Of a stretch of DNA of 64,000 bases, positions 1-64,000 are shown piece after piece. Within the stretch, counting starts at the first letter, position 1. The number at the start of each line of letters is the position of its first letter. A program made the position numbers and the translations under genes. The notes under the pieces were generated by a model. It was not told the origin of the DNA and did not search any database. It saw only the letters and a program-made list of their open reading frames with translations. This DNA is from Halorubrum persicum (GTDB taxonomy: Archaea > Halobacteriota > Halobacteria > Halobacteriales > Haloferacaceae). The stretch covers positions 1-64,000 of the forward strand of contig NZ_NHOA01000033.1 in the NCBI RefSeq assembly GCF_002727125.1, in the 5' to 3' direction.

Positions 1-62
1 AGTCTCGTGGGCTCGGCTTGCTCATTACCGGAGGAAGCGGACGAGCGCGTAAAGCCGTGTCG

Positions 63-527
63 TCATCGCCGCTCGCCGCCGGCGCTCCGCGGGTAACCGG
101 CGCCCGCGAGGACCGCCGCGCCCCCGATCCCCGCGCCGACGGCGTTGACGGCGGCGTCCCCCCACGCGAACGACCGCCAGGCGATCGGCGCCTGGACGAG
201 TTCGACGCCGAAGCCGACGGCGACGGCGACGCCGATGCCGACCGCGGCCGCCGCGACCGATTCTCGTCCCGATCCGATCGCTGCTCGGGTCGCCAGCGCG
301 GCGAGGACGGCGTACCCGACGAGGTGGAACGGGGTCGTGAACCCGATCCACGCGGGAAGCGCGACCCCCGAACCGCCGCTCCCGGACCCGACAGCCGGGA
401 CCGGGACGAGCGACGCGATGACGACGAGCGCTGCGAACGCGGCGGTGGACCGCCACGAGCCGCCGAGCCGCTTTCGACCGTGGCGGTCTCGCTTCCGCCG
501 TGTGGCCGCGTCGTCGGAGTCGTTCAC
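63..527 (-). CDS. VanZ-like small membrane protein
   Basis: A 154-residue protein with a basic N-terminus and about four hydrophobic segments (roughly residues 28-45, 65-85, 90-110 and 120-142). The arrangement, with a short WRSFAWGD stretch before the last segment, fits the VanZ-like family of membrane proteins, whose role in archaea is not known. The start is GTG; the acidic MNDSDDAA beginning is typical for this organism. It is divergent from the aldehyde oxidoreductase gene. The family call is by general pattern, so a generic membrane protein remains possible. Confidence 0.65.
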   Translation of the reverse strand: MNDSDDAATRRKRDRHGRKRLGGSWRSTAAFAALVVIASLVPVPAVGSGSGGSGVALPAWIGFTTPFHLVGYAVLAALATRAAIGSGRESVAAAAVGIGVAVAVGFGVELVQAPIAWRSFAWGDAAVNAVGAGIGGAAVLAGAGYPRSAGGERR

Positions 528-707
528 GCTTTCGGCTCGGTCCCGATCGGGTTAATCCCTTCTCGACGCCGTCGCGGCCGACCGCCCCCAGAGCATCGAT
601 CCGCCGACCGAACACGCACCGCAGCCGGGAGGAGGACCGGATCTTCCCGACGCGCTGTAACCGATCTTGGTTGCGTGACCGAATTAACAACTAACACGGT
701 ACGGCCC

Positions 708-715
708 TAATATAA
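708..715 (+). promoter_or_regulatory. TATA box of the aldehyde ferredoxin oxidoreductase gene
   Basis: TAATATAA is centred about 27 nt before the ATG at 739 and 18 nt before the ATG at 730. The ATG at 715 overlaps the box itself and so cannot be the start of a transcript made from it. Confidence 0.6.
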
Positions 716-729
716 TGAAAGAGCATTAC

Positions 730-2661
730 ATGACTGAAATGGGCGGCTACAGAGACCGAGTTGCACAGATCGATCTCGGGGATGGAACGGTCGAGTACCG
801 CGGGATCGACGACGACGACGCCAAGAAGTACATCGGCGCGCGCGGGCTCGGCGTGAAGTACGTCTTCGACAAGGGGCCCGACGTGGACCCGCTGGGGCCG
901 GAGAACCGACTGGCGTTCATGACCGGTCCGCTCACGGGCACCCAAACCGTGATGAGCGGTCGGATCGCCCTGGTGACGAAGTCCCCGCTGACGGGGACGG
1001 TCACCGACTCCCACCACGGCGGCTGGTCCGGGGCCCGACTCAAATGGTCCGGGCTCGACGGCCTCCTACTGGACGGCGCGAGCGACGAGCCTGTCTACCT
1101 GTTCGTCGAGGACGGCGAGGTCGAGGTACGCGACGCCGCCCACCTCTGGGGACAGGGCGTCCACGACACGATCGACCAGATCGGCGAGGAGGTCGACGGG
1201 AAGGTCGGTCGGAACGTCTCCGTGATGGCGATCGGGCAGGGCGGCGAGAACGAGGTGCGCTACGGCTGCGTCATCAACGAGGACGACCGCGCCTCGGGTC
1301 GCGGCGGCACCGGCGCCGTGATGGGCTCGAAGAACGTGAAGGCCGTCGTCGTCAAGAGCGGCACCGACATGCCGAAGCCGGCCTCCCCGGAGACGTTCCA
1401 AGAGGGGTACCAGCAGGCGATGGAGGTCATCCGCGAGTCCGACGTGACCGCGCCCAACGAGGGCGGGCTCTCGATGTACGGCACCAACGTCCTGATGAAC
1501 GCGACGGAGGAGATGGACGGCCTCCCGACGAAGAACGCGAAGTACACCTCGACGGAGGCGTACCACGACGCCGAGGGCACCGACATCGAGGCGGAGCGCG
1601 TCTCCGGCGAGAACGTCCGCGAGAACATCCTCGTCGACGAGCCGACCTGTCACTCCTGTCCGGTCGCGTGTAAGAAGGAGGTCGACGTCGACGTCACGCA
1701 CAAGGGCGAGGACATGAACGTCCGCACCGAGTCGTACGAGTACGAGTCCGCGTGGGCGCTCGGGCCGAACTCCGGCCACTCCGACCGCGACGAGATCGCG
1801 CTGATGCTCCAGCGCTGTAACGACCTCGGCATCGACACCATCGAGGCCGGCAACATGATGGCGATGGCGATGGAGATGAGCGAAGAGGGGAAACTCGACG
1901 ACGTCGGCCACCTCGACTGGGGCGACTCCGAGACGATGATCGATCTCCTCGACGAGATCGGCCACCGCTCCTCGGACCTCGGCGACCTCCTCGCGGAGGG
2001 GCCCGAGCGCATCGCCGACGCGAAGGACGCCCACGGCAACAAGCTCTCGGTCAAGGGCCAGACGATGGCCGCCTACGACCCGCGCTGTATGAAGGGGATG
2101 GGGATCGCGTACGCGACCTCCAACCGCGGCGCCTGCCACCTGCGCGGCTACACGCCGGCCGCCGAGATTCTCGGCATTCCGGAGAAGGTCGATCCGTACG
2201 AGTGGGAGGGCAAAGGCGAGCTCACCGCCACCTTCCAGGACCTGCACGCCGTCTCCGACTCCTTCGACATCTGCAAGTTCAGCGCGTTCGCGGAGGGGAT
2301 CGAGGAGTACGTGCTCCAGTACAACGGCATGACCGGCCGCGACGTCACCGAAGACGAGCTGTTCGAGGCCGGCGAACGGGTGTACAACCTCGAGCGCTAC
2401 TACAACAACCTCGTCGGCTTCGACGGTGCCGACGACACCCTGCCGAACCGCTTCATCGACGGGCACCCGGACGCCGTCCCCGGCACGGGCGCCAGCGAGG
2501 GGCAGCTCTGCGAGCTCGACGAGATGAAGGCGGAGTACTACGAGACCCGCGGCTGGGTCGACGGCGTCGTCCCCGACGAGAAGCTCGAAGCGCTCGGGAT
2601 CGACATCGGCCCCGGCACCGGCGTCTCCGCCGGCGACTCCGCGGCTCCCGCCGACGACTGA
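730..2661 (+). CDS. Aldehyde:ferredoxin oxidoreductase, tungsten/molybdopterin type
   Basis: Catalyses oxidation of aldehydes to carboxylic acids with ferredoxin as acceptor, using a bis-pterin tungsten (or molybdenum) cofactor and a [4Fe-4S] cluster. The protein has the AOR N-terminal signature (IGARGLGVKYV, then SGRIALVTKSPLTGT) and the cluster cysteines CHSCPVAC at about residues 307, 310 and 314, with a fourth at about 515 (DSFDICKF). Full length for the family, about 644 residues. The start could be 730 (MTEMGGY) or 739 (MGGYRDR); the TATA spacing favours 739, while the usual haloarchaeal N-terminus favours 730. The substrate is not evident. The gene stands alone, with no MoaD-like partner next to it. 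Confidence 0.93.
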   Translation: MTEMGGYRDRVAQIDLGDGTVEYRGIDDDDAKKYIGARGLGVKYVFDKGPDVDPLGPENRLAFMTGPLTGTQTVMSGRIALVTKSPLTGTVTDSHHGGWSGARLKWSGLDGLLLDGASDEPVYLFVEDGEVEVRDAAHLWGQGVHDTIDQIGEEVDGKVGRNVSVMAIGQGGENEVRYGCVINEDDRASGRGGTGAVMGSKNVKAVVVKSGTDMPKPASPETFQEGYQQAMEVIRESDVTAPNEGGLSMYGTNVLMNATEEMDGLPTKNAKYTSTEAYHDAEGTDIEAERVSGENVRENILVDEPTCHSCPVACKKEVDVDVTHKGEDMNVRTESYEYESAWALGPNSGHSDRDEIALMLQRCNDLGIDTIEAGNMMAMAMEMSEEGKLDDVGHLDWGDSETMIDLLDEIGHRSSDLGDLLAEGPERIADAKDAHGNKLSVKGQTMAAYDPRCMKGMGIAYATSNRGACHLRGYTPAAEILGIPEKVDPYEWEGKGELTATFQDLHAVSDSFDICKFSAFAEGIEEYVLQYNGMTGRDVTEDELFEAGERVYNLERYYNNLVGFDGADDTLPNRFIDGHPDAVPGTGASEGQLCELDEMKAEYYETRGWVDGVVPDEKLEALGIDIGPGTGVSAGDSAAPADD

Positions 2662-2700
2662 CGACGGTCGCGTCGCCGCCGCCGCTCCGTTTCGCGCCCG

Positions 2701-2709
2701 TTTTTAGTA
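2701..2709 (+). promoter_or_regulatory. T-run doubling as terminator and TATA-like element
   Basis: TTTTTAGTA follows a GC-rich stretch 40 nt after the AOR stop, which suits archaeal T-run termination. Its centre is also 27 nt before the ATG at 2732, which suits a leaderless promoter for the next gene. Confidence 0.45.
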
Positions 2710-2731
2710 TCTCGCCCCGATAGCGGAGGGT

Positions 2732-3076
2732 ATGCCGCACGACCCGCTCTCGCCCTCCGACGCCCTTCGAACGCCCATCGGCGCGGCGTTGGCCGCCCTC
2801 TCCCTCCTCGCGCTCACGTACTCGGTCGTGATCGTCGCAGAACTCCTCCTCGGCGTGCTGATCGGCGTGGGTCTACCGGTCGGACTCTACCTCAGCTACC
2901 GGACGCTCGCCGTCTTCGACTCGATCGCCGACGCCGCCCAACGGGTGGCCGACACCCGCGAGCGCGAAGCCGACGGCGCGTCCCGGGTCGGCTCCGCGAC
3001 CGAGCGCGAACCCGACTCCGACCGCGACTCCGCCCCGTCGCCGCCGTCGGACCGGGTCAGGGAGCGCGAGCGATAG
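2732..3076 (+). CDS. Small membrane protein with charged C-terminal tail
   Basis: A 114-residue protein. One long or two short hydrophobic segments span about residues 14-55 and include a glycine-rich turn. A hydrophilic tail rich in Arg, Glu, Ser and Asp follows and is probably disordered. No catalytic motif is visible and the function is unknown. It follows the AOR gene on the same strand by 70 nt but appears to have its own leaderless promoter. Confidence 0.65.
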   Translation: MPHDPLSPSDALRTPIGAALAALSLLALTYSVVIVAELLLGVLIGVGLPVGLYLSYRTLAVFDSIADAAQRVADTREREADGASRVGSATEREPDSDRDSAPSPPSDRVRERER

Positions 3077-3118
3077 GGCGCGACCGCCCGTCGATTCGGT
3101 CTCCGATTCGCTTCCCGC

Positions 3119-4165
3119 TCAGAACTCGAAGCCGACGGCGTCGCGGTGGGGCCGAATCGGACTCATCGGGTACGGCGGCGACGCCTCGGGGTCGTTGAAC
3201 GGCCGAGGGGCCACGTCGTTCGGTCCGTCCGGGTAGAAGAGCGCCGCGAGCGTCTGGATCGCGGTCCGGCCGCTGGCGAGTTCGAACTGACCGCCGCCGT
3301 ACAGGTCGATCCCCTCCGACCGACAGTGCGCGATCGTCTCGAACAGCGATTCGAGCGTCCCGAACCGGGAGGGCTTGATGTTACACCACCCCGGCTCGAC
3401 GGGGAGCGATTCGAGGCTCTCGACCCCGTCGATCGGGTAGTCGAAGGAGAGTCGGTCGGCCTGCGGCTCAACGAGCGGGCGCGTCTCGGGCGTGAACCCG
3501 GGGTCCTCCACGACCGCGGCCGGGAACGCGGCGAACACGTCGCGGTACAGCTCGGGGTCGGGCTCGACGTCGACGTCCGTGTCCTCGTACCACCCTTTCA
3601 GATCGAGGATCCGGACCGCGTCGGTTTCTCTGAGCGTGACGAACGCCTCCTCCGGCCAGTCGGGCGTCGGGTCGAGCTTGAACTCCAGGTCGTCGTCGAG
3701 CGCGAGGAGCTCTTCGACCCGGTCGGTCGTCGGCGGCTCCCCGAGGCGCGTCGAGACGACGAACCGGACCGGCTCGGGCTCGATCCCGAGCCGCTCGCCG
3801 AGCGACACTCCACGCTGTCGGAGCGCGAGATCGAGCGCGGCGCTCTCGACCGCCCATCGCCTGTAGTTGCGGAAGTACGCTCGTTCGGGGGGTTTGTGCG
3901 CGAACAGGTCGATCTCGTCGAGGCGCGCCGACAGCTCGTCGATGGTCCACTCCCCCTCGATGTCGATGGGGTCGGTCCCGACCAGCGCGGCGTGGTCCTC
4001 GGTCTCGTACGTCACGTCCTCGCCGCGTCCGACGACGCCGTCGCCGGCGAGGCGGAACTCGGTGGTCGTTCGCTCGAACCCGCTCGTGGTCTCGCCGGTG
4101 TACCGGCGGCGCTCAACCGACTCGATGGTCACGGTGAGGTCCGCGATCCGCTCGTACGCGCTCAT
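3119..4165 (-). CDS. Enolase-superfamily protein (OSBS/muconate lactonizing-like)
   Basis: 348 residues with the order of motifs of the enolase superfamily. There is an N-terminal capping domain with TVTIESVERRRY and then a barrel. A likely metal-ligand Asp lies in ILDLKGW, a Glu in VVEDPGF, an Asp in LSFDYPID, and a late Lys in WCNIKPSRFG. The usual lysine pair at the second barrel strand is replaced by EFKLD, so only one lysine remains. The substrate cannot be deduced; o-succinylbenzoate synthase or an acid-sugar or dipeptide epimerase activity are possible, as is loss of activity. A TATA-like GTTTAAGTC lies about 29 nt before the start. No menaquinone genes are nearby. Confidence 0.8.
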   Translation of the reverse strand: MSAYERIADLTVTIESVERRRYTGETTSGFERTTTEFRLAGDGVVGRGEDVTYETEDHAALVGTDPIDIEGEWTIDELSARLDEIDLFAHKPPERAYFRNYRRWAVESAALDLALRQRGVSLGERLGIEPEPVRFVVSTRLGEPPTTDRVEELLALDDDLEFKLDPTPDWPEEAFVTLRETDAVRILDLKGWYEDTDVDVEPDPELYRDVFAAFPAAVVEDPGFTPETRPLVEPQADRLSFDYPIDGVESLESLPVEPGWCNIKPSRFGTLESLFETIAHCRSEGIDLYGGGQFELASGRTAIQTLAALFYPDGPNDVAPRPFNDPEASPPYPMSPIRPHRDAVGFEF

Positions 4166-4216
4166 GCCCGACCCGACGGTCCGGGAGGACTTAAACGGGG
4201 GACGCCGCTGGCGGCG

Positions 4217-4921
4217 TCAGGCCGTCTCTCCGGATCGGCGCCGGAGCGTGGCGACCCGCGTCGCGAGCGCCCAGAACAGGGGGATCACGGTGAGCGCGAC
4301 CGCGCCGGCCGCCGCGACCTGCAACACGGTCGTCGTGAACCACGGCTCGGCGTCGGCGTATGGGATCGAGGTGTGGGTCACTTCGCCGATCACCGGGACG
4401 AAGTAGTCCATCAACAGGTCGACCGTGTACCACGCGGTCGCGACGCCGACCGCCTTCAGCGGGAAGTCGGTGATCCGGTGGAGCACGAACGCCTGCACGA
4501 CCATCCCGAGGTGGCTCACGAAGAGGAACGCGTACATCGCGGGGCCGGAGTTCGCGAGGAACGCCGGCCAGAAGACGACGAGGACGTACGGGGTCCAGAG
4601 CCCGAGCTTGATGTTCCCGAAGAAGGCGAGCGTCGCGAGCGTGTCGCTCGAGCGGCCGACCCCCCACGCCGCGAGCGCGAGCGCGATCAGCAGCGTCGCG
4701 CCCGGACTGTCGGGGATGAACGGCCACATCTCGACCGGAAGCTCGCGGAACTGGAACCGGTAGTACCAGAAGCCGAACGCGGTGCCGAGCAGGTTGATGG
4801 CGACGATCACCCAGATCAGCCGGAAGGCGATGTCCTCCAGCGGCTTCGGGAGCGGGGCGAGCCACCGCGGCAGCGACTCGCGGTCCGGGGGATCGCGGCC
4901 GAGCGCGCCGACGATATCCAT
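4217..4921 (-). CDS. DUF1405-type integral membrane protein
   Basis: 234 residues with about six hydrophobic segments, beginning MDIVGALGRD and containing FWYYRFQF, FGNIKLGLWTPYV and LHRITDFPLKA. I recognise this as the DUF1405 family found in haloarchaea and Bacillus, of unknown function. The start was set at 4921 because residues upstream of it in the longer frame are low-complexity and unlike protein, and a weak TATA-like GGCTTTGAC lies 27 nt before it. Confidence 0.82.
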   Translation of the reverse strand: MDIVGALGRDPPDRESLPRWLAPLPKPLEDIAFRLIWVIVAINLLGTAFGFWYYRFQFRELPVEMWPFIPDSPGATLLIALALAAWGVGRSSDTLATLAFFGNIKLGLWTPYVLVVFWPAFLANSGPAMYAFLFVSHLGMVVQAFVLHRITDFPLKAVGVATAWYTVDLLMDYFVPVIGEVTHTSIPYADAEPWFTTTVLQVAAAGAVALTVIPLFWALATRVATLRRRSGETA

Positions 4922-5065
4922 ACGGTCGGCTCGGACCGGGCGGTCAAAGCCGTGGCGGTCGCGGAGCGGACGGCCGCGAAGCGACGGCGGCCGCGGGGCG
5001 GTCGGTCGCGGAGCGGGCAACTCCGGACGAAAAGGGCTATGCGTCCCCGGCGGGAAGGCGACGGT

Positions 5066-5755
5066 ATGCGCCCGCGAACGCTGCTCGCGCTGCTCCTCGT
5101 CGTCCCCCTCGTGGACGCGCTGTTCCTGATCGTCGTCGCGACGCGGCTGGGGTGGGCGGTCACGGTCGCGCTCGTCGTGTTGACGGCCGTCCTCGGGATG
5201 CTCCTCCTCCGCGCCGAGGGGCGCGCGACGCTCGCACGGGTTCAGCGCAAGCTGGCCCGCGGCGAGCCACCGACCGACGAACTGCTCGACGGTGGCCTCC
5301 TGATCGCCGCCGGCGCGTTCCTGCTCACGCCGGGACTCGTCACCGACGCGGTCGGCTTCCTGCTCGCGCTCCCGCTCTCGCGGGTTCCGATCCGGATGGC
5401 CCTCAAAAAATACGTGGTCATCCCGTACCTCGACAGCGAGACCAACGGCTTCACCACCGGCAACGTCTACATCGGGGGGTTCCCCGGCGGCGACGGTGAC
5501 GGTGACGGCGCCGGTGCCGGGTTCACGATGGGCGGCGGCGCGTTCGGGGGGAACTTCGACGCCGACGATTTCGACGGCGACGGCTTCGACGAGGGTCAGT
5601 TCGACGGCACCGACGACTTCAACGGCCAGCGGTCCGCCGGTGACGGCGCCGGGAGCGACTCCGACGGCGACCGCTTCGACGACCCGGACCACGCGGACGA
5701 CGTCGTCGACGTGGACTTCACAGTCGAAGACGAGGAGACCGATCGAACCGACTGA
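5066..5755 (+). CDS. fxsA: FxsA family membrane protein
   Basis: About 229 residues. The N-terminal half has the FxsA pattern: two membrane segments (about 5-50), a short basic loop with ARVQRKLARGE, then LLDGGLLIAAGAFLLTPGL and a third segment. FxsA in E. coli relieves phage T7 exclusion by the F plasmid; its native role is unknown. The C-terminal half (about 130-229) is a Gly/Asp-rich tail of GD and FDGD units, probably disordered and extended compared with bacterial FxsA. An in-frame ATG at 5039 would add nine basic residues; the 5066 start matches family N-termini better. Confidence 0.85.
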   Translation: MRPRTLLALLLVVPLVDALFLIVVATRLGWAVTVALVVLTAVLGMLLLRAEGRATLARVQRKLARGEPPTDELLDGGLLIAAGAFLLTPGLVTDAVGFLLALPLSRVPIRMALKKYVVIPYLDSETNGFTTGNVYIGGFPGGDGDGDGAGAGFTMGGGAFGGNFDADDFDGDGFDEGQFDGTDDFNGQRSAGDGAGSDSDGDRFDDPDHADDVVDVDFTVEDEETDRTD

Positions 5756-5847
5756 GGCGCCGCCGTTCGCGGGCTGTCCCCGCCGCGTGAGCCGTTTCTC
5801 CCGTGATCGAAAACCGGCTGACTGCGGTCGATTCGCGAAAGGAAACC

Positions 5848-5856
5848 CTTAAAATC
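5848..5856 (+). promoter_or_regulatory. TATA-like box of the tRNA-Ile gene
   Basis: CTTAAAATC lies 32-40 nt before the first base of the mature tRNA, leaving room for a short 5' leader for RNase P to remove. Confidence 0.5.
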
Positions 5857-5887
5857 CTACCAGCGCAACGATTGAATGCGCTCACCT

Positions 5888-5961
5888 GGGCCAATAGCTC
5901 AGTCAGGTTGAGCGCTCGGCTGATAACCGGGAGGTCCACGGTTCAAATCCGTGTTGGCCCA
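5888..5961 (+). tRNA. tRNA-Ile (GAT anticodon)
   Basis: A complete cloverleaf. The acceptor stem pairs GGGCCAA with TTGGCCC and is followed by discriminator A. The D-arm is AGCTCAGTCAGGTTGAGC. The anticodon arm pairs CTCGG with CCGGG around loop CTGATAA, with GAT at 5922-5924, which reads isoleucine codons. The T-arm contains GGTTCAAATCC. The 3' CCA is not encoded, as is common in archaea. No intron is seen. Confidence 0.97.
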
Positions 5962-5971
5962 CCTACAACGT

Positions 5972-5990
5972 CCACGGTCTTTGGCCGTGG
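5972..5990 (+). terminator. Hairpin downstream of tRNA-Ile
   Basis: CCACGG pairs with CCGTGG around loop TCTTTGG. A second stem GGGG/CCCC follows at 5998-6014. No T-run follows, so this may be an RNA processing or mobile-element end structure rather than a true terminator. Confidence 0.35.
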
Positions 5991-6410
5991 CGTGTTAGGG
6001 GCCGGGAACTCCCCAGCCACCTAATTCGGTTGTTCTACTCCACTAGAGACTCCGCTAGCGTGTCTCGTTCGTGTAGGAATCACGTCGGTAGTCTCGGTCG
6101 CCTTCCGTCGGCGGTACCGATGTGACCTCGGAGCGGGGGTACTCAGATCTCACCGTCGCCGGAGCAACTGCGCCCAGTGTGACGCACACGCCCCGAGCGA
6201 CGTCCGGTGTACTCTGGGAGACTTCGGATGGCTGTCCGCGGCTTGTGTGATAGCCGGCAGTCACCGATGCTTGTCGATCCACCCTGTCGTCGGGCTCCGT
6301 CTCTTTGAGCCCCCTCGAAGGTGAGAGTAAGCCGAACGTTTCGGAGATCCTGACGGCTGGTTCCGCGATGATTCAGCAGTTCGGTACCAGTCGTTGGTTG
6401 GGTACAGCGA

Positions 6411-6424
6411 GAAAATAAAAAAGC
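6411..6424 (-). terminator. T-run terminator of the pilin gene
   Basis: On the minus strand the sequence reads CGCTTTTTTATTTTCTCG, about 22-35 nt after the pilin stop codon. T-runs of this kind end archaeal transcripts. Confidence 0.5.
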
Positions 6425-6445
6425 GACCGCGACGGAAACGCTAAC

Positions 6446-6862
6446 TTAGTTACTGAAGTCGACGGTCTGCTGGAAGATCGTGTTCCCACTCGGGTCGTGG
6501 ATGATGCGAACCGTCTGTTCACTGCTGTAAGTGTCCGCACTCACGTTTGCCTCCCTACTCTGTCCGGTCTGCCAACTACCCCCGTTAAACGGGGTATCTG
6601 TTCTGTTACCGGCAACGGAGACGCTCAGATCGTTGGCTTCGATCGACTGACCGCCCGTTTTCGTGAACGTGATGTTATTATTGCTCACACCGTCCACGGT
6701 GAACGACGCCTGCGGTGCAGTATCGTTCAGCGAGTCGCCGAGTCCGAGCACGAACGTCCCGATGACGGCGGCCAGGATTACGGTAATTGCGACCATGAGG
6801 ATGACCCCGATAACGGGACTCACACCACGGTCGTCCTTGCTGAATAGCTTGCTTGATTTCAT
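6446..6862 (-). CDS. Archaeal type IV pilin
   Basis: 138 residues. A class III signal peptide reads SKDDRG followed by VSPVIG, with expected cleavage by prepilin peptidase after Gly13. A hydrophobic helix (about 14-42, VSPVIGVILMVAITVILAAV) would form the pilus core. The Asn/Thr-rich remainder forms the exposed domain and has several NxS/T sites that could be N-glycosylated. This matches haloarchaeal PilA-type pilins (Pilin_N, DUF1628). It stands alone without pilB/pilC, as PilA genes often do in haloarchaea. Its base composition is lower in GC than its neighbours, which suggests a separate history. Confidence 0.93.
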   Translation of the reverse strand: MKSSKLFSKDDRGVSPVIGVILMVAITVILAAVIGTFVLGLGDSLNDTAPQASFTVDGVSNNNITFTKTGGQSIEANDLSVSVAGNRTDTPFNGGSWQTGQSREANVSADTYSSEQTVRIIHDPSGNTIFQQTVDFSN

Positions 6863-7230
6863 GTTTGAACCCAGCTGGGGCCGAGGCGCGATCCCGAATC
6901 TCTGTGGGGACGCGTCCGTCGGGTCACTGGCTAGTTTAGCTTAAGTCACTCTGATATTTATAAACGTTGACCCAAATCTCATAGGTGAAAACCCACCAAC
7001 CGTATTCATCGGCGATCCGGTTACATCGGCGTAATATCTCTGCGGCCTAACTCTCGTCCGGACCTGTGAGGGGCCGAGTGTCTCCTGACTCTTCGTTCGT
7101 GTCGAGAACTCGAACCGTAGCGGTCGCTCGGAGGTGAAGGTGCTTGCGCTCACCGGCGAACGCGGGGCCCTACGATGTCGATCGGCGCCGGGATCGTCGC
7201 TCGTTGTATTCGCCTTGCTGGTGGGGCGAC
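6863..7230. other. Intergenic region with pilin promoter
   Basis: No gene seen. TTTATAAA at 6957-6964 is a strong TATA-like element. Read on the minus strand it would start the pilin transcript with a leader of about 70 nt; a nearer candidate is the TTAAGCTAAA region at about 6934-6943. The remainder has no clear structure. Confidence 0.4.
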
Positions 7231-7614
7231 TCAGGCCCGAACGTCGATATCCGCGAGTTCCCGCGCGAGGTGCTCGGCGATCGACACGTCCGCCTCCTCG
7301 ACGAAGCGCGCGACCTCCTCGCCGCCGGCGGTCTCGACGACGACCGTCGGGATCAGCCGGATGTCGTACTCGTCGACGCCCTCGCCCTCCTTGCCGTTCG
7401 GCCCCTTCGTCACCGGGAAGTCCTCGATCCGGTCGTCGGGGACGCCGGCCGCGTCGAGCGCCGCGCCGAAGTCCGGGAGCTGTCGTTGGCAGTCGCCACA
7501 CCAGTCGCCGCCCCACACCTTGAACCGGTAGTCGTCGGCCGCGAGCGCGTCCAGTACGGCGGGGTCGATCTCGTCGGCGTCGCCGGCGTCGGGAGCGAGC
7601 GTTTCGAGGGTCAT
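7231..7614 (-). CDS. Thioredoxin-like protein
   Basis: 127 residues. A redox motif WCGDC (Cys39 and Cys42) sits in a VWGGDWCGDCQRQLPDF context, with a later cis-proline loop IRLIPTVVV. This is a thioredoxin fold with an atypical CGDC active site rather than CGPC, so a role in thiol-disulfide exchange is likely but the substrate is unknown. A longer frame exists upstream, but MTLETLAPDA at 7614 begins the conserved part. It is divergent from the cysteine synthase gene, 137 nt away, which may reflect a shared sulfur/thiol role. Confidence 0.85.
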   Translation of the reverse strand: MTLETLAPDAGDADEIDPAVLDALAADDYRFKVWGGDWCGDCQRQLPDFGAALDAAGVPDDRIEDFPVTKGPNGKEGEGVDEYDIRLIPTVVVETAGGEEVARFVEEADVSIAEHLARELADIDVRA

Positions 7615-7751
7615 ACGCCGTGGTACGCCGGCGACGCATGTAAACGCCGCGTCGGTGGCAACGGGTCGGCCCGCCCTCGCCGGACACGACTCGCCGGACA
7701 CGACTCGCCGGAGTCCGCTGGGCATTTGGGTGCCGCCCCCGTGGGTCGCCC

Positions 7752-8669
7752 ATGGACGATGACGTGTTGGACGGGCTCGGATCGCCGCTCGTGCGAGTCG
7801 ACTCGCCGTCGGAGACGACCGTGGCGGCGAAGGTCGAGTCGCGCAATCCGGGCGGCTCCGCGAAGGACCGCCCGGCGCTGTACATGGTCGAGGCCGCCGA
7901 GGAGGCCGGCGAGCTGACGCCCGGCGACGGGATCGTCGAGCCCACCTCCGGCAACACGGGGATCGGGCTGGCGATGGTCGGCGCGGTGAAGGGGTACGAC
8001 GTGACGCTCGTGATGCCGGACGGGAAGTCGATCGAGCGACGGCGGCTCATGCGCGCGTACGGCGCCGACGTGGATCTCGTCGACGGCGACATCTCCGACG
8101 CCAAGGACCGCGCCGACGCGCTCGAACGCGACGAGGGGATGGTCCAGCTCCGGCAGTTCGACAACCCCGCGAACCCGCTGGCCCACTACGAGACCACCGG
8201 CCCGGAGATTCTCGATCAGGTGGCCGACCGCACCGTCGACGCCCTCGTCGCGGGCGTCGGCACCGGCGGCACGCTCACCGGGATCGGGCGGCGGCTCCGC
8301 GAGGCGTTTCCCGACGTGCGGATCGACGCGGTCGAGCCGAGCGACAACGCCGTCATCTCCGGCGGCGAGCCCGGTGTCGACGAGTTCCAGGGGATGGGTC
8401 CGGGGTTCGTCTCGCCGAACCTCGACACCGACCTGATCGACCACGTGCACACGGTCGACATCGAGAGCGCCGAGACCGAGTGTCGCCGGCTCGCCCGCGA
8501 GGAGGGGCTGCTCGTCGGCCAGTCCTCCGGCGCCTCCAACCTCGCGGCCAAAAACGTCGCCGCCGAACTCCGGGAGTCGGGCGCGTTCGCCGGTGATGAG
8601 CCGCTCGTCGTCACCGTCTTCTGGGACAGCGGCGAGCGCTATCTCACCGCCGGTACCTTCGACGAATAG
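7752..8669 (+). CDS. PLP-dependent cysteine synthase family protein
   Basis: 305 residues, normal for the family. The PLP lysine is Lys38 in NPGGSAKDRPA. The substrate loop TSGNTGIGLA, the phosphate-binding GTGGTLTG and the late GQSSGA motif are all present. The expected reaction is replacement of the acetyl group of O-acetylserine (or a related activated serine) by sulfide to give cysteine. A cystathionine beta-synthase-like use is the main alternative, since no CBS domain distinguishes the two. A weak GCATTTGGG lies about 27 nt before the start. Confidence 0.9.
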   Translation: MDDDVLDGLGSPLVRVDSPSETTVAAKVESRNPGGSAKDRPALYMVEAAEEAGELTPGDGIVEPTSGNTGIGLAMVGAVKGYDVTLVMPDGKSIERRRLMRAYGADVDLVDGDISDAKDRADALERDEGMVQLRQFDNPANPLAHYETTGPEILDQVADRTVDALVAGVGTGGTLTGIGRRLREAFPDVRIDAVEPSDNAVISGGEPGVDEFQGMGPGFVSPNLDTDLIDHVHTVDIESAETECRRLAREEGLLVGQSSGASNLAAKNVAAELRESGAFAGDEPLVVTVFWDSGERYLTAGTFDE

Positions 8670-8889
8670 GCGCCACTCCACCGTCTTAGCCCCCCGTCAG
8701 TGACCGATCGCGAGGTGGCTCTGTAGAGTTGTACAACATTTATCTGTTGACAGGTGTCACTCCGGATGTGGATTCCGTCGCGTCGCCCTCCGCCCCGACG
8801 GGTGGGATCGAACGCCTGTCGGCTTGCACTCCCCCTGCCGCAGCGCTCCGCGCTCGCGGTCCGTCGCCGCCGTTTCACCATCAGTATCA

Positions 8890-10569
8890 ATGTCACCGCG
8901 CCCTCCTGCCGACGATACGGACGAACCGTCATCAGACGAGGACCAATCCGATCGGCCGCCGACCGATCTGACGCAGCGGACTCCGGCTCGGTCGTGGGTT
9001 CTGCTCGGTGTCGTCGGACTCGTCATCATCGCGATCGGGTGGTTCTTTCGACCGTGGCTTCACGGCCTCGTCTACACCCTGTACACCACGCCGCTGTTGC
9101 TGCTCGGCGTCGCTGCTGGCGCCCTCGCCGCGTGGGCCACCGCACGGTCGGGCGATCGGATTGCGACCGTCGTCAACGCAGTCGCCAGCGACGAGCAGAC
9201 GATTACGCCGCTCCGTGTCGGGATGGTCACCTTCGTGCTCGTGGCGTTCGCGCTGCTGCCCGTCGCAAACGCGGTGGCCGGCGTGACCCTGAGCGACCAG
9301 ACGATGGGAGAAACGGCCACCGTTGAGCGACTCGACAACGTCGATGCGGACAACCCGCGGATCGTCACGCGGGCGGTCGCGGATCGGTACGCCTCGAACA
9401 CGCTCAACCGACCACAGTACCGGGTCGGCGAGACCGACATCAGCGTGGTGAACGGCACGCCCTACTGGGCGGCCCCGCTCGCCCCGGATGGACTGTTCAA
9501 CATGATCACGAAGGGGCAGCCCGGGACCGTTCTCGTCGACATGACGACACAGGGAGCGAACGTGCGGTCCGTCGACGGCGAACTCGAAACCGGCGTCGGA
9601 ACCATCTTCTACCGGAACTACCGGTGGGAGCTCCTCAAATCGCAGTCGTACCTCGTCGACTACGGCGACCCTAAGATGGTCGTTCACGACGGCACCCAGT
9701 ACATCGTCGTCCCCTACTCCGAGCCGCAGTTCCACCTGACGCCGCTTCCGCACTCCACGCCGCGGTGGGGCGGCGTCGCCGTCATCGATCCGAGCGGCTC
9801 GATCGATACCCTCTCACCGAGCGAGGCGGCGGACACCCCCGTTCTCGACGACCAGCAGCTGTTCCCGGAAGACCTCGCGCTCCGAGCGGTCGGAGCGACG
9901 AAGTACCGCAACGGGATCGTCAACACCTACACGAGCCACGAGGACGAGATCGAGATCGCACCGCTGCCCGGCGACGAGAACGACCAGCCGTTCTTCGTCC
10001 TCTCCGAGTCGGGCCCGCAGTACGTCGTCGCCGTCGAGCCCTACGGCGATGCGCAGGGTCTCCAGGAGCTGTGGACGATCGACGGGCAAACGGGCGACTT
10101 CGAGCGGTACGTGCCGAGTGACTCGCTGTTCGGTCCGCAGCGAGCGGCGGACCTCGTGCGGCAGTCGGCGCCCCAGACGGACTGGGACCGGTTCGACCCG
10201 GCCGAACCGATCCTCACGGTCATCGACGACCGAGAGTACTGGCAGGTGCGCGTCGTCCCCGAAGACAACAGCGGGATCGCGTACGTCGCGTTCGTCGACG
10301 CCCGGTCCGGCGATGTCGACTCGTTCGCCGAAACCGACGCGATCACCGCGTTCCTCAGCGGCGAGACGCCCGCCGAGACCCAAACCGAAGCGGGACCGAA
10401 CGGAACGGATGCGAAGGTCCCCGCGGTCGTCGTCCGACGCGTCGCTGCAAACGGAACGGTGATCGAGACCATGGAGGTGTACGACGACGAATCGGTCGAG
10501 GTCCGGACGCCGACGAACGCGTCAGCGTCTGGTACCGGGAACGCCACCACCCGAGCGGTCGCGGGTTAG
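8890..10569 (+). CDS. Large membrane-anchored protein of unknown function
   Basis: 559 residues. An acidic cytoplasmic N-terminus (1-32) precedes three or four membrane segments (about 35-53, 57-80 and 115-135). The rest, about 420 residues, is a soluble domain rich in beta-prone stretches such as GTQYIVVPYSEPQFH and REYWQVRVVP. The late segments look like repeated PepSY-like units (YVAFVDARSGDVDSF), but this is only a resemblance. No enzyme motif is visible. The start was put at the ATG at 8890 (MSPRPPADDT); upstream in-frame residues look non-coding. It probably has its own promoter, with a TATA-like CATTTATCT near 8737. Confidence 0.7.
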   Translation: MSPRPPADDTDEPSSDEDQSDRPPTDLTQRTPARSWVLLGVVGLVIIAIGWFFRPWLHGLVYTLYTTPLLLLGVAAGALAAWATARSGDRIATVVNAVASDEQTITPLRVGMVTFVLVAFALLPVANAVAGVTLSDQTMGETATVERLDNVDADNPRIVTRAVADRYASNTLNRPQYRVGETDISVVNGTPYWAAPLAPDGLFNMITKGQPGTVLVDMTTQGANVRSVDGELETGVGTIFYRNYRWELLKSQSYLVDYGDPKMVVHDGTQYIVVPYSEPQFHLTPLPHSTPRWGGVAVIDPSGSIDTLSPSEAADTPVLDDQQLFPEDLALRAVGATKYRNGIVNTYTSHEDEIEIAPLPGDENDQPFFVLSESGPQYVVAVEPYGDAQGLQELWTIDGQTGDFERYVPSDSLFGPQRAADLVRQSAPQTDWDRFDPAEPILTVIDDREYWQVRVVPEDNSGIAYVAFVDARSGDVDSFAETDAITAFLSGETPAETQTEAGPNGTDAKVPAVVVRRVAANGTVIETMEVYDDESVEVRTPTNASASGTGNATTRAVAG

Positions 10570-10683
10570 GCCGCGGCGCGTGGCTCGCCGATTGACGGCG
10601 GGTACGCCGTCTCCGAGCACTCAACGGCCCTCGACGACACACCTGATCCGGACGTTGATTACTCTCCGTCCCCCAGATCGGTC

Positions 10684-11079
10684 GTGAGAACCCATCCCGA
10701 ATCGTTCTCCGGTGCGCCCGGCCCCGGAGCCGACGCCGACGCGAGCGACCGCCGGTTCGACGGGCCGTGGCTGCGGTTCCTCGCGGTCGCCGCCGCCGGC
10801 TGGACGCTCCTCTACGCGATCGACTGGGCGTTGCTCTCGGCAGGCACCCCGACGGGCGCCGCCGTCGCGTTCGCCCACGGCTACCTCCTCGCGCCGCTCG
10901 CGACCGCCGCGATCCTCCTCGACGCCCTGTCGCTCGACGAGCGCGGCGTCGCCGACCTCGGGCTCTTCAAATGGCTGTACGCGCTGGTCGCGCTGCTCGC
11001 GCCGCCGGTCGCGATCGTCTACTACGCGCACCGCGAGTGGCTGAAGCCGGGGGACCCGTCCCTGCTCGGAGGGCCGTGA
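10684..11079 (+). CDS. Small membrane protein linked to MOSC gene
   Basis: 131 residues from a GTG start. About three hydrophobic segments occur at roughly 33-54, 60-80 and 98-118. It ends YYAHREWLKPGDPSLL, outside the membrane. The function is not recognised. Its stop TGA overlaps the ATG of the MOSC gene by one base, so the two are almost certainly co-transcribed and translationally coupled. Confidence 0.75.
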   Translation: MRTHPESFSGAPGPGADADASDRRFDGPWLRFLAVAAAGWTLLYAIDWALLSAGTPTGAAVAFAHGYLLAPLATAAILLDALSLDERGVADLGLFKWLYALVALLAPPVAIVYYAHREWLKPGDPSLLGGP

Positions 11080-11669
11080 TGGCGGAGGACGTGGCCGTCG
11101 GCACGGTCCGCGACCTCGTCACCGCCTCCGAGAGCGGTGCGCCTCCCGAACTCCGGGACACGGTCGAGGTCCGCCCCCACGGGATCGCGGGAGACCGCTA
11201 CCACCGCGGTGGGGGCACCTTCCAGCTCGACGCCTGCGCGGTCACGCTCGTCGCCGCCGAGGCGCTCGATGCGGTGCGCGAGGAGACCGGCATCGACGTC
11301 TCCGACGGGCGCCACCGACGCAACGTCGTCGTTGCGGGGTTCGGCGCCGGAATGGACGACCTGCTGGACGCGACCGTCGCGGTCGGCGAGGCGCTCCTCC
11401 GCCCGACCCGCCGGCGCCCGCCCTGTGCCCACGTCGAGGAGCTAGCGGGTGCGGACGGGCTCGCCGCGGCGCTCAAACGGCGCGGCGGGCTCTGCTGTGA
11501 CGTGCTCGAACCCGGTCGCGTCGCGGTCGGCGATCGGGTCGAACTGCGGGAGGCCGACCCCCGGACCGCGGGCGCAGCGATCGCGGAGCGACTGCAGTCG
11601 CGCTCGGCGGACGGGACCCGCTCCGCCGATTCGGACGAGTCGACCCGTTCCGACCCGCACGGGGAGTAG
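11079..11669 (+). CDS. MOSC domain-containing protein
   Basis: 196 residues. The MOSC pattern is visible: PHGIAGDRYHRGGG, then QLDACAVTLVAAEAL, RRNVVVAGF and the conserved cysteine region PPCAHVEEL. MOSC domains carry activated sulfur or handle molybdenum cofactor-dependent reduction, as in YiiM and the C-terminus of Moco sulfurases. This is a stand-alone MOSC. It is coupled to an upstream membrane-protein gene. The last 35 residues are a polar Arg/Ser/Asp tail. Confidence 0.9.
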   Translation: MAEDVAVGTVRDLVTASESGAPPELRDTVEVRPHGIAGDRYHRGGGTFQLDACAVTLVAAEALDAVREETGIDVSDGRHRRNVVVAGFGAGMDDLLDATVAVGEALLRPTRRRPPCAHVEELAGADGLAAALKRRGGLCCDVLEPGRVAVGDRVELREADPRTAGAAIAERLQSRSADGTRSADSDESTRSDPHGE

Positions 11670-11741
11670 GCGCCGGCGTCACCGGCCGGAACCGAAAGCA
11701 TTGAGCCCGGACCGGCCGGACGAAACGACAGTGACGGTCGG

Positions 11742-12914
11742 ATGAGCTGGCAGTACCGGCACACGGTGCTGTCGCTGTGTATGCTCGCCTTCCTCGTGAC
11801 GTACTTCGCCCGGCTGGCTATCAGCCCCGTCGTCCCGCTGATCGTCGACGACTTCGCGGTGTCGAACACCGCCATCGGAGTCGCGCTCTCGGGGATGTGG
11901 CTGGCGTACGGCGCGGCCCAGTTCCCGAGCGGCGTGCTCGCGGACCGACACGGCGAGCGACTCGTGATCCTGGTCGCCGTCGGCGGCACCGCGGCGATGA
12001 GCGTCGTGCTCGCGCTCGCGCCCGTCTTCCCCGCGTTCGTGCTGGCGGCGGTGCTGTTGGGGCTCGTCGCCGGACTCCACTACGCGGTGGCGACGACGCT
12101 GCTCTCCCGGACCTTCGACGACCTCGGGACCGCGATCGGGCTCCACTCGGTCGGCGGCCCCCTCGCCGGGCTCGTGGCCCCCGTCGCCGCCGCGTGGGTC
12201 GGGGTCCGGTTCGGGTGGCGCCCCGCGGTCGCGCTGGCCGCGCTGGTCGGCGTGCCGGTGTTCCTGCTGTTCGCGTGGCGCGTGCGCCCGACGGAGCCGC
12301 GGCGCCCGGACCAGCCGATGCGGGAGCGGTTCGCGCTCGCGCCGCTCGTCGAACTCCTCTCGCGCCCCAGCGTCCTCCTCCCGCTGTTCGTCGCGATGAC
12401 CGGGACGTACGTGGTCCAAGGCGTGATGTCCTTTCTCCCGACGTTCCTCGTCGAGTTCCGCGGCTACTCGCCGTCGCTCGCCGCCGGGGTGTTTTCGGCG
12501 TTCTTCGTCGTCCGCGCCGTCGCGCAGGTCGGGCTCGGACGGCTGTCGGACCGGGCGGGCCGCGACGTCGCTATCGGCTCGGCGATGCTGGCGGGCGCGG
12601 TCGGGATCGCCGCCTTCGTCTTCGGTCCGGGACTCGCCGGCGTCGCGGTCGCGGTGCTGCTGGCCGGCTCCGGCGCCAGCTTCTTCTCGGCGATCGATCC
12701 GCGGTTCATGGACGCGCTGAGCGACGCGGAGCGCGGCGCCGGGTTCGGGCTCGTCCGGACGGTTTACACCGTGATCGGCTCCGCGGGCTCGTTCGGGGTC
12801 GGGCTCGCCGCCGACCTGTTCGGGTGGGGCGTCTCCTTCGGGATCTTGGCGGTGTTGTTCGGGACCACGTTCGCCGCGCTCGTCGCGAACTGGGCGCTCG
12901 GGACGGGATACTGA
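11742..12914 (+). CDS. MFS transporter
   Basis: 390 residues with 12 predicted membrane segments and no large central loop domain. It has the MFS loop motif GVLADRHGERLVIL between segments 2 and 3 and a matching GRLSDRAGRD in the second half. It is a close paralogue of the transporter at 26671-27855: both begin with a WxYxHT block, share WRVRPTEP..RPDQP..ERFAL, and both contain RFMDALSDAERGAGFGLVRT or a near copy. The substrate is not known. No neighbouring pathway genes suggest one. Confidence 0.9.
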   Translation: MSWQYRHTVLSLCMLAFLVTYFARLAISPVVPLIVDDFAVSNTAIGVALSGMWLAYGAAQFPSGVLADRHGERLVILVAVGGTAAMSVVLALAPVFPAFVLAAVLLGLVAGLHYAVATTLLSRTFDDLGTAIGLHSVGGPLAGLVAPVAAAWVGVRFGWRPAVALAALVGVPVFLLFAWRVRPTEPRRPDQPMRERFALAPLVELLSRPSVLLPLFVAMTGTYVVQGVMSFLPTFLVEFRGYSPSLAAGVFSAFFVVRAVAQVGLGRLSDRAGRDVAIGSAMLAGAVGIAAFVFGPGLAGVAVAVLLAGSGASFFSAIDPRFMDALSDAERGAGFGLVRTVYTVIGSAGSFGVGLAADLFGWGVSFGILAVLFGTTFAALVANWALGTGY

Positions 12915-12915
12915 C

Positions 12916-12957
12916 CCGGTACGCGCCGGTCTGAGCGCCGGTACGCGACCGGCCTGA
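12916..12957. repeat. Tandem 22-bp direct repeat after MFS gene
   Basis: CCGGTACGCG occurs at 12916 and again at 12938, each followed by a CCGG(T/C)CTGA block. The two units are near-identical apart from one inserted A and one substitution. It lies between the MFS stop and the PHP gene. Confidence 0.6.
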
Positions 12958-13043
12958 ATGTCGGGACACCCCCGGCCGAACACCCGTGCGACGGCGTCGC
13001 ACGCGACCCGAAACTACGAGTCGATCCGGGACGAATCCCGGCT

Positions 13044-13832
13044 GTGCACGACTACCACGTCCATTCGAACTACTCGGACGGCGCGTTTCTCCGCCGGATG
13101 GTGGACGCCGCCGCCGAGGCGGGAGTCGACGGGGTTGGGATCGCCGACCACTGCAACGTCTCGCCCGACCCGAGCGCGGAGCGGTTCAAGCGCGCGCTCG
13201 GCTTCAACCTCGACCTGACGTACGAGCGGCGGCGCGAGGCGATCGAGGCGCTCCGCGGGGACCCCGCCGTCGAGGTCGACGTGTTCGACGCCGTGGAGAT
13301 GGACTACGATCCGGACCACGAGGCGGCGATCGCCGACTTCCTCGGCGAGGCCGGGTTCGACTACGCGATCGGGAGCGTCCACGACCTCGACGGCGCGAAC
13401 GTCCACACGCGCTCGCACTTCGCCGACAAGCCGGCGGGGGAACGGCGGGCGCTCGTCGACCGGTACTTCGAGAAGCTGGTCGCGCTGGTCGACGCCGAGC
13501 TGTTCGCGATCGCCGCGCACCCGGACCTGATCGAGCGCAATCCCCACCTCCGCGGGTTCGCGACCGAAGACCACTACGCGGCGGTCGTCGAGGCGTTCCG
13601 CGACTCGCGGACCGTTCCGGAGATCAACGCCGGCCGCCTGCTCGACGACTACGGTGAGTTCCACCCGGCGCCCGCCTTCCTCGACCGGCTCGCCGACGCC
13701 GGCCTCCGGGTGAGCGTCGGAACCGACAGCCACGACCCGGATGTCATCGCGCCCCGGATCGACGAGATCGAAGCGGAACTCGATCGCCGCGGGCTCGACC
13801 CCGTGCGGGTGGACGAGGTAGCCGCGGACTGA
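13044..13832 (+). CDS. PHP domain phosphoesterase (histidinol-phosphatase-like)
   Basis: 262 residues from a GTG start. All PHP metal motifs are present in order: HVHSNYSDG, then ADHCN, SVHD, AHPDL and GTDSHD. The family hydrolyses phosphoesters with a trinuclear metal centre. Length and motifs resemble HisJ-type histidinol-phosphatases, so a role in histidine synthesis is plausible but not proven; hisC lies 10 kb away, not adjacent. Another phosphomonoester could be the substrate. Confidence 0.88.
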   Translation: MHDYHVHSNYSDGAFLRRMVDAAAEAGVDGVGIADHCNVSPDPSAERFKRALGFNLDLTYERRREAIEALRGDPAVEVDVFDAVEMDYDPDHEAAIADFLGEAGFDYAIGSVHDLDGANVHTRSHFADKPAGERRALVDRYFEKLVALVDAELFAIAAHPDLIERNPHLRGFATEDHYAAVVEAFRDSRTVPEINAGRLLDDYGEFHPAPAFLDRLADAGLRVSVGTDSHDPDVIAPRIDEIEAELDRRGLDPVRVDEVAAD

Positions 13833-13909
13833 GCGACGCCTGGGGTTACGCGTCGGTGGTCTCGCCCGGGTGTGCTCGATGGGTGACCGGCCCGCCTGCG
13901 CCCGCCCGA

Positions 13910-14653
13910 TCAGTGAACCGTCCGGTCGTCGTCGGTGTCGATCTCCTCGATCGGGTCGGCGTTGCCGAAGTCGGGCGTCGGGCCGTCACCCGGATCCGCC
14001 CACTCGACCGCGTTCCGGAGCACCTGCCGCACGTCGTCGTCGTGGTAGATCGGGTACGTCTCGTGTCCGGGGCGGAAGTAGAACACCCGCCCGTTCCCGC
14101 GACGGTAACAGCAGCCGGAACGGAACACCTCGCCCCCGGCGAACCAGGAGTTGAACACGAGCGTGTCCGGCGCTGGAACGTCGAACCGCTCGCCGTACAT
14201 CTCCGTCTCGCCGAGTTCGATGTACTCGCCGATCCCGTCGGCGATCGGGTGACTCGGCTCGACCGCCCACAGTCGCTCGGTCTCGGCGGCCTCCCGCCAC
14301 TTGAGCGAGCAGCTGGTGCCCATCAGCCGCCTGAAGACCTTCGAGTAGTGTGCTGAGTGGAGCACCAACAGGCCCATGCCGTCGAGGACCCGCTCGTGGA
14401 CGCGATCGACGACCGCGTCGCGCACCTCGTCGTGGGCCGCGTGCCCCCACCACGTGAGCACGTCCGTGTCGTCCAGCACGTCCTGGGTGAGCCCGTGGTC
14501 CGGCCCCGCGTCGAGTGTCGCGGTGCGGACCTCGTGACCGGCCCCGCGGAGCGCGTCCGCGATGACCGCGTGGATCCCGTCGGGGTACACGTCGGCGACC
14601 GCGTCGCTCTCGCGTTCGTGCCGATACTCGTTCCAGACCGTGACGCGTGCCAT
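13910..14653 (-). CDS. ThuA domain protein
   Basis: 247 residues with a class I glutamine-amidotransferase-like fold as in ThuA. It begins [13 protein letters not shown] and has [27 protein letters not shown] and [14 protein letters not shown], all usual for the family. ThuA proteins were named from trehalose utilisation and may modify sugars, but the biochemical reaction is not established. No trehalose or sugar-transport genes are adjacent. The acidic C-terminal tail ([12 protein letters not shown]) follows haloarchaeal composition. Confidence 0.88.
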
Positions 14654-14856
14654 GCGTTCGCTCCCCGCCGAACCGACTTGTAGGCTCGTATCGGCGCCGA
14701 ACGACCGGAACACCCGCGGCGGGCCGGTGATCGAGAACGCGGGCCCTCAGAGGCGACCCCTCGGGGGCCGGTGGTGTCGGCTTCGTCGGCTCCCTTCGTC
14801 GTCCGCGTCGCTCGCCCCGGCTGTCACGTCACTCTCGCCTCGTCACCCCCGCCCGG

Positions 14857-15417
14857 TCACTCCTCCGGCCACTTGATCGAACACCCTCGCGAGGGGCGGT
14901 CGGGGATGTCGACGGCCTCGCCGGCGAGCACGGCGTCGACGGCGTCGCGGACGTAGTACTCGGTCGGCTCGTCGTCCGGGTTCAGCGCGTCGTCGAGGCG
15001 GCCGTGATACCGAAGCCGGAACGCGTCCCCGTCGCGGCCGAACAGGAACGGGTCGGGGGTACACACCGCGCCGTACGCGTCCGCGACCTCGCCCGTCTCG
15101 TCGCGGAGGTACGCGTCGTACGCGATCGTCCCGTCGGCGACGCGGTCGCGCATCGCCTCGAAGGAGTCGTCGGGGTACTCGTCGGCGTCGTTCGGATTGA
15201 TTCCAACGACCGCCAGATCCTCGTACTCGGTCGCCAGATCGTTGAGGAGGTCGAACTTCGCCTGCGCGTACGGGCAGTGGTTACACGTGAACACCACGAG
15301 CAGGGCGTCCGCGTCGAACGAGTCGAGCGTGTACGTCTCGCCGTCGGTGCCGGGTAGCTCGAACGGCGGCGCGGCGTCGCCGCGATCGAGGTCCGAGTCG
15401 GATTCCGTTGCGACCAT
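14857..15417 (-). CDS. Redoxin (AhpC/TSA-like) family protein
   Basis: 186 residues. PPFELPGTDGETYTLDSF is the typical redoxin opening. The active-site region VVFTCNHCPYAQAKFDLL carries a CNHC pair. VCTPDPFLFGRDG and HGRLDD follow. This is the thioredoxin-fold peroxiredoxin-like subfamily seen in many bacteria and haloarchaea, likely to reduce peroxides or act as an oxidoreductase. The start was set at 15417 (MVATESDSD); the longer frame adds only non-typical residues. A cysteine near the end (RGCSIKW) is notable and could be part of the redox chemistry. Confidence 0.88.
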   Translation of the reverse strand: MVATESDSDLDRGDAAPPFELPGTDGETYTLDSFDADALLVVFTCNHCPYAQAKFDLLNDLATEYEDLAVVGINPNDADEYPDDSFEAMRDRVADGTIAYDAYLRDETGEVADAYGAVCTPDPFLFGRDGDAFRLRYHGRLDDALNPDDEPTEYYVRDAVDAVLAGEAVDIPDRPSRGCSIKWPEE

Positions 15418-15489
15418 ACGCGCCCCTTCGGGTGCCGGCCGCAAAACCGTTCCGCGGAACCGTTCCGCGAGGCCGACTCCCTGAGGTGT

Positions 15490-15834
15490 TCAGCGGCCTG
15501 CCCCGCCCCACCGTGCGGCGGCTCCCGCCGCGATGTGGGCGACGACGACAGCGCTCAGCACGCATCCCGCGACGACGGCGCACACCGCGATCGCGAGAGA
15601 CCACTCTCGGAGCACCCGGCCCGTCGACCGGATCGCGGCGAGGGTCGCGACCGCGAGGAGCGCGCCGAGGGTGACGCCCGGGATGAGCACCGGGGACGAG
15701 GGTCCCTGCGGCGCAGAGCCGGTTCGATCGCGTCCCGCTCCTCGTCGGGAGCGGGAGCGTTCCCGAGCGTCCGGTCCCCGCCGTCGCTCCGGCGCGTATC
15801 GCCCCCGGTCTGCCGGATCGTCTCGCGGTCGCAT
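15490..15834 (-). CDS. Small two-segment membrane protein
   Basis: 114 residues. An Arg/Asp-rich N-terminal 45 residues is followed by two hydrophobic segments (about 48-68 and 78-102) joined by a short polar turn RSTGRVLREW. The function is not recognised. It lies 73 nt upstream of the redoxin gene on the same strand and could be co-transcribed with it. Confidence 0.55.
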   Translation of the reverse strand: MRPRDDPADRGRYAPERRRGPDARERSRSRRGAGRDRTGSAPQGPSSPVLIPGVTLGALLAVATLAAIRSTGRVLREWSLAIAVCAVVAGCVLSAVVVAHIAAGAAARWGGAGR

Positions 15835-16013
15835 GGGGCGGGTGGCCGCGGCATCGGTCCTAAATCGTCACCTCGTCGCGTTCGGACCACCCCGCGCCCG
15901 CCCGAAACCGGCCTGAGTCGTCGTCACGATCGCGGCACCCGACGCCCGGCCGCCGACGGTTCGCGATCACCGGTGACTCGTGGGTTTTAGGGTGGGGAAC
16001 TCGTACCACGGGT

Positions 16014-16199
16014 ATGTCCACCCGGGAGCCGTCATACCGAACGCTCCGGCTGCTGTGCGCGAATGCGGTCGGCATGGCCGGGTTTCTGCTCGCGTTCGCC
16101 GTCGCCGGGGAGTTCGCCGTCGCGCTCGTCGCGGCGCTTCTCATGGCGGCGATCGGGTACGCCGCGTCCAGCGCCGTCGTCGCGTACGCGTCGGCGTGA
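16014..16199 (+). CDS. Very small membrane protein
   Basis: 61 residues, mostly two membrane segments (about 15-35 and 37-58) after a short polar start MSTREPSYRTLR. A TATA-like GGTTTTAGG lies 27 nt before the ATG, fitting a leaderless transcript. Haloarchaeal genomes hold many such two-segment proteins of unknown role. Confidence 0.6.
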   Translation: MSTREPSYRTLRLLCANAVGMAGFLLAFAVAGEFAVALVAALLMAAIGYAASSAVVAYASA

Positions 16200-16231
16200 C
16201 GGACGAGGCGCGAAATCTAAAATGGAAATAA

Positions 16232-16240
16232 TTACTATAT
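16232..16240 (+). promoter_or_regulatory. TATA box of the multi-PAS kinase gene
   Basis: TTACTATAT, in an AT-rich patch, is centred 27 nt before the ATG at 16263. This supports 16263 rather than 16251 as the start of a leaderless mRNA. Confidence 0.55.
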
Positions 16241-16262
16241 CACCTATTCGATGCGTAAACGG

Positions 16263-18872
16263 ATGACGACACGGGACGGTCACAGGACGGACGCGCTCGC
16301 GGCGGACCTACAGTCAGATCCGGTGCGGGTGCTGCTCGTCGCCGATCGCCCGGAGGTGGGGGACCGTGCGGCGACGGCCATCGAAACTCACGCCGACCGG
16401 TTCGCGGTGACGACAGCCGCCGACGCGGCCGAGGGCCTCAGTGTCATCGACTCGGGCGAAGTCGACTGCGTCGTCAGCGGCTACGACCTGCCTGGAATGG
16501 ACGGCGTGGAGTTCCTCAGAACCGTCCGGGACCGAGTCGGCGACCTCCCGTTTCTGCTGTTCACGGCCCACGGATCGGAGGCCGTCGCGAGCGAGGCGAT
16601 CGCCGCGGGCGTCGACGAGTACCTGCCGGTGGGCGGTGGCACCGACGGCTCCGCCGACCCTGCCCCTCTCGACACCAGCGATCTCGAGCACGCCGACGGC
16701 CCTTACGCGACGCTCGCCTCCCGCATCGCCCGCGCCGTCTCTCGATCGCACACCGAGCGCCGGGTGACCGAGCACCTCGATCGGATGACGGACGCGTTCT
16801 GCGGCATCGACGAGTCGTGGCGGCTCACGTATCTCAACGAGCGGGCGGCGGAACTGGTCGAGCGCGACGCCGAGGACCTGCTCGGGGACCGGATCTGGGA
16901 CCGCTTCCGGGCGCTCCGCGGGACCGAGGTCGAATCGCAGTTCCGCGACGCGATGGCGTCCGGCGAGCCGACCACCTTCGAGTTTCACTTCCCCGGGCCG
17001 GACCTCGATCTCGCGATCGACGCGTACCCCTCCGACACCGGCCTGTCGGTGTACTTCCGCGACGTGACCGAGGAACGCGAGCGCGAGCGCGAGCTCCAGG
17101 AGCTCTCCGAGCGGTTCCGACTCGCGGTGGAGGGCGCCGACGTCGGGGTCTGGGACTGGGACATCAGGAGCGGCGAGGTGCGGTTCGACGAGCGGTGGGC
17201 CGGCATGTTGGGATACGACCGGTCCGAGATCGCCTTCGAGCTCTCGGAGTGGGAAGAGCGTGTCCACCCCGACGACCTCGAGGAGACGTGGGCGGCGCTC
17301 GAGGAGCACTTCTCCGAGGAGACGGCGTATTATCAGTGCGACCATCGGATGGAAGCGAAATCTGGCGACTGGAAGTGGATCCGCGACCGCGGGCGCGTCG
17401 TCGAGCGCACCGACGACGGGGAGCCGGTTCGCGCCGTCGGGATCCACATCGACGTGACCGAGGAGAAGGAGCGAGAGCGCGACTTGGAGCGCTACCGGCG
17501 GATCGTCGACGAGCTCCCCAACTCCGTGGCCCTGTACGACGCCGACCGGCGATTCGCGGTCGTCAACGACCGACTGACGAGGGTGTACGAGACAACTCGC
17601 GAGGAGCTCATCGGTCGGCCGAGTCCCCTGTTACAGCAGCTCCGCGAGGACCGAGACGACGACCCGTTCGCGGAGCTGGTCGCGGGAGAGCGCGAGGCGC
17701 TGTCCGGAACGGTCGAACTCGACATTCCCGAGCGCTCCGACGCGATCATCGACTTCTCGCTGCGCCGGCTTGCCATCAACGGTGAGTTCGACGGCGTGAT
17801 CAGCATCACCCGCGACGTGACCGTGGAGCGCCGTCGCCAGCGAGAGCTCGAACGAACCTCCGCGCGGCTGGAGGCCCTCTACGAGGACTCGCCGGACATG
17901 ATCGACATCCACGACGAGGCGGGCGAGATCGTCGACGCGAACCCGGTGATGGCGGCCGAACTGGGCTACGACCGCGAGGAGATCGTGGGAATGGACGTCT
18001 GGGATATCGACGCGGAGCTGGACCAGTCGGAGGGTGTCGACCTCTGGCAGTCCATCGAGATGGGCGAGACGCGCCGGACAGAGACGACGTTCCGACGGGC
18101 CGACGACACCACGTTCCCGGTCGAGGTCCAAGTTCGCCGCGTCGACGTTCAGGGCGAGGATCGCTTCCTCGCCACCAGCCGCGACATCTCGGAGCGGAAG
18201 GCGTACGAACGCCGGATCGAACGCGAAAACGAGCGGCTCGACGAGTTCGCGAGCATCGTCTCGCACGACCTCCGAAACCCGCTCAACGTGCTCTCCGGAT
18301 ACCTCCGGCTCGCCCGCGAGACCGGCGACGAGTCGTACTTCGACCGCTGTGGGACCGCGCTCGACGAGATGGAGCGGCTGATCGAGGACGTGCTCACGCT
18401 CGCCCGACAGGGCGACACCGTCGGCTCGGTCGATCCGGTCCCTCTCGCCGAACTGGCGACCCGACACGCGAACGACGTGCTCGGATCCATCGACGGCTCC
18501 GAGAGCGGCGGAGACGGATCTGCGGGGGCGATCGAGGTCGTCGTCGAGACCGAGGGAGAGGTGCTCGCGGACCCCGGGCGGACCAAGCGACTGCTCCAGA
18601 ACCTCTTCCGAAACGTGGCCGAACACGGCGGGGACCGCGTCGTCGTCGGCGACCTTCCGGACGGGTTCTACATCGAAGACGACGGCCCCGGGGTCCCCGA
18701 AGACCGGCGCGAGGAGGTGTTCGAGAGCGGCCACACCACCTCCGAGTCGGGGACCGGATTCGGACTCGCCATCGTCGAGCGCATCGCGGAGGCCCACGGC
18801 TGGGACGTGACGCTGACCGAGGGTGACGACGGGGGCGCACGCTTCGAGTTCACGGGCGTCGACCGACCCTGA
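16263..18872 (+). CDS. Receiver-PAS histidine kinase with degenerate receiver
   Basis: About 869 residues and soluble, with no membrane segment. Order: receiver-like domain (about 18-125), four PAS/PAC-like domains (about 155-270, 275-400, 405-525 and 530-645) linked by TEERERER/TEEKERER helices, HisKA with SHDLRNPL (His668), and a HATPase domain with NLFRNVAEH, DDGPGVP and GTGFGLAIV. It would autophosphorylate on His668 in response to cytoplasmic signals. The receiver reads VVSGYDLPGMDG: the position of the phospho-accepting Asp is Gly73, and the conserved Lys is Val123, so phosphotransfer to this domain is unlikely. An in-frame ATG at 16251 adds four residues. No response regulator gene is adjacent. 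Confidence 0.92.
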   Translation: MTTRDGHRTDALAADLQSDPVRVLLVADRPEVGDRAATAIETHADRFAVTTAADAAEGLSVIDSGEVDCVVSGYDLPGMDGVEFLRTVRDRVGDLPFLLFTAHGSEAVASEAIAAGVDEYLPVGGGTDGSADPAPLDTSDLEHADGPYATLASRIARAVSRSHTERRVTEHLDRMTDAFCGIDESWRLTYLNERAAELVERDAEDLLGDRIWDRFRALRGTEVESQFRDAMASGEPTTFEFHFPGPDLDLAIDAYPSDTGLSVYFRDVTEERERERELQELSERFRLAVEGADVGVWDWDIRSGEVRFDERWAGMLGYDRSEIAFELSEWEERVHPDDLEETWAALEEHFSEETAYYQCDHRMEAKSGDWKWIRDRGRVVERTDDGEPVRAVGIHIDVTEEKERERDLERYRRIVDELPNSVALYDADRRFAVVNDRLTRVYETTREELIGRPSPLLQQLREDRDDDPFAELVAGEREALSGTVELDIPERSDAIIDFSLRRLAINGEFDGVISITRDVTVERRRQRELERTSARLEALYEDSPDMIDIHDEAGEIVDANPVMAAELGYDREEIVGMDVWDIDAELDQSEGVDLWQSIEMGETRRTETTFRRADDTTFPVEVQVRRVDVQGEDRFLATSRDISERKAYERRIERENERLDEFASIVSHDLRNPLNVLSGYLRLARETGDESYFDRCGTALDEMERLIEDVLTLARQGDTVGSVDPVPLAELATRHANDVLGSIDGSESGGDGSAGAIEVVVETEGEVLADPGRTKRLLQNLFRNVAEHGGDRVVVGDLPDGFYIEDDGPGVPEDRREEVFESGHTTSESGTGFGLAIVERIAEAHGWDVTLTEGDDGGARFEFTGVDRP

Positions 18873-18922
18873 GGACGCTCCGCGGCGCGGTTCTGCGGCT
18901 CTCGAGTCGGCGTCGTCGATGC

Positions 18923-18929
18923 AAAAAAA
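18923..18929 (-). terminator. T-run after the OsmC gene
   Basis: Seven A on the plus strand, i.e. seven T in the OsmC transcript, lie 34 nt after its stop codon. Confidence 0.4.
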
Positions 18930-18962
18930 TTGTCGACCTGCTGCGTCGTTCGCGCCGCCGGC

Positions 18963-19361
18963 TCAGAACGCGCCGGTGTAGACGCTGATGTCGGCGTGGA
19001 GCTCGTCGCGCAGCGCGGTGTGGACGTGACAGATGCCCTCGGCGCGCTCGGCGATGTCGGCCGCGGTCTCCTCGTCGAGGTCGGCCTCGACGTGGACGTC
19101 GAAGGCGATGGACTCCAGGTCGTCGTCGTCGTCGAGCGCTGCGCTCGCGTCGATCTGGACCTTGCCGAGCTCCTCCTCGCCGCGCTGGCTCCCGCCGACT
19201 CGGAACGCGGGGAGGTAACAGGAGGCGTACGTCGCGACGAGCGCGGCGTTCGGGTTCGGCCCCGTCTCGTCGGTCGCGTCGATCTGCATGTCGAACTCGC
19301 CGACCTGACTCGTGCAGGCGTACCCTTCCTCGGAAACGGTGGATGTCTCGATGTCTGCCAT
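18963..19361 (-). CDS. OsmC family protein
   Basis: 132 residues. The two catalytic cysteines of OsmC/Ohr proteins are present, in TYASCYLPAFR and GICHVHTAL. OsmC and Ohr reduce organic hydroperoxides using a reactive cysteine pair, normally with lipoyl or dithiol reductants. The start at 19361 (MADIETSTVS) precedes the conserved region, and a TATA-like CCTTTATCC lies about 33 nt upstream. A role in peroxide or redox stress is the reasonable inference. Confidence 0.88.
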   Translation of the reverse strand: MADIETSTVSEEGYACTSQVGEFDMQIDATDETGPNPNAALVATYASCYLPAFRVGGSQRGEEELGKVQIDASAALDDDDDLESIAFDVHVEADLDEETAADIAERAEGICHVHTALRDELHADISVYTGAF

Positions 19362-19453
19362 GGTCGTCTTCCGGTTCGGTCTCGCGAGGATAAAGGTTAC
19401 CGGCATCGGCACGCCGGGCGCGCTCTGCCCGGCGCGCTCGGTCGGCCGCTCGG

Positions 19454-20851
19454 TCAGTCGTCGCCGCGCACGTCCGCCGCCGGTCCCGTCGCGCCGCGGA
19501 GGTCAGCCTCGATCGCCTCGAGCGTTCGGCCCCTCGTCTCGGGGACGGTCCGGTAGGTGAAGAGCAGGGCGACGACGCTGCACGCGCCGAACAGCCAGAA
19601 CGTCGCCGGGGTACCGATTCCGTCGAGCAGCACGGGGAACGACAGCGCCACGGCGAGGTTCGCGAGCCAGTTGGCGACGGTCACGAGCCCCATCGCGCTC
19701 CCCCGGACCGCGAGCGGGTAGATCTCGGAGATGAGGAGCCAGAACACCGGCCCGAGTCCGATCGCAAAGAACGCGACGAACGACACGAGCGTGAGCGTCG
19801 CGAGCCAACCGACCCCGCCGGTGGGGTCGGCGAACTGGAAGACGAGGCCCGCGACGGCCAGCGACCCGATCATCCCTCCGGTCCCGACGAGCAGGAGGGG
19901 GCGCCGTCCGACGCGGTCGACGAGGAGGATGGCGACGACCGTCATCGCGACGTTGACGGTGCCGATGAACACCGACGCGAGGATGGACTGCGAGCTTCCG
20001 AACGCGGTCGATTCGAGGATCGTCGGCGCGTAGTACATCACTGCGTTGATCCCGGTGATCTGCTGGAAGATCGCGAGCCCGAGTCCGACGACCAGGGCCG
20101 GGCGTATCCACGGGCTGAGGAGGTCGCGGACGCCGTTCCCGGACTGCGCCTCGACGGTCGACTCGATCTCGGAGAGCTCCGACTCGATATCGCCGTCCCG
20201 CGTGCGGCGAAGCACGGCACGGGCCTCGTCGGTTCGCCCCTCCTCGTAGAGCCACCGGGGGCTCTCGGGCATCCGGAGCATCCCGACGGCGAGCACGACG
20301 GCGGGGATCATCCCAGCGCCGAGCATGATCCGCCAGGACCCGGAGCCGGAGAAGGCGTAGTTGACGAAGTATGACGAGAGAATCCCCACGGTGACCATCA
20401 GCTGGTTCAGCGACGTGAGTCCGCCGCGGACGGACGGGGGTGCGATCTCGGAGATGTACAGGGGGCCGACGATCGACGCGAAGCCGATGGCGACCCCGTC
20501 GATCATCCGCCCCGCGACGAGCACTTCGACCGTCGGCGCGACCGCCATCAGGAACGAACCGACGAAGAACACCCCGGCCGAGAGGAGGATGAACCGCTTG
20601 CGACCGATGCGGTCGGACAGCTGTCCGCCGACGGCCGCGCCGGCGGCCGCCCCGACCATCGCGCCGCTGACGACGATTCCCTCCACCAATGGCGTCAGCT
20701 CGAAGGCGGTGTCGATGAAGAGGATGGCTCCGGAGATGATCCCCGTGTCGAACCCGAACAGAAGACCGTTGAGCGCTGCGAGCGCGGAGACGACGTACAC
20801 GAACCGTCCGCCCTCCCCGCGGATCACAGCCCGCATATCTGCGGTTGACAT
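19454..20851 (-). CDS. MFS sugar porter family transporter
   Basis: 465 residues with 12 membrane segments. Sugar porter signatures are clear: GFDTGIISGA in segment 1, GGQLSDRIGRKRFIL after segment 2, PESPRWLYEEGR before the central loop, QQITGINAVMYYAP in segment 7, VDRVGRRPLLL and PETRGRTLE at the end. It is likely a sugar/H+ symporter. The Gln-Gln and Asn in segment 7 usually contact the sugar. The gene has a marked promoter with a palindrome between the TATA box and the start, suggesting regulated expression. Confidence 0.93.
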   Translation of the reverse strand: MSTADMRAVIRGEGGRFVYVVSALAALNGLLFGFDTGIISGAILFIDTAFELTPLVEGIVVSGAMVGAAAGAAVGGQLSDRIGRKRFILLSAGVFFVGSFLMAVAPTVEVLVAGRMIDGVAIGFASIVGPLYISEIAPPSVRGGLTSLNQLMVTVGILSSYFVNYAFSGSGSWRIMLGAGMIPAVVLAVGMLRMPESPRWLYEEGRTDEARAVLRRTRDGDIESELSEIESTVEAQSGNGVRDLLSPWIRPALVVGLGLAIFQQITGINAVMYYAPTILESTAFGSSQSILASVFIGTVNVAMTVVAILLVDRVGRRPLLLVGTGGMIGSLAVAGLVFQFADPTGGVGWLATLTLVSFVAFFAIGLGPVFWLLISEIYPLAVRGSAMGLVTVANWLANLAVALSFPVLLDGIGTPATFWLFGACSVVALLFTYRTVPETRGRTLEAIEADLRGATGPAADVRGDD

Positions 20852-20864
20852 GGCGTACCAATCC

Positions 20865-20877
20865 GACGGTAACCGTC
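20865..20877 (-). promoter_or_regulatory. Palindromic operator candidate of the sugar porter gene
   Basis: GACGGT-A-ACCGTC, with 6-bp perfect arms around one base, lies 14-26 nt upstream of the start codon and immediately next to the TATA-like box. This position suits a repressor. Confidence 0.5.
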
Positions 20878-20887
20878 TTTTATTTAG
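20878..20887 (-). promoter_or_regulatory. TATA box of the sugar porter gene
   Basis: On the minus strand, CTAAATAAAA is centred about 31 nt before the start. It is followed upstream by AT-rich sequence (20890-20935). Confidence 0.5.
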
Positions 20888-21065
20888 AAGGCTTCTGATT
20901 TATTATTAATTTAAAAATGTTTGATTGTTATATGCCAGTCGAGGTGAAAATGAATCTACTACGCGCTGAATAATATTTATTCGAACTCGAATAGTATTCT
21001 ACACTCGCGAGTCCGCGGCGACGCAACCGCGGATCGAAGGCCCGAGTGCCGCGGCTCGCCGGGTA

Positions 21066-21089
21066 GGTCGTTCGGTTATAAAAACGACC
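21066..21089. terminator. Hairpin downstream of the MBL-fold hydrolase gene
   Basis: GGTCGTT pairs with AACGACC around a 10-nt loop containing TTATAAA. It starts about 20 nt past the stop of the minus-strand hydrolase gene. Confidence 0.4.
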
Positions 21090-21109
21090 GCTGTCGCGTG
21101 CCGTGGCGA

Positions 21110-21832
21110 CTACTCCAGTACGTACGTCTCGTCGCCGTCGAGGACGACGGGCTCCGCCGCGGCGCCGGCCGCCTTCACCTCGTTGACGAACTCCCGCGTC
21201 TCGATCTCGATCGGCGGGAACGTGTCGTAATGCATCGGGAACACCACGTCGGCGCCCACCCAGTCGGCGGCGATGCCGGCCCCCGCGGGCCCCATCGTGA
21301 AGTGGTCGCCGGTCGGGAGCGCGGCGGCGTCGGGTTCGAGGTACGGCGCGATCACGTCGACCATCTCGGACATCAGCGACGTGTCGCCGGCGTGGTAGAA
21401 CGTCGTGCAGTCGGGGTCCGACTCCTGCGTCGGCTTCTTGTCGCCGATCACGAAGCCGGCGGGCATTCCCGCGGAGTAGTCGGGGTCGTTCTCGATCCCG
21501 TTCGAGTGGTCGGCGCGGACCATCGTCACCCACGCGTCGCCGCACTCGACGGTGCCGCCGATGTTCATCCCGCCGGCGGGAACCGTGTGCTCGTGGCCGA
21601 ACTCCTCCTGGACGTAGGCGGTCAGTTCCGGCGTGGCGACCACCGTCGCCTCCGGAAACGCCGCGGCGTCGGCGATGTGGTCGCTGTGGCCGTGAGTCAA
21701 GAGGAGGTAGTCGGGGTCGAGCTCCCCGGGGTCGACGTCGGTCATCGGGTTGTCGAAGAACGGATCGATCAGGAGCTCCGTGTCATCGACGACGACGTGC
21801 CACGTCGAGTGGCCGTGCCAGGTGAGTTCCAT
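21110..21832 (-). CDS. Metal-dependent hydrolase (UPF0173, metallo-beta-lactamase fold)
   Basis: 240 residues. Metal motifs are WHGHSTWHV at the start, [12 protein letters not shown] (HxHxDH), [10 protein letters not shown] and PMHYDTFP. The short form beginning with [10 protein letters not shown] is the UPF0173 subfamily, found widely in bacteria and archaea, whose substrate is not known. The start at 21832 is firm from the family N-terminus. A TATA-like CTTTTATTATG is about 40 nt upstream. Divergent from the zinc-ribbon gene. Confidence 0.93.
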
Positions 21833-21935
21833 GGTACGCGTAGCACGTCTCGGCGAGTCATAATAAAAGCCGACGCCGCGGTCACCCCGCCCGCTGGGAG
21901 AGGAGTTAACCCCCCGCCGTTCGAATCGGTCGCCG

Positions 21936-23009
21936 ATGCCCTCCACGCGGAACGATCCCCCGCCAGGGACCGACCGATGTCGCGAGTGCGATCGGGCGGT
22001 CGCCCCCGACGCGAACTTCTGCCCGGGCTGTGGCGCCGACCTGCGTGCCGCGGATTCCCGAGACGACGCCCCGTCGGCGTACTGCGCGGCGTGCGGCGCC
22101 CCCGTCGCGGCGGACGACGAGTTCTGCGCGAACTGCGGCGCGCCGTGCGGGGACGCCGAAGTCCCGACCGGCGAGGCGGCGGCGAGCGGCGACGACACGG
22201 ACTCGGAGGCCCGGCGAGCCTTCCGCGCCCGGGTCCGCGACCACCTCGACGCCGGCTGGGAGCTCACCGAGGACCACGGCGACCGAGTCGTGCTCGTCGA
22301 CCGGGACATCGGATCGATCCCGGTCCACATCCTCCTGCTCGTGACGACCGGCGGCGTCGGGAACCTGCTGTACGGCTGGTACCACTACGCCGAGCTGGCG
22401 GAGACGCGCCGGCTCAGCGTCTCCGACGGTCCGATCCCCGACGGGGAACTGCCGACGCGCGGCGACGACGACCCGCTCGTCACGCTCTCCGGATACCTCT
22501 TGGGCGGCATTCTCCTGCTGATCGGGCTGGGTATCGCCGCCGTCGGGGCCGAAGCGGGAGCGACCGCCGGAGCGCTGTTCGGGCTCGGCTTCGCCGCGAT
22601 CGGGCTGGCGCTGACGCCGCCCGCGGAGCGGCGACTGGAGCGCCGCCACGGCCTCTCCCGGTTCGGGCGGGTCCGCACCGTCGACCACCGGATCACCCCC
22701 GCGACGGAGCGGACGGCGGCGCCCTGCGTCGTCTGCGGCGAGGCGTTCGAGCGCGGGGTCGTCCGCCGGCGCCGCGACGAGACGGTCGTGGCGGGCGTCC
22801 CGATTCGGACCCACTCCATCAGCCACAACCTCTACTGCGCCGACTGCGCCCTCGCGGAACTGTTCGGCGACGGGAGCGACGCCGCGACGCTGGAAGGGGT
22901 CGTCGCCGACTCGGAGTCGTCCGGCGAGAGAGAGTCGGAATCGCCCGGCGAGACGGGGTCGGAGTCGCCCGGCGAGACCGGATCTGAGTCGCTGGATCGC
23001 GCCGAGTAA
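21936..23009 (+). CDS. Zinc-ribbon membrane protein
   Basis: 357 residues. Two N-terminal zinc ribbons ([19 protein letters not shown] and [19 protein letters not shown]) lie in residues 15-68. A hydrophilic region follows, then membrane segments at about 130-150 and 185-230. A third pair of CxxC motifs (CVVCGEAF and CADCALAEL) is near 265-310. The tail has a near-perfect repeat of SPGETGSE. Its function is unknown. The double zinc-ribbon head suggests protein or nucleic-acid binding on the cytoplasmic face. Confidence 0.8.
22938..22985 (+). repeat. Two-copy 24-bp repeat in the zinc-ribbon gene
   Basis: Two in-frame 24-bp units encode ESPGETGS twice. A degenerate unit (ESSGERES) precedes them. 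Confidence 0.6.
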
Positions 23010-23066
23010 CCCGCCCCGTTTGCCTCACCGGGAACGCTTTTGCGGCGGCCGCTCTATCGTCGGCGC

Positions 23067-23810
23067 ATGCATCACGTTCGATTCCGCGACCCGGCCGGCT
23101 CGATCCGCGAGGGAACCTACGATTCCGAGACCGACACCGTCGCCTTCGCGGGCGAGGAGTACGCGCTGGACGATCCCGCGATCGACGTGCTTCCGCCCAC
23201 TGAGCCGACGAAGATCGTCTGTATCGGCCGCAACTACGCCGACCACGCCGACGAACTGGGCAACGAGGTACCGGACCGCCCGCTCCTCTTCTTGAAGCCG
23301 CCGAACGCGCTGGCGAGCCACGGCGACGAGATCACGGTGCCCGCGGGGAAAGACCGGATCGACTGGGAGGCCGAGATCGCGGTCGTGATCGGCGAGCAGT
23401 GCAAGGACGTCGACGCCGCCGACGCGATGGACGTCGTGGCCGGCTTCACCTGCATGAACGACGTGTCGAACCGCGACGACCAGAATCAGGAGCAGAACTG
23501 GGTGCGCGGCAAGGCGTTCGACGGCGCCGCGCCGCTCGGCCCGGTGCTGGCGACCCCCGACGAGGTCCCGGACGACGCGAGCGTCGAACTCCGCGTCAAC
23601 GGCGAGACGAAGCAGTCGAGCGACCGCGCGCACCTCATGTTCGACGTGCCGACGCTGATCGAGGAGATCACGACCTACCTCACCCTGGAGGCGGGCGACG
23701 TGATCTCGACCGGCACGCCCGAGGGCGTCGGCGCCCTGTCGGACGGCGACACCGTCGCGGTCGAGGTCGAGGGCGTCGGGACGCTCGAACACGACGTGCG
23801 CGTTCCCTGA
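23067..23810 (+). CDS. Fumarylacetoacetate hydrolase family protein
   Basis: 247 residues. IVCIGRNYADHADELG opens the FAH domain. The metal-binding acidic residues lie in DWEAEIAVVIG, and NDVSNRDDQ and GKAFDGAAPLGP follow, with STGTPEGVG near the end. Members hydrolyse C-C bonds in beta-keto acids or act as acylpyruvases or oxaloacetate decarboxylases; the exact substrate cannot be read from the sequence. The start at 23067 gives MHHVRFRDPAG, and GCTTTTGCG lies 27 nt upstream. Confidence 0.92.
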   Translation: MHHVRFRDPAGSIREGTYDSETDTVAFAGEEYALDDPAIDVLPPTEPTKIVCIGRNYADHADELGNEVPDRPLLFLKPPNALASHGDEITVPAGKDRIDWEAEIAVVIGEQCKDVDAADAMDVVAGFTCMNDVSNRDDQNQEQNWVRGKAFDGAAPLGPVLATPDEVPDDASVELRVNGETKQSSDRAHLMFDVPTLIEEITTYLTLEAGDVISTGTPEGVGALSDGDTVAVEVEGVGTLEHDVRVP

Positions 23811-23973
23811 GCCCGCGAGGGACGGGCCTGCCGCCGTTGTGCGTCTTCTCCCCCTGTTTGTGCGCTTCCCTCCCGCTCTCCTCTGTCTCGTCTCCGCTCG
23901 TTCCGGTCGAGCGTCCGCGCTCCCTGTCGCCCGATCGCACACCGTGTTTCCGGTGAACGATCGGTTCGGCCAC

Positions 23974-23981
23974 TCTTAAGA
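23974..23981 (+). promoter_or_regulatory. TATA-like box of hisC
   Basis: TCTTAAGA, itself a palindrome, is centred 27 nt before the hisC ATG, so the mRNA is probably leaderless. Confidence 0.5.
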
Positions 23982-24004
23982 GCGCCGCGCCCGGATCGAC
24001 GCCC

Positions 24005-25099
24005 ATGCAACCACGGGATCTCTCCGATCACTCGCCGTACGTGCCCGGCCGGGGCGTCGAGGAGGTCGCCCGCGACCGCGGGATCGACCCCGACGACCTC
24101 ATCAAGCTCTCCTCGAACGAGAACCCCCTCGGCCCGAGCCCGGCGGCCGTCGAGGCGATCCGCGAGCACGCCGACCGCGTCCACCAGTATCCGAAGTCAT
24201 CGCACACCGACCTCACCGCGAAGCTGGCCGAGAAGTGGGACGTGTCGACCGAGCAGGTGTGGGTCTCGCCCGGCGCCGACGGCTCGATCGACTACCTCTC
24301 GCGGGCCGCGTTGGAGCCCGGCGACGAGGTGCTCGTCCCGGAACCCGGCTTCGCCTACTACGCGATGTCCGCCCGCTATCACCACTGCGAGGTCTCGGAG
24401 TACGCCCTTTCCCCCGACGACGGGTTCGCCCAGGACGCCGAGACGGTGCTGACCGCCTACGGCGGCGAGCGGATCGTCTACCTCACGTCGCCGCACAACC
24501 CCTCGGGCTCGACGATGCCGCTCGACGAGGTACGGGCGATCGCTGACGCGACCGCCGAGGAGACGCTCGTCGTCGTCGACGAGGCGTACGGGGAGTTCGC
24601 CGAGGTCGACAGCGCGATCCCGCTCGTCGACGAACGCGACGACGTGGCGGTGCTCCGGACCTTCTCGAAGGCGTACGGACTCGCCGGGCTCCGAATCGGC
24701 TACAGCGTCGTTCCCGAGGCATGGGGGGAGGCGTACGCCCGGGTGAACACCCCGTTCGCGGCGAGCGAACTCGCCTGCCGGGCCGCGCTCGCCGCCCTCG
24801 ACGACGAGGGGCACGTCGCGGAGTCGGTCGAGACCGCGCGCTGGGCCCGCGAGTACATCGCCGACGAGCTGGACGCCCCGACCGTCGAGTCGGCGGGGAA
24901 CTTCGTGCTCGCCGAGGTGGGCGACGCGGAGCGCGTCGCCGACGCGGCCCAGGAGCGCGGCGTGATCATCCGCGACTGCACCTCCTTCGGGCTCCCGGAC
25001 CACGTCCGGATCTCGACCGGCACGCGCGAGGGGACCCGCGAGGCCGTCGACCGACTCAACGAGACGCTCGCCGACCTCGGGCTGGGTGTCCGGGCGTGA
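24005..25099 (+). CDS. hisC: Histidinol-phosphate aminotransferase
   Basis: 364 residues. A class I/II PLP aminotransferase with the HisC opening YVPGRGVEEVAR and LSSNENPLGPSP. The PLP lysine lies in RTFSKAYGLAGLRIGY. Also present are SPHNPSGS and a late RISTGTREG. It would transfer an amino group between histidinol phosphate and 2-oxoglutarate in histidine synthesis; related enzymes also act on aromatic amino acids. Its end overlaps the start of the kinase gene by 4 nt, so the two are co-transcribed. That hisC-kinase-phosphatidyltransferase order is, as I recall, common in haloarchaea. Confidence 0.93.
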   Translation: MQPRDLSDHSPYVPGRGVEEVARDRGIDPDDLIKLSSNENPLGPSPAAVEAIREHADRVHQYPKSSHTDLTAKLAEKWDVSTEQVWVSPGADGSIDYLSRAALEPGDEVLVPEPGFAYYAMSARYHHCEVSEYALSPDDGFAQDAETVLTAYGGERIVYLTSPHNPSGSTMPLDEVRAIADATAEETLVVVDEAYGEFAEVDSAIPLVDERDDVAVLRTFSKAYGLAGLRIGYSVVPEAWGEAYARVNTPFAASELACRAALAALDDEGHVAESVETARWAREYIADELDAPTVESAGNFVLAEVGDAERVADAAQERGVIIRDCTSFGLPDHVRISTGTREGTREAVDRLNETLADLGLGVRA

Positions 25100-25641
25100 G
25101 CGATGAGCCAGCCGACGCCGGAGACGGCCGGCCGACCCGCGTCGCGGTCACCGGCACTCCCGGCACCGGCAAGTCGACGGCGACCGACCTGCTCGCCGAC
25201 GAGTACGACGTGATCCACCTCAACGAGCGCATCAAGGGCGACGAGTCGCTCTGGACCGAGCGCGACGCCGACCGCGACACGCTCGTCGCCGACCTCGACG
25301 CGGTCCGCGAACACCTCGGCGACTGGACGGGCGTCCTCGACTCCCACCTCGCCCACCGGTTCGATGTCGATCGCGTGGTCGTCCTGCGCTGTCACCCCGA
25401 GGCGATCGAGGCGCGGCTCCGCGAGCGCGGCGAGTCCGCCGCGACCGCCGAGGAAAACGCGGAGAGCGAGGCGCTCGACGTGATCCTCTCGGAGGCGGTC
25501 GCCGAACACGGGACGGAGAGCGTCTACGAGATCGACACGACCGGCCGCGACCCCGAAGCGGTGGCCGACGCGATCCGCGCGGCGATCGAGGGTGAGCGCG
25601 AGCCGAGCGCGGGAACCGTCGACTTCATGGATTATATATGA
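25096..25641 (+). CDS. AK6/Fap7-type adenylate kinase family protein
   Basis: 181 residues from a GTG start that overlaps the hisC stop (GTGA). A P-loop VAVTGTPGTGKSTAT begins near residue 16. VIHLNERIKG, GVLDSHLAHRF and VVLRCHPEAIEARLRERG follow, as in the AK6/Fap7 group. Fap7 helps 18S/16S rRNA maturation with ribosomal protein S11/uS11 and has adenylate kinase or ATPase activity. Both roles are plausible here. Its last codons include a TATA box for the next gene. Confidence 0.9.
   Translation: MSDEPADAGDGRPTRVAVTGTPGTGKSTATDLLADEYDVIHLNERIKGDESLWTERDADRDTLVADLDAVREHLGDWTGVLDSHLAHRFDVDRVVVLRCHPEAIEARLRERGESAATAEENAESEALDVILSEAVAEHGTESVYEIDTTGRDPEAVADAIRAAIEGEREPSAGTVDFMDYI
25632..25639 (+). 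promoter_or_regulatory. TATA box inside the kinase gene's 3' end
   Basis: TTATATAT overlaps the last codons of the AK6-type gene and lies about 32 nt before the start of the phosphatidyltransferase gene, giving it an own promoter. Confidence 0.5.
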
Positions 25642-25667
25642 GCCCGCCGCGACGGTCGGATCGATAG

Positions 25668-26270
25668 ATGACACTCGACCAGTACCGCTCCGTCGCGGAC
25701 CGCCTGCTCGGCCCGTGGGTGCGCGCCGCGGCGCGGCTCGGGCTCTCCCCGGACCAGGTGAGCGTCATCGCGTTCGGCGTCGCGATCGCCGCGGCCGGCG
25801 CGTTCGCGGTCGGTGAGCCCGTCTTTTACCTCGCCGGAGCGGTCTGCGTCCTCCTCAACGGCTGGCTCGATCTCGTCGACGGCGCGCTCGCGCGCCACCT
25901 GGAGATCTCCTCCGACGGCGGCGACCTCCTCGATCACGTGCTCGACCGCTACGCCGACATCGCGGTGATCGCCGGGTTCACCGTCGGAGTGGACGCGTAC
26001 GCTCTCGGCTTCGCGGCGGTGACCGGCGTGCTGATGACCTCGTACATGGGCACGCAGATCCAGGCGGTCGGCATCGGCCGCGAGTACGGCGGGCTGCTCG
26101 GGCGCGCCGACCGGCTCGCGCTGATGGGGATCGTCGGCGTCGTCGCCGCGGTCTACTCGGCGCCGATCGTCGCCGGCCTCACCGTCGTCGGCCTCCTGCT
26201 CGCGCTGTTCGCGGCCGTCGGTCACCTCACCGCGGTCCAGCGGTTCCTCGGCGCGTGGAGCGACTTATAA
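25668..26270 (+). CDS. CDP-alcohol phosphatidyltransferase family protein
   Basis: 200 residues with about six membrane segments. The family catalytic motif is complete: DGALAR at about 67-72, then eight residues to Gly, and D-x3-D in GDLLDHVLD. Enzymes of this family displace CMP from a CDP-activated lipid with an alcohol phosphate or an amino acid. In archaea this builds archaetidyl-glycerol-phosphate, -inositol-phosphate or -serine lipids. Which one is not clear from the sequence. Located 26 nt after the AK6-type gene with an own TATA box. Confidence 0.92.
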   Translation: MTLDQYRSVADRLLGPWVRAAARLGLSPDQVSVIAFGVAIAAAGAFAVGEPVFYLAGAVCVLLNGWLDLVDGALARHLEISSDGGDLLDHVLDRYADIAVIAGFTVGVDAYALGFAAVTGVLMTSYMGTQIQAVGIGREYGGLLGRADRLALMGIVGVVAAVYSAPIVAGLTVVGLLLALFAAVGHLTAVQRFLGAWSDL

Positions 26271-26385
26271 CGCTTCGCGCCGGCGTCGCCCCGCTCCGAG
26301 AGCGAGCGCAGAGGAGAGACTCCGCCCGCACACGCCGGCCACCGGCGAGGGAACGCTTAAAAGCGTCCGGGCGGAACGGGTGCGT

Positions 26386-26622
26386 ATGCCCACCTTCGAG
26401 CTGAACCTGTCCGACGACGTATACGCGGAGTTTCAGCAGCTCGCCGAACAGGAGTTCGTGTCCGAGGAGCAGGCCGCCGAGGACCTGATCGCGTCCGGCA
26501 TCGAGGCGTACAACGTGAGCGTCGTTGACGACGAGCCCCGCGACGAGATGCTCGACGGCGCCGAGAACAACATGTTCGACACGGCGGAGGACCCGGGAAG
26601 CCTCGAAGACGACCGACTGTAG
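26386..26622 (+). CDS. Small ribbon-helix-helix-like haloarchaeal protein
   Basis: 78 residues. MPTFELNLSDDVYAEFQQLAE resembles a CopG/ribbon-helix-helix N-terminus (a strand then helix). EEQAAEDLIASGIEAYN forms a second helix, and an acidic tail follows. This pattern recurs in a haloarchaeal family that I recall as DUF7120-like. DNA binding is possible but not shown. A TATA-like GCTTAAAAG is centred about 27 nt before the ATG at 26386, which favours that start over a GTG two codons earlier. Confidence 0.75.
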   Translation: MPTFELNLSDDVYAEFQQLAEQEFVSEEQAAEDLIASGIEAYNVSVVDDEPRDEMLDGAENNMFDTAEDPGSLEDDRL

Positions 26623-26670
26623 TCGAGATCTCCTCGCGAACTGAAGCCTGTTGCGCGGACGACCACCACG

Positions 26671-27855
26671 CTAGTAGCCGAGCCGCAGCACCCGGTTCGC
26701 GAGCAGCGTTACCAGCCCGACTCCCATCACGCCGGCGAGCAGCCCGAACGCGACCGGCCACCCGGCGGCGTCGGAGACGGCCCCGACGACGACGCTCCCC
26801 GACGCGCCGACGACCATGTAGGCGGTCCGGACGAGCCCGAAGCCGGCGCCGCGCTCCGCGTCCGAGAGGAGGTCCATGAACCGCGACTGCAGCGGCGCGC
26901 CCCACGACATCGCGAGCCCCACGAACCCGACGCCGGCGACGGTGACGGGGACGCCGAACCCGAACTCCGCCGCCGCGACGAGCAGGCCGTAGCCGACGAC
27001 GCCCGCGGCCATCGTCGCCATCACGGTCGCGTCGCGGCCGATCCGGTCGGACACCGACCCCGTCACCGGCTGCGTCGCGCCGTGGACGAGGAAGTACAGC
27101 GAGAACAGCAGCGCAGACAGCCCCGTCGACAGTCCCGTCCCGAACTCGAGGAACGACGGGAGGAAGGAGGCGGTCGCCTGCCACGTGAACGCGCCCATCG
27201 TCGCCAGCGCGGTCGTGTAGAGGATCCCGGGCCGGGAGAGCAGCTCCGCGAGGGGTCCGAGCGCGAACCGCTCGCGCACGGGCTGGTCGGGTCTGAGCGG
27301 CTCGGTGGGGCGCACCCGCCACGCGAACAGCGCGAACACGGGGACCGCGGCGGCGACGCCGAGCGCGATCCCGGCGCGCCAGCCGTACCGCGATCCGACG
27401 ACCGCGGCCAGCGGCGGGGCGGCGAGCCCCGCGATCGGCCCCCCGGCGACGTGGACGCCGATGGCCCGGCCGATGTCGTCGAACTGCCGCGTGAGGAAGG
27501 TGGTCGCCACCGAGTAGTGGAGGCCGGCGCCCGCGCCCAGCACCACGGCGAAGGCGATGAACGCGACGATCGACGGCGAGAGGGCGATGAGCAGGGAGGC
27601 GACCGCGGTGGCGCCGACGGCGGTCAGGATGACGGCGCGCTCGCCGTACCGGTCGCCGAGCACGCCGGAGGGGAACTGCGAGAGCGCGTACGCCACCCAC
27701 ATTCCGGACAGCCCGAGGCCGACGGTCGCGTTCGTGACCCCGAACGCGACGCGTATCTGCGGGATCAGCGGGCTGATCACCAGCCGCGCGACCATCGTCG
27801 CGGTGAACGCGAGCGTACAGAGGGCGAGCGCGGTGTGTTTGTACCGCCAGTTCAC
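26671..27855 (-). CDS. MFS transporter (paralogue of the one at 11.7 kb)
   Basis: 394 residues and 12 membrane segments. It has SGVLGDRYGERAVIL and GSVSDRIGRDATV in the two halves and FMDLLSDAERGAGFGLVRT before segment 11. It is clearly a paralogue of 11742-12914, including the shared WRVRPTEPLRPDQPVRERFALGPL block. The substrate is unknown. It lies convergent with the small RHH-like gene and 98 nt downstream of the M24 peptidase gene on the same strand. Confidence 0.9.
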   Translation of the reverse strand: MNWRYKHTALALCTLAFTATMVARLVISPLIPQIRVAFGVTNATVGLGLSGMWVAYALSQFPSGVLGDRYGERAVILTAVGATAVASLLIALSPSIVAFIAFAVVLGAGAGLHYSVATTFLTRQFDDIGRAIGVHVAGGPIAGLAAPPLAAVVGSRYGWRAGIALGVAAAVPVFALFAWRVRPTEPLRPDQPVRERFALGPLAELLSRPGILYTTALATMGAFTWQATASFLPSFLEFGTGLSTGLSALLFSLYFLVHGATQPVTGSVSDRIGRDATVMATMAAGVVGYGLLVAAAEFGFGVPVTVAGVGFVGLAMSWGAPLQSRFMDLLSDAERGAGFGLVRTAYMVVGASGSVVVGAVSDAAGWPVAFGLLAGVMGVGLVTLLANRVLRLGY

Positions 27856-27953
27856 GGTCGCCGTTCACGACCCGGGTCAAAGCGGGTTCCGGTCGCGGCC
27901 AGCCGAACCGGGTGTGGTGTGTGCGTACTCATCGCGGCGTCCGGTGACGCCCC

Positions 27954-29126
27954 TCAGACCTCGAACTCGATCGGGTACTCCGTGAAGTTCTCGTAGCCGT
28001 CCTCGGTGACGACGACGATGTCCTCGATCCGGACGCCGCCCACGTCCGGGTCGTAGAGCCCGGGCTCGACGGTGATCACGTGGCCGGGCTCCAGCTCTTC
28101 CCCGCCGCTCGCGAGCCGCGGCGCCTCGTGTACGTCGAGCCCGACCCCGTGGCCGGTGGAGTGGATGAACCCCGTCTCGGTCTCGGGGTCGGTCCGAAAC
28201 GTCGGCTCGCCGGCGTCCTCGTACACCTCACACGCCGCCGCGTGCACGTCTCCGCCGGTCGCGCCCGGCTCGACCGCGTCGAGCGCGGCGTCGAGCGCCC
28301 GCTCGGTGAGGTCGTACCACTCGCGGAGCGTCTCGCCCGGCTCGCCGACGCAGAACGTTCGGGTCATGTCGGCGTTGTACTTGGTCGCCTTCGACCGCGG
28401 GAAGATGTCCACGATGATCGCCTCGTGCGCTCGGAGCGGCCCCGACCCGCGGTCGTGGGGGTCCGCGGCCTGCGCGCCGCCGGCGACGATCGTCTGGTCG
28501 AGCGCGCACCCGTGCCGCAGCAGCGTCACCTCGATCTCCTCGGTCACCCGCTCGCTGGTGAGCGGCTCGCCCTCGTGGAGGAGCACCCCGGCCTCCGCGT
28601 CGTCACCCGCGCCGGCCACGTCGGCGCCGGCGATCAGGGCCTCGGCCGCCCGCATCGCCGCCTCGTTGGCGCGCTGGGCCTCGCGGATCGCGTCGACCTC
28701 CTCGTCGGTCTTGACCGCCCGGACCTCCCGAAGTCGGTCGTCGGCGTCGACGGCGACCTCGATCCCGCGCTCGCGGAGGGCGTCCGCGGTGCCGACCGGG
28801 CCGCGCGGCGGCATCGAGACGGACTCCACGCCCTTGTCGCGGACGAACCGGGCGTACATGTCGTTGCGGGCCTCGCGACCGCCGTACTCGTAGTCGTAGT
28901 CGGCGTGGCGCTCGACCGTGTCGGCGGCCGCCTCCTTGCGAGCGCGACCGTACTCCAGTCCGCCGACGAGAACGTGGATCTCTCCGTCGGCGTACAGCGT
29001 GAGGAAGGGGTCGGGACCGGTGAACCCGGAGAGGTACAGCTGGTTGGCGTCGTCCTGTGAGGCGTCGATCAGGTAGCCGTCCGTCTCGAGGTCGGCGAGC
29101 CGGTCGGCGAGCCGCGCGCGGTTCAT
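27954..29126 (-). CDS. M24 family metallopeptidase (Xaa-Pro aminopeptidase-like)
   Basis: 390 residues. An N-terminal creatinase-like domain (1-135) precedes a pita-bread catalytic domain. Metal ligands are visible in order: Asp in IIVDIFPR, Asp in YNADMTRTF, His in STGHGVGLDVHE, Glu in TVEPGLYD and Glu in VRIEDIVVV. Such enzymes remove the N-terminal residue before proline. A prolidase-type substrate is equally possible. Full length and intact. Confidence 0.93.
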   Translation of the reverse strand: MNRARLADRLADLETDGYLIDASQDDANQLYLSGFTGPDPFLTLYADGEIHVLVGGLEYGRARKEAAADTVERHADYDYEYGGREARNDMYARFVRDKGVESVSMPPRGPVGTADALRERGIEVAVDADDRLREVRAVKTDEEVDAIREAQRANEAAMRAAEALIAGADVAGAGDDAEAGVLLHEGEPLTSERVTEEIEVTLLRHGCALDQTIVAGGAQAADPHDRGSGPLRAHEAIIVDIFPRSKATKYNADMTRTFCVGEPGETLREWYDLTERALDAALDAVEPGATGGDVHAAACEVYEDAGEPTFRTDPETETGFIHSTGHGVGLDVHEAPRLASGGEELEPGHVITVEPGLYDPDVGGVRIEDIVVVTEDGYENFTEYPIEFEV

Positions 29127-29474
29127 ACGTCACCTGCTCGGGCGACCCCCAAATCCGTTGTCCTCGCGGCACTCCCCTCGGCGGTCGCGGCGGCGATCAA
29201 GACGGTGGTCGAGGCGGGATTCGAGCCGGCGCTCGCTCCGAGAAATAGTTAAATAGGGGCTGTCGCCGATCGCCGATCGGATCCGGTCGTCGTTAAGGTT
29301 GGCCGAAAAAAGGTCAATAATTGCCGAATAGCGCCTCCTGAACTCCTCTTTCGGTGCTTCTCCGATCTACAATGAGGCCGAGGATTTAAATATTTCCGGC
29401 ACTTACTTGACGATGAGGAAAACCAACCGAGACGCGTCTCTCGGTCCCCTCGTTCCCTCCACTTAATCTCACCA
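29127..29474. other. Intergenic region upstream of a TFB gene
   Basis: 348 nt with no gene. The plus-strand TATA-like TTTAAATAT at 29385-29393 would give the TFB mRNA a leader of about 60 nt. Further AT-rich blocks occur at 29246-29254 (TAGTTAAAT) and 29303-29323. GATCGCCGATCGGATC at 29266-29281 is a local inverted repeat. Multiple promoter elements are likely. Confidence 0.4.
29385..29393 (+). promoter_or_regulatory. TATA box candidate of the TFB gene
   Basis: TTTAAATAT is a good match to the haloarchaeal TATA element; the predicted start site is about 60 nt before the TFB ATG, so this gene is unusual here in having a leader. Confidence 0.45.
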
Positions 29475-30461
<987 letters not shown>

Positions 30462-30582
30462 GCCAGAGGGAGCGACCGGTCGACCGAAGGATTGGTCGGC
30501 CGAAGAACTGGCCGACCGAACGACGCCGCCGGTATCCGCCGCTTTTCCGAACGCCCAAACCGTCGCGAGCCGAGCCACCGGT

Positions 30583-31056
30583 ATGGAGACCACTCGCCAT
30601 TTCACGGCGACGACGTACGTCGTCAACGACGGCGCGACCGCCCTCCACGCGCACGAGCGGCTCGGGATCCGCCTCCCGCCGGGCGGGCACGTCGACCGCG
30701 GCGAGCTCCCGCACGAGGCCGCGCTCCGGGAGGTCCGCGAGGAGACGGGACTTGAGGCGGAGCTCGTCGCGACCGAGTCGTCGATCGAGGGGCCGAACAC
30801 GCGCGGGCTCCCCGAGCCCGCCCACCTCATGCTCCACGACATCAACGTCCATGAGGACGGTTCCGTCGGCCACCAGCACGTCGACCACCTCTACTACGCC
30901 CGAGTCGACTCGCGCGCGATCGCGCCGAACGGCGGCGACGAGGTCGATCCCGAGAACTGGCGCTGGTACACTCCGACGGAGTTGGCCGAGAGCGACCTCC
31001 AACGCGACGTGATCGAACTCGGCCGCGAGGCGATCGCCGCGGTCGACGGAGCGTAG
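30583..31056 (+). CDS. Nudix hydrolase
   Basis: 157 residues. The Nudix box is complete: GGHVDRGELPHEAALREVREETGL fits G-x5-E-x7-REUxEExGU when read from GGH; key residues are Glu at the RGE and REVREE positions. The fold binds divalent metal and hydrolyses nucleoside diphosphates linked to another moiety. The substrate is unknown. The later HQHVDHLYYARVDS suits haloarchaeal Nudix proteins. Downstream of TFB by 121 nt. Confidence 0.92.
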   Translation: METTRHFTATTYVVNDGATALHAHERLGIRLPPGGHVDRGELPHEAALREVREETGLEAELVATESSIEGPNTRGLPEPAHLMLHDINVHEDGSVGHQHVDHLYYARVDSRAIAPNGGDEVDPENWRWYTPTELAESDLQRDVIELGREAIAAVDGA

Positions 31057-31169
31057 CCGAGCGCCGGAGTCGCCTCGGGTTACCCCCGGACCGCCCGGCG
31101 GGCACCGTCAGACGGCCGTCTCACGCTCCGGAAGGTATTTGGGTCGTTGCAGGCGACGTAAACGCAAGA

Positions 31170-33587
31170 ATGGACGCAGAGCGCAGAGCGGAGATAACCG
31201 GGTGGGACGCCCGGGAGTTCTCGGACGGCTTCGAGGGTCTCAGGCGTCTCGTCGACCGGGGGTTCTCCGGCGCGGTGACGAACGGCGCGGGGTGGCTGTT
31301 CGTGTTCGAGGGCCGCGTCGTCGGCACCGCCGACGCCGACCTCGACGCGTTCGCGGACGCCTCGGGAACGATTTATAAAGCACCCGACGAGGCTCTCCCG
31401 GTCCTGTTCGCCATGCAGGAGCGGGGTGGAGAGCCGCGAGCGCAGTACTACACGAACGACACGCCGCTCTCGGAGGCCGACCGAAAGCTCTCGCAGGGCG
31501 GATTCACCGGCTACGTCGAACTGTCGGAGAACGTGCTCTCGGGCGACTACTACGTCACCTACACCGCGGGCGAGTCGATGGCCGCGGCGTACGTCGGCAA
31601 CTCGCGCCGGCTCGAAACCGGCGAGGACGCCTTCGAGCTGGCCGACGACGAGGTCGGGATCTACACCGTCTACGAGGTCGACCTCGACGTACAGGAGATC
31701 CCCGAACCCAGTACCTCCGGTGGCGCGGGCGCCGTGGCCGCGGAGCCGACCGCCGACGCGGAGACAGCCGCCGATGAGGACAACGGCGACGACCACGCCG
31801 AACGCGGGGCCGATGGGGATCGCACCGGCGAGGGCCGCCCCGACGAGGACCGCATCAGCGGGGATCGAACCGACGAGGGCCGCACCAGCGAGGATCGAAC
31901 CGACGAGGGCCGAACCGCCGGCGACGCGACACCCGGCAGTGAGGCCGATGAGGAGCCCTCCGACGAACGGACCGTTGACGAGCGGACTGCCGGCGGGACG
32001 GCTTCCGACGAGAGAGCCGCCGGTGGGCCGACCACCGACGGCGAGACGACCGCTGACGGCGAGACGACCGCTGACGGCGAGACGACCGCTGACCGCGAGG
32101 CGGAGCCGACATCCCGCGGATCCACGAAGCGATCCGACGAAGCGCCGCCGTCGGCACAGAGGCGGGCGAACGAGACGAACGGGACCGGCGGTGGCGCGGA
32201 CACGGTCGAGCGGCCGGCGGCCGAGAGCGGAAACGGGGGCTCCTCCGGTACGGAGGCGCCGAGTAGCGGTCCTGCTGCGACCGACGCACCCGATTCTGCG
32301 GGATCTCCCCCGAACGACGACGTGTTCTCCGAGGAGGAGCAGTGGCGCGAACAGAAGTCGATCCCCGCGCTCGACCCGTCCGAAGCGAGCGATCCGCCGG
32401 GTGGTCGAGGCCGAAGCGGGCCCGACCCGAACGGAAGCGGACGGACCCAGAGTGAACCTGACGACCGGCGTCGATCCGGGGCAAGCGACCGAAGCAGGGG
32501 CGCCGGCGCCGCCGCTGACGACGATCGGTCTCCAGAGCCGCGCTCCACCGATCGGGACCGATCGAATCGCTCGGCCGTCTCACAGCGCGCTTCGAACGCG
32601 GGCGCAGGCGAGCGCGGCTCGCCCGACGAGCGGCTCGAACAGCTCCGCGACGAGCTCGAAGCCGCCGAGAAGAAGCAGGCGTCGCTGGCGGCGGAACGCG
32701 ACAGACTCGCCACCGACCGCGACGAGATCGCCGCCGAGCGGGACGAGCTCGCGAGCGAGGTCGATCGGCTGGAGTCGGAGCTGTCGACGGCTCGCGAGGA
32801 GCGCGACCGGCTGGAGTCGGAGCTGTCGACGGTCCGCGACCGGCTTCCCGAGAGCGACCGGACGCTCTCCCCGGCGGAGGCGCGGAGCGGAACGAACCTC
32901 TTCGTCAGGTACGAGTCGAAGGGCGGCGCGACGCTCGAAGACGCCCACGACGGGGCGGTCGACCGCGACGCGCTCCGCGAGAACCTGCGGATCGAACACC
33001 ACACCAGCTTCGAGACGGACGGGCTCGCCGTCGACGGTCGCCCGTACGAAGCGTTCCTGGAGGACACCATCGAGTACGGCTTCACCCGGTGGCTCGTCGA
33101 GGACCTCCCCTTCGAGGTGAGCAGCACCGGCAACCAGAGCGTGCTCCGCGACCTCTACGACGCCATCCCGGAGGTCGACCGCGCGGAGATCGGCGGCTCC
33201 GTGTCGATCGCGATCAGAGAGGGCGGGGAGGAGACGCGCGAGCAGCGCTCGTTCGACCTGGTGTTGCGCGACCGGATGGGGAACCCGCTGTTCGTCGCCG
33301 ACCTCAACGACAGCCGCGACCCGACCGCCGAGGGGACGTTGGAGTCGCTGGTCGAGAATGGCCGCGACATCGCCGGATCGAACGAGCAGTTCGCCGCGGC
33401 GTTCGCGGTGACGGAGAGCTTCTTCGAGCCGGGCGCGCTCGAGACCGCGAGCGACGCGGTCGGCGGCGGGCTGTTCAGCCGCTCGAAGCGCGCGAGCTTC
33501 GTGAAACTCTCCCGCAAGCGCGGGTACCACCTCTGTCTGGTCGAGGCGCGCGACGGCGGCTTCCACATGACGGTCCCGGACCTGTAG
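31170..33587 (+). CDS. Long haloarchaeal protein: N-domain, disordered linker, coiled coil, C-domain
   Basis: 805 residues. The N-terminal globular domain (about 1-175) begins EITGWDAREFSDG and contains FTGYVELSENVLSGDYYV. A very acidic, low-complexity linker (about 180-480) includes tandem repeats. A coiled coil with heptads of Leu and Arg/Glu spans about 482-565. A globular C-terminal domain (575-805) has QRSFDLVLRDRMGNPLFVADLND at 693-714. I believe it is the haloarchaeal DUF7527 family, of unknown function. The C-domain resembles the central part of PD-(D/E)xK nuclease folds, but the catalytic Lys position is Asn713. No membrane segment. Confidence 0.8.
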   Translation: MDAERRAEITGWDAREFSDGFEGLRRLVDRGFSGAVTNGAGWLFVFEGRVVGTADADLDAFADASGTIYKAPDEALPVLFAMQERGGEPRAQYYTNDTPLSEADRKLSQGGFTGYVELSENVLSGDYYVTYTAGESMAAAYVGNSRRLETGEDAFELADDEVGIYTVYEVDLDVQEIPEPSTSGGAGAVAAEPTADAETAADEDNGDDHAERGADGDRTGEGRPDEDRISGDRTDEGRTSEDRTDEGRTAGDATPGSEADEEPSDERTVDERTAGGTASDERAAGGPTTDGETTADGETTADGETTADREAEPTSRGSTKRSDEAPPSAQRRANETNGTGGGADTVERPAAESGNGGSSGTEAPSSGPAATDAPDSAGSPPNDDVFSEEEQWREQKSIPALDPSEASDPPGGRGRSGPDPNGSGRTQSEPDDRRRSGASDRSRGAGAAADDDRSPEPRSTDRDRSNRSAVSQRASNAGAGERGSPDERLEQLRDELEAAEKKQASLAAERDRLATDRDEIAAERDELASEVDRLESELSTAREERDRLESELSTVRDRLPESDRTLSPAEARSGTNLFVRYESKGGATLEDAHDGAVDRDALRENLRIEHHTSFETDGLAVDGRPYEAFLEDTIEYGFTRWLVEDLPFEVSSTGNQSVLRDLYDAIPEVDRAEIGGSVSIAIREGGEETREQRSFDLVLRDRMGNPLFVADLNDSRDPTAEGTLESLVENGRDIAGSNEQFAAAFAVTESFFEPGALETASDAVGGGLFSRSKRASFVKLSRKRGYHLCLVEARDGGFHMTVPDL
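31863..31922 (+). repeat. Two-copy 30-bp repeat in the 805-residue protein gene
   Basis: GATCGAACCGACGAGGGCCG recurs at 31863 and 31893; each 30-bp unit encodes DRTDEGRT plus two residues. Confidence 0.75.
32037..32090 (+). repeat. Three perfect 18-bp tandem repeats
   Basis: GACGGCGAGACGACCGCT three times, encoding DGETTA units in the disordered linker of the 805-residue protein. Confidence 0.85.
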
Positions 33588-33732
33588 CTGACGGGGCGGA
33601 CGACACACTCGACCGACGTGCGATCGAAACGCGCCCGAACAAACCTCAAGCGGGCGTCAAACGCGACCTAAACGCTGTTTTGGCTGCCGTCACAACGCGG
33701 TTCGTCGCCGCCTTGTGTGCGGTCGAATCGGT

Positions 33733-34038
33733 TCAGTTCTCGAGCTCTGCGGCGTCGTCGATCCGCATGGAGCCGAGCTTGTCGACAGTCTCGTCGAGCT
33801 TCTCGTCGAGCTCGTCGACGAACTCGTGGGTCCGCTCGGTCGTGATCGCTCCCTGGCTGGACGGCTCGATGAGGTTCTCCTCCTCGAGCACGCGCAGCGA
33901 GTAGCGGACCTTGTGATGGGGGTACCCCGTCTCGTTCGACATCTTCACGATGCCGATCGGCTCGTTTTCGATGACCATCCGCAGGACTTGGAGGTGACGT
34001 TCCAGCATGTCTACCTCCTTCTCTAGTCGATCTATCAT
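33733..34038 (-). CDS. Winged-helix transcriptional regulator
   Basis: 101 residues. A coiled N-terminal helix MIDRLEKEVDMLERHLQVL is followed by a winged-helix core. GIVKMSNETGYPHHKVRYSLRVLEEENLIEPSSQGAITT covers helix 2, recognition helix and wing, but in pieces each looks like a MarR/ArsR-type fold. A C-terminal helix follows (EFVDELDEKLDETVDKL). It looks like a dimeric DNA-binding protein; its targets are unknown. TTTTAAAC lies 27-35 nt before the start. Divergent from purA, 271 nt away. Confidence 0.85.
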   Translation of the reverse strand: MIDRLEKEVDMLERHLQVLRMVIENEPIGIVKMSNETGYPHHKVRYSLRVLEEENLIEPSSQGAITTERTHEFVDELDEKLDETVDKLGSMRIDDAAELEN

Positions 34039-34309
34039 GGCACATGTTAACTCGTCATGCCCCTGTTTAAAAGTTGCTGTCGGAGGGCGTCCGAAATCGC
34101 TCGACTCGACGCTTTGACGTGGGAGTAGTTAACGCGTTCGATCGCACGGCTCGGTCGCCGTCGGCTTCGCTACCGCCCACTATCGGGAGGGTACCTACAC
34201 GAACGACGATAGAGACACGCACACGCCGCGGATCTAATGCACGTTCGTGATGTGTTCTCGGCGTTGGACCGTAATCGGTTTTACCTCCCGCCCAGAATCA
34301 CCGGGTCGT

Positions 34310-35659
34310 ATGACACTCACCATCGTCGGCTCTCAGCTGGGAGACGAGGGCAAGGGCGCGCTCGTCGACCGGTGGGGAGGGGACGCGGACGTTGTAGTCC
34401 GTTATCAGGGCGGCGACAACGCCGGCCACACCGTCGTCGAAGGCGGCGTCGAGTACAAGCTGTCGCTCGTCCCGAGCGGCGCGGTTCGGGGCACGACCGG
34501 TATCCTCGGCAACGGATGCGTCGTCAACCCGAAGACGCTGTTCACCGAGATCGACGACCTTCGAGAGCGCGGGCTCGACCCGGACGTGCGGGTCGCCCGT
34601 CGGGCGCACGTGATCCTCCCGTACCACCGCGTGCTGGACGGGATCGAAGAGGAGGTCAAGGCGGACGACGATGCCGGCGACGCGGTCGGCACGACCGGTC
34701 GCGGCATCGGTCCGACCTACGAGGATAAGGCCGGTCGCCGGGGGATCCGGATCGCGGACCTGCTCGACCCCGACGTGCTCCGCGAGAAGCTCGAATACGC
34801 GGTCCCGCAGAAGCGCGCGCTCGTCGAGGAGGTGTACGGTCTCGACCTCGACGACGACCGGGCCGAGGCGTTCGACGTCGACGCGCTCCACGAGGAGTTC
34901 GCCGCGATCGGCGAGCGGCTCGCCGACGAGGGGATGACCGTCAACTGCTCCGACTACCTCCACCGCCGCCACGAGGCGGGCGACGAGATCCTCTTCGAGG
35001 GCGCGCAGGGCACCCACATCGACATCGACCACGGCAACTACCCGTTCGTCACCTCCTCGAACCCGACCGCCGGCGCCGCGTCGGTCGGCTCCGGGCTCGG
35101 CGTCACCACGGTGGGCGACGGCGAAGTCGTCGGCATCGTGAAGGCGTACCTCTCGCGGGTCGGCGAGGGGCCGCTCCCGACCGAACTCGACGGCGACGCC
35201 GACGAAGAGGCGCTCGCCGACGACATCCGCGAGAAGGGTGGCGAGTTCGGGACGGTCACCGGTCGCCCGCGCCGGATCGGCTGGCTCGACCTCCCCATGC
35301 TCCGGCACGCCGCGCGCGTCTCCGGCTTCACGGGCGTCGCGGTCAACCACGTCGACGTGCTCGCCGGGTTAGACGAGCTGAAGGTGTGTACGGGGTACGA
35401 ACTCAACGGGAACGAACTCGACACCGTCCCCACCACGACCGACCGGTGGGAGCGGTGCGAGCCCGTTTACGAGACGCTCGACACGTGGGAGCCGTTCGAC
35501 TCGGCCGCGGTCGCCGAGAACGGATACGACGCGCTCCCCGAGGCGGCCCGCGAGTACCTTGAGTTCGTCGCCGACGAGATCGACACCCCGATCTACGCGG
35601 TCGGCGTCGGTCCCGACCGCGAGGAGACGGTCGAGCTGACGAACCCGTTCGACGAGTAG
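34310..35659 (+). CDS. purA: Adenylosuccinate synthetase
   Basis: 449 residues, normal length. GSQLGDEGKGALVDR is the GTP-binding loop of this family. QGGDNAGHTV, TTGRGIGPTYEDK, FEGAQGTHIDIDHG and GNYPFVTSSNPTAG all match PurA. It condenses IMP and aspartate with GTP to give adenylosuccinate in AMP synthesis. The start at 34310 (MTLTIVGSQ) is set by family N-terminus and by GGTTTTACC, centred about 29 nt upstream. Confidence 0.97.
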   Translation: MTLTIVGSQLGDEGKGALVDRWGGDADVVVRYQGGDNAGHTVVEGGVEYKLSLVPSGAVRGTTGILGNGCVVNPKTLFTEIDDLRERGLDPDVRVARRAHVILPYHRVLDGIEEEVKADDDAGDAVGTTGRGIGPTYEDKAGRRGIRIADLLDPDVLREKLEYAVPQKRALVEEVYGLDLDDDRAEAFDVDALHEEFAAIGERLADEGMTVNCSDYLHRRHEAGDEILFEGAQGTHIDIDHGNYPFVTSSNPTAGAASVGSGLGVTTVGDGEVVGIVKAYLSRVGEGPLPTELDGDADEEALADDIREKGGEFGTVTGRPRRIGWLDLPMLRHAARVSGFTGVAVNHVDVLAGLDELKVCTGYELNGNELDTVPTTTDRWERCEPVYETLDTWEPFDSAAVAENGYDALPEAAREYLEFVADEIDTPIYAVGVGPDREETVELTNPFDE

Positions 35660-35694
35660 AACGTTCGCGCGTCTACGGTGCGGACTTCGTGCGG

Positions 35695-36558
35695 CTATTC
35701 CTGCGGATCGATCTCGTTCAGTGCGGCCATATCCTCGTCGGTCAGCGACAGGTCCGCGGCCGCGAGGTTCGATTCGAGATGGTCGACGCTCGACGTGCCC
35801 GGGATCGGGAGCGTCACGTCGGAGTGGTCGAGCAGCCACGCCAGGGCGACCTGTCGGGTCGTCGCGTCGCGGCGGTCGGCGACCTCACCGAGCGTGTCGG
35901 GGGTCTCGTCGTCGACCGCGTACATCGGCCCCCACGGGATGAACCCCACGTCGTTGCGCTCGCAGGCCCGCAACACGTCCTCGTCGTCGCGGTGGCCGAC
36001 GTTGTACTGGTTCTGGACGGTGGCGATGTCGACGATCTCGGTGGCGGTCTCTAACTGCTCGACGGTGACGTTCGAGAGCCCGACGTGGGCGATCTGCCCG
36101 GCGTCTTTCATCTCCGCGAACGCGTGGACCGACTCCTCGAAGTCGGTGTCCGGGTCGGGGCGGTGGTACTGGTACAGGTCGATCGTGTCGGTCCCGAGTC
36201 GGTCGAGGCTACACAGCACCTGATTCTTCAGGAAGTCGGGGTCGCCGTGGGGGAGCCAGTCGCCCTCACGGTTGCGAAGCAGGCCGGCCTTCGAGGCGAC
36301 GACGGCGTCGTCCGGATCACCGAGCGCCTCGCCGATCAGGCGCTCCGAGACGCCCGGCCCGTAGGAGTCGGCGGTGTCAATGAAGTCGACACCGAGTTCG
36401 ACGGCGCGCTGGAGAACCTTTTCGGCCTCGTCCTCGTCGTCGGGTCGTCCGATGATGTCCTCGCCCGTGATCCGCATCGCGCCGAAGCCGAGGCGGTTGA
36501 CGGTCAGATCGCCGCCGATGTCGAACGTGCCGCTCCGGCCGGTGGTGTCTGAAGCCAT
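35695..36558 (-). CDS. Aldo/keto reductase
   Basis: 287 residues. FIDTADSYGPGVSERLIGEAL contains the catalytic Asp and Tyr. Catalytic Lys is in VVASKAGL and the His in DLYQYHRPD. LPIPGTSSVDHLESNL is the NADP-binding end. The enzyme reduces aldehydes or ketones, or works in reverse, with NADPH. The substrate is not evident. The start at 36558 (MASDTTGRSG) was chosen over a longer frame whose first 38 residues are not family-like. Confidence 0.92.
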   Translation of the reverse strand: MASDTTGRSGTFDIGGDLTVNRLGFGAMRITGEDIIGRPDDEDEAEKVLQRAVELGVDFIDTADSYGPGVSERLIGEALGDPDDAVVASKAGLLRNREGDWLPHGDPDFLKNQVLCSLDRLGTDTIDLYQYHRPDPDTDFEESVHAFAEMKDAGQIAHVGLSNVTVEQLETATEIVDIATVQNQYNVGHRDDEDVLRACERNDVGFIPWGPMYAVDDETPDTLGEVADRRDATTRQVALAWLLDHSDVTLPIPGTSSVDHLESNLAAADLSLTDEDMAALNEIDPQE

Positions 36559-36698
36559 GGTCGAACGTTCGCGTGCCACGCGGAAAGCCGTGGGGATGGC
36601 GGAAGGGCGTGCTTCGAAGGTCGCGTTCCGATGTCGTACCGAGTCGCCTGTCTTGCGTGCGTCGCTACTCATAAACCGCCCCCGCGTGATCGTGAGGT

Positions 36699-37187
36699 AT
36701 GGACGCCGAGCGCGAGGTACTCGACGTGTTGGCGCGGAACGCCCGCGAGGACATCGACGACATCGCGGCCCAGACGGGCCTCGACGCGGACGCGGTAGCG
36801 GACGCGATCGACGAGCTGGAGGTGAACAACGTGGTCCACGGCTATCAGGCCGTCGTCGATTGGGACCGCGTCGACGAGGGGAAGATCCGGGCGATCGTGG
36901 AGATAAACGTCGAGCTCGACCGCGAGACCGGCTACGAGCAGGTCGCCGACCGGATCGCGAAGTTCCCCGCGGTCGACGCCCTCCACCTCGTCTCCGGCGA
37001 CTACGACTTCGCCGTCGAGGTGCTCGGCGAGACGATGCAGGACGTCTCGCGGTTCATCTCCGAGCAGGTCGCGCCCATGCCCGAGGTCACCCAGACGGTG
37101 ACCCACTACATCATGGAGACCTACAAGGACGGCGGGATCCGGTTCGAAGACGGCGACGACGACGACCGCCTCTCCGTCTCCCCATGA
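36699..37187 (+). CDS. Lrp/AsnC family transcriptional regulator
   Basis: 162 residues. An N-terminal HTH (about 1-50, REVLDVLARNAREDIDDIAAQTG) is followed by an RAM/ligand-binding domain with LHLVSGDYDFAVEVLG, where amino acids normally bind. The tail is acidic. TATA-like CATAAACC is centred 27 nt before the start. It overlaps the aminotransferase gene by 4 nt (ATGA), so it probably senses the aminotransferase's amino-acid substrate or product and regulates the pair. Confidence 0.93.
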   Translation: MDAEREVLDVLARNAREDIDDIAAQTGLDADAVADAIDELEVNNVVHGYQAVVDWDRVDEGKIRAIVEINVELDRETGYEQVADRIAKFPAVDALHLVSGDYDFAVEVLGETMQDVSRFISEQVAPMPEVTQTVTHYIMETYKDGGIRFEDGDDDDRLSVSP

Positions 37188-38323
37188 GGCTGTCCGACCG
37201 AGCCCGCGACCTCCCCGAGTCGGGGATCCGGAAGTTCTTCGAACTCGCGGAGGCGCGGGACGACGTGATCTCGCTGGGGGTCGGCGAGCCCGACTTCTCG
37301 GCGCCGTGGGCCGCCCGGACCGCCGCGATCGATTCGCTCGAGCGCGGGAAGACCTCCTACACCTCGAACCGCGGAATGGCCGAGCTCCGCGAGCGGATCG
37401 CGACCCATCACGAGCGGTACGACCAGACGTACGACCCGGCCGAGGAGGTGCTCGTCACGACCGGCGCGAGCGAGGCGGTCGATCTGGCGTTCCGCGCGCT
37501 CGTCGACCCGGGCGACACGGTCGCGGTCCACGAGCCGACGTACATCTCCTACGGCCCGGGGATCGAACTCGCCGGCGGCGAACAGTTGACGGTCCCGACC
37601 CGCCCGGAGGACGACTTCGCGCTCACGCGGGAGTCGCTCGAGGCGGCGGGCGCCGCGGAGGCCGACCTGCTCGTCTGCTGTTACCCGAACAACCCGACGG
37701 GCGCGACGATGACCGAAGAGGAGTACGCCGAGGTCGCCGCATTCTGCCGCGACAACGACCTCCGCGTGATCGCCGACGAGATCTACTCCGCGCTCACCTA
37801 CGGCGCCGACCACGCTTCGATCGCGACCCAGCCGGGGATGCGCGAGCGGACGGTGGTCGTCAACGGGTTCTCGAAGGCGTACGCGATGACCGGTCTTCGA
37901 CTGGGGTACGCGCTGGGCCCCATGGACGCGATCGACGCGATGAACCGGATCCACCAGTACACGATGCTGTCGGCCCCGACGACGCCGCAGTACGCGGCGA
38001 TCGAGGCGCTCGATCGCTGCGACGACGAGGTGGCCGAGATGGTCGACGAGTACAACCGCCGGCGTCGACTGGTCGTCTCTCGGTTCAACGAGATGGGCCT
38101 CGACACCTTCGAGCCGGGCGGCGCGTTCTACGCGTTCCCCGACTGCGGCGGCGACGACGAAGTCTTCGCCGAGGAGCTGCTGGAGGCGCAGGGCGTCGCG
38201 GTCGTCCCCGGCTCCGTCTTCGGCGAGGGCGGCGAGGGCCATCTCCGGGTGTCGTACGCGACCTCGATGCGCGAACTGAAGGAGGCGACCGACCGGATCG
38301 CGACGTTCGTCGAGAACCGCTGA
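37184..38323 (+). CDS. Class I/II PLP aminotransferase
   Basis: 379 residues. LGVGEPDFSAP and YTSNRGMAELRERIA open the fold type I enzyme. YPNNPTGATMT binds the substrate and PLP, and the Schiff-base lysine lies in VVNGFSKAYAMTGLRLGYA. Arg in LRVSYATS contacts the carboxylate. The subfamily is aspartate/aromatic aminotransferase-like; alanine or branched-chain substrates are also possible. Coupled to the Lrp gene by ATGA overlap. Confidence 0.93.
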   Translation: MRLSDRARDLPESGIRKFFELAEARDDVISLGVGEPDFSAPWAARTAAIDSLERGKTSYTSNRGMAELRERIATHHERYDQTYDPAEEVLVTTGASEAVDLAFRALVDPGDTVAVHEPTYISYGPGIELAGGEQLTVPTRPEDDFALTRESLEAAGAAEADLLVCCYPNNPTGATMTEEEYAEVAAFCRDNDLRVIADEIYSALTYGADHASIATQPGMRERTVVVNGFSKAYAMTGLRLGYALGPMDAIDAMNRIHQYTMLSAPTTPQYAAIEALDRCDDEVAEMVDEYNRRRRLVVSRFNEMGLDTFEPGGAFYAFPDCGGDDEVFAEELLEAQGVAVVPGSVFGEGGEGHLRVSYATSMRELKEATDRIATFVENR

Positions 38324-38414
38324 GGCGCCGTTCGCCGACACGTAAACGGACAACTCCTCGCCAATTGTCTTTCGTTCGCTAACGATTATCACGCATTATC
38401 CTGATACTTCGTGT

Positions 38415-39569
38415 ATGGAGTTCCAGCTAACGGACGAGCAGAAGCACCTGCGAGACGAGGTTCGCCGGTTCGCGGACGAGGAGATCCGACCGGTCGCGAC
38501 CGAGTACGACGTGAACGAGGAGTACCCACACGAGGTGATGGAGAAGGCGGCCGACATGGGGCTGCTCGCGCCGCACGTGCCGGTCGAGTACGGCGGAGTC
38601 GGCTACTCCTCGCTGGAGAACGCGATCCTCACCGAAGAGCTGTTCGCCGCCGATCCCGGGATCGGCCTCTGCGTCTCCAGTGCCGGCTTCGGCGCCGAGG
38701 CGCTGATGGAGTTCGGCACCGAGGACCAGAAGGAGCGCGTCCTCCCCGAGGTGACCGCCGGGGACGCGGTGATGGGTTCGGCCATCTCGGAGCCGCAGGC
38801 CGGCTCCGACGTGACGTCGGTCGCCACCCGCGCCGAGAAGGACGGCGACGAGTGGGTGATCAACGGCTCGAAGATGTGGATCACGAACGGCACCGTCGCC
38901 GACTACTTCGTCGTCGTCTGCGAGACCGACCCGGAGATCGACGACCGCTACTCCGGCTACTCGCAGATCCTCGTCGAGGGCGACCGCGACGGGCTCACTC
39001 GCGACAAGATCACCGGAAAGCTCGGGATCCGCGCGAGCGACACCGCCGAGCTGCGGTTCGACGACGTCAGGGTGCCGGAGGAGAACCTGATCGGCCAGCG
39101 CGGAATGGGCTTTCTCCAGCTCATGCAGTTCTTCGACGAGACCCGCACCGCGGTCGCCGCGCAAGGGGTCGGGATCGCCCGCGGCGCGGCCGAGCGCGCG
39201 CTGGAGTACGCCGAGGAGCGCGAGCAGTTCGACCGCCCGATCAGCGACTTCCAGGCGATCAAACACAAGCTCGCCGAGATGCACACGAACACCGAGGCGG
39301 CGCGCTGGCTCACCTACCGCTCGGCGTGGGCGGTCGACAACGAGTCGGGCGACCTGACCGCGCTCGCGTCGATGGCGAAGGAGTTCGCCTCCCGGACCGC
39401 CGTCGAGGTCGCCGACGAGGCGGTCCAGATCCACGGCGGCGCCGGCTTCGTCAACGATCACGATGTCGAGCGGCTCTACCGCGACGCGAAGATCACCCAG
39501 ATATACGAGGGGACCACGGAGATCCAGAAGAACATCATCGCCCGTGAACTGCTAGGCGAGGGGGTGTGA
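38415..39569 (+). CDS. Acyl-CoA dehydrogenase
   Basis: 384 residues. All family motifs are present: AISEPQAGSDVTSV, INGSKMWITNG for FAD binding, ERALEYAEEREQFDRPI, and the catalytic Glu in ITQIYEGTTEIQKNI near the end. It oxidises acyl-CoA to trans-2-enoyl-CoA, passing electrons to ETF. The chain length is not readable; the motif set is like short-chain/branched enzymes. CGATTATC is centred about 27 nt before the start, so the mRNA is likely leaderless. Confidence 0.95.
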   Translation: MEFQLTDEQKHLRDEVRRFADEEIRPVATEYDVNEEYPHEVMEKAADMGLLAPHVPVEYGGVGYSSLENAILTEELFAADPGIGLCVSSAGFGAEALMEFGTEDQKERVLPEVTAGDAVMGSAISEPQAGSDVTSVATRAEKDGDEWVINGSKMWITNGTVADYFVVVCETDPEIDDRYSGYSQILVEGDRDGLTRDKITGKLGIRASDTAELRFDDVRVPEENLIGQRGMGFLQLMQFFDETRTAVAAQGVGIARGAAERALEYAEEREQFDRPISDFQAIKHKLAEMHTNTEAARWLTYRSAWAVDNESGDLTALASMAKEFASRTAVEVADEAVQIHGGAGFVNDHDVERLYRDAKITQIYEGTTEIQKNIIARELLGEGV

Positions 39570-39645
39570 GCCCCGTTTCACGGGGCGGCTGGTTGCCGAT
39601 ACCCCCGATCGGTGGCTAAAAAGTTTCGGCAACGAACAATGAGGC

Positions 39646-40338
39646 ATGAGCAACGCTAACGCGGCGGAGCGTCTGAAGCGTCAACGAGACGACCTGCGAC
39701 TGTTGAATCAGGTGATGCGTCACGACATCAGGAACGACCTGCAGCTCGTGGAGGCGTACGCGGAGCTGCTCGACGACCACGTCGACGAGGAGGGCGAGGA
39801 GTACCTCTCGGTGATCAAAGAGAGCGCACGCAACGCCGTCGGGCTGACGACGTCCGCGCGCGACCTCGCGCAGGTGATGCTCCGTGACGAGGCCGAGCCG
39901 ACGAGCGTCTCGCTCAGTCGGGAACTCTCCCAGCAGGTCGAGGAGGTGCGGTCCGCCTACCCGGGAGCGGTCGTGACGGTCGAGGGGTCGTTCCCGGAGT
40001 GCGAGGTCGTCGGCGACGAGATGCTCGGGTCGGTGTTCCGAAACGTCCTCCGGAACGCGATCCAGCACAACGACGAGACCCCCGCGGAAGTGGTGGTGTC
40101 CGCCGTCGAACGCGACGGCGAGGTCGCGGTGCGCATCGCCGACAACGGTCCGGGGATCCCCGAAGACCACCGCGAAGAGGTGTTCGGGAAAGGCGAGAAA
40201 GGGCTCGACAGCCCGGGTGCGGGGATCGGGCTCTACCTCGTGCGATCGCTCGTCGACCTGTACGGCGGCGACGTGTGGATCGAGGACAACGAGCCGAAGG
40301 GCACCGTGTTCGTCATCACGCTCCCGGTGGCCGAGTGA
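39646..40338 (+). CDS. Short histidine kinase without sensor domain
   Basis: 230 residues. Only about 20 residues precede the HisKA motif LLNQVMRHDIRNDLQLV (His about 26). The HATPase part has FRNVLRNAIQHND (N box), VRIADNGPGIP (G1) and GAGIGLYLVRSLV (G2). There is no PAS or membrane part, so it must receive its input through a partner protein or dimer exchange. No response regulator gene lies beside it. GGCTAAAAAG is centred about 27 nt before the ATG. Confidence 0.92.
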   Translation: MSNANAAERLKRQRDDLRLLNQVMRHDIRNDLQLVEAYAELLDDHVDEEGEEYLSVIKESARNAVGLTTSARDLAQVMLRDEAEPTSVSLSRELSQQVEEVRSAYPGAVVTVEGSFPECEVVGDEMLGSVFRNVLRNAIQHNDETPAEVVVSAVERDGEVAVRIADNGPGIPEDHREEVFGKGEKGLDSPGAGIGLYLVRSLVDLYGGDVWIEDNEPKGTVFVITLPVAE

Positions 40339-40374
40339 CGAGGAATCGCATCGCTCCGGCCACGCCGGGAGCGC

Positions 40375-40794
40375 TCACTCTTCGTCGTACTCCATCGCGA
40401 CCGAGTTGATGCAGAACCGCTTGCCGGTGGGTTCGGGCCCGTCGTCGAACACGTGCCCGAGGTGTGAGTCGCAGTTCGCACACCGGACCTCGGTGCGGCG
40501 CATCCCGTGGCTGGTGTCGACCGTCGTCGTCACCGACTCCTCCTCGGCGGCGTAGAAGGCGGGCCAGCCGCAGCCGGACTCGTACTTCGTCTCGGCGTCG
40601 AAGAGGACCGTTCCGCAGGCGGCACAGCGGTACTCCCCGTCGTCGGGGTGGTGGTCGACGTACTCCCCGGAGAACTTCGCCTCCGTGCCGCTCTCGCGGA
40701 GCACGCGGTACTCCTCCTCGGAGAGCCGTTCGCGCCACTCCGCGTCGGTCAGGGCTTTCGGGTCGGCCTGCTCCCGATCGTCGGTTTCGCTCAT
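40375..40794 (-). CDS. msrB: Peptide-methionine (R)-S-oxide reductase
   Basis: 139 residues. MsrB motifs: EYRVLRESGTEAKFSG, two CxxC zinc pairs (CAAC and CANC), SGCGWPAF, and the catalytic Cys128 in GKRFCINSVAMEY. It reduces methionine-R-sulfoxide with thioredoxin, repairing oxidised proteins. The start at 40794 matches an acidic MSETDDREQA. Divergent from the CDGSH gene. Confidence 0.97.
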   Translation of the reverse strand: MSETDDREQADPKALTDAEWRERLSEEEYRVLRESGTEAKFSGEYVDHHPDDGEYRCAACGTVLFDAETKYESGCGWPAFYAAEEESVTTTVDTSHGMRRTEVRCANCDSHLGHVFDDGPEPTGKRFCINSVAMEYDEE

Positions 40795-40898
40795 GCCCTG
40801 CGTACGAGCCCCACGCTCAAGGCGGTTGCGGCGGTCGCGACGGCAGCCCCACGCCCCGCGCCCGCAAACCGTATTCGGGTGGCCGCTCATCGGTGACC

Positions 40899-41135
40899 AT
40901 GGCACGCGAGGTCACGCACGAGGAGAACGGACCGACGATACTCGACGAGTCCGACACCGGCGACGACGGGAAGATATACGTCTGCCGGTGCGGGCTCTCC
41001 GATTCGAAGCCGCTCTGTGACGGCTCGCACAATGCGACCGCGGACGAGGAGGACGGGGTCGTGTACAAGTACGACGGCGACGACCCGGACGGCGAGCGCC
41101 GCGCGATCGACGAGATCGTGTACGAGCGGGAGTAG
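40899..41135 (+). CDS. CDGSH iron-sulfur domain protein
   Basis: 78 residues. Cluster ligands are Cys29, Cys31, Cys40 and His44 in VCRCGLSDSKPLCDGSH, a textbook 3Cys-1His [2Fe-2S] site. Such proteins are redox-active or transfer clusters. A second half with KYDGDDPDG follows. The start at 40899 (MAREVTHEENG) is in line with prokaryotic relatives. The gene shares a 104-nt divergent region with msrB, consistent with a joint redox-stress role. Confidence 0.92.
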   Translation: MAREVTHEENGPTILDESDTGDDGKIYVCRCGLSDSKPLCDGSHNATADEEDGVVYKYDGDDPDGERRAIDEIVYERE

Positions 41136-41162
41136 CGTCTCGGATCGGCTCCGGCGAGGCCC

Positions 41163-42248
41163 TTACAACACGCCCATGTCGTTGAGCCGCTCGGGCAGAT
41201 AGGTGTCGGTGACGAAGTCGAGCCCGCGGCTCGCGAGCGACTGCTGTTCGGACTTCTTCCCGATGTCGAGCTGGAGCTCGATCTGCTCCTCCCAGTAGTC
41301 GGTCTGGAACCGCGGGTCCTCGAGCTCCGATTCGAGGGCGTTCACGTCCGAGTCGGAGAGCGGGTCCGAGGGCAGGTCGTACTCGACGATGTCCTCCGGC
41401 TGGATGCCGATGAACCGCGCCTCGGGGGTCGCGAGGTACTTCGAGAGGTGGGCGGACTTGATCGAGCCGTACGCGACGGAGCCGTAGATCCGGTAGGACC
41501 ACGGGTCGCCGTCGGTGAACACCACGACCGGGAGGTCGAGCTCGTCGCGGAAGCGCTTCGTCAGCCGGCGCGTGGCGCGGGCGGGCTGTCCGCCGAGGTG
41601 AACGACCAGCGCGTCGTGCTCCTCGTCGAACCCGTTTTCGACCAGCCGGTCGCGCATCCCGCCGGTCTCGACGCAGAGGACGAACTCGGCGTCGTTGTCG
41701 AGGAACTCGATGGTGTCCGGGTTGTTCGGGATCTGGTAGCCGCCCTGCCCCACGTCGAGCTGACAGTGGATCTCGCGTTCACCGCGGTTGGTCTGCTCGC
41801 GGAGGAGCAGCGGTCCCATCACCTTCGCGCCCGACTCCTCCGGGCGCATGTGGAAGTCCTCGCGGGTGACGCCGGTGACGATCTCCAAGTCCTCGACGAG
41901 GTCGTTCGACTCGTCCTGTGAGTTGAACTGCGCCTCGTCGTTGTTCCACGACTCGGAGAGGTAGTACAGCTCACGCAGCGTCGACGAGCGGTCGTCGTCG
42001 AGCTGGTTCGCGAGGAACTCGATCGTGTAGGCGGCCTTGAGCAGCTTGCGCGCGCCCCGGACCGAGTTGGCGCTGCGCGTCGAGGTGCGGTCGCCGTAGG
42101 TCCAGACGCCGCTCTCCTCGTCGTACTCGATGTTGCTCTTCGTCCGCGTCGGGAGCGTCATCTCCGGAATGTCGCCGGCGGCGAACTGGTCGTAGAAGTC
42201 CGCGGCCAGGTCGATCAGTTCGTCTCGTGCGTCGCTTTCTGTCGTCAT
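41163..42248 (-). CDS. top6A: DNA topoisomerase VI subunit A
   Basis: 361 residues. Spo11-like type IIB subunit. The catalytic Tyr is Tyr96 (or its neighbour Tyr95) in [11 protein letters not shown]. Toprim acidic residues are in [11 protein letters not shown] and [12 protein letters not shown]. It forms the DNA-cleaving dimer of the A2B2 enzyme that removes supercoils and decatenates. It follows top6B without a gap: stop and start codons are directly adjacent. Complete and normal length. Confidence 0.97.
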
Positions 42249-44708
42249 TTACGCGTTCACCGTGAGTTTCTCCGTCTCCACGCCGCCGACGCTGACCTCG
42301 AACTCGGGGTCACCGTCGACCGCGTACGTCAGTTCCCGCTCGTCGCCCGAGGGCACCTCGGGTTTCCACTGCACGAACCACTCGCCGTCCATGTCCACGA
42401 CCGTCCCCTCCGAGAGGTCGGTCGGCTCCGCGGAGACGATGTCCGTGATCTCCACCTGCTCGTTCACGTCCGAGTGATTCTCGACGACGAGCGACACCGT
42501 CTCGCCGTTCACCTCGCGCTCGACGCTGACGTTGTTCATGATCCGCGCGAGCGCGCCGTCGATGTCGGGTCGCGGGCGCCCCGTGACCTCCGAGACCTTG
42601 TCGGCCATCTCCGGGAGGATCTTGCCGAGCACGTCCTGTTTCTCCCGGCGCTGCTGCATCGAGCGCCGCTTGTTGAGGTACGACTTCAGCTCGCGGGCCG
42701 CCTCGCGCACCGCCAGCTCGATCTCGTCTTCGATCGCGGGGACGTTCGCGAGCGCGTCCTTCGACTCGCTCGTGAACGGGACGTTCGTGGAGGCGACGTG
42801 GATGCTGATGACGGCCGGGCCGTTCGGGAGCCCCGACCCGCCGGGCTGGTCGAGCCCGTAGTTGCGCCACCCGATGTTCTTGATCACGTCGGTCGTGGCA
42901 CAGGCGCCGCGCTGGTAGACGAGCGGGACCCGGTTCGCGAACCGGAGCAGCTCGACCGACCCCTCGGCCGGGATCTCGCCGCCGTAGGCGATGCCGGCCT
43001 CGACGATGAAGGGGTCGCCGCCGTGGACCTCGGCGTCGCGGGTCGCCGCCGCGTAGAAGTCGGCGTCGTACTCCTTGCGCAGCCCGGCCTCGACGAGCTC
43101 GGCCGTGATCGGCGCGAGGCAGTCGGTCGGCGGCGCGAGGATGTCTGTCGTCCGCATCGCCTCCAGCAGGTCGGCCGCGGCGTCGCGGCTCCCCGCGATC
43201 GCCGCCACCTTCGGCGGGTCGTCCGGGACCGTGCGCGCCCGCGACCAGAACGCCTCGACGACGTTCTCGCGGGCGGTCTCGCCGAAGGTCGCGTCGTGCT
43301 GCTCGGCGACGAACGAGGCCGCGTCCGCGACGAGGCGTTCGAGGTCGTCCGAGGTGATCCGGAAGGCGTCGCCGTCGAGGTTCCCGAACCGGCGCGCGAG
43401 CGCCTCGGCCATCGCCCGGACCGCGGCGTCGTCCTTCCGCGTCGACGTGGCGTCGTCGACGAGGGCGTACGCGTCGGCGACGAGCGGCGACTCGGTCGCG
43501 CGGCCGTTCTCGTCGTCGCTCGTCTCGCCGTCCGTCTCCTCGCCGTCTCCGGCTCCGGTGATCGCTCGCCACGCGGCGTTGACGGCGTTCGCGCGGACGG
43601 TCTCCCCGAACGTCTTGCCCGTGTCGTCCGCGACCGTGTCCGCGACGTTGTCGACGATCGCCGCGAGTTCGGACCGGGAGAGCCGGTCGCTGCTCGCCAC
43701 CGTCTCGGCGACGCCCTCGGAGAAGGCGGTCGTCGCCTCCTCCCCCTTGTTCGCGACGGCGTCCGCGACGGCGCCCGCCACGTCGCGCTCGTCGTGGGCC
43801 CGCGGGGGCGACCACGCGAGCTCCCGGCCGTAGTACACGTCGCGGAAGTTGTCGATCACGTTGTCCGCGGTCTTCTTGCCGACCCGCGTGAACTCCCCCT
43901 GCAGGAACCCGGAGACCGAGTACGACTCGGTCGCCTCGAGCATCTTGATCAGCGCGCCCAGCTCCACGCCGTGGGGGTGCGGGCGGATCTCCTCCGTCTC
44001 CGCCGGCAGCTCGTCGGTCGCGCGCTCGAACTTCATCGGCTCGTCGAGCCCGGGCTCGCGCAGCTCGAGCCGCGCGTGCGGGTTGACGACCGCGGTGTGT
44101 TTCACGTAGTCGTGGAGCTGCTGGCGGGCGCGCATGTTCGCCTCCATCTCCAGTTCGATCCGGGTACCGTGAGGGCGGTCCCACGTCGTCTCCTCGTCGG
44201 CCTTGATCTCCGGCTCGTTCGTGTCGGTGTCGATGATGAGCTCGAAGTACTGCGCCCGCGACTGCCCCTTCGGGCGCGAGGTGATCTTGGCGGGCTGGCC
44301 CGACGTGAGCTGGGAGTACAGCACCGCCGCCGAGATCCCGATCCCCTGCTGGCCGCGCGACTGCTCGCGCGCGTGGAACCGGCTGCCGTACAGGAGCTTC
44401 CCGAACACCTTCGGGAGCTGTTCTTTCGTGATGCCCGGCCCGTTGTCCTCGATGACGAGCCGGTAGTAGTCGCCCACCTCCTCGATCTCGATGTAGATGT
44501 CGGGGAGGACGCCGGCCTCCTCGGTCGCGTCGAGGGCGTTGTCGACCGCCTCCTTGACGGCGGTGACGAGCCCACGGGCGCCCGAGTCGAACCCGAGCAT
44601 GTGTTTGTTCTTCTCGAAGAACTCGGCGATGGAGATCTCGCGCTGGCCCTCGGCCAGCTCCTCCGCGATCCCCTCCTCGTCGCCGATCGTCGACTGGAAG
44701 GACGTCAT
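42249..44708 (-). CDS. top6B: DNA topoisomerase VI subunit B
   Basis: 819 residues. The GHKL ATPase is at the N-terminus: [15 protein letters not shown] (N box), VIEDNGPGI and [10 protein letters not shown]. Central H2TH/transducer regions follow, and the C-terminal 90 residues look like the Ig-fold tail ([14 protein letters not shown]). The protein is longer than in Sulfolobus or Methanosarcina because of an Asp/Ala-rich inserted region (about 320-500) with an internal duplication: [17 protein letters not shown] at about 365 and [18 protein letters not shown] at about 471. The start at 44708 ([13 protein letters not shown]) is supported by GTTTTTACC about 31 nt upstream. Confidence 0.96.
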
Positions 44709-44736
44709 TCGGTGTCTGTCCCTATCCCCGATGCAG

Positions 44737-44745
44737 GTAAAAACG
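44737..44745 (-). promoter_or_regulatory. TATA box of top6B-top6A
   Basis: On the minus strand CGTTTTTAC is centred about 33 nt before the top6B start. Confidence 0.5.
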
Positions 44746-44956
44746 CACCGGCAGCGGGGCGAAAGTGAATTCCCGGTGGAGCGACCGTCTCGAAGTCGAT
44801 CATGCAACTCGTTGAGACGGCCACCCCGCGATGGGGACCGGGCTCGAACTGATTTCATACGTTCAGCAACCAAAAGAATCGGATATTTTCATATGAGTTG
44901 AATATAATGCCCCTCGTGCACCGTTAACAAGCAACACTCGCCGGAACCTCGATGAC

Positions 44957-44964
44957 GAGGAGGA
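44957..44964 (+). promoter_or_regulatory. Shine-Dalgarno sequence of the Tat-protein gene
   Basis: GAGGAGGA lies 6 nt before the ATG at 44971. A TATA-like GAATATAAT at 44900-44908 predicts a leader of about 40 nt. This is unusual here, where most genes look leaderless, and it fixes the start. Confidence 0.6.
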
Positions 44965-44970
44965 ACGCAC

Positions 44971-46011
44971 ATGGATGACGACCATTCGACCCCGAGAGCG
45001 AACAGCGCGACTGATCGACCGCGGCGACGGTTCCTCGAGACCGCGGCGGTGACGGTTTCGGCTCTCGCCGCCTCCGGGACGGCCGCCGCCGTCCCCGGCC
45101 GAGGCAAGGGAGGCGGCGGCGGAGCGGGGAGCGGCGGCTTCCCGCCGAGCGGGATCACGGCGTACGGCGACGAGGTCGACCTCGGAGCGGGGTCGGTGCG
45201 GACGTTCACCACCGAAACGCCGTCGGGGGTCCCGAAGTACCACGGCGTCGAGTTCGACCGGTCGGCCCTGGACGGACTCCCGGACGCCGACGAGCTCGCC
45301 GGCGCGCCCGACGAGTACCCGGATAAGTACGGTCCGACCGGCGAGGCGCTGACCGTTCACAGGAAGGCGTCGCTGGAGTTCTTCGTCCCCTTCCCCGACG
45401 CGTCGAACACCCCGTTCACGTTCCTCGGGCTGAACTGGAACCCGGAGGGACACCCCGGCGGCGCGGGCGCGTGGCTGACGCCGCACTTCGACATTCACTT
45501 CCACACGCTGGAGCCGGCGACGATCGACGCGATCGAGGGGCCGGCCCTCCCGCCGTACGACGAGGTCGTCGAACGGGACGAAAAGGGGCGCCCGACCGCG
45601 ATCGAGACCGCGCTGGACCGATCGCAGATCCCGTCGGGGTACCAGCGCTCGCCGCCGGTCGCGGCAGGGGAACGGTACATCACCGACATGGGGGAGCACG
45701 CGGCGCCGGCCGACGCGCCCGAACTCCCGGACGGACCGGGCGAACCGGGCGATCCGTCGGCGTTCTCGAACACGCTCATCCAGGGGTTCGTGGACGTCGG
45801 CGACGGGGACGATCCGCGGCTGGCGTTCGTCGAGCCGATGATCACCCGCGAGTTCTTCCGAAACCACTCCGGCACCGAACGGTACGACGTGCCACAGCCG
45901 GAGACGTACCCGTACGACGGCCCCCAGTACCACCCGACCGGCTACAGCGTCCGCGATGTCCCGAGCAGGGACGCGATCGTCGTCGCCGTGCAGGACTTCG
46001 ACGCGGTCTGA
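44971..46011 (+). CDS. Tat-exported protein of unknown function
   Basis: 346 residues. A twin-arginine signal (DRPRRRFLETAAVTVSALAASG, read in two parts around RRRFLE) ends near AAAVPG, followed by a Gly-rich linker. The mature domain contains PHFDIHFHTLE, a histidine-rich motif that could bind metal, and a preceding NWNPEGHPGG. I do not recognise the family with certainty; it resembles secreted DUF5602-like proteins. It has a Shine-Dalgarno sequence and a TATA box. Located divergent from top6B. Confidence 0.8.
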   Translation: MDDDHSTPRANSATDRPRRRFLETAAVTVSALAASGTAAAVPGRGKGGGGGAGSGGFPPSGITAYGDEVDLGAGSVRTFTTETPSGVPKYHGVEFDRSALDGLPDADELAGAPDEYPDKYGPTGEALTVHRKASLEFFVPFPDASNTPFTFLGLNWNPEGHPGGAGAWLTPHFDIHFHTLEPATIDAIEGPALPPYDEVVERDEKGRPTAIETALDRSQIPSGYQRSPPVAAGERYITDMGEHAAPADAPELPDGPGEPGDPSAFSNTLIQGFVDVGDGDDPRLAFVEPMITREFFRNHSGTERYDVPQPETYPYDGPQYHPTGYSVRDVPSRDAIVVAVQDFDAV

Positions 46012-46109
46012 TCGCCGCCGCTGTCGCCGGCGCCCGAACGTCTCCTCGGGCCCCCCGTTCAGCTCTCCCCGGCGACAGCTTTCTCCCCGTGACGCCCCTC
46101 CGTCCGACC

Positions 46110-47072
46110 ATGTCAGGATGGACCACCGAAGCGATGCCGCGACTGGACGGGAACACGGTGGTCGTCACCGGCGCGAACAGCGGGCTCGGCTACGAGGGGA
46201 CGCGCGCCTTCGCCGCGAAGGGCGCCACCGTGGTGATGGCGTGCCGGAGCGTCGAGCGCGCCGAGGCCGCGGCCGACGAGCTCCGCGCCGAGGCCGGCGG
46301 CGAGGTCGACGGCGACCTCGACGTGCGCGAGTGCGACCTCGCTTCGCTCGACTCGGTGGCGGAGTTCGCCGAGGGCCTGCGAGCGGAGTACGACGCGGTC
46401 GACGTCCTCTGTAACAACGCCGGCGTGATGGCGATCCCCCGAAGCGAGACCGATGACGGCTTCGAGACGCAGTTCGGCGTCAACCACCTCGGCCATTTCG
46501 CGCTCACCGGACGGCTGTTCCCGCTGTTAACAGACGCCGAGGGTGTCGGCGGCGACGCGCGCGTCGTCACGCAGTCGTCGGGCGCGCACGAGAGCGGCGA
46601 GATGGACTTCTCGGACCTCAACTGGGAGGAGTCGTACGGCAAGTGGAAGGCGTACGGTCGGAGCAAGCTCGCGAACCTCCTGTTCGCCTACGAGCTCCAG
46701 CGCCGGATCGACGCCGCGACCCGGGAGGGCGACGCCGACCCCGGCGTCCGCAGCGTCGCCTGTCACCCGGGGTACGCCGACACCAACCTCCAGCTGCGCA
46801 CCGCCGCGGAGAGCGGCAGCCGGCTCATGACGGTCGGGATGCGGCTGGCGAACGCGGTGCTCGGACAGGACGCCGCGACGGGCGCCCTCCCGATGCTGTA
46901 CGCGGCCACCGCCGACGTCGACGGCGGTGCCTACGTCGAGCCCGGCGGCCTCATGAACATGCGCGGGGCGCCGACGCTCGGCCGCTCCAACGACGCCTCC
47001 TACGACCGCGAGGACGCGCGCCGGCTCTGGGAGTACTCGACCGAGGCGACCGGCGTCGAGTATCCACTGTAA
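46110..47072 (+). CDS. Short-chain dehydrogenase/reductase (retinol-dehydrogenase-like)
   Basis: 320 residues. VVVTGANSGLGYEGTRAF is the NAD(P)-binding Gly motif. LCNNAGVMAIP, the catalytic Ser in VVTQSSGAHES and Tyr-x3-Lys in YGRSKLANLL complete the active site. The HPGYADTNLQ block and the length match the retinol dehydrogenase-like group of SDRs. The physiological substrate is unknown. The start at 46110 begins MSGWTTEAMPRL. Confidence 0.93.
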   Translation: MSGWTTEAMPRLDGNTVVVTGANSGLGYEGTRAFAAKGATVVMACRSVERAEAAADELRAEAGGEVDGDLDVRECDLASLDSVAEFAEGLRAEYDAVDVLCNNAGVMAIPRSETDDGFETQFGVNHLGHFALTGRLFPLLTDAEGVGGDARVVTQSSGAHESGEMDFSDLNWEESYGKWKAYGRSKLANLLFAYELQRRIDAATREGDADPGVRSVACHPGYADTNLQLRTAAESGSRLMTVGMRLANAVLGQDAATGALPMLYAATADVDGGAYVEPGGLMNMRGAPTLGRSNDASYDREDARRLWEYSTEATGVEYPL

Positions 47073-47086
47073 CTGGCCGCAGCGAA

Positions 47087-47626
47087 CTAGTGGAGCGTCC
47101 CCTCCCGCACGCGGTCGTCGTGCGCGAACAGCGCGTACCCCACGTCGACGGGCCGGGCGTCCGTCTCCCCGGCGATCTCGCGGATCGGCTCGATCATCGC
47201 GACGTAGTCCGCGGCGTCGAAGCGCTCCTTCCGCCCGTCGAGGTAGCCGAGTCGCTCCAGCGAGGCCCACACGCGGGTGTCGACGACCGCGTGGCGGTCG
47301 CCGTCGAGCGCGGCCAGCACGCACGACGCGGTCGGGGCCTGAAACCCCGACAACCCGGTGAGAAGGCGGATCGCCGAGAAGTCACCGTCGACCGCGCGGG
47401 CGTTGCGGGTCACCTCCCGACAGCGAGCCTCGGGGTTCCGTTCGACGTGATACGCGCTCCGCGTGGACGACTCGTAGGCGATCTCGTACAGCTGCTCGCG
47501 CGTCAGGAACCCCTGCGATCGGTAGCGCTCGCCGAACGCGGCGAGGCGCTCGGGGAGCACGCCCTGCGTCTCCGCGTACCGGTCGAGGTTCTCGGCGACG
47601 AACGCGTCAAGGTCGGAGGCGTCCAT
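47087..47626 (-). CDS. HhH-GPD-like protein of unknown function
   Basis: 179 residues. LLTGLSGFQAPTASCVLAAL reads as a helix-hairpin-helix, and HAVVDTRVWASLERLGYL places an Asp where HhH-GPD DNA glycosylases have the catalytic Asp in VDTHV. No Lys or iron-sulfur cysteine cluster was seen, so it would not be an EndoIII-type lyase. N-terminal helices (1-90) make up the remaining fold. The protein may be a monofunctional glycosylase or a DNA-binding relative. Convergent with the SDR gene, 14 nt apart. Confidence 0.7.
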   Translation of the reverse strand: MDASDLDAFVAENLDRYAETQGVLPERLAAFGERYRSQGFLTREQLYEIAYESSTRSAYHVERNPEARCREVTRNARAVDGDFSAIRLLTGLSGFQAPTASCVLAALDGDRHAVVDTRVWASLERLGYLDGRKERFDAADYVAMIEPIREIAGETDARPVDVGYALFAHDDRVREGTLH

Positions 47627-47729
47627 ATCCGATCTCGCCGCTCGCCGACCAAAATCCCGGCGCCGCCGCTACGGCGTGTCATATACGCGAGACGCGTTTC
47701 GAGAGCTGTCCGCGTCGAACCGACGACGG

Positions 47730-47924
47730 TTACAGTCGGGTGAGGTTCGCCGCGCGGGGGCCCTTCTCGGACTCCTCGATCTCGAACTCTACTTCCTGTC
47801 CTTCCTCGAGGTCTGGGCCGCCGACGTCTTCCATGTGGAAGAACACGTCGTCGTCAGCGTCGTCAGTCTCGATGAATCCATAGCCGCCGGTGTCGTTGAA
47901 GAAGTCGACCTTGCCTGTCGCCAT
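47730..47924 (-). CDS. cspA: Cold-shock domain protein
   Basis: 64 residues, a single cold-shock domain. KVDFFNDTGGYGFIETDD has RNP1 (GYGFI) and VFFHMED has RNP2. It binds single-stranded RNA or DNA, likely as an RNA chaperone. The N-terminal MATGKVDFF is characteristic. A perfect 7-bp inverted repeat lies 4-22 nt before the start. Such small CspA-like genes are common in haloarchaea. Confidence 0.97.
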   Translation of the reverse strand: MATGKVDFFNDTGGYGFIETDDADDDVFFHMEDVGGPDLEEGQEVEFEIEESEKGPRAANLTRL

Positions 47925-47927
47925 CGC

Positions 47928-47946
47928 GTCTGGACCAACTCCAGAC
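47928..47946 (-). promoter_or_regulatory. Inverted repeat directly upstream of cspA
   Basis: GTCTGGA-GTTGG-TCCAGAC, 7-bp perfect arms with a 5-nt loop. It ends 3 nt before the ATG. A TATA-like TTATCA is at 47952-47957. It could be an operator or, if transcribed, an RNA hairpin blocking initiation. Confidence 0.5.
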
Positions 47947-48010
47947 TAACTGATAAGTGTTGTGTGCCACCGACACCCGGCGTGCGTCCCGGCTCAGTGC
48001 CCGCCTCAGA

Positions 48011-48271
48011 TCACTGCTGTGCTCTCGCCATCTCCAGAGAGATGAAGAAGCCGAAGTACGCCGGGACCCCGGCGAGCATGAGCATGTACAACACCCACTG
48101 CGGCGCGGCCGAAAACAGGAAGTCGTACAGCAGCGACACGACCGTCACCCAGACGACGGCGAACGCGAGATCCTGTACCATCCCGGTGCCGTTCCCCCGA
48201 ACGTGGGACCGGACTCGGTCGGCGAGGCTCTTGTCCGCATCGGCGTCGTCGATCTGATCGGTGTCGGTCAT
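48011..48271 (-). CDS. Small two-segment membrane protein
   Basis: 86 residues. The N-terminus is acidic. Two membrane segments are at about 37-55 and 58-79 (VQDLAFAVVWVTVVSLLYDF and LYMLMLAGVPAYFGFF). The function is not recognised. On the same strand as the universal stress protein and symporter genes, 87 nt downstream of the former. Confidence 0.7.
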   Translation of the reverse strand: MTDTDQIDDADADKSLADRVRSHVRGNGTGMVQDLAFAVVWVTVVSLLYDFLFSAAPQWVLYMLMLAGVPAYFGFFISLEMARAQQ

Positions 48272-48358
48272 GGGTGAACGTCCGCGTCGAAATACGTTGG
48301 TGTTCCGGAACGGGTCAGTGCCGGCGCGCCCCCGTGTCGGAGCGCGCCCGGCGGTGAT

Positions 48359-48820
48359 TCACTCCTCGTCGAGGTAGTCGACGACGAGGACGGGGACGTG
48401 TGTCGAACGCAGCGTGCGTTCGGTGACGCTCCCGAGGAGCGCCCTCCGGACCCCGGCGCGGCCGTGACTCCCCATCACGATCAGGTCGATGTCGTTGTCC
48501 TCGGCGTAGTCGGCGATCACCTTGTGCGGGCGACCGCCCGAGATGTGTTCGACGATCTCGACGCCGCGCTCGGCGCCGCGCTCGGCGACCACGCCGGTCG
48601 CCTCGTCCGCCTGCTCTTTCAGCTCTCCCATCTCGTCGAACCGACCCTGTTTGAGCCGGTCGACCTGTTCGGTCCCGAGACTGAAGTTCACGGAGTCGAT
48701 GTCGACCACGTACAGCGCGTGGACCTCGGCGTCGTACTTCTCCGCGAGGTCGAGCGCGTGGTCGACCGCGGCCTCTGCGACGTCGCTTCCGTCCGTGGGG
48801 ACAAGAATGCGCTCGTACAT
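48359..48820 (-). CDS. Universal stress protein (UspA family)
   Basis: 153 residues. ILVPTDGSDVAEAAVDHALDL opens the fold. The ATP-binding motif G-x2-G-x9-G-S is in GSHGRAGVRRALLGSVTE. HVPVLVVDY ends it. The start codon overlaps the symporter stop by one base (TAATG), so it is co-transcribed with the symporter. Usp genes are often linked to transporters in haloarchaea and may sense ATP or AMP state. Confidence 0.93.
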   Translation of the reverse strand: MYERILVPTDGSDVAEAAVDHALDLAEKYDAEVHALYVVDIDSVNFSLGTEQVDRLKQGRFDEMGELKEQADEATGVVAERGAERGVEIVEHISGGRPHKVIADYAEDNDIDLIVMGSHGRAGVRRALLGSVTERTLRSTHVPVLVVDYLDEE

Positions 48821-50586
48821 TATCGCTCCTCCTCCGCGGTTTCGTCGTCAGCTGCGCGGCCCCCGTCGGTGGCCGCGTCGTCAGCTGCGCGGCCCCCGTC
48901 GGTCACAACGTCCTCACCGCCGTCCGCGGCGACGACGTCCTCGGCAGTCTCTTGTTGCCCCATCGGCTCGGGGCTGTGACACTGCCGCACGATCCGCTTC
49001 GTTTCGAGGGACGGTTCGTCGGTCGCCAACGAGACGGCGATGGTCACCAGGAACACGATCGGTAGCGTGATGAGCGCCGACCCGATGGCGGGCATCCACT
49101 GCGCCAGTCCCGCCGACAGCGGCGCCTCGAGCGACCCGATGTACGTCGGGACGATCTGGTTGATCATCGGGATCGACCAGAGGGTCAGCCCGGTCGTCAT
49201 GCCGGCGAGCGCTCCCTGCCGGTTGGCGTTCTCCCACCACATGCCGAGGAAGAACATCGGGAACAGCACGGAGCCGGCGAGCGAGAAGGCGTACCCGACG
49301 AGCGCGGCGATCGAGGACGCGGGGTTGAGCGCGGCCAGGGTGGTCAGCGCGCCCAGCGCGACGATCGAGAGGCGGCCGACGAGGATCTGCTGGCGCTGCG
49401 TCGCGTCCTCGTTGATGATGTTCGTGTAGATGTCGTGGCTGATCGCCGAGGAGCCGGCGATGAACAGCCCGGCGACCGTCGCGATCGCCGCGGCGATACC
49501 GCCCGCCGCGACGATGCCGACGAACCAGTCCGGCAGCCCCGACAGCTGCGCCGCCAGCACGACGATGACCTCGCTGGCCGCGCCCGTCATTCCGGGATCG
49601 CCGTAGGTCGGGCTGACCGTCTGCGAGTAGAGGTCGGTGCCGAACGCCGCGAATGCGGGGGCACTCCAGTACAGGATACAGATGAAGAACAGCCCCCAGA
49701 CCGTCGACCAGCGGGCCGTCCGTTCGCTTTCGACCGTGTAGAACCGGACGAGCACGTGCGGCAGCCCGCAGGTGCCGACGATCAGCGAGAACGTCGTGGC
49801 GACCCAGAGGTAGTAGCTCGACGAGGCGAATGGTTCGGAGAACTCGCTGCCGAGCTGGCTGATCAGCGCGCCGTACTCGAGCTGCGGCAGCACCGTGGAG
49901 TAGCCGTTGGTGTAGCCGACGACGAACAGCCCGACGACGAACGCGAGGATGAGGATCACGTACTGGACCGCCTGGTTCTTCGTGGCGCCCAGCATCCCGG
50001 ACAGCGTCAGGTAGCCGACGGTGACGACCATCATCGCGACGACCATCACCTGGTACCCGTCTAAGCCGGGGATGAGGCCCCCGTAATCACCGAAGATGTA
50101 CAGGCCGACGAGCGCCATCCCCTTCGCCTGCCCGATTGCGTAGACGAAGCCGATGAGGAACGTCGTCACCGCCGCGATGGCGCGCGCGGTGTCGGAGTTG
50201 AACCGGTCGCCGACGAAGTCCGGCGCCGTGTACTTCCCGAACCGACGCAGCTGCGCGGCGAGGAAGATAAGCAGGATGAAGTATCCCGTCGTCCAGCCGA
50301 CGACGTACACCAGCCCGTAGAACCCCGCGAGCGCGATCGATGCCGCCATTCCGAGGTACGAGGCGGCCGACATCCAGTTCGCCCCGATCGCCATCCCGTT
50401 CTCGACGTTCCCGATGGATCGACCGGCGACCCACATGTTCTCGGTGTCGGCGACGCGGAAGACGAACCCGATAGTGAGGAACAGCCCCAGCATCGCGATC
50501 ACGAGGATCGACGGTGCCAGCTTGAACGAGATGTCGAGAGCCTCCGGAAGGAGGTCGCTCTGCAGGAGGAGTGAGCTTCCCATCAT
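48820..50586 (-). CDS. Sodium:solute symporter, acetate-permease-like
   Basis: 588 residues with about 13 membrane segments. Features of the SSS family are GRSIGNVENGMAIGANWMSAASYLG near segment 2 in pieces (WMSAASYLGMA), GYVTG-like loops, and SLIVGTCGLPHVLVRFYTV. This resembles ActP and other monocarboxylate/acetate symporters. The adjacent DUF4212 subunit and two acs genes support acetate as substrate. The C-terminal tail (about 540-588) is soluble and carries two 11-residue repeats shared with the small subunit. Overlaps the upstream gene by 4 nt. Confidence 0.93.
   Translation of the reverse strand: MMGSSLLLQSDLLPEALDISFKLAPSILVIAMLGLFLTIGFVFRVADTENMWVAGRSIGNVENGMAIGANWMSAASYLGMAASIALAGFYGLVYVVGWTTGYFILLIFLAAQLRRFGKYTAPDFVGDRFNSDTARAIAAVTTFLIGFVYAIGQAKGMALVGLYIFGDYGGLIPGLDGYQVMVVAMMVVTVGYLTLSGMLGATKNQAVQYVILILAFVVGLFVVGYTNGYSTVLPQLEYGALISQLGSEFSEPFASSSYYLWVATTFSLIVGTCGLPHVLVRFYTVESERTARWSTVWGLFFICILYWSAPAFAAFGTDLYSQTVSPTYGDPGMTGAASEVIVVLAAQLSGLPDWFVGIVAAGGIAAAIATVAGLFIAGSSAISHDIYTNIINEDATQRQQILVGRLSIVALGALTTLAALNPASSIAALVGYAFSLAGSVLFPMFFLGMWWENANRQGALAGMTTGLTLWSIPMINQIVPTYIGSLEAPLSAGLAQWMPAIGSALITLPIVFLVTIAVSLATDEPSLETKRIVRQCHSPEPMGQQETAEDVVAADGGEDVVTDGGRAADDAATDGGRAADDETAEEER
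48847..48912 (-). repeat. Two 33-bp units in the symporter tail
   Basis: Units encode DVVTDGGRAAD and DAATDGGRAAD (residues about 559-580), almost the same as units in the small-subunit gene. Confidence 0.8.
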
Positions 50587-51152
50587 TCGTCTGCCCCTCC
50601 GTCGGCCGCGGCGACCTCAGCACCGCTCGTGGTCTCCGTGGCGGCGCCGTGTTCGATACCGTACTTCTCGTCGAGCGCGTCCCGCTTACGGGAGTACCAG
50701 AACGAGAGGATCAGTGCGCTGGTCGGGGCGCCGAACGCGACGAGGAAGTAGTGGAGCGGGAACTGCAGGATCGGCATCGAGTTCGTCATCGTATCGGGCG
50801 CGATCCGCGTCAGGGTCACCGGTCCCCACACTGCGATGACCCAGATGGCGAATCCCGTCCAGACGATACGGAGGTGATCGCGCATGTACGGCGTGCTCGG
50901 ATTCAGGATGTTCACCTCCGCTCCGAGGTAGTCGGTGTCGTTGTGCTTCTGTGCCGCGCCTGTGGCGACGCCGCCGTCGGTGGCCGCGTCGTTCGCTTCG
51001 CGGCCCCCATCGGTCGCCGCGTCGTCGGCTGCGCGGCCACCGTCAGTGACCGCGTCGTTCGCTTCGCGGCCCCCATCGGTCGCCGCGTCGTCGGCTGCGC
51101 GGCCACCGTCAGTGACCGCGTCGTCCGAGCTTCGTGAGCTATTGTCTGTCAT
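50583..51152 (-). CDS. DUF4212 symporter small subunit
   Basis: 189 residues. A disordered N-terminal 65 residues holds five 11-residue repeats (units DAVTDGGRAAD and DAATDGGREAN). The core has two membrane segments (about 90-115 and 128-150) with RIVWTGFAIWVIAVWGP and PLHYFLVAFGAPTSAL. DUF4212 proteins accompany SSS-family acetate or monocarboxylate transporters as a small subunit. Followed with a 4-nt overlap by the large subunit. Confidence 0.92.
   Translation of the reverse strand: MTDNSSRSSDDAVTDGGRAADDAATDGGREANDAVTDGGRAADDAATDGGREANDAATDGGVATGAAQKHNDTDYLGAEVNILNPSTPYMRDHLRIVWTGFAIWVIAVWGPVTLTRIAPDTMTNSMPILQFPLHYFLVAFGAPTSALILSFWYSRKRDALDEKYGIEHGAATETTSGAEVAAADGGADE
50958..51122 (-). 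repeat. Five 33-bp units in the small-subunit gene
   Basis: Residues 11-65 are five units: DAVTDGGRAAD, DAATDGGREAN, the same pair again and a degenerate DAATDGGVATG. The units alternate, so the higher-order period is 66 bp. Confidence 0.85.
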
Positions 51153-51186
51153 GTGTTGTGGTGTGTGTTGTCGTGGTGTGTTTATG

Positions 51187-51197
51187 CGATTTTATCG
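51187..51197 (-). promoter_or_regulatory. A/T-centred palindrome in the symporter promoter
   Basis: CGAT-TTT-ATCG (CGAT-AAA-ATCG on the minus strand) lies 35 to 45 nt upstream of the small-subunit start, just beyond a TATA-like ATAAA at 51181-51185. ATCGTGA at 51194-51200 is shared with the acs1 promoter. Confidence 0.45.
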
Positions 51198-51264
51198 TGA
51201 TATTTATTCGCGGTGTCGAGCGCGTCGTCTCTCGTCTAGTGTCTCGAAAACGGTGGTGTGGCGG

Positions 51265-53259
<1,995 letters not shown>

Positions 53260-53287
53260 GGTACGGGCATACCCAACCGATCTCACC

Positions 53288-53295
53288 ATATAAAC
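53288..53295 (-). promoter_or_regulatory. TATA box of the first acs gene
   Basis: GTTTATAT on the minus strand is centred about 33 nt before the ATG at 53259. Confidence 0.6.
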
Positions 53296-53308
53296 GCTGG
53301 CGCTAAAT

Positions 53309-53320
53309 ACGAAAAATCGT
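53309..53320 (-). promoter_or_regulatory. A/T-centred palindrome upstream of the first acs gene
   Basis: ACGA-AAAA-TCGT lies 14 nt beyond the TATA box, at an activator-like position. ATCGTGA and ATTC follow (53316-53329), as they do in the symporter promoter. Confidence 0.45.
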
Positions 53321-53358
53321 GAAGGATTCAGGGCGTGATTCGGCGCATCTCGGTCGTT

Positions 53359-55161
53359 TCACTCCTGTGTCGGGTGCCGGGCGCGCCGGGCGTCCTCGAA
53401 GAGCTCGTCGAGCAGCCTGCGCTGCGCCTTTCGGAGGTGATTGTGGAACGTCGGCGAGGAGACGCCCATGGCGTCGGCCACTTCCTCGGCTGTGCTCCCC
53501 CGCGGCCAGTCGAAGTATCCGCCGTGGTACGCGGCCGACAGCGCGGCCCACTGCCGGTCCGTGAACCGGTCCGTGACCCCCTCCCGCAGCGAGTCCTCGC
53601 TCCGCGGCGACCGCGGGACCGACTCCTTGCTGGCGAGCCGCGCGTCGGCGAACGCGGCCCGGAACCCGTCGGCGACGGGCCGAACGTCGGCCCCCTCCGG
53701 GAGGTCCGCGACGACCCGTACCAGTCCGTCCTCGGCGGTCGCGTCGCGGACGGTCGCGCCGTGCTCGGTGAGCGTCCGGACCGCGGAGCCGCCCTCCACG
53801 CGGGCGGACACGTCGCAGCCGTCCTCACGCGTCTCGATCACGCGGAGGTCCGAGACGCCTGACGCGTCGGCGGCCACGTCGGCGAGCGCCTGGGGGTGCG
53901 CCCCCTCGACGGAGAGGTAAAAGCGAGAGGCGTCGTCGTCGACCGCCACCGTCGAGGCCAGCTCGATCCGACAGCCGAGCGCCGCGCTCGCTCGGGCGAG
54001 GAACGCCCCGTCGTCGCCGGTGTGGAACTCCACCTCGGTCACCGCGTCGGAGTGGAGCAGGTTTCGCCACCGCCCCGCGGTCACGGCCCAGCCGAGACAC
54101 CGACCGAGTGCCGCGATCTCGCGCCGTTCGACCGGCGAGACGGGTGAGACGGCGGAGGCGGACGATCCCTCGTCGGCGACGACACACAGCGTGCCGTGAG
54201 TCACGTCGCGGTAGCGGACGGGAACCGCGACTGCCGGCCGGCCGGCGGTCGCGGTCGCCCCCTCGGTCGCGACCGGCTCCCCCGCCTCGGCCGCGTCTCG
54301 GCACAGGCCGTCGCCGCCGACGCCGCGGTCGACCAGCGACTCCCGGTCGACGCCGGCGACGCCCGCGATCTCGACGCGATCGCGGTCCTCCATCCCGCGG
54401 ATGACCCACGCCTCGGCCCAGCGGTCGGACGCGACCACGCCGCCGGGGACCGCCGTGAGGGGCGTCGACCGGTCGTCTCCGCTCGCGAGCGCCTCGAACC
54501 CCTCGAGGGCGGTCGGCGCTGCGTCCGCGGTGGGCCCGTCCGACGAGTCGGCCCGACGGCCGGCGATCGCCGAGGCGATCGCGTCCCCGTCGAGGGGTCC
54601 GAGGTAGCCGTCGAGCGTCGCCATCGTCTCCCAACCGCCGGCCTCGCGGACCGCGTGGGGGTCCACGCCGCGGTCGACGAGGAGCCGCCGCGCGAAGGTC
54701 CGCCGGAGGTCGCGGGGTGTCGCGTCGGGATCGACCGCCCCGTCGGTTCGCGCGGCGGCGCGCTCCGCGGTCTCGCTCACGATCATCTGGACCCGCCGGG
54801 GGGACACGTCGACGAACGGCTCCGACTCGTCGAGGTCCGCGCTCTCCGCGTACCGTCGCAGCTCAGCCGCCAGCGACGCCGGAATCGTCGTCTCGCGGTC
54901 GATCTCGCTCCGGTCTCTCGACGGAGGCTTCGCCTCGCCCTCGCCGCCCGCGGCCCCGGTTCCCGTGTCGTCAGCCGGGACGGCGAGGAGAGCGAGGTCC
55001 GCGTCGCTCTCCGTCTCTCGGAGGTGTCGCGGGGCGACGCGGGTGATCTCGCCGGTCCGGAGTCCGGCTTCGCCGCCGAGGCGGACGACCAGCGCGGCGC
55101 GGTACGTCTCCGCCGCGGTCACGAGCGCGTCGTACGCGTCGGCGTCCAACCCCTCTACCAT
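53359..55161 (-). CDS. Bat-like transcriptional regulator with recombinase-like N-domain
   Basis: 600 residues. The first 200 residues resemble a tyrosine recombinase catalytic domain: EAGLRTGEITR (Arg35), TPRDLRRTFARRLLVDRG with Arg153, GGWETMATLDGYLG with Trp177 and Tyr186; the usual first His is Arg150. A GAF-like middle (about 260-385), a bacterio-opsin-activator domain (about 400-530) and a C-terminal HTH_10 (about 540-590, GSTAEEVADAMGVSSPTFHNHL) follow. Family members are one-component regulators. It lies between two acs genes, so acetate control is the likely role. ATG 55161 is preferred over GTG 55176 because TAAATCTT at 55191-55198 is 33 nt upstream. Confidence 0.9.
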   Translation of the reverse strand: MVEGLDADAYDALVTAAETYRAALVVRLGGEAGLRTGEITRVAPRHLRETESDADLALLAVPADDTGTGAAGGEGEAKPPSRDRSEIDRETTIPASLAAELRRYAESADLDESEPFVDVSPRRVQMIVSETAERAAARTDGAVDPDATPRDLRRTFARRLLVDRGVDPHAVREAGGWETMATLDGYLGPLDGDAIASAIAGRRADSSDGPTADAAPTALEGFEALASGDDRSTPLTAVPGGVVASDRWAEAWVIRGMEDRDRVEIAGVAGVDRESLVDRGVGGDGLCRDAAEAGEPVATEGATATAGRPAVAVPVRYRDVTHGTLCVVADEGSSASAVSPVSPVERREIAALGRCLGWAVTAGRWRNLLHSDAVTEVEFHTGDDGAFLARASAALGCRIELASTVAVDDDASRFYLSVEGAHPQALADVAADASGVSDLRVIETREDGCDVSARVEGGSAVRTLTEHGATVRDATAEDGLVRVVADLPEGADVRPVADGFRAAFADARLASKESVPRSPRSEDSLREGVTDRFTDRQWAALSAAYHGGYFDWPRGSTAEEVADAMGVSSPTFHNHLRKAQRRLLDELFEDARRARHPTQE

Positions 55162-55172
55162 ACGTTTCGTAT
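55160..55172 (-). promoter_or_regulatory. Palindrome at the regulator's own start
   Basis: ATACG-TTT-CGTAT, 5-bp perfect arms, overlaps the predicted transcription start and the ATG of the regulator gene. This is a repressor-like position and suggests autoregulation. Confidence 0.4.
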
Positions 55173-55359
55173 TCACACAGAGACACGAAGTAAATCTTTT
55201 GCTGAGAACGGACGATTTGCGGGTTTTGGCGGTCGCGCCGAGGTTGGGAGCGATCTACCGGCCGTGTCACGCCGCGAGAGCCGTCGAAACCGTTTCGCGT
55301 TTTCGAAGAAAGCCGAAACGAAACCGGCACCGAACGGCGAACCGGGAGCACACCGCCCG

Positions 55360-57321
55360 TTACTCCCCGCGAACCGCCGACTCGATCTCGCCGACGACCT
55401 CGGGATTGCGGAGCGCGCTCACGTCGCCGAACTCGTCGCCGCGCGCGATGTCCTCCAGCAGGCGCCGCATGATCTTTCCGGAGCGCGTCTTCGGCAGGTC
55501 GGGCGTAAACACGACCCGGTCGGGGCGCGCCACGTCGCCGACCGCTTGCGCCAGTCGCTCGCCGATCGCGTCGCGGATCGACTCGTCCGGGTCGACGTCG
55601 CCCCGAGTCGTCACGTACGCGACGATCTGTCCGTCGCCGTCGCCGACGACCGCGGCCTCGGTGACGCCCTCGGCCTCGACGATGGCCGACTCCAGCTCCC
55701 CGGTGTTGAACCGGCGGGTGCGGACGTTGATCACGTCGTCGACCCGGCCGAGGATCGTCACGTAGCCGTCCTCGTCGACGGTGGCGCCGTCGCCGGTGCG
55801 GTACCGCCACCCGTCCTCGCCGTCCAGCCAGTACTCCCGTCGGTACCGCTCGTCGCCCTCGCGGAGCCCGCGGAGCATGCCGGGCCAGGGCGCGGCGATC
55901 GTGAGGTACCCCGGATCGCCGGGATCGACCGGCTCGCCGTCCTCGTCGACGACGCGCGCGTCGATCCCCGGCAGCGGCGGCCCGACCTTCCCGGGCTTCA
56001 TCGGGGCGATCCCCGGCAGCGTCGCGAGGGAGATGGCGCCCGTCTCGGTCTGCCACCACGTGTCGACGATCGGCGCCTCCCCGCCGCCGACGTGCTCGCG
56101 GTACCAGCGCCACGCCTTCGGCGTGATCGACTCGCCGACGGTCCCCAGCAGCCGGATCGAGGACAGGTCGTGGCCGTCGGGGTACTCCGCACCCCACTTC
56201 ATGAACGACCGGATCGCGGTCGGCGAGGTGTAGAAGACGCTGACGGCGTTGCGCTCGATCAGGTCCCACACGCGGTCGCGGTCGGGGTAGTCGGGCGACC
56301 CCTCGTAGAGGACGCTCGTGGTCCCGACGGAGAGGGGACCGTACACGCCGTAGGAGTGCCCCGTGATCCAGCCGATGTCGGCCGCGCACCAGTAGGTGTC
56401 GTCGGGGCGCACGTCGAGCACGTTCCGGGTCGTCCACGCGACGTGCGCGAGGTAGCCGCCGGTCGCGTGCTCGACGCCTTTCGGTCGCCCCGTGGTCCCC
56501 GAGGTGTACATCACGAAGAGGAGGTCGGTGGCGTCGCGCGCGACCGGCTCGACCGTCACCCCGTCGTGGGCGTCAACGATCGCCTCGTACTCGTGTTCGT
56601 CGTCGCCGAGGGGAACGTCGAGCGCGTCGCCGAGCCGGTCGACGACCACCGTCGCCGACAGGTCGGCGTCGGCCCGGAGGCGGGCGTTGTCCGCCTTCGA
56701 CTTCTGGTTGAACGCGTCCTCCCGGCGGTAGTAGCCGTCGCAGGTGACGAGGTACGACGAGTCGGCGGCGTCGATCCGGGTCGCGAGCGCCTCCGCCGAG
56801 AGCCCGGCGAACACGACGTTGTGGGGCGCACCGATACGGGCACAGGCCAGCATCGCGATCGGGAGCTCGGGGATCATCGGGAGGTACAGCGTGACCACGT
56901 CGTCCTCCTCGACGCCCAGATCGCGGAGTCCGGCCGCGAGCGCGTTCACCTCCCGGTGGAGGTCGAGGTAGGTGTACGACCTGCGCTCCCCGCGCTTGCC
57001 GAACCAGCGGATCGCGAGCTGGTTCCGGCGCTCGTCGAGGTGGCGGTCGACGCAGTTCGCCGCGGCGTTGAGCCGCCCGTCCGGGAACCACTCGTAGAAC
57101 GGCGGGTCGCTGTCGTCGAGGACGGTCTCGTAGGGGCGATCCCAGTCCAGCAGGTCGGCGGCGCGGTGCCACGCCGACGGCCCCTCCTCGGCGAAGGCCT
57201 CGTACAGCTCCGGATCGCTCGCGACGGCCCGATCGCTGAACGCGGTGGGCGGCTCGACAGCCTCGTCGTCGCCGGCGGCGACCCCGTCCATCCGCCGGCC
57301 GTCGACTCCGGCGTAATCCAT
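55360..57321 (-). CDS. Acetyl-CoA synthetase-like protein (second copy)
   Basis: 653 residues. The whole ACS core is present: YTSGTTGRPKGVEHATGG, WWQTETGAISLA and catalytic Lys616 in PKTRSGKIMRR. The A8 hinge region reads DDVINVRTRRFNTGELESAI instead of SGHRLGT, so the loop that contacts CoA differs sharply from the first copy. It may use another acid (propionate or similar) or have altered CoA affinity. The start at 57321 (MDYAGVDGRR) has GTATACTT on the plus strand about 27 nt upstream. Confidence 0.92.
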   Translation of the reverse strand: MDYAGVDGRRMDGVAAGDDEAVEPPTAFSDRAVASDPELYEAFAEEGPSAWHRAADLLDWDRPYETVLDDSDPPFYEWFPDGRLNAAANCVDRHLDERRNQLAIRWFGKRGERRSYTYLDLHREVNALAAGLRDLGVEEDDVVTLYLPMIPELPIAMLACARIGAPHNVVFAGLSAEALATRIDAADSSYLVTCDGYYRREDAFNQKSKADNARLRADADLSATVVVDRLGDALDVPLGDDEHEYEAIVDAHDGVTVEPVARDATDLLFVMYTSGTTGRPKGVEHATGGYLAHVAWTTRNVLDVRPDDTYWCAADIGWITGHSYGVYGPLSVGTTSVLYEGSPDYPDRDRVWDLIERNAVSVFYTSPTAIRSFMKWGAEYPDGHDLSSIRLLGTVGESITPKAWRWYREHVGGGEAPIVDTWWQTETGAISLATLPGIAPMKPGKVGPPLPGIDARVVDEDGEPVDPGDPGYLTIAAPWPGMLRGLREGDERYRREYWLDGEDGWRYRTGDGATVDEDGYVTILGRVDDVINVRTRRFNTGELESAIVEAEGVTEAAVVGDGDGQIVAYVTTRGDVDPDESIRDAIGERLAQAVGDVARPDRVVFTPDLPKTRSGKIMRRLLEDIARGDEFGDVSALRNPEVVGEIESAVRGE

Positions 57322-57346
57322 GATACTACCTCGCAATCGAAGGAAT

Positions 57347-57354
57347 GTATACTT
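57347..57354 (-). promoter_or_regulatory. TATA box of the second acs gene
   Basis: AAGTATAC on the minus strand is centred about 29 nt before the start codon at 57321. Confidence 0.5.
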
Positions 57355-57402
57355 TGTCCGCGACCGCGGCACGCGAGCGGAGCCGAGGAGCGGCCCGTGG
57401 GA

Positions 57403-58752
57403 TTACGTCGACTCCGCGGGGGCCAGCCCGGCCGCCTTCGACCGGGCGCGGGCGACGATCGAGGGTTTCGCCTCGAAGTCGAGGGTGACCTGGTCGTCCG
57501 CGTACGCCTCCCCCTCGACGTGGCCGTGGTCGTGGATCCACGAGACGAGGCTCATCGCGTCGTCGGAGAGGGGGAGGACGAGGCGCTCGCGCTCCCAATC
57601 GGGGAGTTCGGACTCGACGCGGTCGCGGAGCTCCGCGACGCCGGCGCCCGTCTTCGCCGAGACGGCCACCGGGTCGGGAGCGACCCCCGAGAGCGCGGCG
57701 CGCTTGTCCGCCAGCTCGCCCGGGGCCAGCCGGTCGACCTTGTTGAACACGGTGACGATCGGGGCCTCGTTGCGCTCGTAGAGGGTGTCGTGACTCGTGA
57801 CGAGCTTCTCGCGCATCTCCTCGACGGACTCGCTGGCGTCGACGACGAGCAGCACGAGGTCCGCGCGGTACACCGAGTCGAGCGTCGACTCGAACGACTC
57901 CACGAGCCAGTGGGGGAGGTCGGCGATGAAGCCGACCGTGTCGGTTAAGAGTACGTCGCGCTTCTCCATCTCGGCCCGGCGGGTGGTGGTGCCGAGCGTC
58001 GTGAACAGCATGTCCTGCGACTCGGCGGTCGTGTCGAGGTCGGGGTGTCGCTCGGCGTTCTCGTCGACGTCGATCTCGGCCGCGAGCCGGCGCATCAGCG
58101 TCGACTTGCCGGCGTTGGTGTACCCCGCGAGCGCGACCAGATCGAAGCCGGAGTTGCGGCGCTGCTCGCGGCGGGACTCCTCCTTCTCCGCGATCGACTC
58201 CAGCTCGTCGCGGATCTCCGAGATCTGCCGCTTGATGTCGCGCTCGACGCTCTCGTCGTACTCGCCGAGCCCCATGAACCCCGGGCGCTCGTCGCGCTTC
58301 GCGAGGCTCGCCTTCGCCTCGGCGCGCGGGAGCTCGTAGCGGAGCTCCGCCAGCTCGACCTGGAGCTGTGCCTTTCGGGTGTTGGCGCGCTGGCCGAAGA
58401 TCTCGAGGATGAGCGTGAACCGGTCGATCACCTCGACGCCCTCGGGGAGCTCGCCCCCGATGTTGAACGTCTGGTAGGGCCCCACGTCGTTGTCGATGAC
58501 GACGGCGGTCGCGTCGGTCCGGCGGACCAGGTCGCGGAGCTCGGCGACCTTCCCCTTCCCGAACATGAACGCGGCGTCCTCGGTGCGGGTCTGGGTGAGC
58601 TCGCCGACCACGTCGTAGCCCGCGGCGGCCGCGAGCTGCGTGATCTCGGTCAGGTCCGCCGATCCGGACTCGACGCGTTTGGCGACGACGGCGCGTCGCT
58701 CGGCGGCGCTCGGCTCGGTGTCGGTGGTCCTCCCCTCGACGCCCCCGGTCAT
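57403..58752 (-). CDS. hflX: GTPase HflX
   Basis: 449 residues. The N-terminal HflX domain has FMFGKGKVAELRDLV and VIDRFTLILEIFGQRANT. A long coiled linker then precedes the G domain with GYTNAGKSTLMRRL (P-loop), DTVGFIADLPHWLVESF (G3 and following helix) and NKVD (G4). HflX binds the large ribosomal subunit and splits stalled ribosomes under stress. It overlaps the upstream gene by 4 nt (ATGA). Confidence 0.96.
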   Translation of the reverse strand: MTGGVEGRTTDTEPSAAERRAVVAKRVESGSADLTEITQLAAAAGYDVVGELTQTRTEDAAFMFGKGKVAELRDLVRRTDATAVVIDNDVGPYQTFNIGGELPEGVEVIDRFTLILEIFGQRANTRKAQLQVELAELRYELPRAEAKASLAKRDERPGFMGLGEYDESVERDIKRQISEIRDELESIAEKEESRREQRRNSGFDLVALAGYTNAGKSTLMRRLAAEIDVDENAERHPDLDTTAESQDMLFTTLGTTTRRAEMEKRDVLLTDTVGFIADLPHWLVESFESTLDSVYRADLVLLVVDASESVEEMREKLVTSHDTLYERNEAPIVTVFNKVDRLAPGELADKRAALSGVAPDPVAVSAKTGAGVAELRDRVESELPDWERERLVLPLSDDAMSLVSWIHDHGHVEGEAYADDQVTLDFEAKPSIVARARSKAAGLAPAEST

Positions 58753-59063
58753 AGCAGGAGGTCGCGAGCGGCGTACGCGGCGTGGTGTGCTGCCTGCACT
58801 GTTTCGCGTTCCCCTATGCTCTCGACGTATTTAAAGTCGGGTTGGAAGCTCAGCCCCACCCGATCCGCGGGCTCCTCGTAGAACTCGCCGCCCTCCGCGA
58901 CGATCGGTCCCTCCGGCGGCTCCGGAAGGTTCCCGACCGCCTCGGCGGTGAGCGCGACGGTCGCCTCGAGGGTCGGCCCCTCGCGGACGGCGGCGAAGCC
59001 CATCCCTTCGACCGACCGGATCCGCGCCGAGTCGATACGCGCGTGGACCGCGGCCGCGACCAT
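58749..59063 (-). CDS. DUF2209-like protein with disturbed 5' end
   Basis: 104 residues from the first available ATG: MVAAAVHARIDSARIRSVEGMG. Open codons upstream of that ATG read PEVVGVDISGRHEEAGEYL, which looks like real protein, but no ATG, GTG or TTG occurs before the in-frame stop at 59172-59174. A GTG at 59136 in the next frame would give VAGA then fit if one C is removed near 59122-59125. So either the start is 59063, or a 1-nt insertion (or assembly error) broke the gene. The stop overlaps the hflX start by 4 nt. Confidence 0.6.
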   Translation of the reverse strand: MVAAAVHARIDSARIRSVEGMGFAAVREGPTLEATVALTAEAVGNLPEPPEGPIVAEGGEFYEEPADRVGLSFQPDFKYVESIGERETVQAAHHAAYAARDLLL

Positions 59064-59292
59064 CAGGTACTCGCCCGCCTCCTCGTGGCGACCGCTGATG
59101 TCGACGCCGACGACCTCAGGGGTGGGCGCCCGCCACCTCGGTTCGATCGGGACGGGGATTCGTTCCGGCGGCTATCGGGTCCATACGTCCCCGTAGACCG
59201 CCTGTCGAATTGAACGTTTCCGTGGTCGACGTCGCCGCTCCCCCGGCGAGAGTGGACACAAACATCTTCACCGGAGGCCGGTCAGTGTGGGT

Positions 59293-60021
59293 ATGGTCCG
59301 CCGAATCCGAGGTCCCCTCCCCGCGGTAGCACTGGTTCTTGTACTCCTCTTGGCTGGCTGTTCCGGGTTACCTGCCACGGACCGACAGGAATCGGCTTCC
59401 GAACCGACGGTGGAGAACTTCTCGTATCCGTCGGGGTGGTCACAGGACGGGATCGCAGACCTCCCTGTCGCGCTGGAAACGCACGAGGAGACGGTGAACA
59501 ACACCTCCCGCAGAAGTCGGTTGAGCATTATCGACGAGGACAGCAATCGCACGACGGTGAGAGCGGTAGACACCGAGTCCGGCACCGCCTCAGTGCGATG
59601 GAGCGATACGCTGTTCGGGAGCGACGTTCACTCCTACTACAGCGCCGAGGGCGTGTTCGAGTACGACCGAACGACGGGAGAGCTGACCCGGCGTCTCGAC
59701 GAGAATTGGACACAAGACCGCGTCGCCTCGCACGAGCGGTTGCGACTGCAACGATCCCTCTCGGAACTCGAAGCGAACGCGACCGAGACGGTCACCGTCG
59801 AGGGGACGACGGCCGTCCGGTACAACGTGACCGGCATCAAGGACCCGCTCCGAGTCCCGGCCCACAACGCAACCGGGCACGTCGTCGTCACCGAGAGGGG
59901 ATACATCGCGGAATTCAATATCACGAGGGGTAACGACGGGTTCACCCGGCAGACGAGACACGACGTTTCTGAGTTCGGAAACGCGACGGTGACCCGGCCC
60001 GCGTGGATGCCGGTGGAGTAG
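59293..60021 (+). CDS. Secreted lipoprotein of unknown function
   Basis: 242 residues. A signal peptide with lipobox LLLAGCSG (Cys about 23) predicts lipid anchoring at the outer face. The mature part is rich in NxT/S sites (NNTS, NRTT, NATE, NVTG, NATG, NITR) for possible N-glycosylation and in beta-prone stretches. No catalytic motif recognised. The ATG at 59293 (MVRRIRG) is preferred over a GTG two codons earlier. Confidence 0.8.
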   Translation: MVRRIRGPLPAVALVLVLLLAGCSGLPATDRQESASEPTVENFSYPSGWSQDGIADLPVALETHEETVNNTSRRSRLSIIDEDSNRTTVRAVDTESGTASVRWSDTLFGSDVHSYYSAEGVFEYDRTTGELTRRLDENWTQDRVASHERLRLQRSLSELEANATETVTVEGTTAVRYNVTGIKDPLRVPAHNATGHVVVTERGYIAEFNITRGNDGFTRQTRHDVSEFGNATVTRPAWMPVE

Positions 60022-60047
60022 CGCTCGACTGCGTCAGGCGAGTCCGC

Positions 60048-60115
60048 TCCGGCTTACGCCGGATCGAACACCGACCGACTCCGTCGGTCGAGCACGACGA
60101 GGCTTACGCCTCGTC
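60048..60115. terminator. Three consecutive hairpins between convergent genes
   Basis: TCCGGC-TTAC-GCCGGA (60048-60063), CGACCGA-CTCCG-TCGGTCG (60072-60090) and GACGAGGC-TTAC-GCCTCGTC (60096-60115). The last contains the stop codon of the minus-strand dehydratase in its loop. The two outer hairpins share the decamer GGCTTACGCC. Likely a two-way terminator. Confidence 0.5.
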
Positions 60116-61342
60116 AAACAACGTCTCGCCCTCGACCATGTGCTCCTCGACGGTGTCCATGTCGAGCGTGAGGCCGATACCCGGCTTCTCCGGCACCTCG
60201 ATGTAGCCGTCCTCGATGACGTCCTCCTCGACGAGGTCCTCCCACCAGCCGAGCTCGTAGGAGTGGTACTCGATCGCGAGCGAGTTCGGGATGGAGGTGC
60301 CGACGTGAGCCGCCGCCATCGTCGCGATCGGGGAGGCGACGTTGTGCATCGCGACCGGGACGTAGTACTGGTTCGCCACGTCCGCGATCTTGCGGGTCTC
60401 GCGCATCCCGCCGACCTTCGGCAGGTCGGGCGCGACGATGTCGACCGCCTGGTTCTCGATGAGGCGGCGCTGTTCGGTGACGCGGTAGCGGTTCTCGCCG
60501 ACAGCGATGGGCGTGGTCGTGCTCTTGGTGACCTCCTCCTGCACCTCGAGGTTCTCCGGCGGCACGGGGTCTTCGAGCCACCACACGTCGTGCTCCTCGA
60601 TGGCGTCCGCGAGGCGCTTCGCGGAGCCGCCCGAGAACGTCCAGTGGCAGTCGAAGGCCACGTCGGCCTTATCCTTCACGCGCTCGGTGACCTGCTCGAC
60701 GATCTCCGCCTTGTGCCGGATCTCGCCGGGGCGGAGGTGCCGGTTCGCGCGGTCCTTCTCGAAGCCGCTCGGCACGTCGAGGTCGAACTTCAGGGCGTCG
60801 TAGCCGAGCTCGTCGACGACGCGCTCGGCCTCGTCGGCGCACGCCTCGGGGTCGGCCTCCTCCTCGGTGTGGCAGTCGCAGTACACGCGCATCTTGTCGC
60901 GGTACTTGCCCCCGAGCAGCTGGTAGGCGGGCACGTCGAGGATCTTGCCGGCGACGTCGTGCAGCGCCACCTCGATCCCGGAGATCGCGGTGACGGTGAC
61001 GCCCTCGACGGAGCCCTCGCCCGACATCTTCTGGATGAGGTGCTCGTACAGCCGGTCGATGTCGAGCGGGTTCTCGCCGACCACGAACGGCTTCATGCGC
61101 TCGATGAGCTCCGGCACGCCGGCGCCCCAGTACGCCTCGCCGGTGCCGACGACGCCCGCGTCGGTGTACACGCGGACCAGCGTCCACGGGAAGTTCCCGT
61201 CGACCATCGTCGTCTGCACGTCAGTGATCTCGACGTCGCGCCCGCCGCCGCGCGAGCCCGTCGCCCCCATCGTCTCGGCGGAGAGCTCTCGCATCGTGTA
61301 CTCCGCGTTCGGGTCGTGGAGTGACTCGTAGTTCCGGCTCAT
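60104..61342 (-). CDS. gad: Enolase-superfamily sugar-acid dehydratase, probably D-gluconate dehydratase
   Basis: 412 residues. The opening HDPNAEYTMRELSAETMG and GGGRDVEITDVQTTMVDGN match my memory of haloarchaeal gluconate and xylonate dehydratases; GVPELIERMKPF favours gluconate dehydratase. Catalytic-barrel motifs are ALKFDLDVPSG, FDCHWTFSGG, WWLEDPVPPEN, VGENRYR and AMHNVASPIA. It would convert gluconate to 2-keto-3-deoxygluconate in the semi-phosphorylative Entner-Doudoroff pathway. Xylonate dehydratase remains possible. No other pathway genes are beside it. TATA-like GTTTACCC is about 29 nt upstream. Confidence 0.85.
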   Translation of the reverse strand: MSRNYESLHDPNAEYTMRELSAETMGATGSRGGGRDVEITDVQTTMVDGNFPWTLVRVYTDAGVVGTGEAYWGAGVPELIERMKPFVVGENPLDIDRLYEHLIQKMSGEGSVEGVTVTAISGIEVALHDVAGKILDVPAYQLLGGKYRDKMRVYCDCHTEEEADPEACADEAERVVDELGYDALKFDLDVPSGFEKDRANRHLRPGEIRHKAEIVEQVTERVKDKADVAFDCHWTFSGGSAKRLADAIEEHDVWWLEDPVPPENLEVQEEVTKSTTTPIAVGENRYRVTEQRRLIENQAVDIVAPDLPKVGGMRETRKIADVANQYYVPVAMHNVASPIATMAAAHVGTSIPNSLAIEYHSYELGWWEDLVEEDVIEDGYIEVPEKPGIGLTLDMDTVEEHMVEGETLFDEA

Positions 61343-61474
61343 AGCACCCGATTTATTCGTAACAGGGTAAACGTTTATGTTCTTCCGGGGTCGGGTCTGG
61401 GGCCGTCGCGAACGCCGCGCTCCGCCGGCTACCTAAATAGGGAGTTTTTCATTGACGTACCCGCAACGGTCTGC

Positions 61475-61942
61475 ATGGTCGAACTCACCGATTCGCTGAA
61501 GTGTCTCTTTACTGGAACCGTCGAAAAGCGCGGCGGCGAACACGTCGTCACGATCCCCGCCACCGAGATCGACCACGGCACGGTCGAGGCGGGCGAGTCG
61601 TACCGGGTCGCGCTCATCAAACGCGAGGGCGACGGCGGGTCGGCGGCGACCGTCGCGACCGACGGCGCCGCGGACCGAGCGGTCTCCGGCGACGGTGCGG
61701 GGGGATCGCCGGCGTCGACGACGCGACCGGCGGACGACGCCGGTGCCTCCGGCCCGCCGGTCTCCGAGGGCGACGTGCGAGAGGTGACGATCGAGACCCT
61801 CGGCGACAAGGGCGACGGGATCGCGAAGATCGAGCGGGGCTACGTCGTCATCGTCCCCGACTCCGAGCCGGGCGACGAGCCGACCGTCGAGATCACGAGC
61901 GTCCGGGAGAACGTCTCGTTCGCGGAAGTCGTTCAGGAGTAG
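61475..61942 (+). CDS. TRAM domain protein
   Basis: 155 residues. An N-terminal part (1-45, LFTGTVEKRGGEHVVTIPATEI) is followed by a Ser/Gly/Asp-rich linker (about 48-92). A TRAM domain (about 95-155: REVTIETLGDKGDGIAKIERGYVVIVPDSEPGD) ends it. TRAM is an RNA-binding beta-barrel found in tRNA-modification enzymes; short TRAM proteins in archaea act as RNA chaperones. The linker is longer than in most short TRAM proteins. Confidence 0.88.
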   Translation: MVELTDSLKCLFTGTVEKRGGEHVVTIPATEIDHGTVEAGESYRVALIKREGDGGSAATVATDGAADRAVSGDGAGGSPASTTRPADDAGASGPPVSEGDVREVTIETLGDKGDGIAKIERGYVVIVPDSEPGDEPTVEITSVRENVSFAEVVQE

Positions 61943-61965
61943 GCAGCGCGGCTCGCCGGCGAGCG

Positions 61966-63075
61966 CTACCGCGGCGCGTCCGCGGGATCGCTCCGCGAGA
62001 ACAGCTTCTTGAGGTGCGCCGGCGAGAAGAAGGAGCTCGGCCGGTCCATGTGCACGCCGATCTCGCCCGACAGCGCCCACAACCCGGCCCGCTGGACCGG
62101 CTCGGGGAGGGAGTAACACCGGCGGATCGCCGAGCCGAGCCGGATCTCGGTGCCGATCGCGTCGCGCCACCCCGACTCGTACGCGGCGAGCGTCGCCGGG
62201 TCCGCCGGGTCGATCGCCTCGGCCGCCACGTCGGCCGCGGTCATCCCGTAGCAGATCCCGCCGCCGGTGAACGGCTTCGTCTGCGCGGCGGCGTCGCCGA
62301 TGAGGAACGCCCGGTCGGTCGTCACGCGGTCCGGCGGGCCGACCGGAATCGCCCCCGAGCAGAAGCGGTCCGTCGTCACGTCGTACGCGTCGGTGAGTCG
62401 GTCGAACATCGCGGACACGTCGTCGCTCGGCGGCGCGGCGAGCCCGTACTCGACGCCCGCGTCGCCGCGGGGGATCCGCCACGCGAAGAACGTCGGCGCG
62501 GTGAGGTGGACGTCGACGAGGTCGCCGTCGTCGGGCGCGTCGTCGAACGCGAGCACCCCGTGGAGGAGCTCGTCCGGCTCGGGGAGATCGAGCGACCGCC
62601 TCACGCGCGACGTGGGGCCGTCGCAGCCGGCGACCATCCGCGCCTCGACTTCCTCCACGTCGCCCGCTGGCGTCCGGACTTCGACGACGACCCGGTCTGA
62701 ACGCTCCTCGACGCCGACGACCGTGTGGTTCTCCCGCACGTCCGCGCCGGCGTCGCGCGCGCAGTCGGCGAGCGCGCGGTCGAGCCCGACGCGGTCGATC
62801 ACGTTCGAGACGGGCTCCGGCTTGTAGAACGGGTACGCTCGCGACTCCGGTCCCCCGACGTGGAACCGCGCGCCGTACACCCGATTCTGGAGGAGTTCGT
62901 CGCGGGCGTCGTCGGGGACGTACTCCCACACGTCGTCGGAGACGTGCCCGGAGCAGGCCAGCGGGGTCCCGACCGACCCCTTCTCGAAGACGACGACATC
63001 GCGGCCGGCCACGGCGGCGCGCCGGGCGAACCGCGACCCCGGCGGTCCCGCGCCGACGACGACGAAATCGTGCAT
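61966..63075 (-). CDS. Geranylgeranyl reductase-like flavoprotein
   Basis: 369 residues. FVVVGAGPPGSRFARRA is the dinucleotide-binding start. CDGPTSRVRRSL and GDAAAQTKPFTGGGICYGM are hallmark GGR-family blocks. Such enzymes saturate isoprenoid double bonds in archaeal lipids or menaquinone with FAD. CSGHVSDD is near residues 42-48, where the family has a redox Cys. The substrate could be another lipid. The start at 63075 (MHDFVVVGAG) is set by the FAD motif position. Confidence 0.92.
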   Translation of the reverse strand: MHDFVVVGAGPPGSRFARRAAVAGRDVVVFEKGSVGTPLACSGHVSDDVWEYVPDDARDELLQNRVYGARFHVGGPESRAYPFYKPEPVSNVIDRVGLDRALADCARDAGADVRENHTVVGVEERSDRVVVEVRTPAGDVEEVEARMVAGCDGPTSRVRRSLDLPEPDELLHGVLAFDDAPDDGDLVDVHLTAPTFFAWRIPRGDAGVEYGLAAPPSDDVSAMFDRLTDAYDVTTDRFCSGAIPVGPPDRVTTDRAFLIGDAAAQTKPFTGGGICYGMTAADVAAEAIDPADPATLAAYESGWRDAIGTEIRLGSAIRRCYSLPEPVQRAGLWALSGEIGVHMDRPSSFFSPAHLKKLFSRSDPADAPR

Positions 63076-63116
63076 GGACGGAGCGTGGTGACGCGGCCTT
63101 ATAACGACGACGCGGC

Positions 63117-64000
63117 TTACTCGCGCCGCTCCGCCAGCCACTCCAGCGCCGCGTCGAGGTCGGTCTCCGGAGGCGAGCACGTCCGCCCCTCGCAGACGTA
63201 GGCGGTCGGCTCGCCGTCGACCGCGTCGCGAGCGGCCCAGATCGGCGGGGCGTCGTCCATGCCGAGCCGGTCGAGCCACGCCGCGAGACCGTCTTCGGTC
63301 GGCGGTCGGGGGGCGACGAGGGCGCCCGGCAGGTAGCGCTCCCCCAGCGCCTCGCGCCACGCGTCCGGCACCGCGTCGGCGGCGACCGTCACCTCGACGC
63401 CGCCGGACGCGACGCGGTCGGCCGCGCGCACCAGCGAGACGTGCTCCAGCGGGCTCGCGCGGATCCGGTCCGCGTGGGTCGTCACGACCCGTTCCGCGAC
63501 GTCGGCGAACTCGCGGTCGGTCCGGAAGCCGTCGAGCGCCGCGAGCGTCTCCGCCGCCACGCCGAGGCTCGACGGGGTCGATCGGTCGGTGAACTCCTGC
63601 GGCCGGGCGAAGAGCGTGTCGTCGTCATCTGCGGCGGCGTCCGGGTCCCGCGTGAAGTAGATCGTCCCGTCGTCGGCGTCGTAGAAGTCGTCGACGACCG
63701 TCGCCGCCAGATCGAGCGCGAACCCGAGCGCCTCGGGGTCGCCGGTGGCCGAGTAGGTATCGAGAGCGCCGCGCGCGAGGAACGCGTGGTCGTCGAGGTA
63801 GCCCGGCCCCCGCACGTCGCCGTCGAGCCAGCGCCGGGCGAGGTCGCCGGTCTCCTCGTCGTACAGGCGATCCCGACAGAACGCGAGCGCCTCGCTCGCG
63901 ATCTCGGCGTACGGCTCGCCGAGGACCTGCCCGGCCGCGGCGAACGCGGAGATCGCCCGCCCGTTCCACGCCGCCAGGACCTTCTCGTCGCGGGCGGGGC
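63117..64000 (-). CDS. YyaL/DUF255 family protein, C-terminal part
   Basis: Runs off the right edge, so only the last 294 or so residues are visible. They include DEKVLAAWNGRAISAFAAAG and GYLDDHAFLARGALDTY, typical of the six-hairpin-glycosidase-like half of YyaL (SSP411/spermatogenesis-associated 20) proteins, which carry a thioredoxin-like N-domain outside this window. The end has VCEGRTCSPPETDLDAALEWL, with a pair of cysteines. Its function is unknown. Located 41 nt upstream of the GGR-like gene on the same strand. Confidence 0.92.
   Translation of the reverse strand, partial: PARDEKVLAAWNGRAISAFAAAGQVLGEPYAEIASEALAFCRDRLYDEETGDLARRWLDGDVRGPGYLDDHAFLARGALDTYSATGDPEALGFALDLAATVVDDFYDADDGTIYFTRDPDAAADDDDTLFARPQEFTDRSTPSSLGVAAETLAALDGFRTDREFADVAERVVTTHADRIRASPLEHVSLVRAADRVASGGVEVTVAADAVPDAWREALGERYLPGALVAPRPPTEDGLAAWLDRLGMDDAPPIWAARDAVDGEPTAYVCEGRTCSPPETDLDAALEWLAERRE

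Follow-up and report, generated by a model that had tools for sequence, protein, structure and literature searches.

A haloarchaeal DUF7527 protein with a predicted Mrr-type PD-(D/E)xK fold that lacks the catalytic lysine, and with a conserved peptide in its acidic linker

What might a haloarchaeal protein do with a nuclease-like C-terminal domain in which the catalytic Lys has been replaced? The question is raised by a gene in a stretch of 64,000 nucleotides of Halorubrum persicum DNA (contig NZ_NHOA01000033.1; the whole stretch is referred to here as the window), for which an initial annotation, made from the sequence letters, had proposed an 805-residue protein acting as a structural or chromatin-related scaffold or as a degenerate nuclease. 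The claimed open reading frame is real: it occupies positions 31170 to 33587 of the forward strand, begins with ATG, encodes 805 residues, and is present as one copy in its own genome. That domain belongs to an existing Pfam family, PF24371 DUF7527, which is catalogued without a function; the match (E 2e-110, 368.3 bits) spans profile positions 1 to 237 of 237 and lies far above the curated cut-off of 27 bits. Neither this family nor a conserved motif in the linker had been recognized in the initial annotation, and the N-domain, the linker motif, and the two-domain origin of the protein lie outside the Pfam entry as seen. The reading that we favor, and that we hold to be moderately probable, is of a noncatalytic adaptor, a pseudo-nuclease scaffold. 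The features to which the argument refers are as follows.

31170 to 33587, forward strand: the 805-residue protein, consisting of an N-domain, an acidic disordered linker, a coiled coil, and the DUF7527 C-domain
31170 to 31706, forward strand: N-domain, residues 1 to 179, from hhalign comparison with the DUF2226 N-module; the second half (residues about 93 to 172) reads as a DUF2226-type (PATAN/DUF4388-like) module and the first half (about 15 to 95) as a possible second copy
31707 to 32624, forward strand: disordered, acidic linker (residues 180 to about 485), from the composition of the whole span up to the C-domain
32319 to 32378, forward strand: conserved short linear motif DVFSEEEQWREQKSIPALDP, residues 384 to 403, from a loose pattern compared with shuffled linkers
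32625 to 32846, forward strand: coiled coil, residues about 486 to 559, from a heptad score with shuffles and from sub-cut-off Pfam coiled-coil matches
32865 to 33584, forward strand: DUF7527 domain with a predicted PD-(D/E)xK-like fold, residues 566 to 805, from the profile match, an AlphaFold2 model, and structure and profile alignment
33255 to 33257, forward strand: Asp696, the putative counterpart of the catalytic Asp in motif I, kept by 80 of the 82 distinct members
33300 to 33308, forward strand: Asp711-Leu-Asn713 where catalytic PD-(D/E)xK nucleases have (D/E/Q)-x-K, with Lys at 713 in none of the 82 distinct members
33733 to 34038, reverse strand: convergent neighbor encoding a 101-residue winged-helix-like protein, given as context and not part of the DUF7527 protein

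DUF7527 was found in 79 of 392 sampled genomes of the phylum and, among the genomes listed, as one copy each in 77 of 81 genomes of the same order, a distribution that argues against a chance observation. The two remaining genomes belong to a distant family (f32); the class containing them (237 genomes) yielded six DUF7527 matches at an E value of 0.1 or better, five of them in f32, one of which is a short piece, and one weak match elsewhere (E 0.049). With a profile of the N-domain, which had been described as a second conserved globular part, the protein was recovered from 78 of the 99 genomes sampled in the order, a 79th match (E 0.83) being left out of the count, and conservation of this part is thereby borne out. 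Genomes lacking an N-domain match cluster, all eight sampled members of genus g31 being among those without one, and some of the 21 such genomes are incomplete, while one (G547) does carry the linker motif. As 21 of the 99 sampled genomes have no match, the gene is not universally required; it is conserved without being indispensable. Searches of viral contigs with the C- and N-domain profiles gave no confirmed relatives, and no C-domain relative was found among phage records. No paper was found in the open literature searched for DUF7527, PF24371, DUF2226, or DUF4388 with Roadblock, and the architecture and linker motif are undescribed as far as these searches show.

The fold of the C-domain was addressed with a predicted structure, since placement of its strands outside a restriction-endonuclease-like core had been named as the result that would contradict the proposed nuclease resemblance. 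The AlphaFold2 model (pLDDT 86.2, pTM 0.86) was obtained with a 28-sequence alignment; the structure-prediction alignments contained 27 of 33 relatives for the C-domain and 29 of 32 for the N-domain, taken from named genome contigs, and alignments A3 (46 rows) and A4 (33 rows) are diverse selections out of 84 and 63 domain rows, respectively. The top Foldseek matches of the model are PD-(D/E)xK proteins at E 2e-3 and TM values of 0.2 to 0.3, with none at E 0.001 or better and with unrelated folds among the lower rows. VIA placed AF1548 first (Z 8.1, rmsd 3.8, 110 aligned) and also returned NucS/EndoMS (Z 7.5, 7.2, and 6.3), Cdn1 (Z 6.9 and 6.1), Can2 (Z up to 6.1), and RPB5 (Z 4.6 to 5.2); judged from entry names, its best 50 entries presumably all contain a restriction-endonuclease-like domain. 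Z scores of about 8 can be reached by unrelated folds or through a common arrangement, and sequences were therefore compared as well. Profile-profile alignment of the C-domain core with Mrr_cat scored 30.1 (probability 47%, P 2e-4; the Mrr profile has 29 rows, with the seed protein counted twice), against a maximum of 17.3 for 30 column-shuffled Mrr profiles and 9.2 to 12.0 for four further controls (three profiles from the N-domain or DUF2226, and the reversed profile). With the comparison restricted to the four distant f32 members the score was 35.0 (probability 80%), a value that has no shuffle control of its own. The window domain gives no direct match to Mrr_cat (PF04471, cut-off 21 bits); 4 of 46 members do so at E 10, the best at E 0.006, with 15.6 bits in two members seen, and a PDB sequence search with the C-domain profile returned two matches only, both with E values above 0.4. 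Taken from the model and the profile alignment, the C-domain is predicted to adopt a PD-(D/E)xK fold of Mrr type, with a restriction-endonuclease-like core, and the result named as contradicting the proposed resemblance was not obtained. The likeness to Mrr_cat, AF1548, and NucS/EndoMS comprises the predicted core fold and the motif-I Asp, with the addition, for Mrr_cat, of an aligned (V/I)T-x-S-x-F...A stretch after the active-site strands, whereas the domain differs from Mrr_cat and other PD-(D/E)xK nucleases in lacking the Lys, in its degenerate second acidic residue, and in falling below the Mrr_cat cut-off.

Between the two domains lies a region (residues 180 to 569) in which 93% of residues are disorder promoting and the net charge is -49, a composition that bears out the proposal of a disordered linker. 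Linker length among 52 haloarchaeal proteins ranges from 209 to 510 residues, and net charge from -20 to -86. Two f32 proteins, by contrast, have 10 residues where the linker would be, as does L116, and since distant relatives possess both domains with almost no linker, the tether seems to have been added in the haloarchaea. A further observation on the linker is a tandem repeat at 32037 to 32090, in which three DGETTA copies make up residues 290 to 307. Within this otherwise unconserved stretch a peptide with the core E-x-x-W-R-x4-I-P-[SA]-[LI]-D-P (residues 389 to 403) recurs. A loose form of the pattern was present in 68 of 88 linkers, f40 included (66 of 86 distinct linkers, the window gene having been entered twice and L027 being identical to L038; L071 was excluded because its C-domain match is split), and in 0 of 1,760 shuffled linkers. 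The 20 linkers without it include 14 in which the core persists in a related form (for example L-E-T-R-S-I-P-S-L-D-P) or as a Trp-containing variant, three from broken or split frames (L047, L050, and L056), and three with neither (L070, L075, and L169). When 30 linkers selected for diversity from the 88 were compared in sliding stretches of 14 residues, the motif peptide ranked first, with an excess of 34.7 versus 16.3 for the coiled coil. Searched at the DNA level in 99 genomes, a strict pattern gave a single match in each of 48, and a reversed control gave none; when coordinates were compared by eye, 47 of these matches lay on the same strand as the N-domain and no more than about 1.5 kb downstream of it, and the 48th, in G547, lay at the expected gene position about 1 kb from the winged-helix-like gene, so that none of the 99 genomes had a strict match outside the position of the DUF7527 gene. 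The full motif is not universal, as family f3 and some others lack the Trp. The pN/pS values, 0.38 for the motif (all pairs, 67 loci) and 0.51 for the C-domain (150 random pairs), say little, since the two sets of pairs differ and are close to saturation.

The coiled coil that had been placed immediately before the C-domain was recovered by the heptad score, at about residues 486 to 559: when the last 90 residues of each linker were shuffled 50 times, the real score was reached at most twice in 73 of 76 proteins, repeats kept in, a count to be read with the fact that the score rejects Pro- and Gly-rich windows, so that many shuffles fail outright. Three f40 members (L155 to L157), from assemblies of 0.9 to 1.1 Mb that are 58 to 78% complete, have linkers of 142 to 149 residues in which the motif is present and a heptad stretch is absent by this score. 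Since these members lack the heptad stretch and the distant ones lack both motif and heptad, pairing through a coiled coil would not be a general property of the family.

The gene neighborhood, which had been proposed as a check across haloarchaea, was surveyed and gave no functional hint. Of 83 loci that extend far enough (repeats kept in), 76 have a convergent winged-helix-like gene no more than 1 kb downstream, usually followed by purA, whereas the upstream genes vary, with a NUDIX gene and TFB in Halorubrum and UPF0058 or others elsewhere; because of this variability the neighborhood was rejected as a guide to function. The winged-helix-like protein is encoded in 97 of 99 genomes, including genomes without DUF7527, and the two proteins therefore need not act together; at five loci that have this gene and no DUF7527 (L165 to L168 and L170), no domain remnant was detected at E 1e-3. 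In its own right the winged-helix-like protein is conserved: the best match to the window copy is 75 to 100% identical in 92 of 97 genomes and 63 to 71% identical in five, the first 65 residues are almost invariant in loci aligned by eye, and its Pfam helix-turn-helix matches all fall below the cut-off.

These observations bear on the possibility that the protein is a structural component associated with DNA or the chromosome, in which a pseudo-nuclease dimer would bind DNA while the N-domain or the docking peptide bound a cytoskeletal, membrane, or replication partner. Mrr-type fold ancestry, the coiled coil, and a long tether with a docking-type motif are what such a protein might be expected to display, but the acidity of the linker throughout the 52 haloarchaeal proteins, the variable upstream neighbors, and a downstream context of a winged-helix-like gene and purA speak against it, and we regard the proposal as rather unlikely. 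For the chromatin-related role raised in the initial annotation, nothing beyond the ancestry of the fold points in that direction.

The identity of the N-domain is relevant to another alternative. The window N-domain has no Pfam match at E 10, a setting at which HMMER filters drop most weak matches, and a PDB sequence search with its profile gave no match. Its AlphaFold model is poor (pLDDT 62.6) and the fold matches are unremarkable, so structure was set aside as a guide for this domain. In hhalign the second half of the domain aligned with the N-module of DUF2226 with a probability of 95.6% (P 1.2e-8, score 49.1), the best of 20 shuffles scoring 15.0, whereas the first half reached 28% (score 24.7), compared with 15.6 for the reversed profile and no more than 12.3 in 20 shuffles. 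Among f32 members the halves aligned with each other at a probability of 63% (score 28.1, 30 shuffles not exceeding 16.0) and with DUF2226 at scores of 24.9 (shuffles at most 17.5) and 30.7 (shuffles at most 17.3, the alignment covering just 26 columns); in the haloarchaeal profile, half against half scored 16.4, less than the best shuffle (20.6), and an internal repeat is not supported there, so that the tandem reading depends upon the distant f32 members. On this profile evidence the N-domain is assigned a DUF2226 (PATAN/DUF4388-like) module, with possibly two such modules in tandem. It falls below both Pfam cut-offs: for DUF2226 (PF09987, 22 bits) the distant member L065 reaches 14.8 bits and the window N-domain gives no match, as is also the case for PATAN/DUF4388 (PF14332, 25 bits). 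DUF2226 proteins themselves match DUF4388 weakly, all three that were scanned doing so below the cut-off, with a best E value of 6.8e-5 and 23.3 bits for L087. A Roadblock/LC7-like gene adjoins 15 of 18 distinct DUF2226 genes (loci L087 to L109 and L111), and the four of these neighbors tested against Pfam were confirmed.

PATAN-domain regulators of bacteria are described as binding the pilus ATPase PilB (PMC7690835, PMC10519157). A polarity or motility adaptor resembling these binders of the type IV pilus motor could thus be envisaged from the relation of the N-domain to DUF2226, the weak DUF2226 match to DUF4388, and the adjacency of DUF2226 to Roadblock/LC7-like genes in most loci. The PATAN identity of the N-domain is, however, two steps removed, motility genes are absent among the neighbors named, and Roadblock/LC7 had no match at E 0.001 or better in any of the 99 haloarchaeal genomes, which indicates that the partnership with DUF2226 does not carry over to them. 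The N-domain resembles DUF2226 and DUF4388 as a related module and differs from them in its subthreshold scores and in the absence of a Roadblock partner among the haloarchaea searched; we consider a motility adaptor improbable.

The active-site positions bear on whether the C-domain is a pseudo-nuclease or an enzyme. The segment FDLVLRDRMGNPLFVADLND represents residues 695 to 714 and includes Asp696, Asp711, and Asn713 as they were first numbered. Alignment with Mrr_cat equates Asp696 with the catalytic Asp, Asp711 with Gln/Glu, and Asn713 with Lys, which reproduces the register in which the Asn had been said to replace the catalytic Lys. Among 84 C-domain rows, 82 are distinct (the window gene is represented by both L001 and L013, and L027 equals L038). 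The motif-I Asp is retained, position 696 being Asp in 80 of the distinct members and Ala in 2. Position 711 is Asp in 46, Asn in 18, Glu, Thr, and Ala in 5 each, Arg in 2, and Met in 1, and is therefore acidic in 51 of 82, while position 713 is Asn in 72, Asp in 6, Thr in 2, and Ser and Ala in 1 each. No distinct member has Lys there, nor has any of the 84 rows with the two repeats included, and hence the (D/E/Q)-x-K of catalytic PD-(D/E)xK nucleases is absent; nine further members inspected by eye (L116, L117, L155 to L157, L160 to L162, and L169) likewise have no Lys at this position. Arg716 is found in 80 of the 84 rows, and in four distant relatives position 711 is Arg while position 713 is either Thr or Ala. 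BamHI and BglII are active PD-(D/E)xK enzymes in which Glu and Gln, respectively, stand in place of the Lys, and its loss is consequently not proof of inactivity. A still-active nuclease with an altered site, in which Asn713 would substitute for Lys, Asp696 and Asp711 would serve as metal ligands, and the N-domain would act as a regulator, could draw on these precedents and on the constancy of Asp696, Asn713, and Arg716, but the replacement of Asp or Glu at 711 by Asn, Thr, Ala, Arg, or Met, the two Ala residues at 696, and the substitutions in the four distant relatives amount to variation that is unexpected for the active site of a single-copy family, and we judge this explanation very improbable.

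Loss of catalysis by the C-domain is therefore the reading that we infer from its sequence. Pseudo-nucleases with a PD-(D/E)xK fold are a known kind of protein, and RPB5 provides an example of nonenzymatic use of the restriction-endonuclease-like fold; the RPB5 N-terminal domain and the C-domain would be alike in having this fold without catalysis, although the likeness is one of fold alone and nothing points to an RNA polymerase subunit. Of the two roles first suggested, the degenerate nuclease is well supported by sequence and predicted fold, while the scaffold is plausible on architectural grounds.

For the noncatalytic adaptor we propose an arrangement that takes as its starting points what was computed (the fold match and motif register, the lack of Lys, the N-domain's relation to DUF2226, and the conservation of the peptide), and from which we infer dimerization, binding roles, and every partner. 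The C-domain, with its Mrr-type PD-(D/E)xK fold, would have lost the catalytic Lys before the family spread and now probably offers a surface to which nucleic acid or protein binds. Many PD-(D/E)xK nucleases are paired, and in most haloarchaea the coiled coil just before the C-domain probably pairs two chains. The N-domain, with its one or two PATAN/DUF2226-like modules, would constitute a second binding head, and the long acidic tether would permit the two heads to reach separate partners while presenting the W-R-x4-I-P-[SA]-[LI]-D-P peptide, which may dock a third partner or fold back on one of the heads. More speculatively, and with considerable doubt on our part, the protein may be a haloarchaeal long-reach linker, derived from an old PATAN-like plus pseudo-Mrr protein that gained the acidic tether, the docking peptide, and, in most cases, the coiled coil. 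If this were true, a head that binds nucleic acid or protein would be connected with a remote regulatory head as well as with a third partner, one that recognizes the peptide. Testable questions about a single-copy gene of most haloarchaea that Pfam lists without function follow from the fold and the missing Lys and, most of all, from the docking-type motif, and a motif so conserved within an otherwise unconserved acidic linker offers a direct handle on its partner.

A few individual records merit separate mention. In two f46 genomes (L158 and L159) the N-domain matches lie in short frames at contig ends, of 214 and 94 residues, which may be cut contigs or stand-alone N-domains, as both readings fit. 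A contig whose record assigns it to an Elusimicrobia genome bin (L062, PWEK01000087.1) carries a Halorubrum-like copy of the DUF7527 protein beside a NUDIX gene, and in view of this likeness and this neighbor it is probably a misbinned haloarchaeal contig. The single match among plasmid records is to a large replicon of Natronorubrum bangense (L154, NZ_CP031306.1, 1 to 10169): DUF7527 and purA are both encoded on this 828-kb molecule, which is recorded as a plasmid, together with a 306-bp opposite-strand gene that occupies the winged-helix position, as judged by position alone, and thus the block sits on a second replicon in this species.

Follow-up and report, generated by a model that had tools for sequence, protein, structure and literature searches.

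Regulators of the Bat/DmsR type in Halobacterium end in a helix-turn-helix domain of the HTH_10 type, which in Bat is joined to a GAF-type sensor and a PAS/PAC domain, and a regulatory upstream activating site (UAS) lies 5′ of bop (PMC1447603). A tyrosine-recombinase fold has elsewhere been turned to gene regulation: MrpR, the repressor of the bacterial prophage SPbeta, has lost recombination and consists of a core-binding domain and a recombinase domain with no sensor (PMC10516654). The two kinds of part meet in fam30-04, an archaeal tyrosine-recombinase family catalogued in a 2021 review, whose accessible text gives it no function (PMC8371274). As regards acetate metabolism, the acs7-HVO_A0155-ssf-uspA28 genes of Haloferax volcanii are co-transcribed on acetate but on neither glucose nor casamino acids, and acetate is taken up by the symporter of this operon (PMC7746861); a highly similar cluster is present in H. 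mediterranei (PMC11784441). Our literature search found no regulator for the acetate-induced acetate-activation operon of haloarchaea.

Here we describe a candidate for this role in a window of 64,000 nucleotides from Halorubrum persicum (contig NZ_NHOA01000033.1, positions 1 to 64,000), whose genome of 3.6 Mb contains eight BAT matches. The regulator gene is an unbroken frame of 600 codons (Table 1), and its ATG at 55161 agrees with the Halorubrum orthologues, which share this Met and often have a stop codon immediately 5′ of it. Phage_integrase was matched at residues 5–186 with 30.3 bits (Pfam cut-off 27.1 bits), and Phage_integrase, BAT and HTH_10 were all found in 47 of 47 aligned homologues. 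The GAF match is weak in the window copy (E 0.011) and clear in 29 of the 47 homologues, and the full-length AlphaFold2 (AF2) model resembles GAF structures such as 3ci6 in Foldseek searches. A sensor thus stands ahead of BAT, as in Bat-type proteins, and the fusion to a Bat-type regulator proposed in the earlier note is borne out. The regulator differs from Bat in having an integrase domain rather than a PAS/PAC domain at its N-terminus, and in its position at an acetate locus. A chance Pfam match was considered as a reading and is excluded by profile, structure and family-wide conservation. Four orthologues (L161, L165, L167 and L168) have a PAS domain inserted after the integrase part and ahead of GAF, possibly a second sensor input.

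Table 1. Features of the regulator gene and the surrounding acetate locus, in window coordinates.
Feature	Coordinates	Strand	Basis
UspA-like protein, operon end	48359..48820	-	ORF, synteny
SSF-family symporter (ActP-like)	48820..50586	-	Pfam, synteny; ActP function shown in H. volcanii (PMC7746861)
DUF4212 small protein, adjoins symporter	50583..51152	-	Pfam, synteny
Downstream AMP-forming acetyl-CoA synthetase	51265..53259	-	Pfam, synteny, promoter spacing
Candidate upstream activating site, TCGTATTTAG-N8-TTTATA	53289..53312	-	TTAG 8 nt upstream of downstream-acs TATA box
Regulator gene, 600 aa (integrase domain, GAF, BAT, HTH_10)	53359..55161	-	ORF, Pfam, orthologues
HTH_10 DNA-binding domain, residues 533–584	53410..53565	-	Pfam E 4e-20, above cut-off
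BAT domain, residues 372–526	53584..54048	-	Pfam E 1e-41, above cut-off
GAF-type sensor domain, about residues 219–341	54139..54507	-	Pfam in homologues; AF2, Foldseek
N-terminal tyrosine-recombinase catalytic domain, residues 1–206, most likely non-catalytic	54544..55161	-	AF2, XerA fold and profile, residue loss
Y186, nucleophile position	54604..54606	-	Tyr in window copy, lost in 23/50 orthologues
R150, replaces His of HxxR	54712..54714	-	His in 4/50 regulators, 30/30 stand-alone integrases
R122-R123-x-x-M126 (RRVQM)	54784..54798	-	R122, R123, M126 the same in all regulators but variable among stand-alone integrases
Beta-hairpin, catalytic Lys site in recombinases	54898..54978	-	Variable, mostly Lys-less in orthologues
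Upstream acetyl-CoA synthetase	55360..57372	-	Pfam, synteny

A recombinase-like fold had been suggested for residues 1–200, with AlphaFold and Foldseek named as the check, and this check upheld it. Residues 1–206 were modelled by AF2 with a pLDDT of 91.2 and a pTM of 0.87, and the top Foldseek match of the model was XerA (5hxy, E 5e-7); the best matches comprised XerA, XerH, Cre and the Tn1549 integrase, and phage integrases were matched too. A profile built from 50 orthologous N-terminal domains detected Pyrococcus abyssi XerA (4a8e) with an E value of 3e-19 and the second XerA structure (5hxy) with 2e-10. By profile, model and structural match alike, the domain has the catalytic-domain fold of an active tyrosine recombinase. 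It comprises the catalytic domain alone, however, whereas XerA has a core-binding domain as well as the catalytic set (the aligned residues in 4a8e are R, K, H, R, H and Y).

The residues named in the earlier note, R35, R150, R153, W177 and Y186, were correctly identified. We compared these and other positions between 50 non-redundant regulators and complete stand-alone haloarchaeal integrases (n = 29). The complete R-K-H-R-W-Y set occurs in all 29 stand-alone enzymes and in none of the 50 regulators. R153 and W177 are invariant among the regulators (50/50) and R35 is Arg in 45 of them, whereas any Lys in the beta-hairpin is found in 4/50 regulators as against 29/29 stand-alone integrases. Position 186 is Tyr in 27 regulators, Leu in 11, Phe in 6, His in 4 and Glu and Ala in one each. 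Loss of this Tyr requires at least seven changes on the tree, four of them forced by well-supported branches, and took place in several independent lineages. The replacement of His by Arg150, pointed out in the earlier note, is real but is not the main sign of degeneration; the loss of the hairpin Lys and of Tyr186 are stronger signs. Loss of catalysis, previously a matter of inference, is now backed by residue loss throughout the family. An active recombinase was considered and rejected on this residue loss; judged from its residues, the domain most likely does not recombine DNA.

Other positions are strongly conserved. E38 and R89 are nearly or fully invariant across the regulators, and the N-terminal domain contains 12 invariant positions in all. 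In Halorubrum species pairs its dN/dS ranges from 0.20 to 0.36 and is below that of the linker and GAF part in every pair; since the domain is under purifying selection, it is in use rather than decaying. Retention of an Arg/Arg/Trp pocket in the absence of Lys, His and Tyr fits binding of the DNA backbone without cleavage, although R153 and W177 could be retained for folding alone. Like MrpR, the N-terminal domain shows the recombinase fold without the catalytic set. The chemistry of the loss is different: in MrpR the first Arg and the His are gone while Lys and Tyr remain (PMC10516654), whereas the regulators have retained Arg/Arg/Trp but no longer have Lys, His and, in many cases, Tyr, and their domain is joined to a sensor and an HTH.

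Orthologues with the fused architecture in one ORF are widespread in many families of Halobacteria, and in a search of the wider phylum all strong end-to-end matches fell within this class. The supposed rarity of the fusion is therefore not borne out, all the more since it was catalogued in 2021: the regulator can be assigned to fam30-04 by its Pfam combination of Phage_integrase, BAT and HTH_10, with GAF_2 in some members (PMC8371274). A widespread, characterised fusion of known function had been named as evidence against the original proposal; widespread it is, but the accessible text of the review attaches no function to fam30-04, and describes its domain makeup and not active-site loss, acs linkage, a promoter element or a role (PMC8371274). 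Already known, then, are the domain combination, as far as that text goes (PMC8371274), and the principle of a recombinase fold turned repressor (MrpR, PMC10516654); the family-wide active-site loss, the origin, the acs linkage and the promoter element are new.

Concerning the origin, a tree of N-terminal domains rooted on other haloarchaeal recombinases placed all 50 regulator domains in one group (support 99) beside stand-alone enzymes, so that a single fusion event is the simplest reading. The nearest sequence relatives found are stand-alone haloarchaeal integrases of about 200 aa (for example L113:1438-2034 and P0002), which likewise consist of the catalytic domain only but possess the whole R-K-H-R-W-Y set and lack regulator domains. 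They are present in most Halobacteria searched, and the N-domain profile run against the window genome gave two matches, one to the regulator and one to a 198-aa stand-alone integrase whose active site is complete. On this phylogenetic evidence, the domain appears to have arisen once, near these enzymes. None of the phage records searched with the regulator domain matched, the stand-alone integrase gave one weak match to a Haloferax phage, and a scan of viral contigs found nothing; the source of the domain is therefore placed only among haloarchaeal stand-alone integrases. In L113:806-2034 (G000:C43) the 198-aa integrase with its full active-site set is preceded by a small ribbon-helix-helix-like protein, and this segment possibly belongs to a mobile element. 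In Halorubrum kocurii the regulator is split into two pieces in different frames (L065:6001-7822; residues 1–317 and 306–599), which is a frameshift or a sequencing error.

Almost all loci with sufficient flanking DNA share the gene order acs, regulator, acs, DUF4212, SSF symporter, UspA. The order from acs to SSF is also annotated in Haloferax lucentense, Haladaptatus halobius and Halococcus dombrowskii, where UspA is absent in some and the regulator is named a 'bacterio-opsin activator domain-containing protein'. The regulator adjoins acs in every copy checked, even where DUF4212 and the symporter are absent or elsewhere, and across 53 genomes DUF4212 and the regulator co-occur, with exceptions both ways. 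The acs7 operon is the H. volcanii counterpart of the window locus, with the regulator gene expected between acs8 and acs7, and it is in H. volcanii that acetate induction has been shown. A literature search found no paper naming the regulator, none with the Haloferax orthologue names HVO_A0157 or HFX_5130, and no binding, expression or mutant study of the regulator or its orthologues.

We then considered which sequence the regulator might bind. The downstream acs starts at the ATG at 53259; a longer ORF start, at 53289, runs over the TATA box. Upstream of this box lies a candidate site with a Halorubrum-specific extension, CACGATTTTTCGTA, that reaches towards 53324. We scanned for the pattern [TC]TAG-N8-[TC]TTA, in which [TC]TTA represents the TATA box some 35 nt upstream of the acs ATG, and found it in the downstream-acs promoter of 66 of 71 regulator loci (0.8 expected by shuffling) and, once each, in 15 of 16 held-out loci fetched later. 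Most regulator loci without the exact element have 9-nt spacing or a variant TATA (L086, L097, L110, L098, L160). In 20 genomes without the regulator, from overlapping families and with acs orthologues mostly 75–84% identical, the element was found once, although a TATA-like box stands at a comparable position before most of these acs orthologues. The difference is significant by Fisher's test (p about 4e-14, with genomes treated as independent despite their relatedness); the association of element and regulator is a correlation, drawn from genomes that are not independent. G047 offers a comparison within one genome: the element is present at the acs next to the regulator (L156) and absent from a distant acs-DUF4212-symporter operon (L209). 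The conserved candidate element sits beside the TATA box, at the place expected for Bat-type activators. In two regulator-less genomes (L175 and L178) TTAG lies 10 nt, not 8, before the acs TATA, as a remnant or as a site for another factor.

The acs, regulator and symporter promoters had all been proposed as targets; the link to acs held, but the candidate site lies only before the downstream acs, not at the other two. A search for a shared operator before DUF4212, the regulator and the upstream acs gave 0, 0 and 1 matches, respectively. Nor was a wider regulon found in the window genome, where nothing else matched the Halorubrum form well and the sole full match to TCGTATTTAG-N8-TTTATA is the site itself.

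Taken together, we give a probability of about 0.7 to the reading that the protein is a one-component Bat-type regulator of acetate activation whose N-terminus is an exapted, non-cutting integrase domain. In such a mechanism HTH_10 would bind the TTAG-N8-TATA element with the assistance of the integrase domain, which may serve as a second DNA-binding or oligomerizing module through its retained Arg/Arg/Trp phosphate-contact residues. Acetate, acetyl-CoA or an energy signal might be sensed at the GAF/BAT part, upon which the regulator would bring TBP/TFB to the neighbouring TATA box and, in the manner of Bat, switch on acs-DUF4212-symporter-UspA from a site just upstream of that box. Since the candidate site has this position, the effect is probably activation and not repression. 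More tentatively, the integrase domain might itself read part of the TTAG-N8-TATA site, or pair regulator dimers in a synapse-like assembly.

It is possible, if doubtful, that the N-terminal domain is dead and off the DNA, a dimer, tetramer or protein-contact module that leaves HTH_10 alone to read the site. Recombinases oligomerize via their catalytic domain, the catalytic residues are gone, and the regulator-specific invariants R122, R123 and M126 could form an interface; yet R35, R153, W177, E38 and R89 are near or fully invariant, as expected if phosphate contacts are kept. Retention of some DNA breakage, for example a topoisomerase-like nicking that alters promoter topology, is very improbable. 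The window copy does have Tyr186, R35, R153 and W177, and archaeal SSV-type integrases are, to our knowledge, without the classic His of HxxR. However, the same-locus orthologues have Leu, Phe, His, Glu or Ala for Tyr in 23 of 50 cases, few regulators retain a hairpin Lys, and none has the full set. Even less credible is a decaying prophage remnant or chance read-through with a functionless N-terminal part, as might be imagined from the kinship with mobile-element-like stand-alone integrases and from a few frameshifted copies such as L065: a single ORF is kept across many families, with the invariant positions noted above and dN/dS well below 1.

The element, for its part, might be bound by another factor, such as a Bat-like protein or a TFB variant, with the regulator acting elsewhere, for instance in repression or at acs genes other than this one. 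Haloarchaea have several Bat-like proteins, as the BAT matches of the window genome illustrate, and that the regulator binds the element is a prediction. We nevertheless consider this unlikely, as the element accompanies the regulator gene, is missing from regulator-less genomes and from the distant acs operon of G047, and has a single good site in the window genome. If the preferred reading of an exapted Bat-type regulator is true, a mobile-element-type recombinase would have become a sensor-coupled transcription regulator throughout an archaeal class, in parallel to the phage repressor MrpR though by a chemically different route. It would provide haloarchaeal acetate activation with a named candidate regulator and a candidate binding site, and suggests a function for fam30-04, a recombinase family catalogued but unexplained. 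The regulator and its matching conserved DNA element offer a ready test of the passage from mobile-element enzyme to metabolic regulator; should the integrase domain read the site, a former recombinase would give sequence specificity to a metabolic switch across much of Halobacteria.

The N-terminus of DUF4212 (50970–51127) and the C-terminus of the SSF symporter (about 48820–48930) share a short repeat, TDGGRAADDAATDGG, which in DUF4212 is encoded by a 33/66-bp tandem array. Before DUF4212, at 51160–51230, TATCACGATAAAATCGCATAAA is similar to TATCACGATTTTTCGTATTTAG, the Halorubrum-specific sequence in the acs promoter. In another Halorubrum genome (G008), a short repeat array between the regulator and acs marks a contig break (L204 and L205), and the element is present on both ends.
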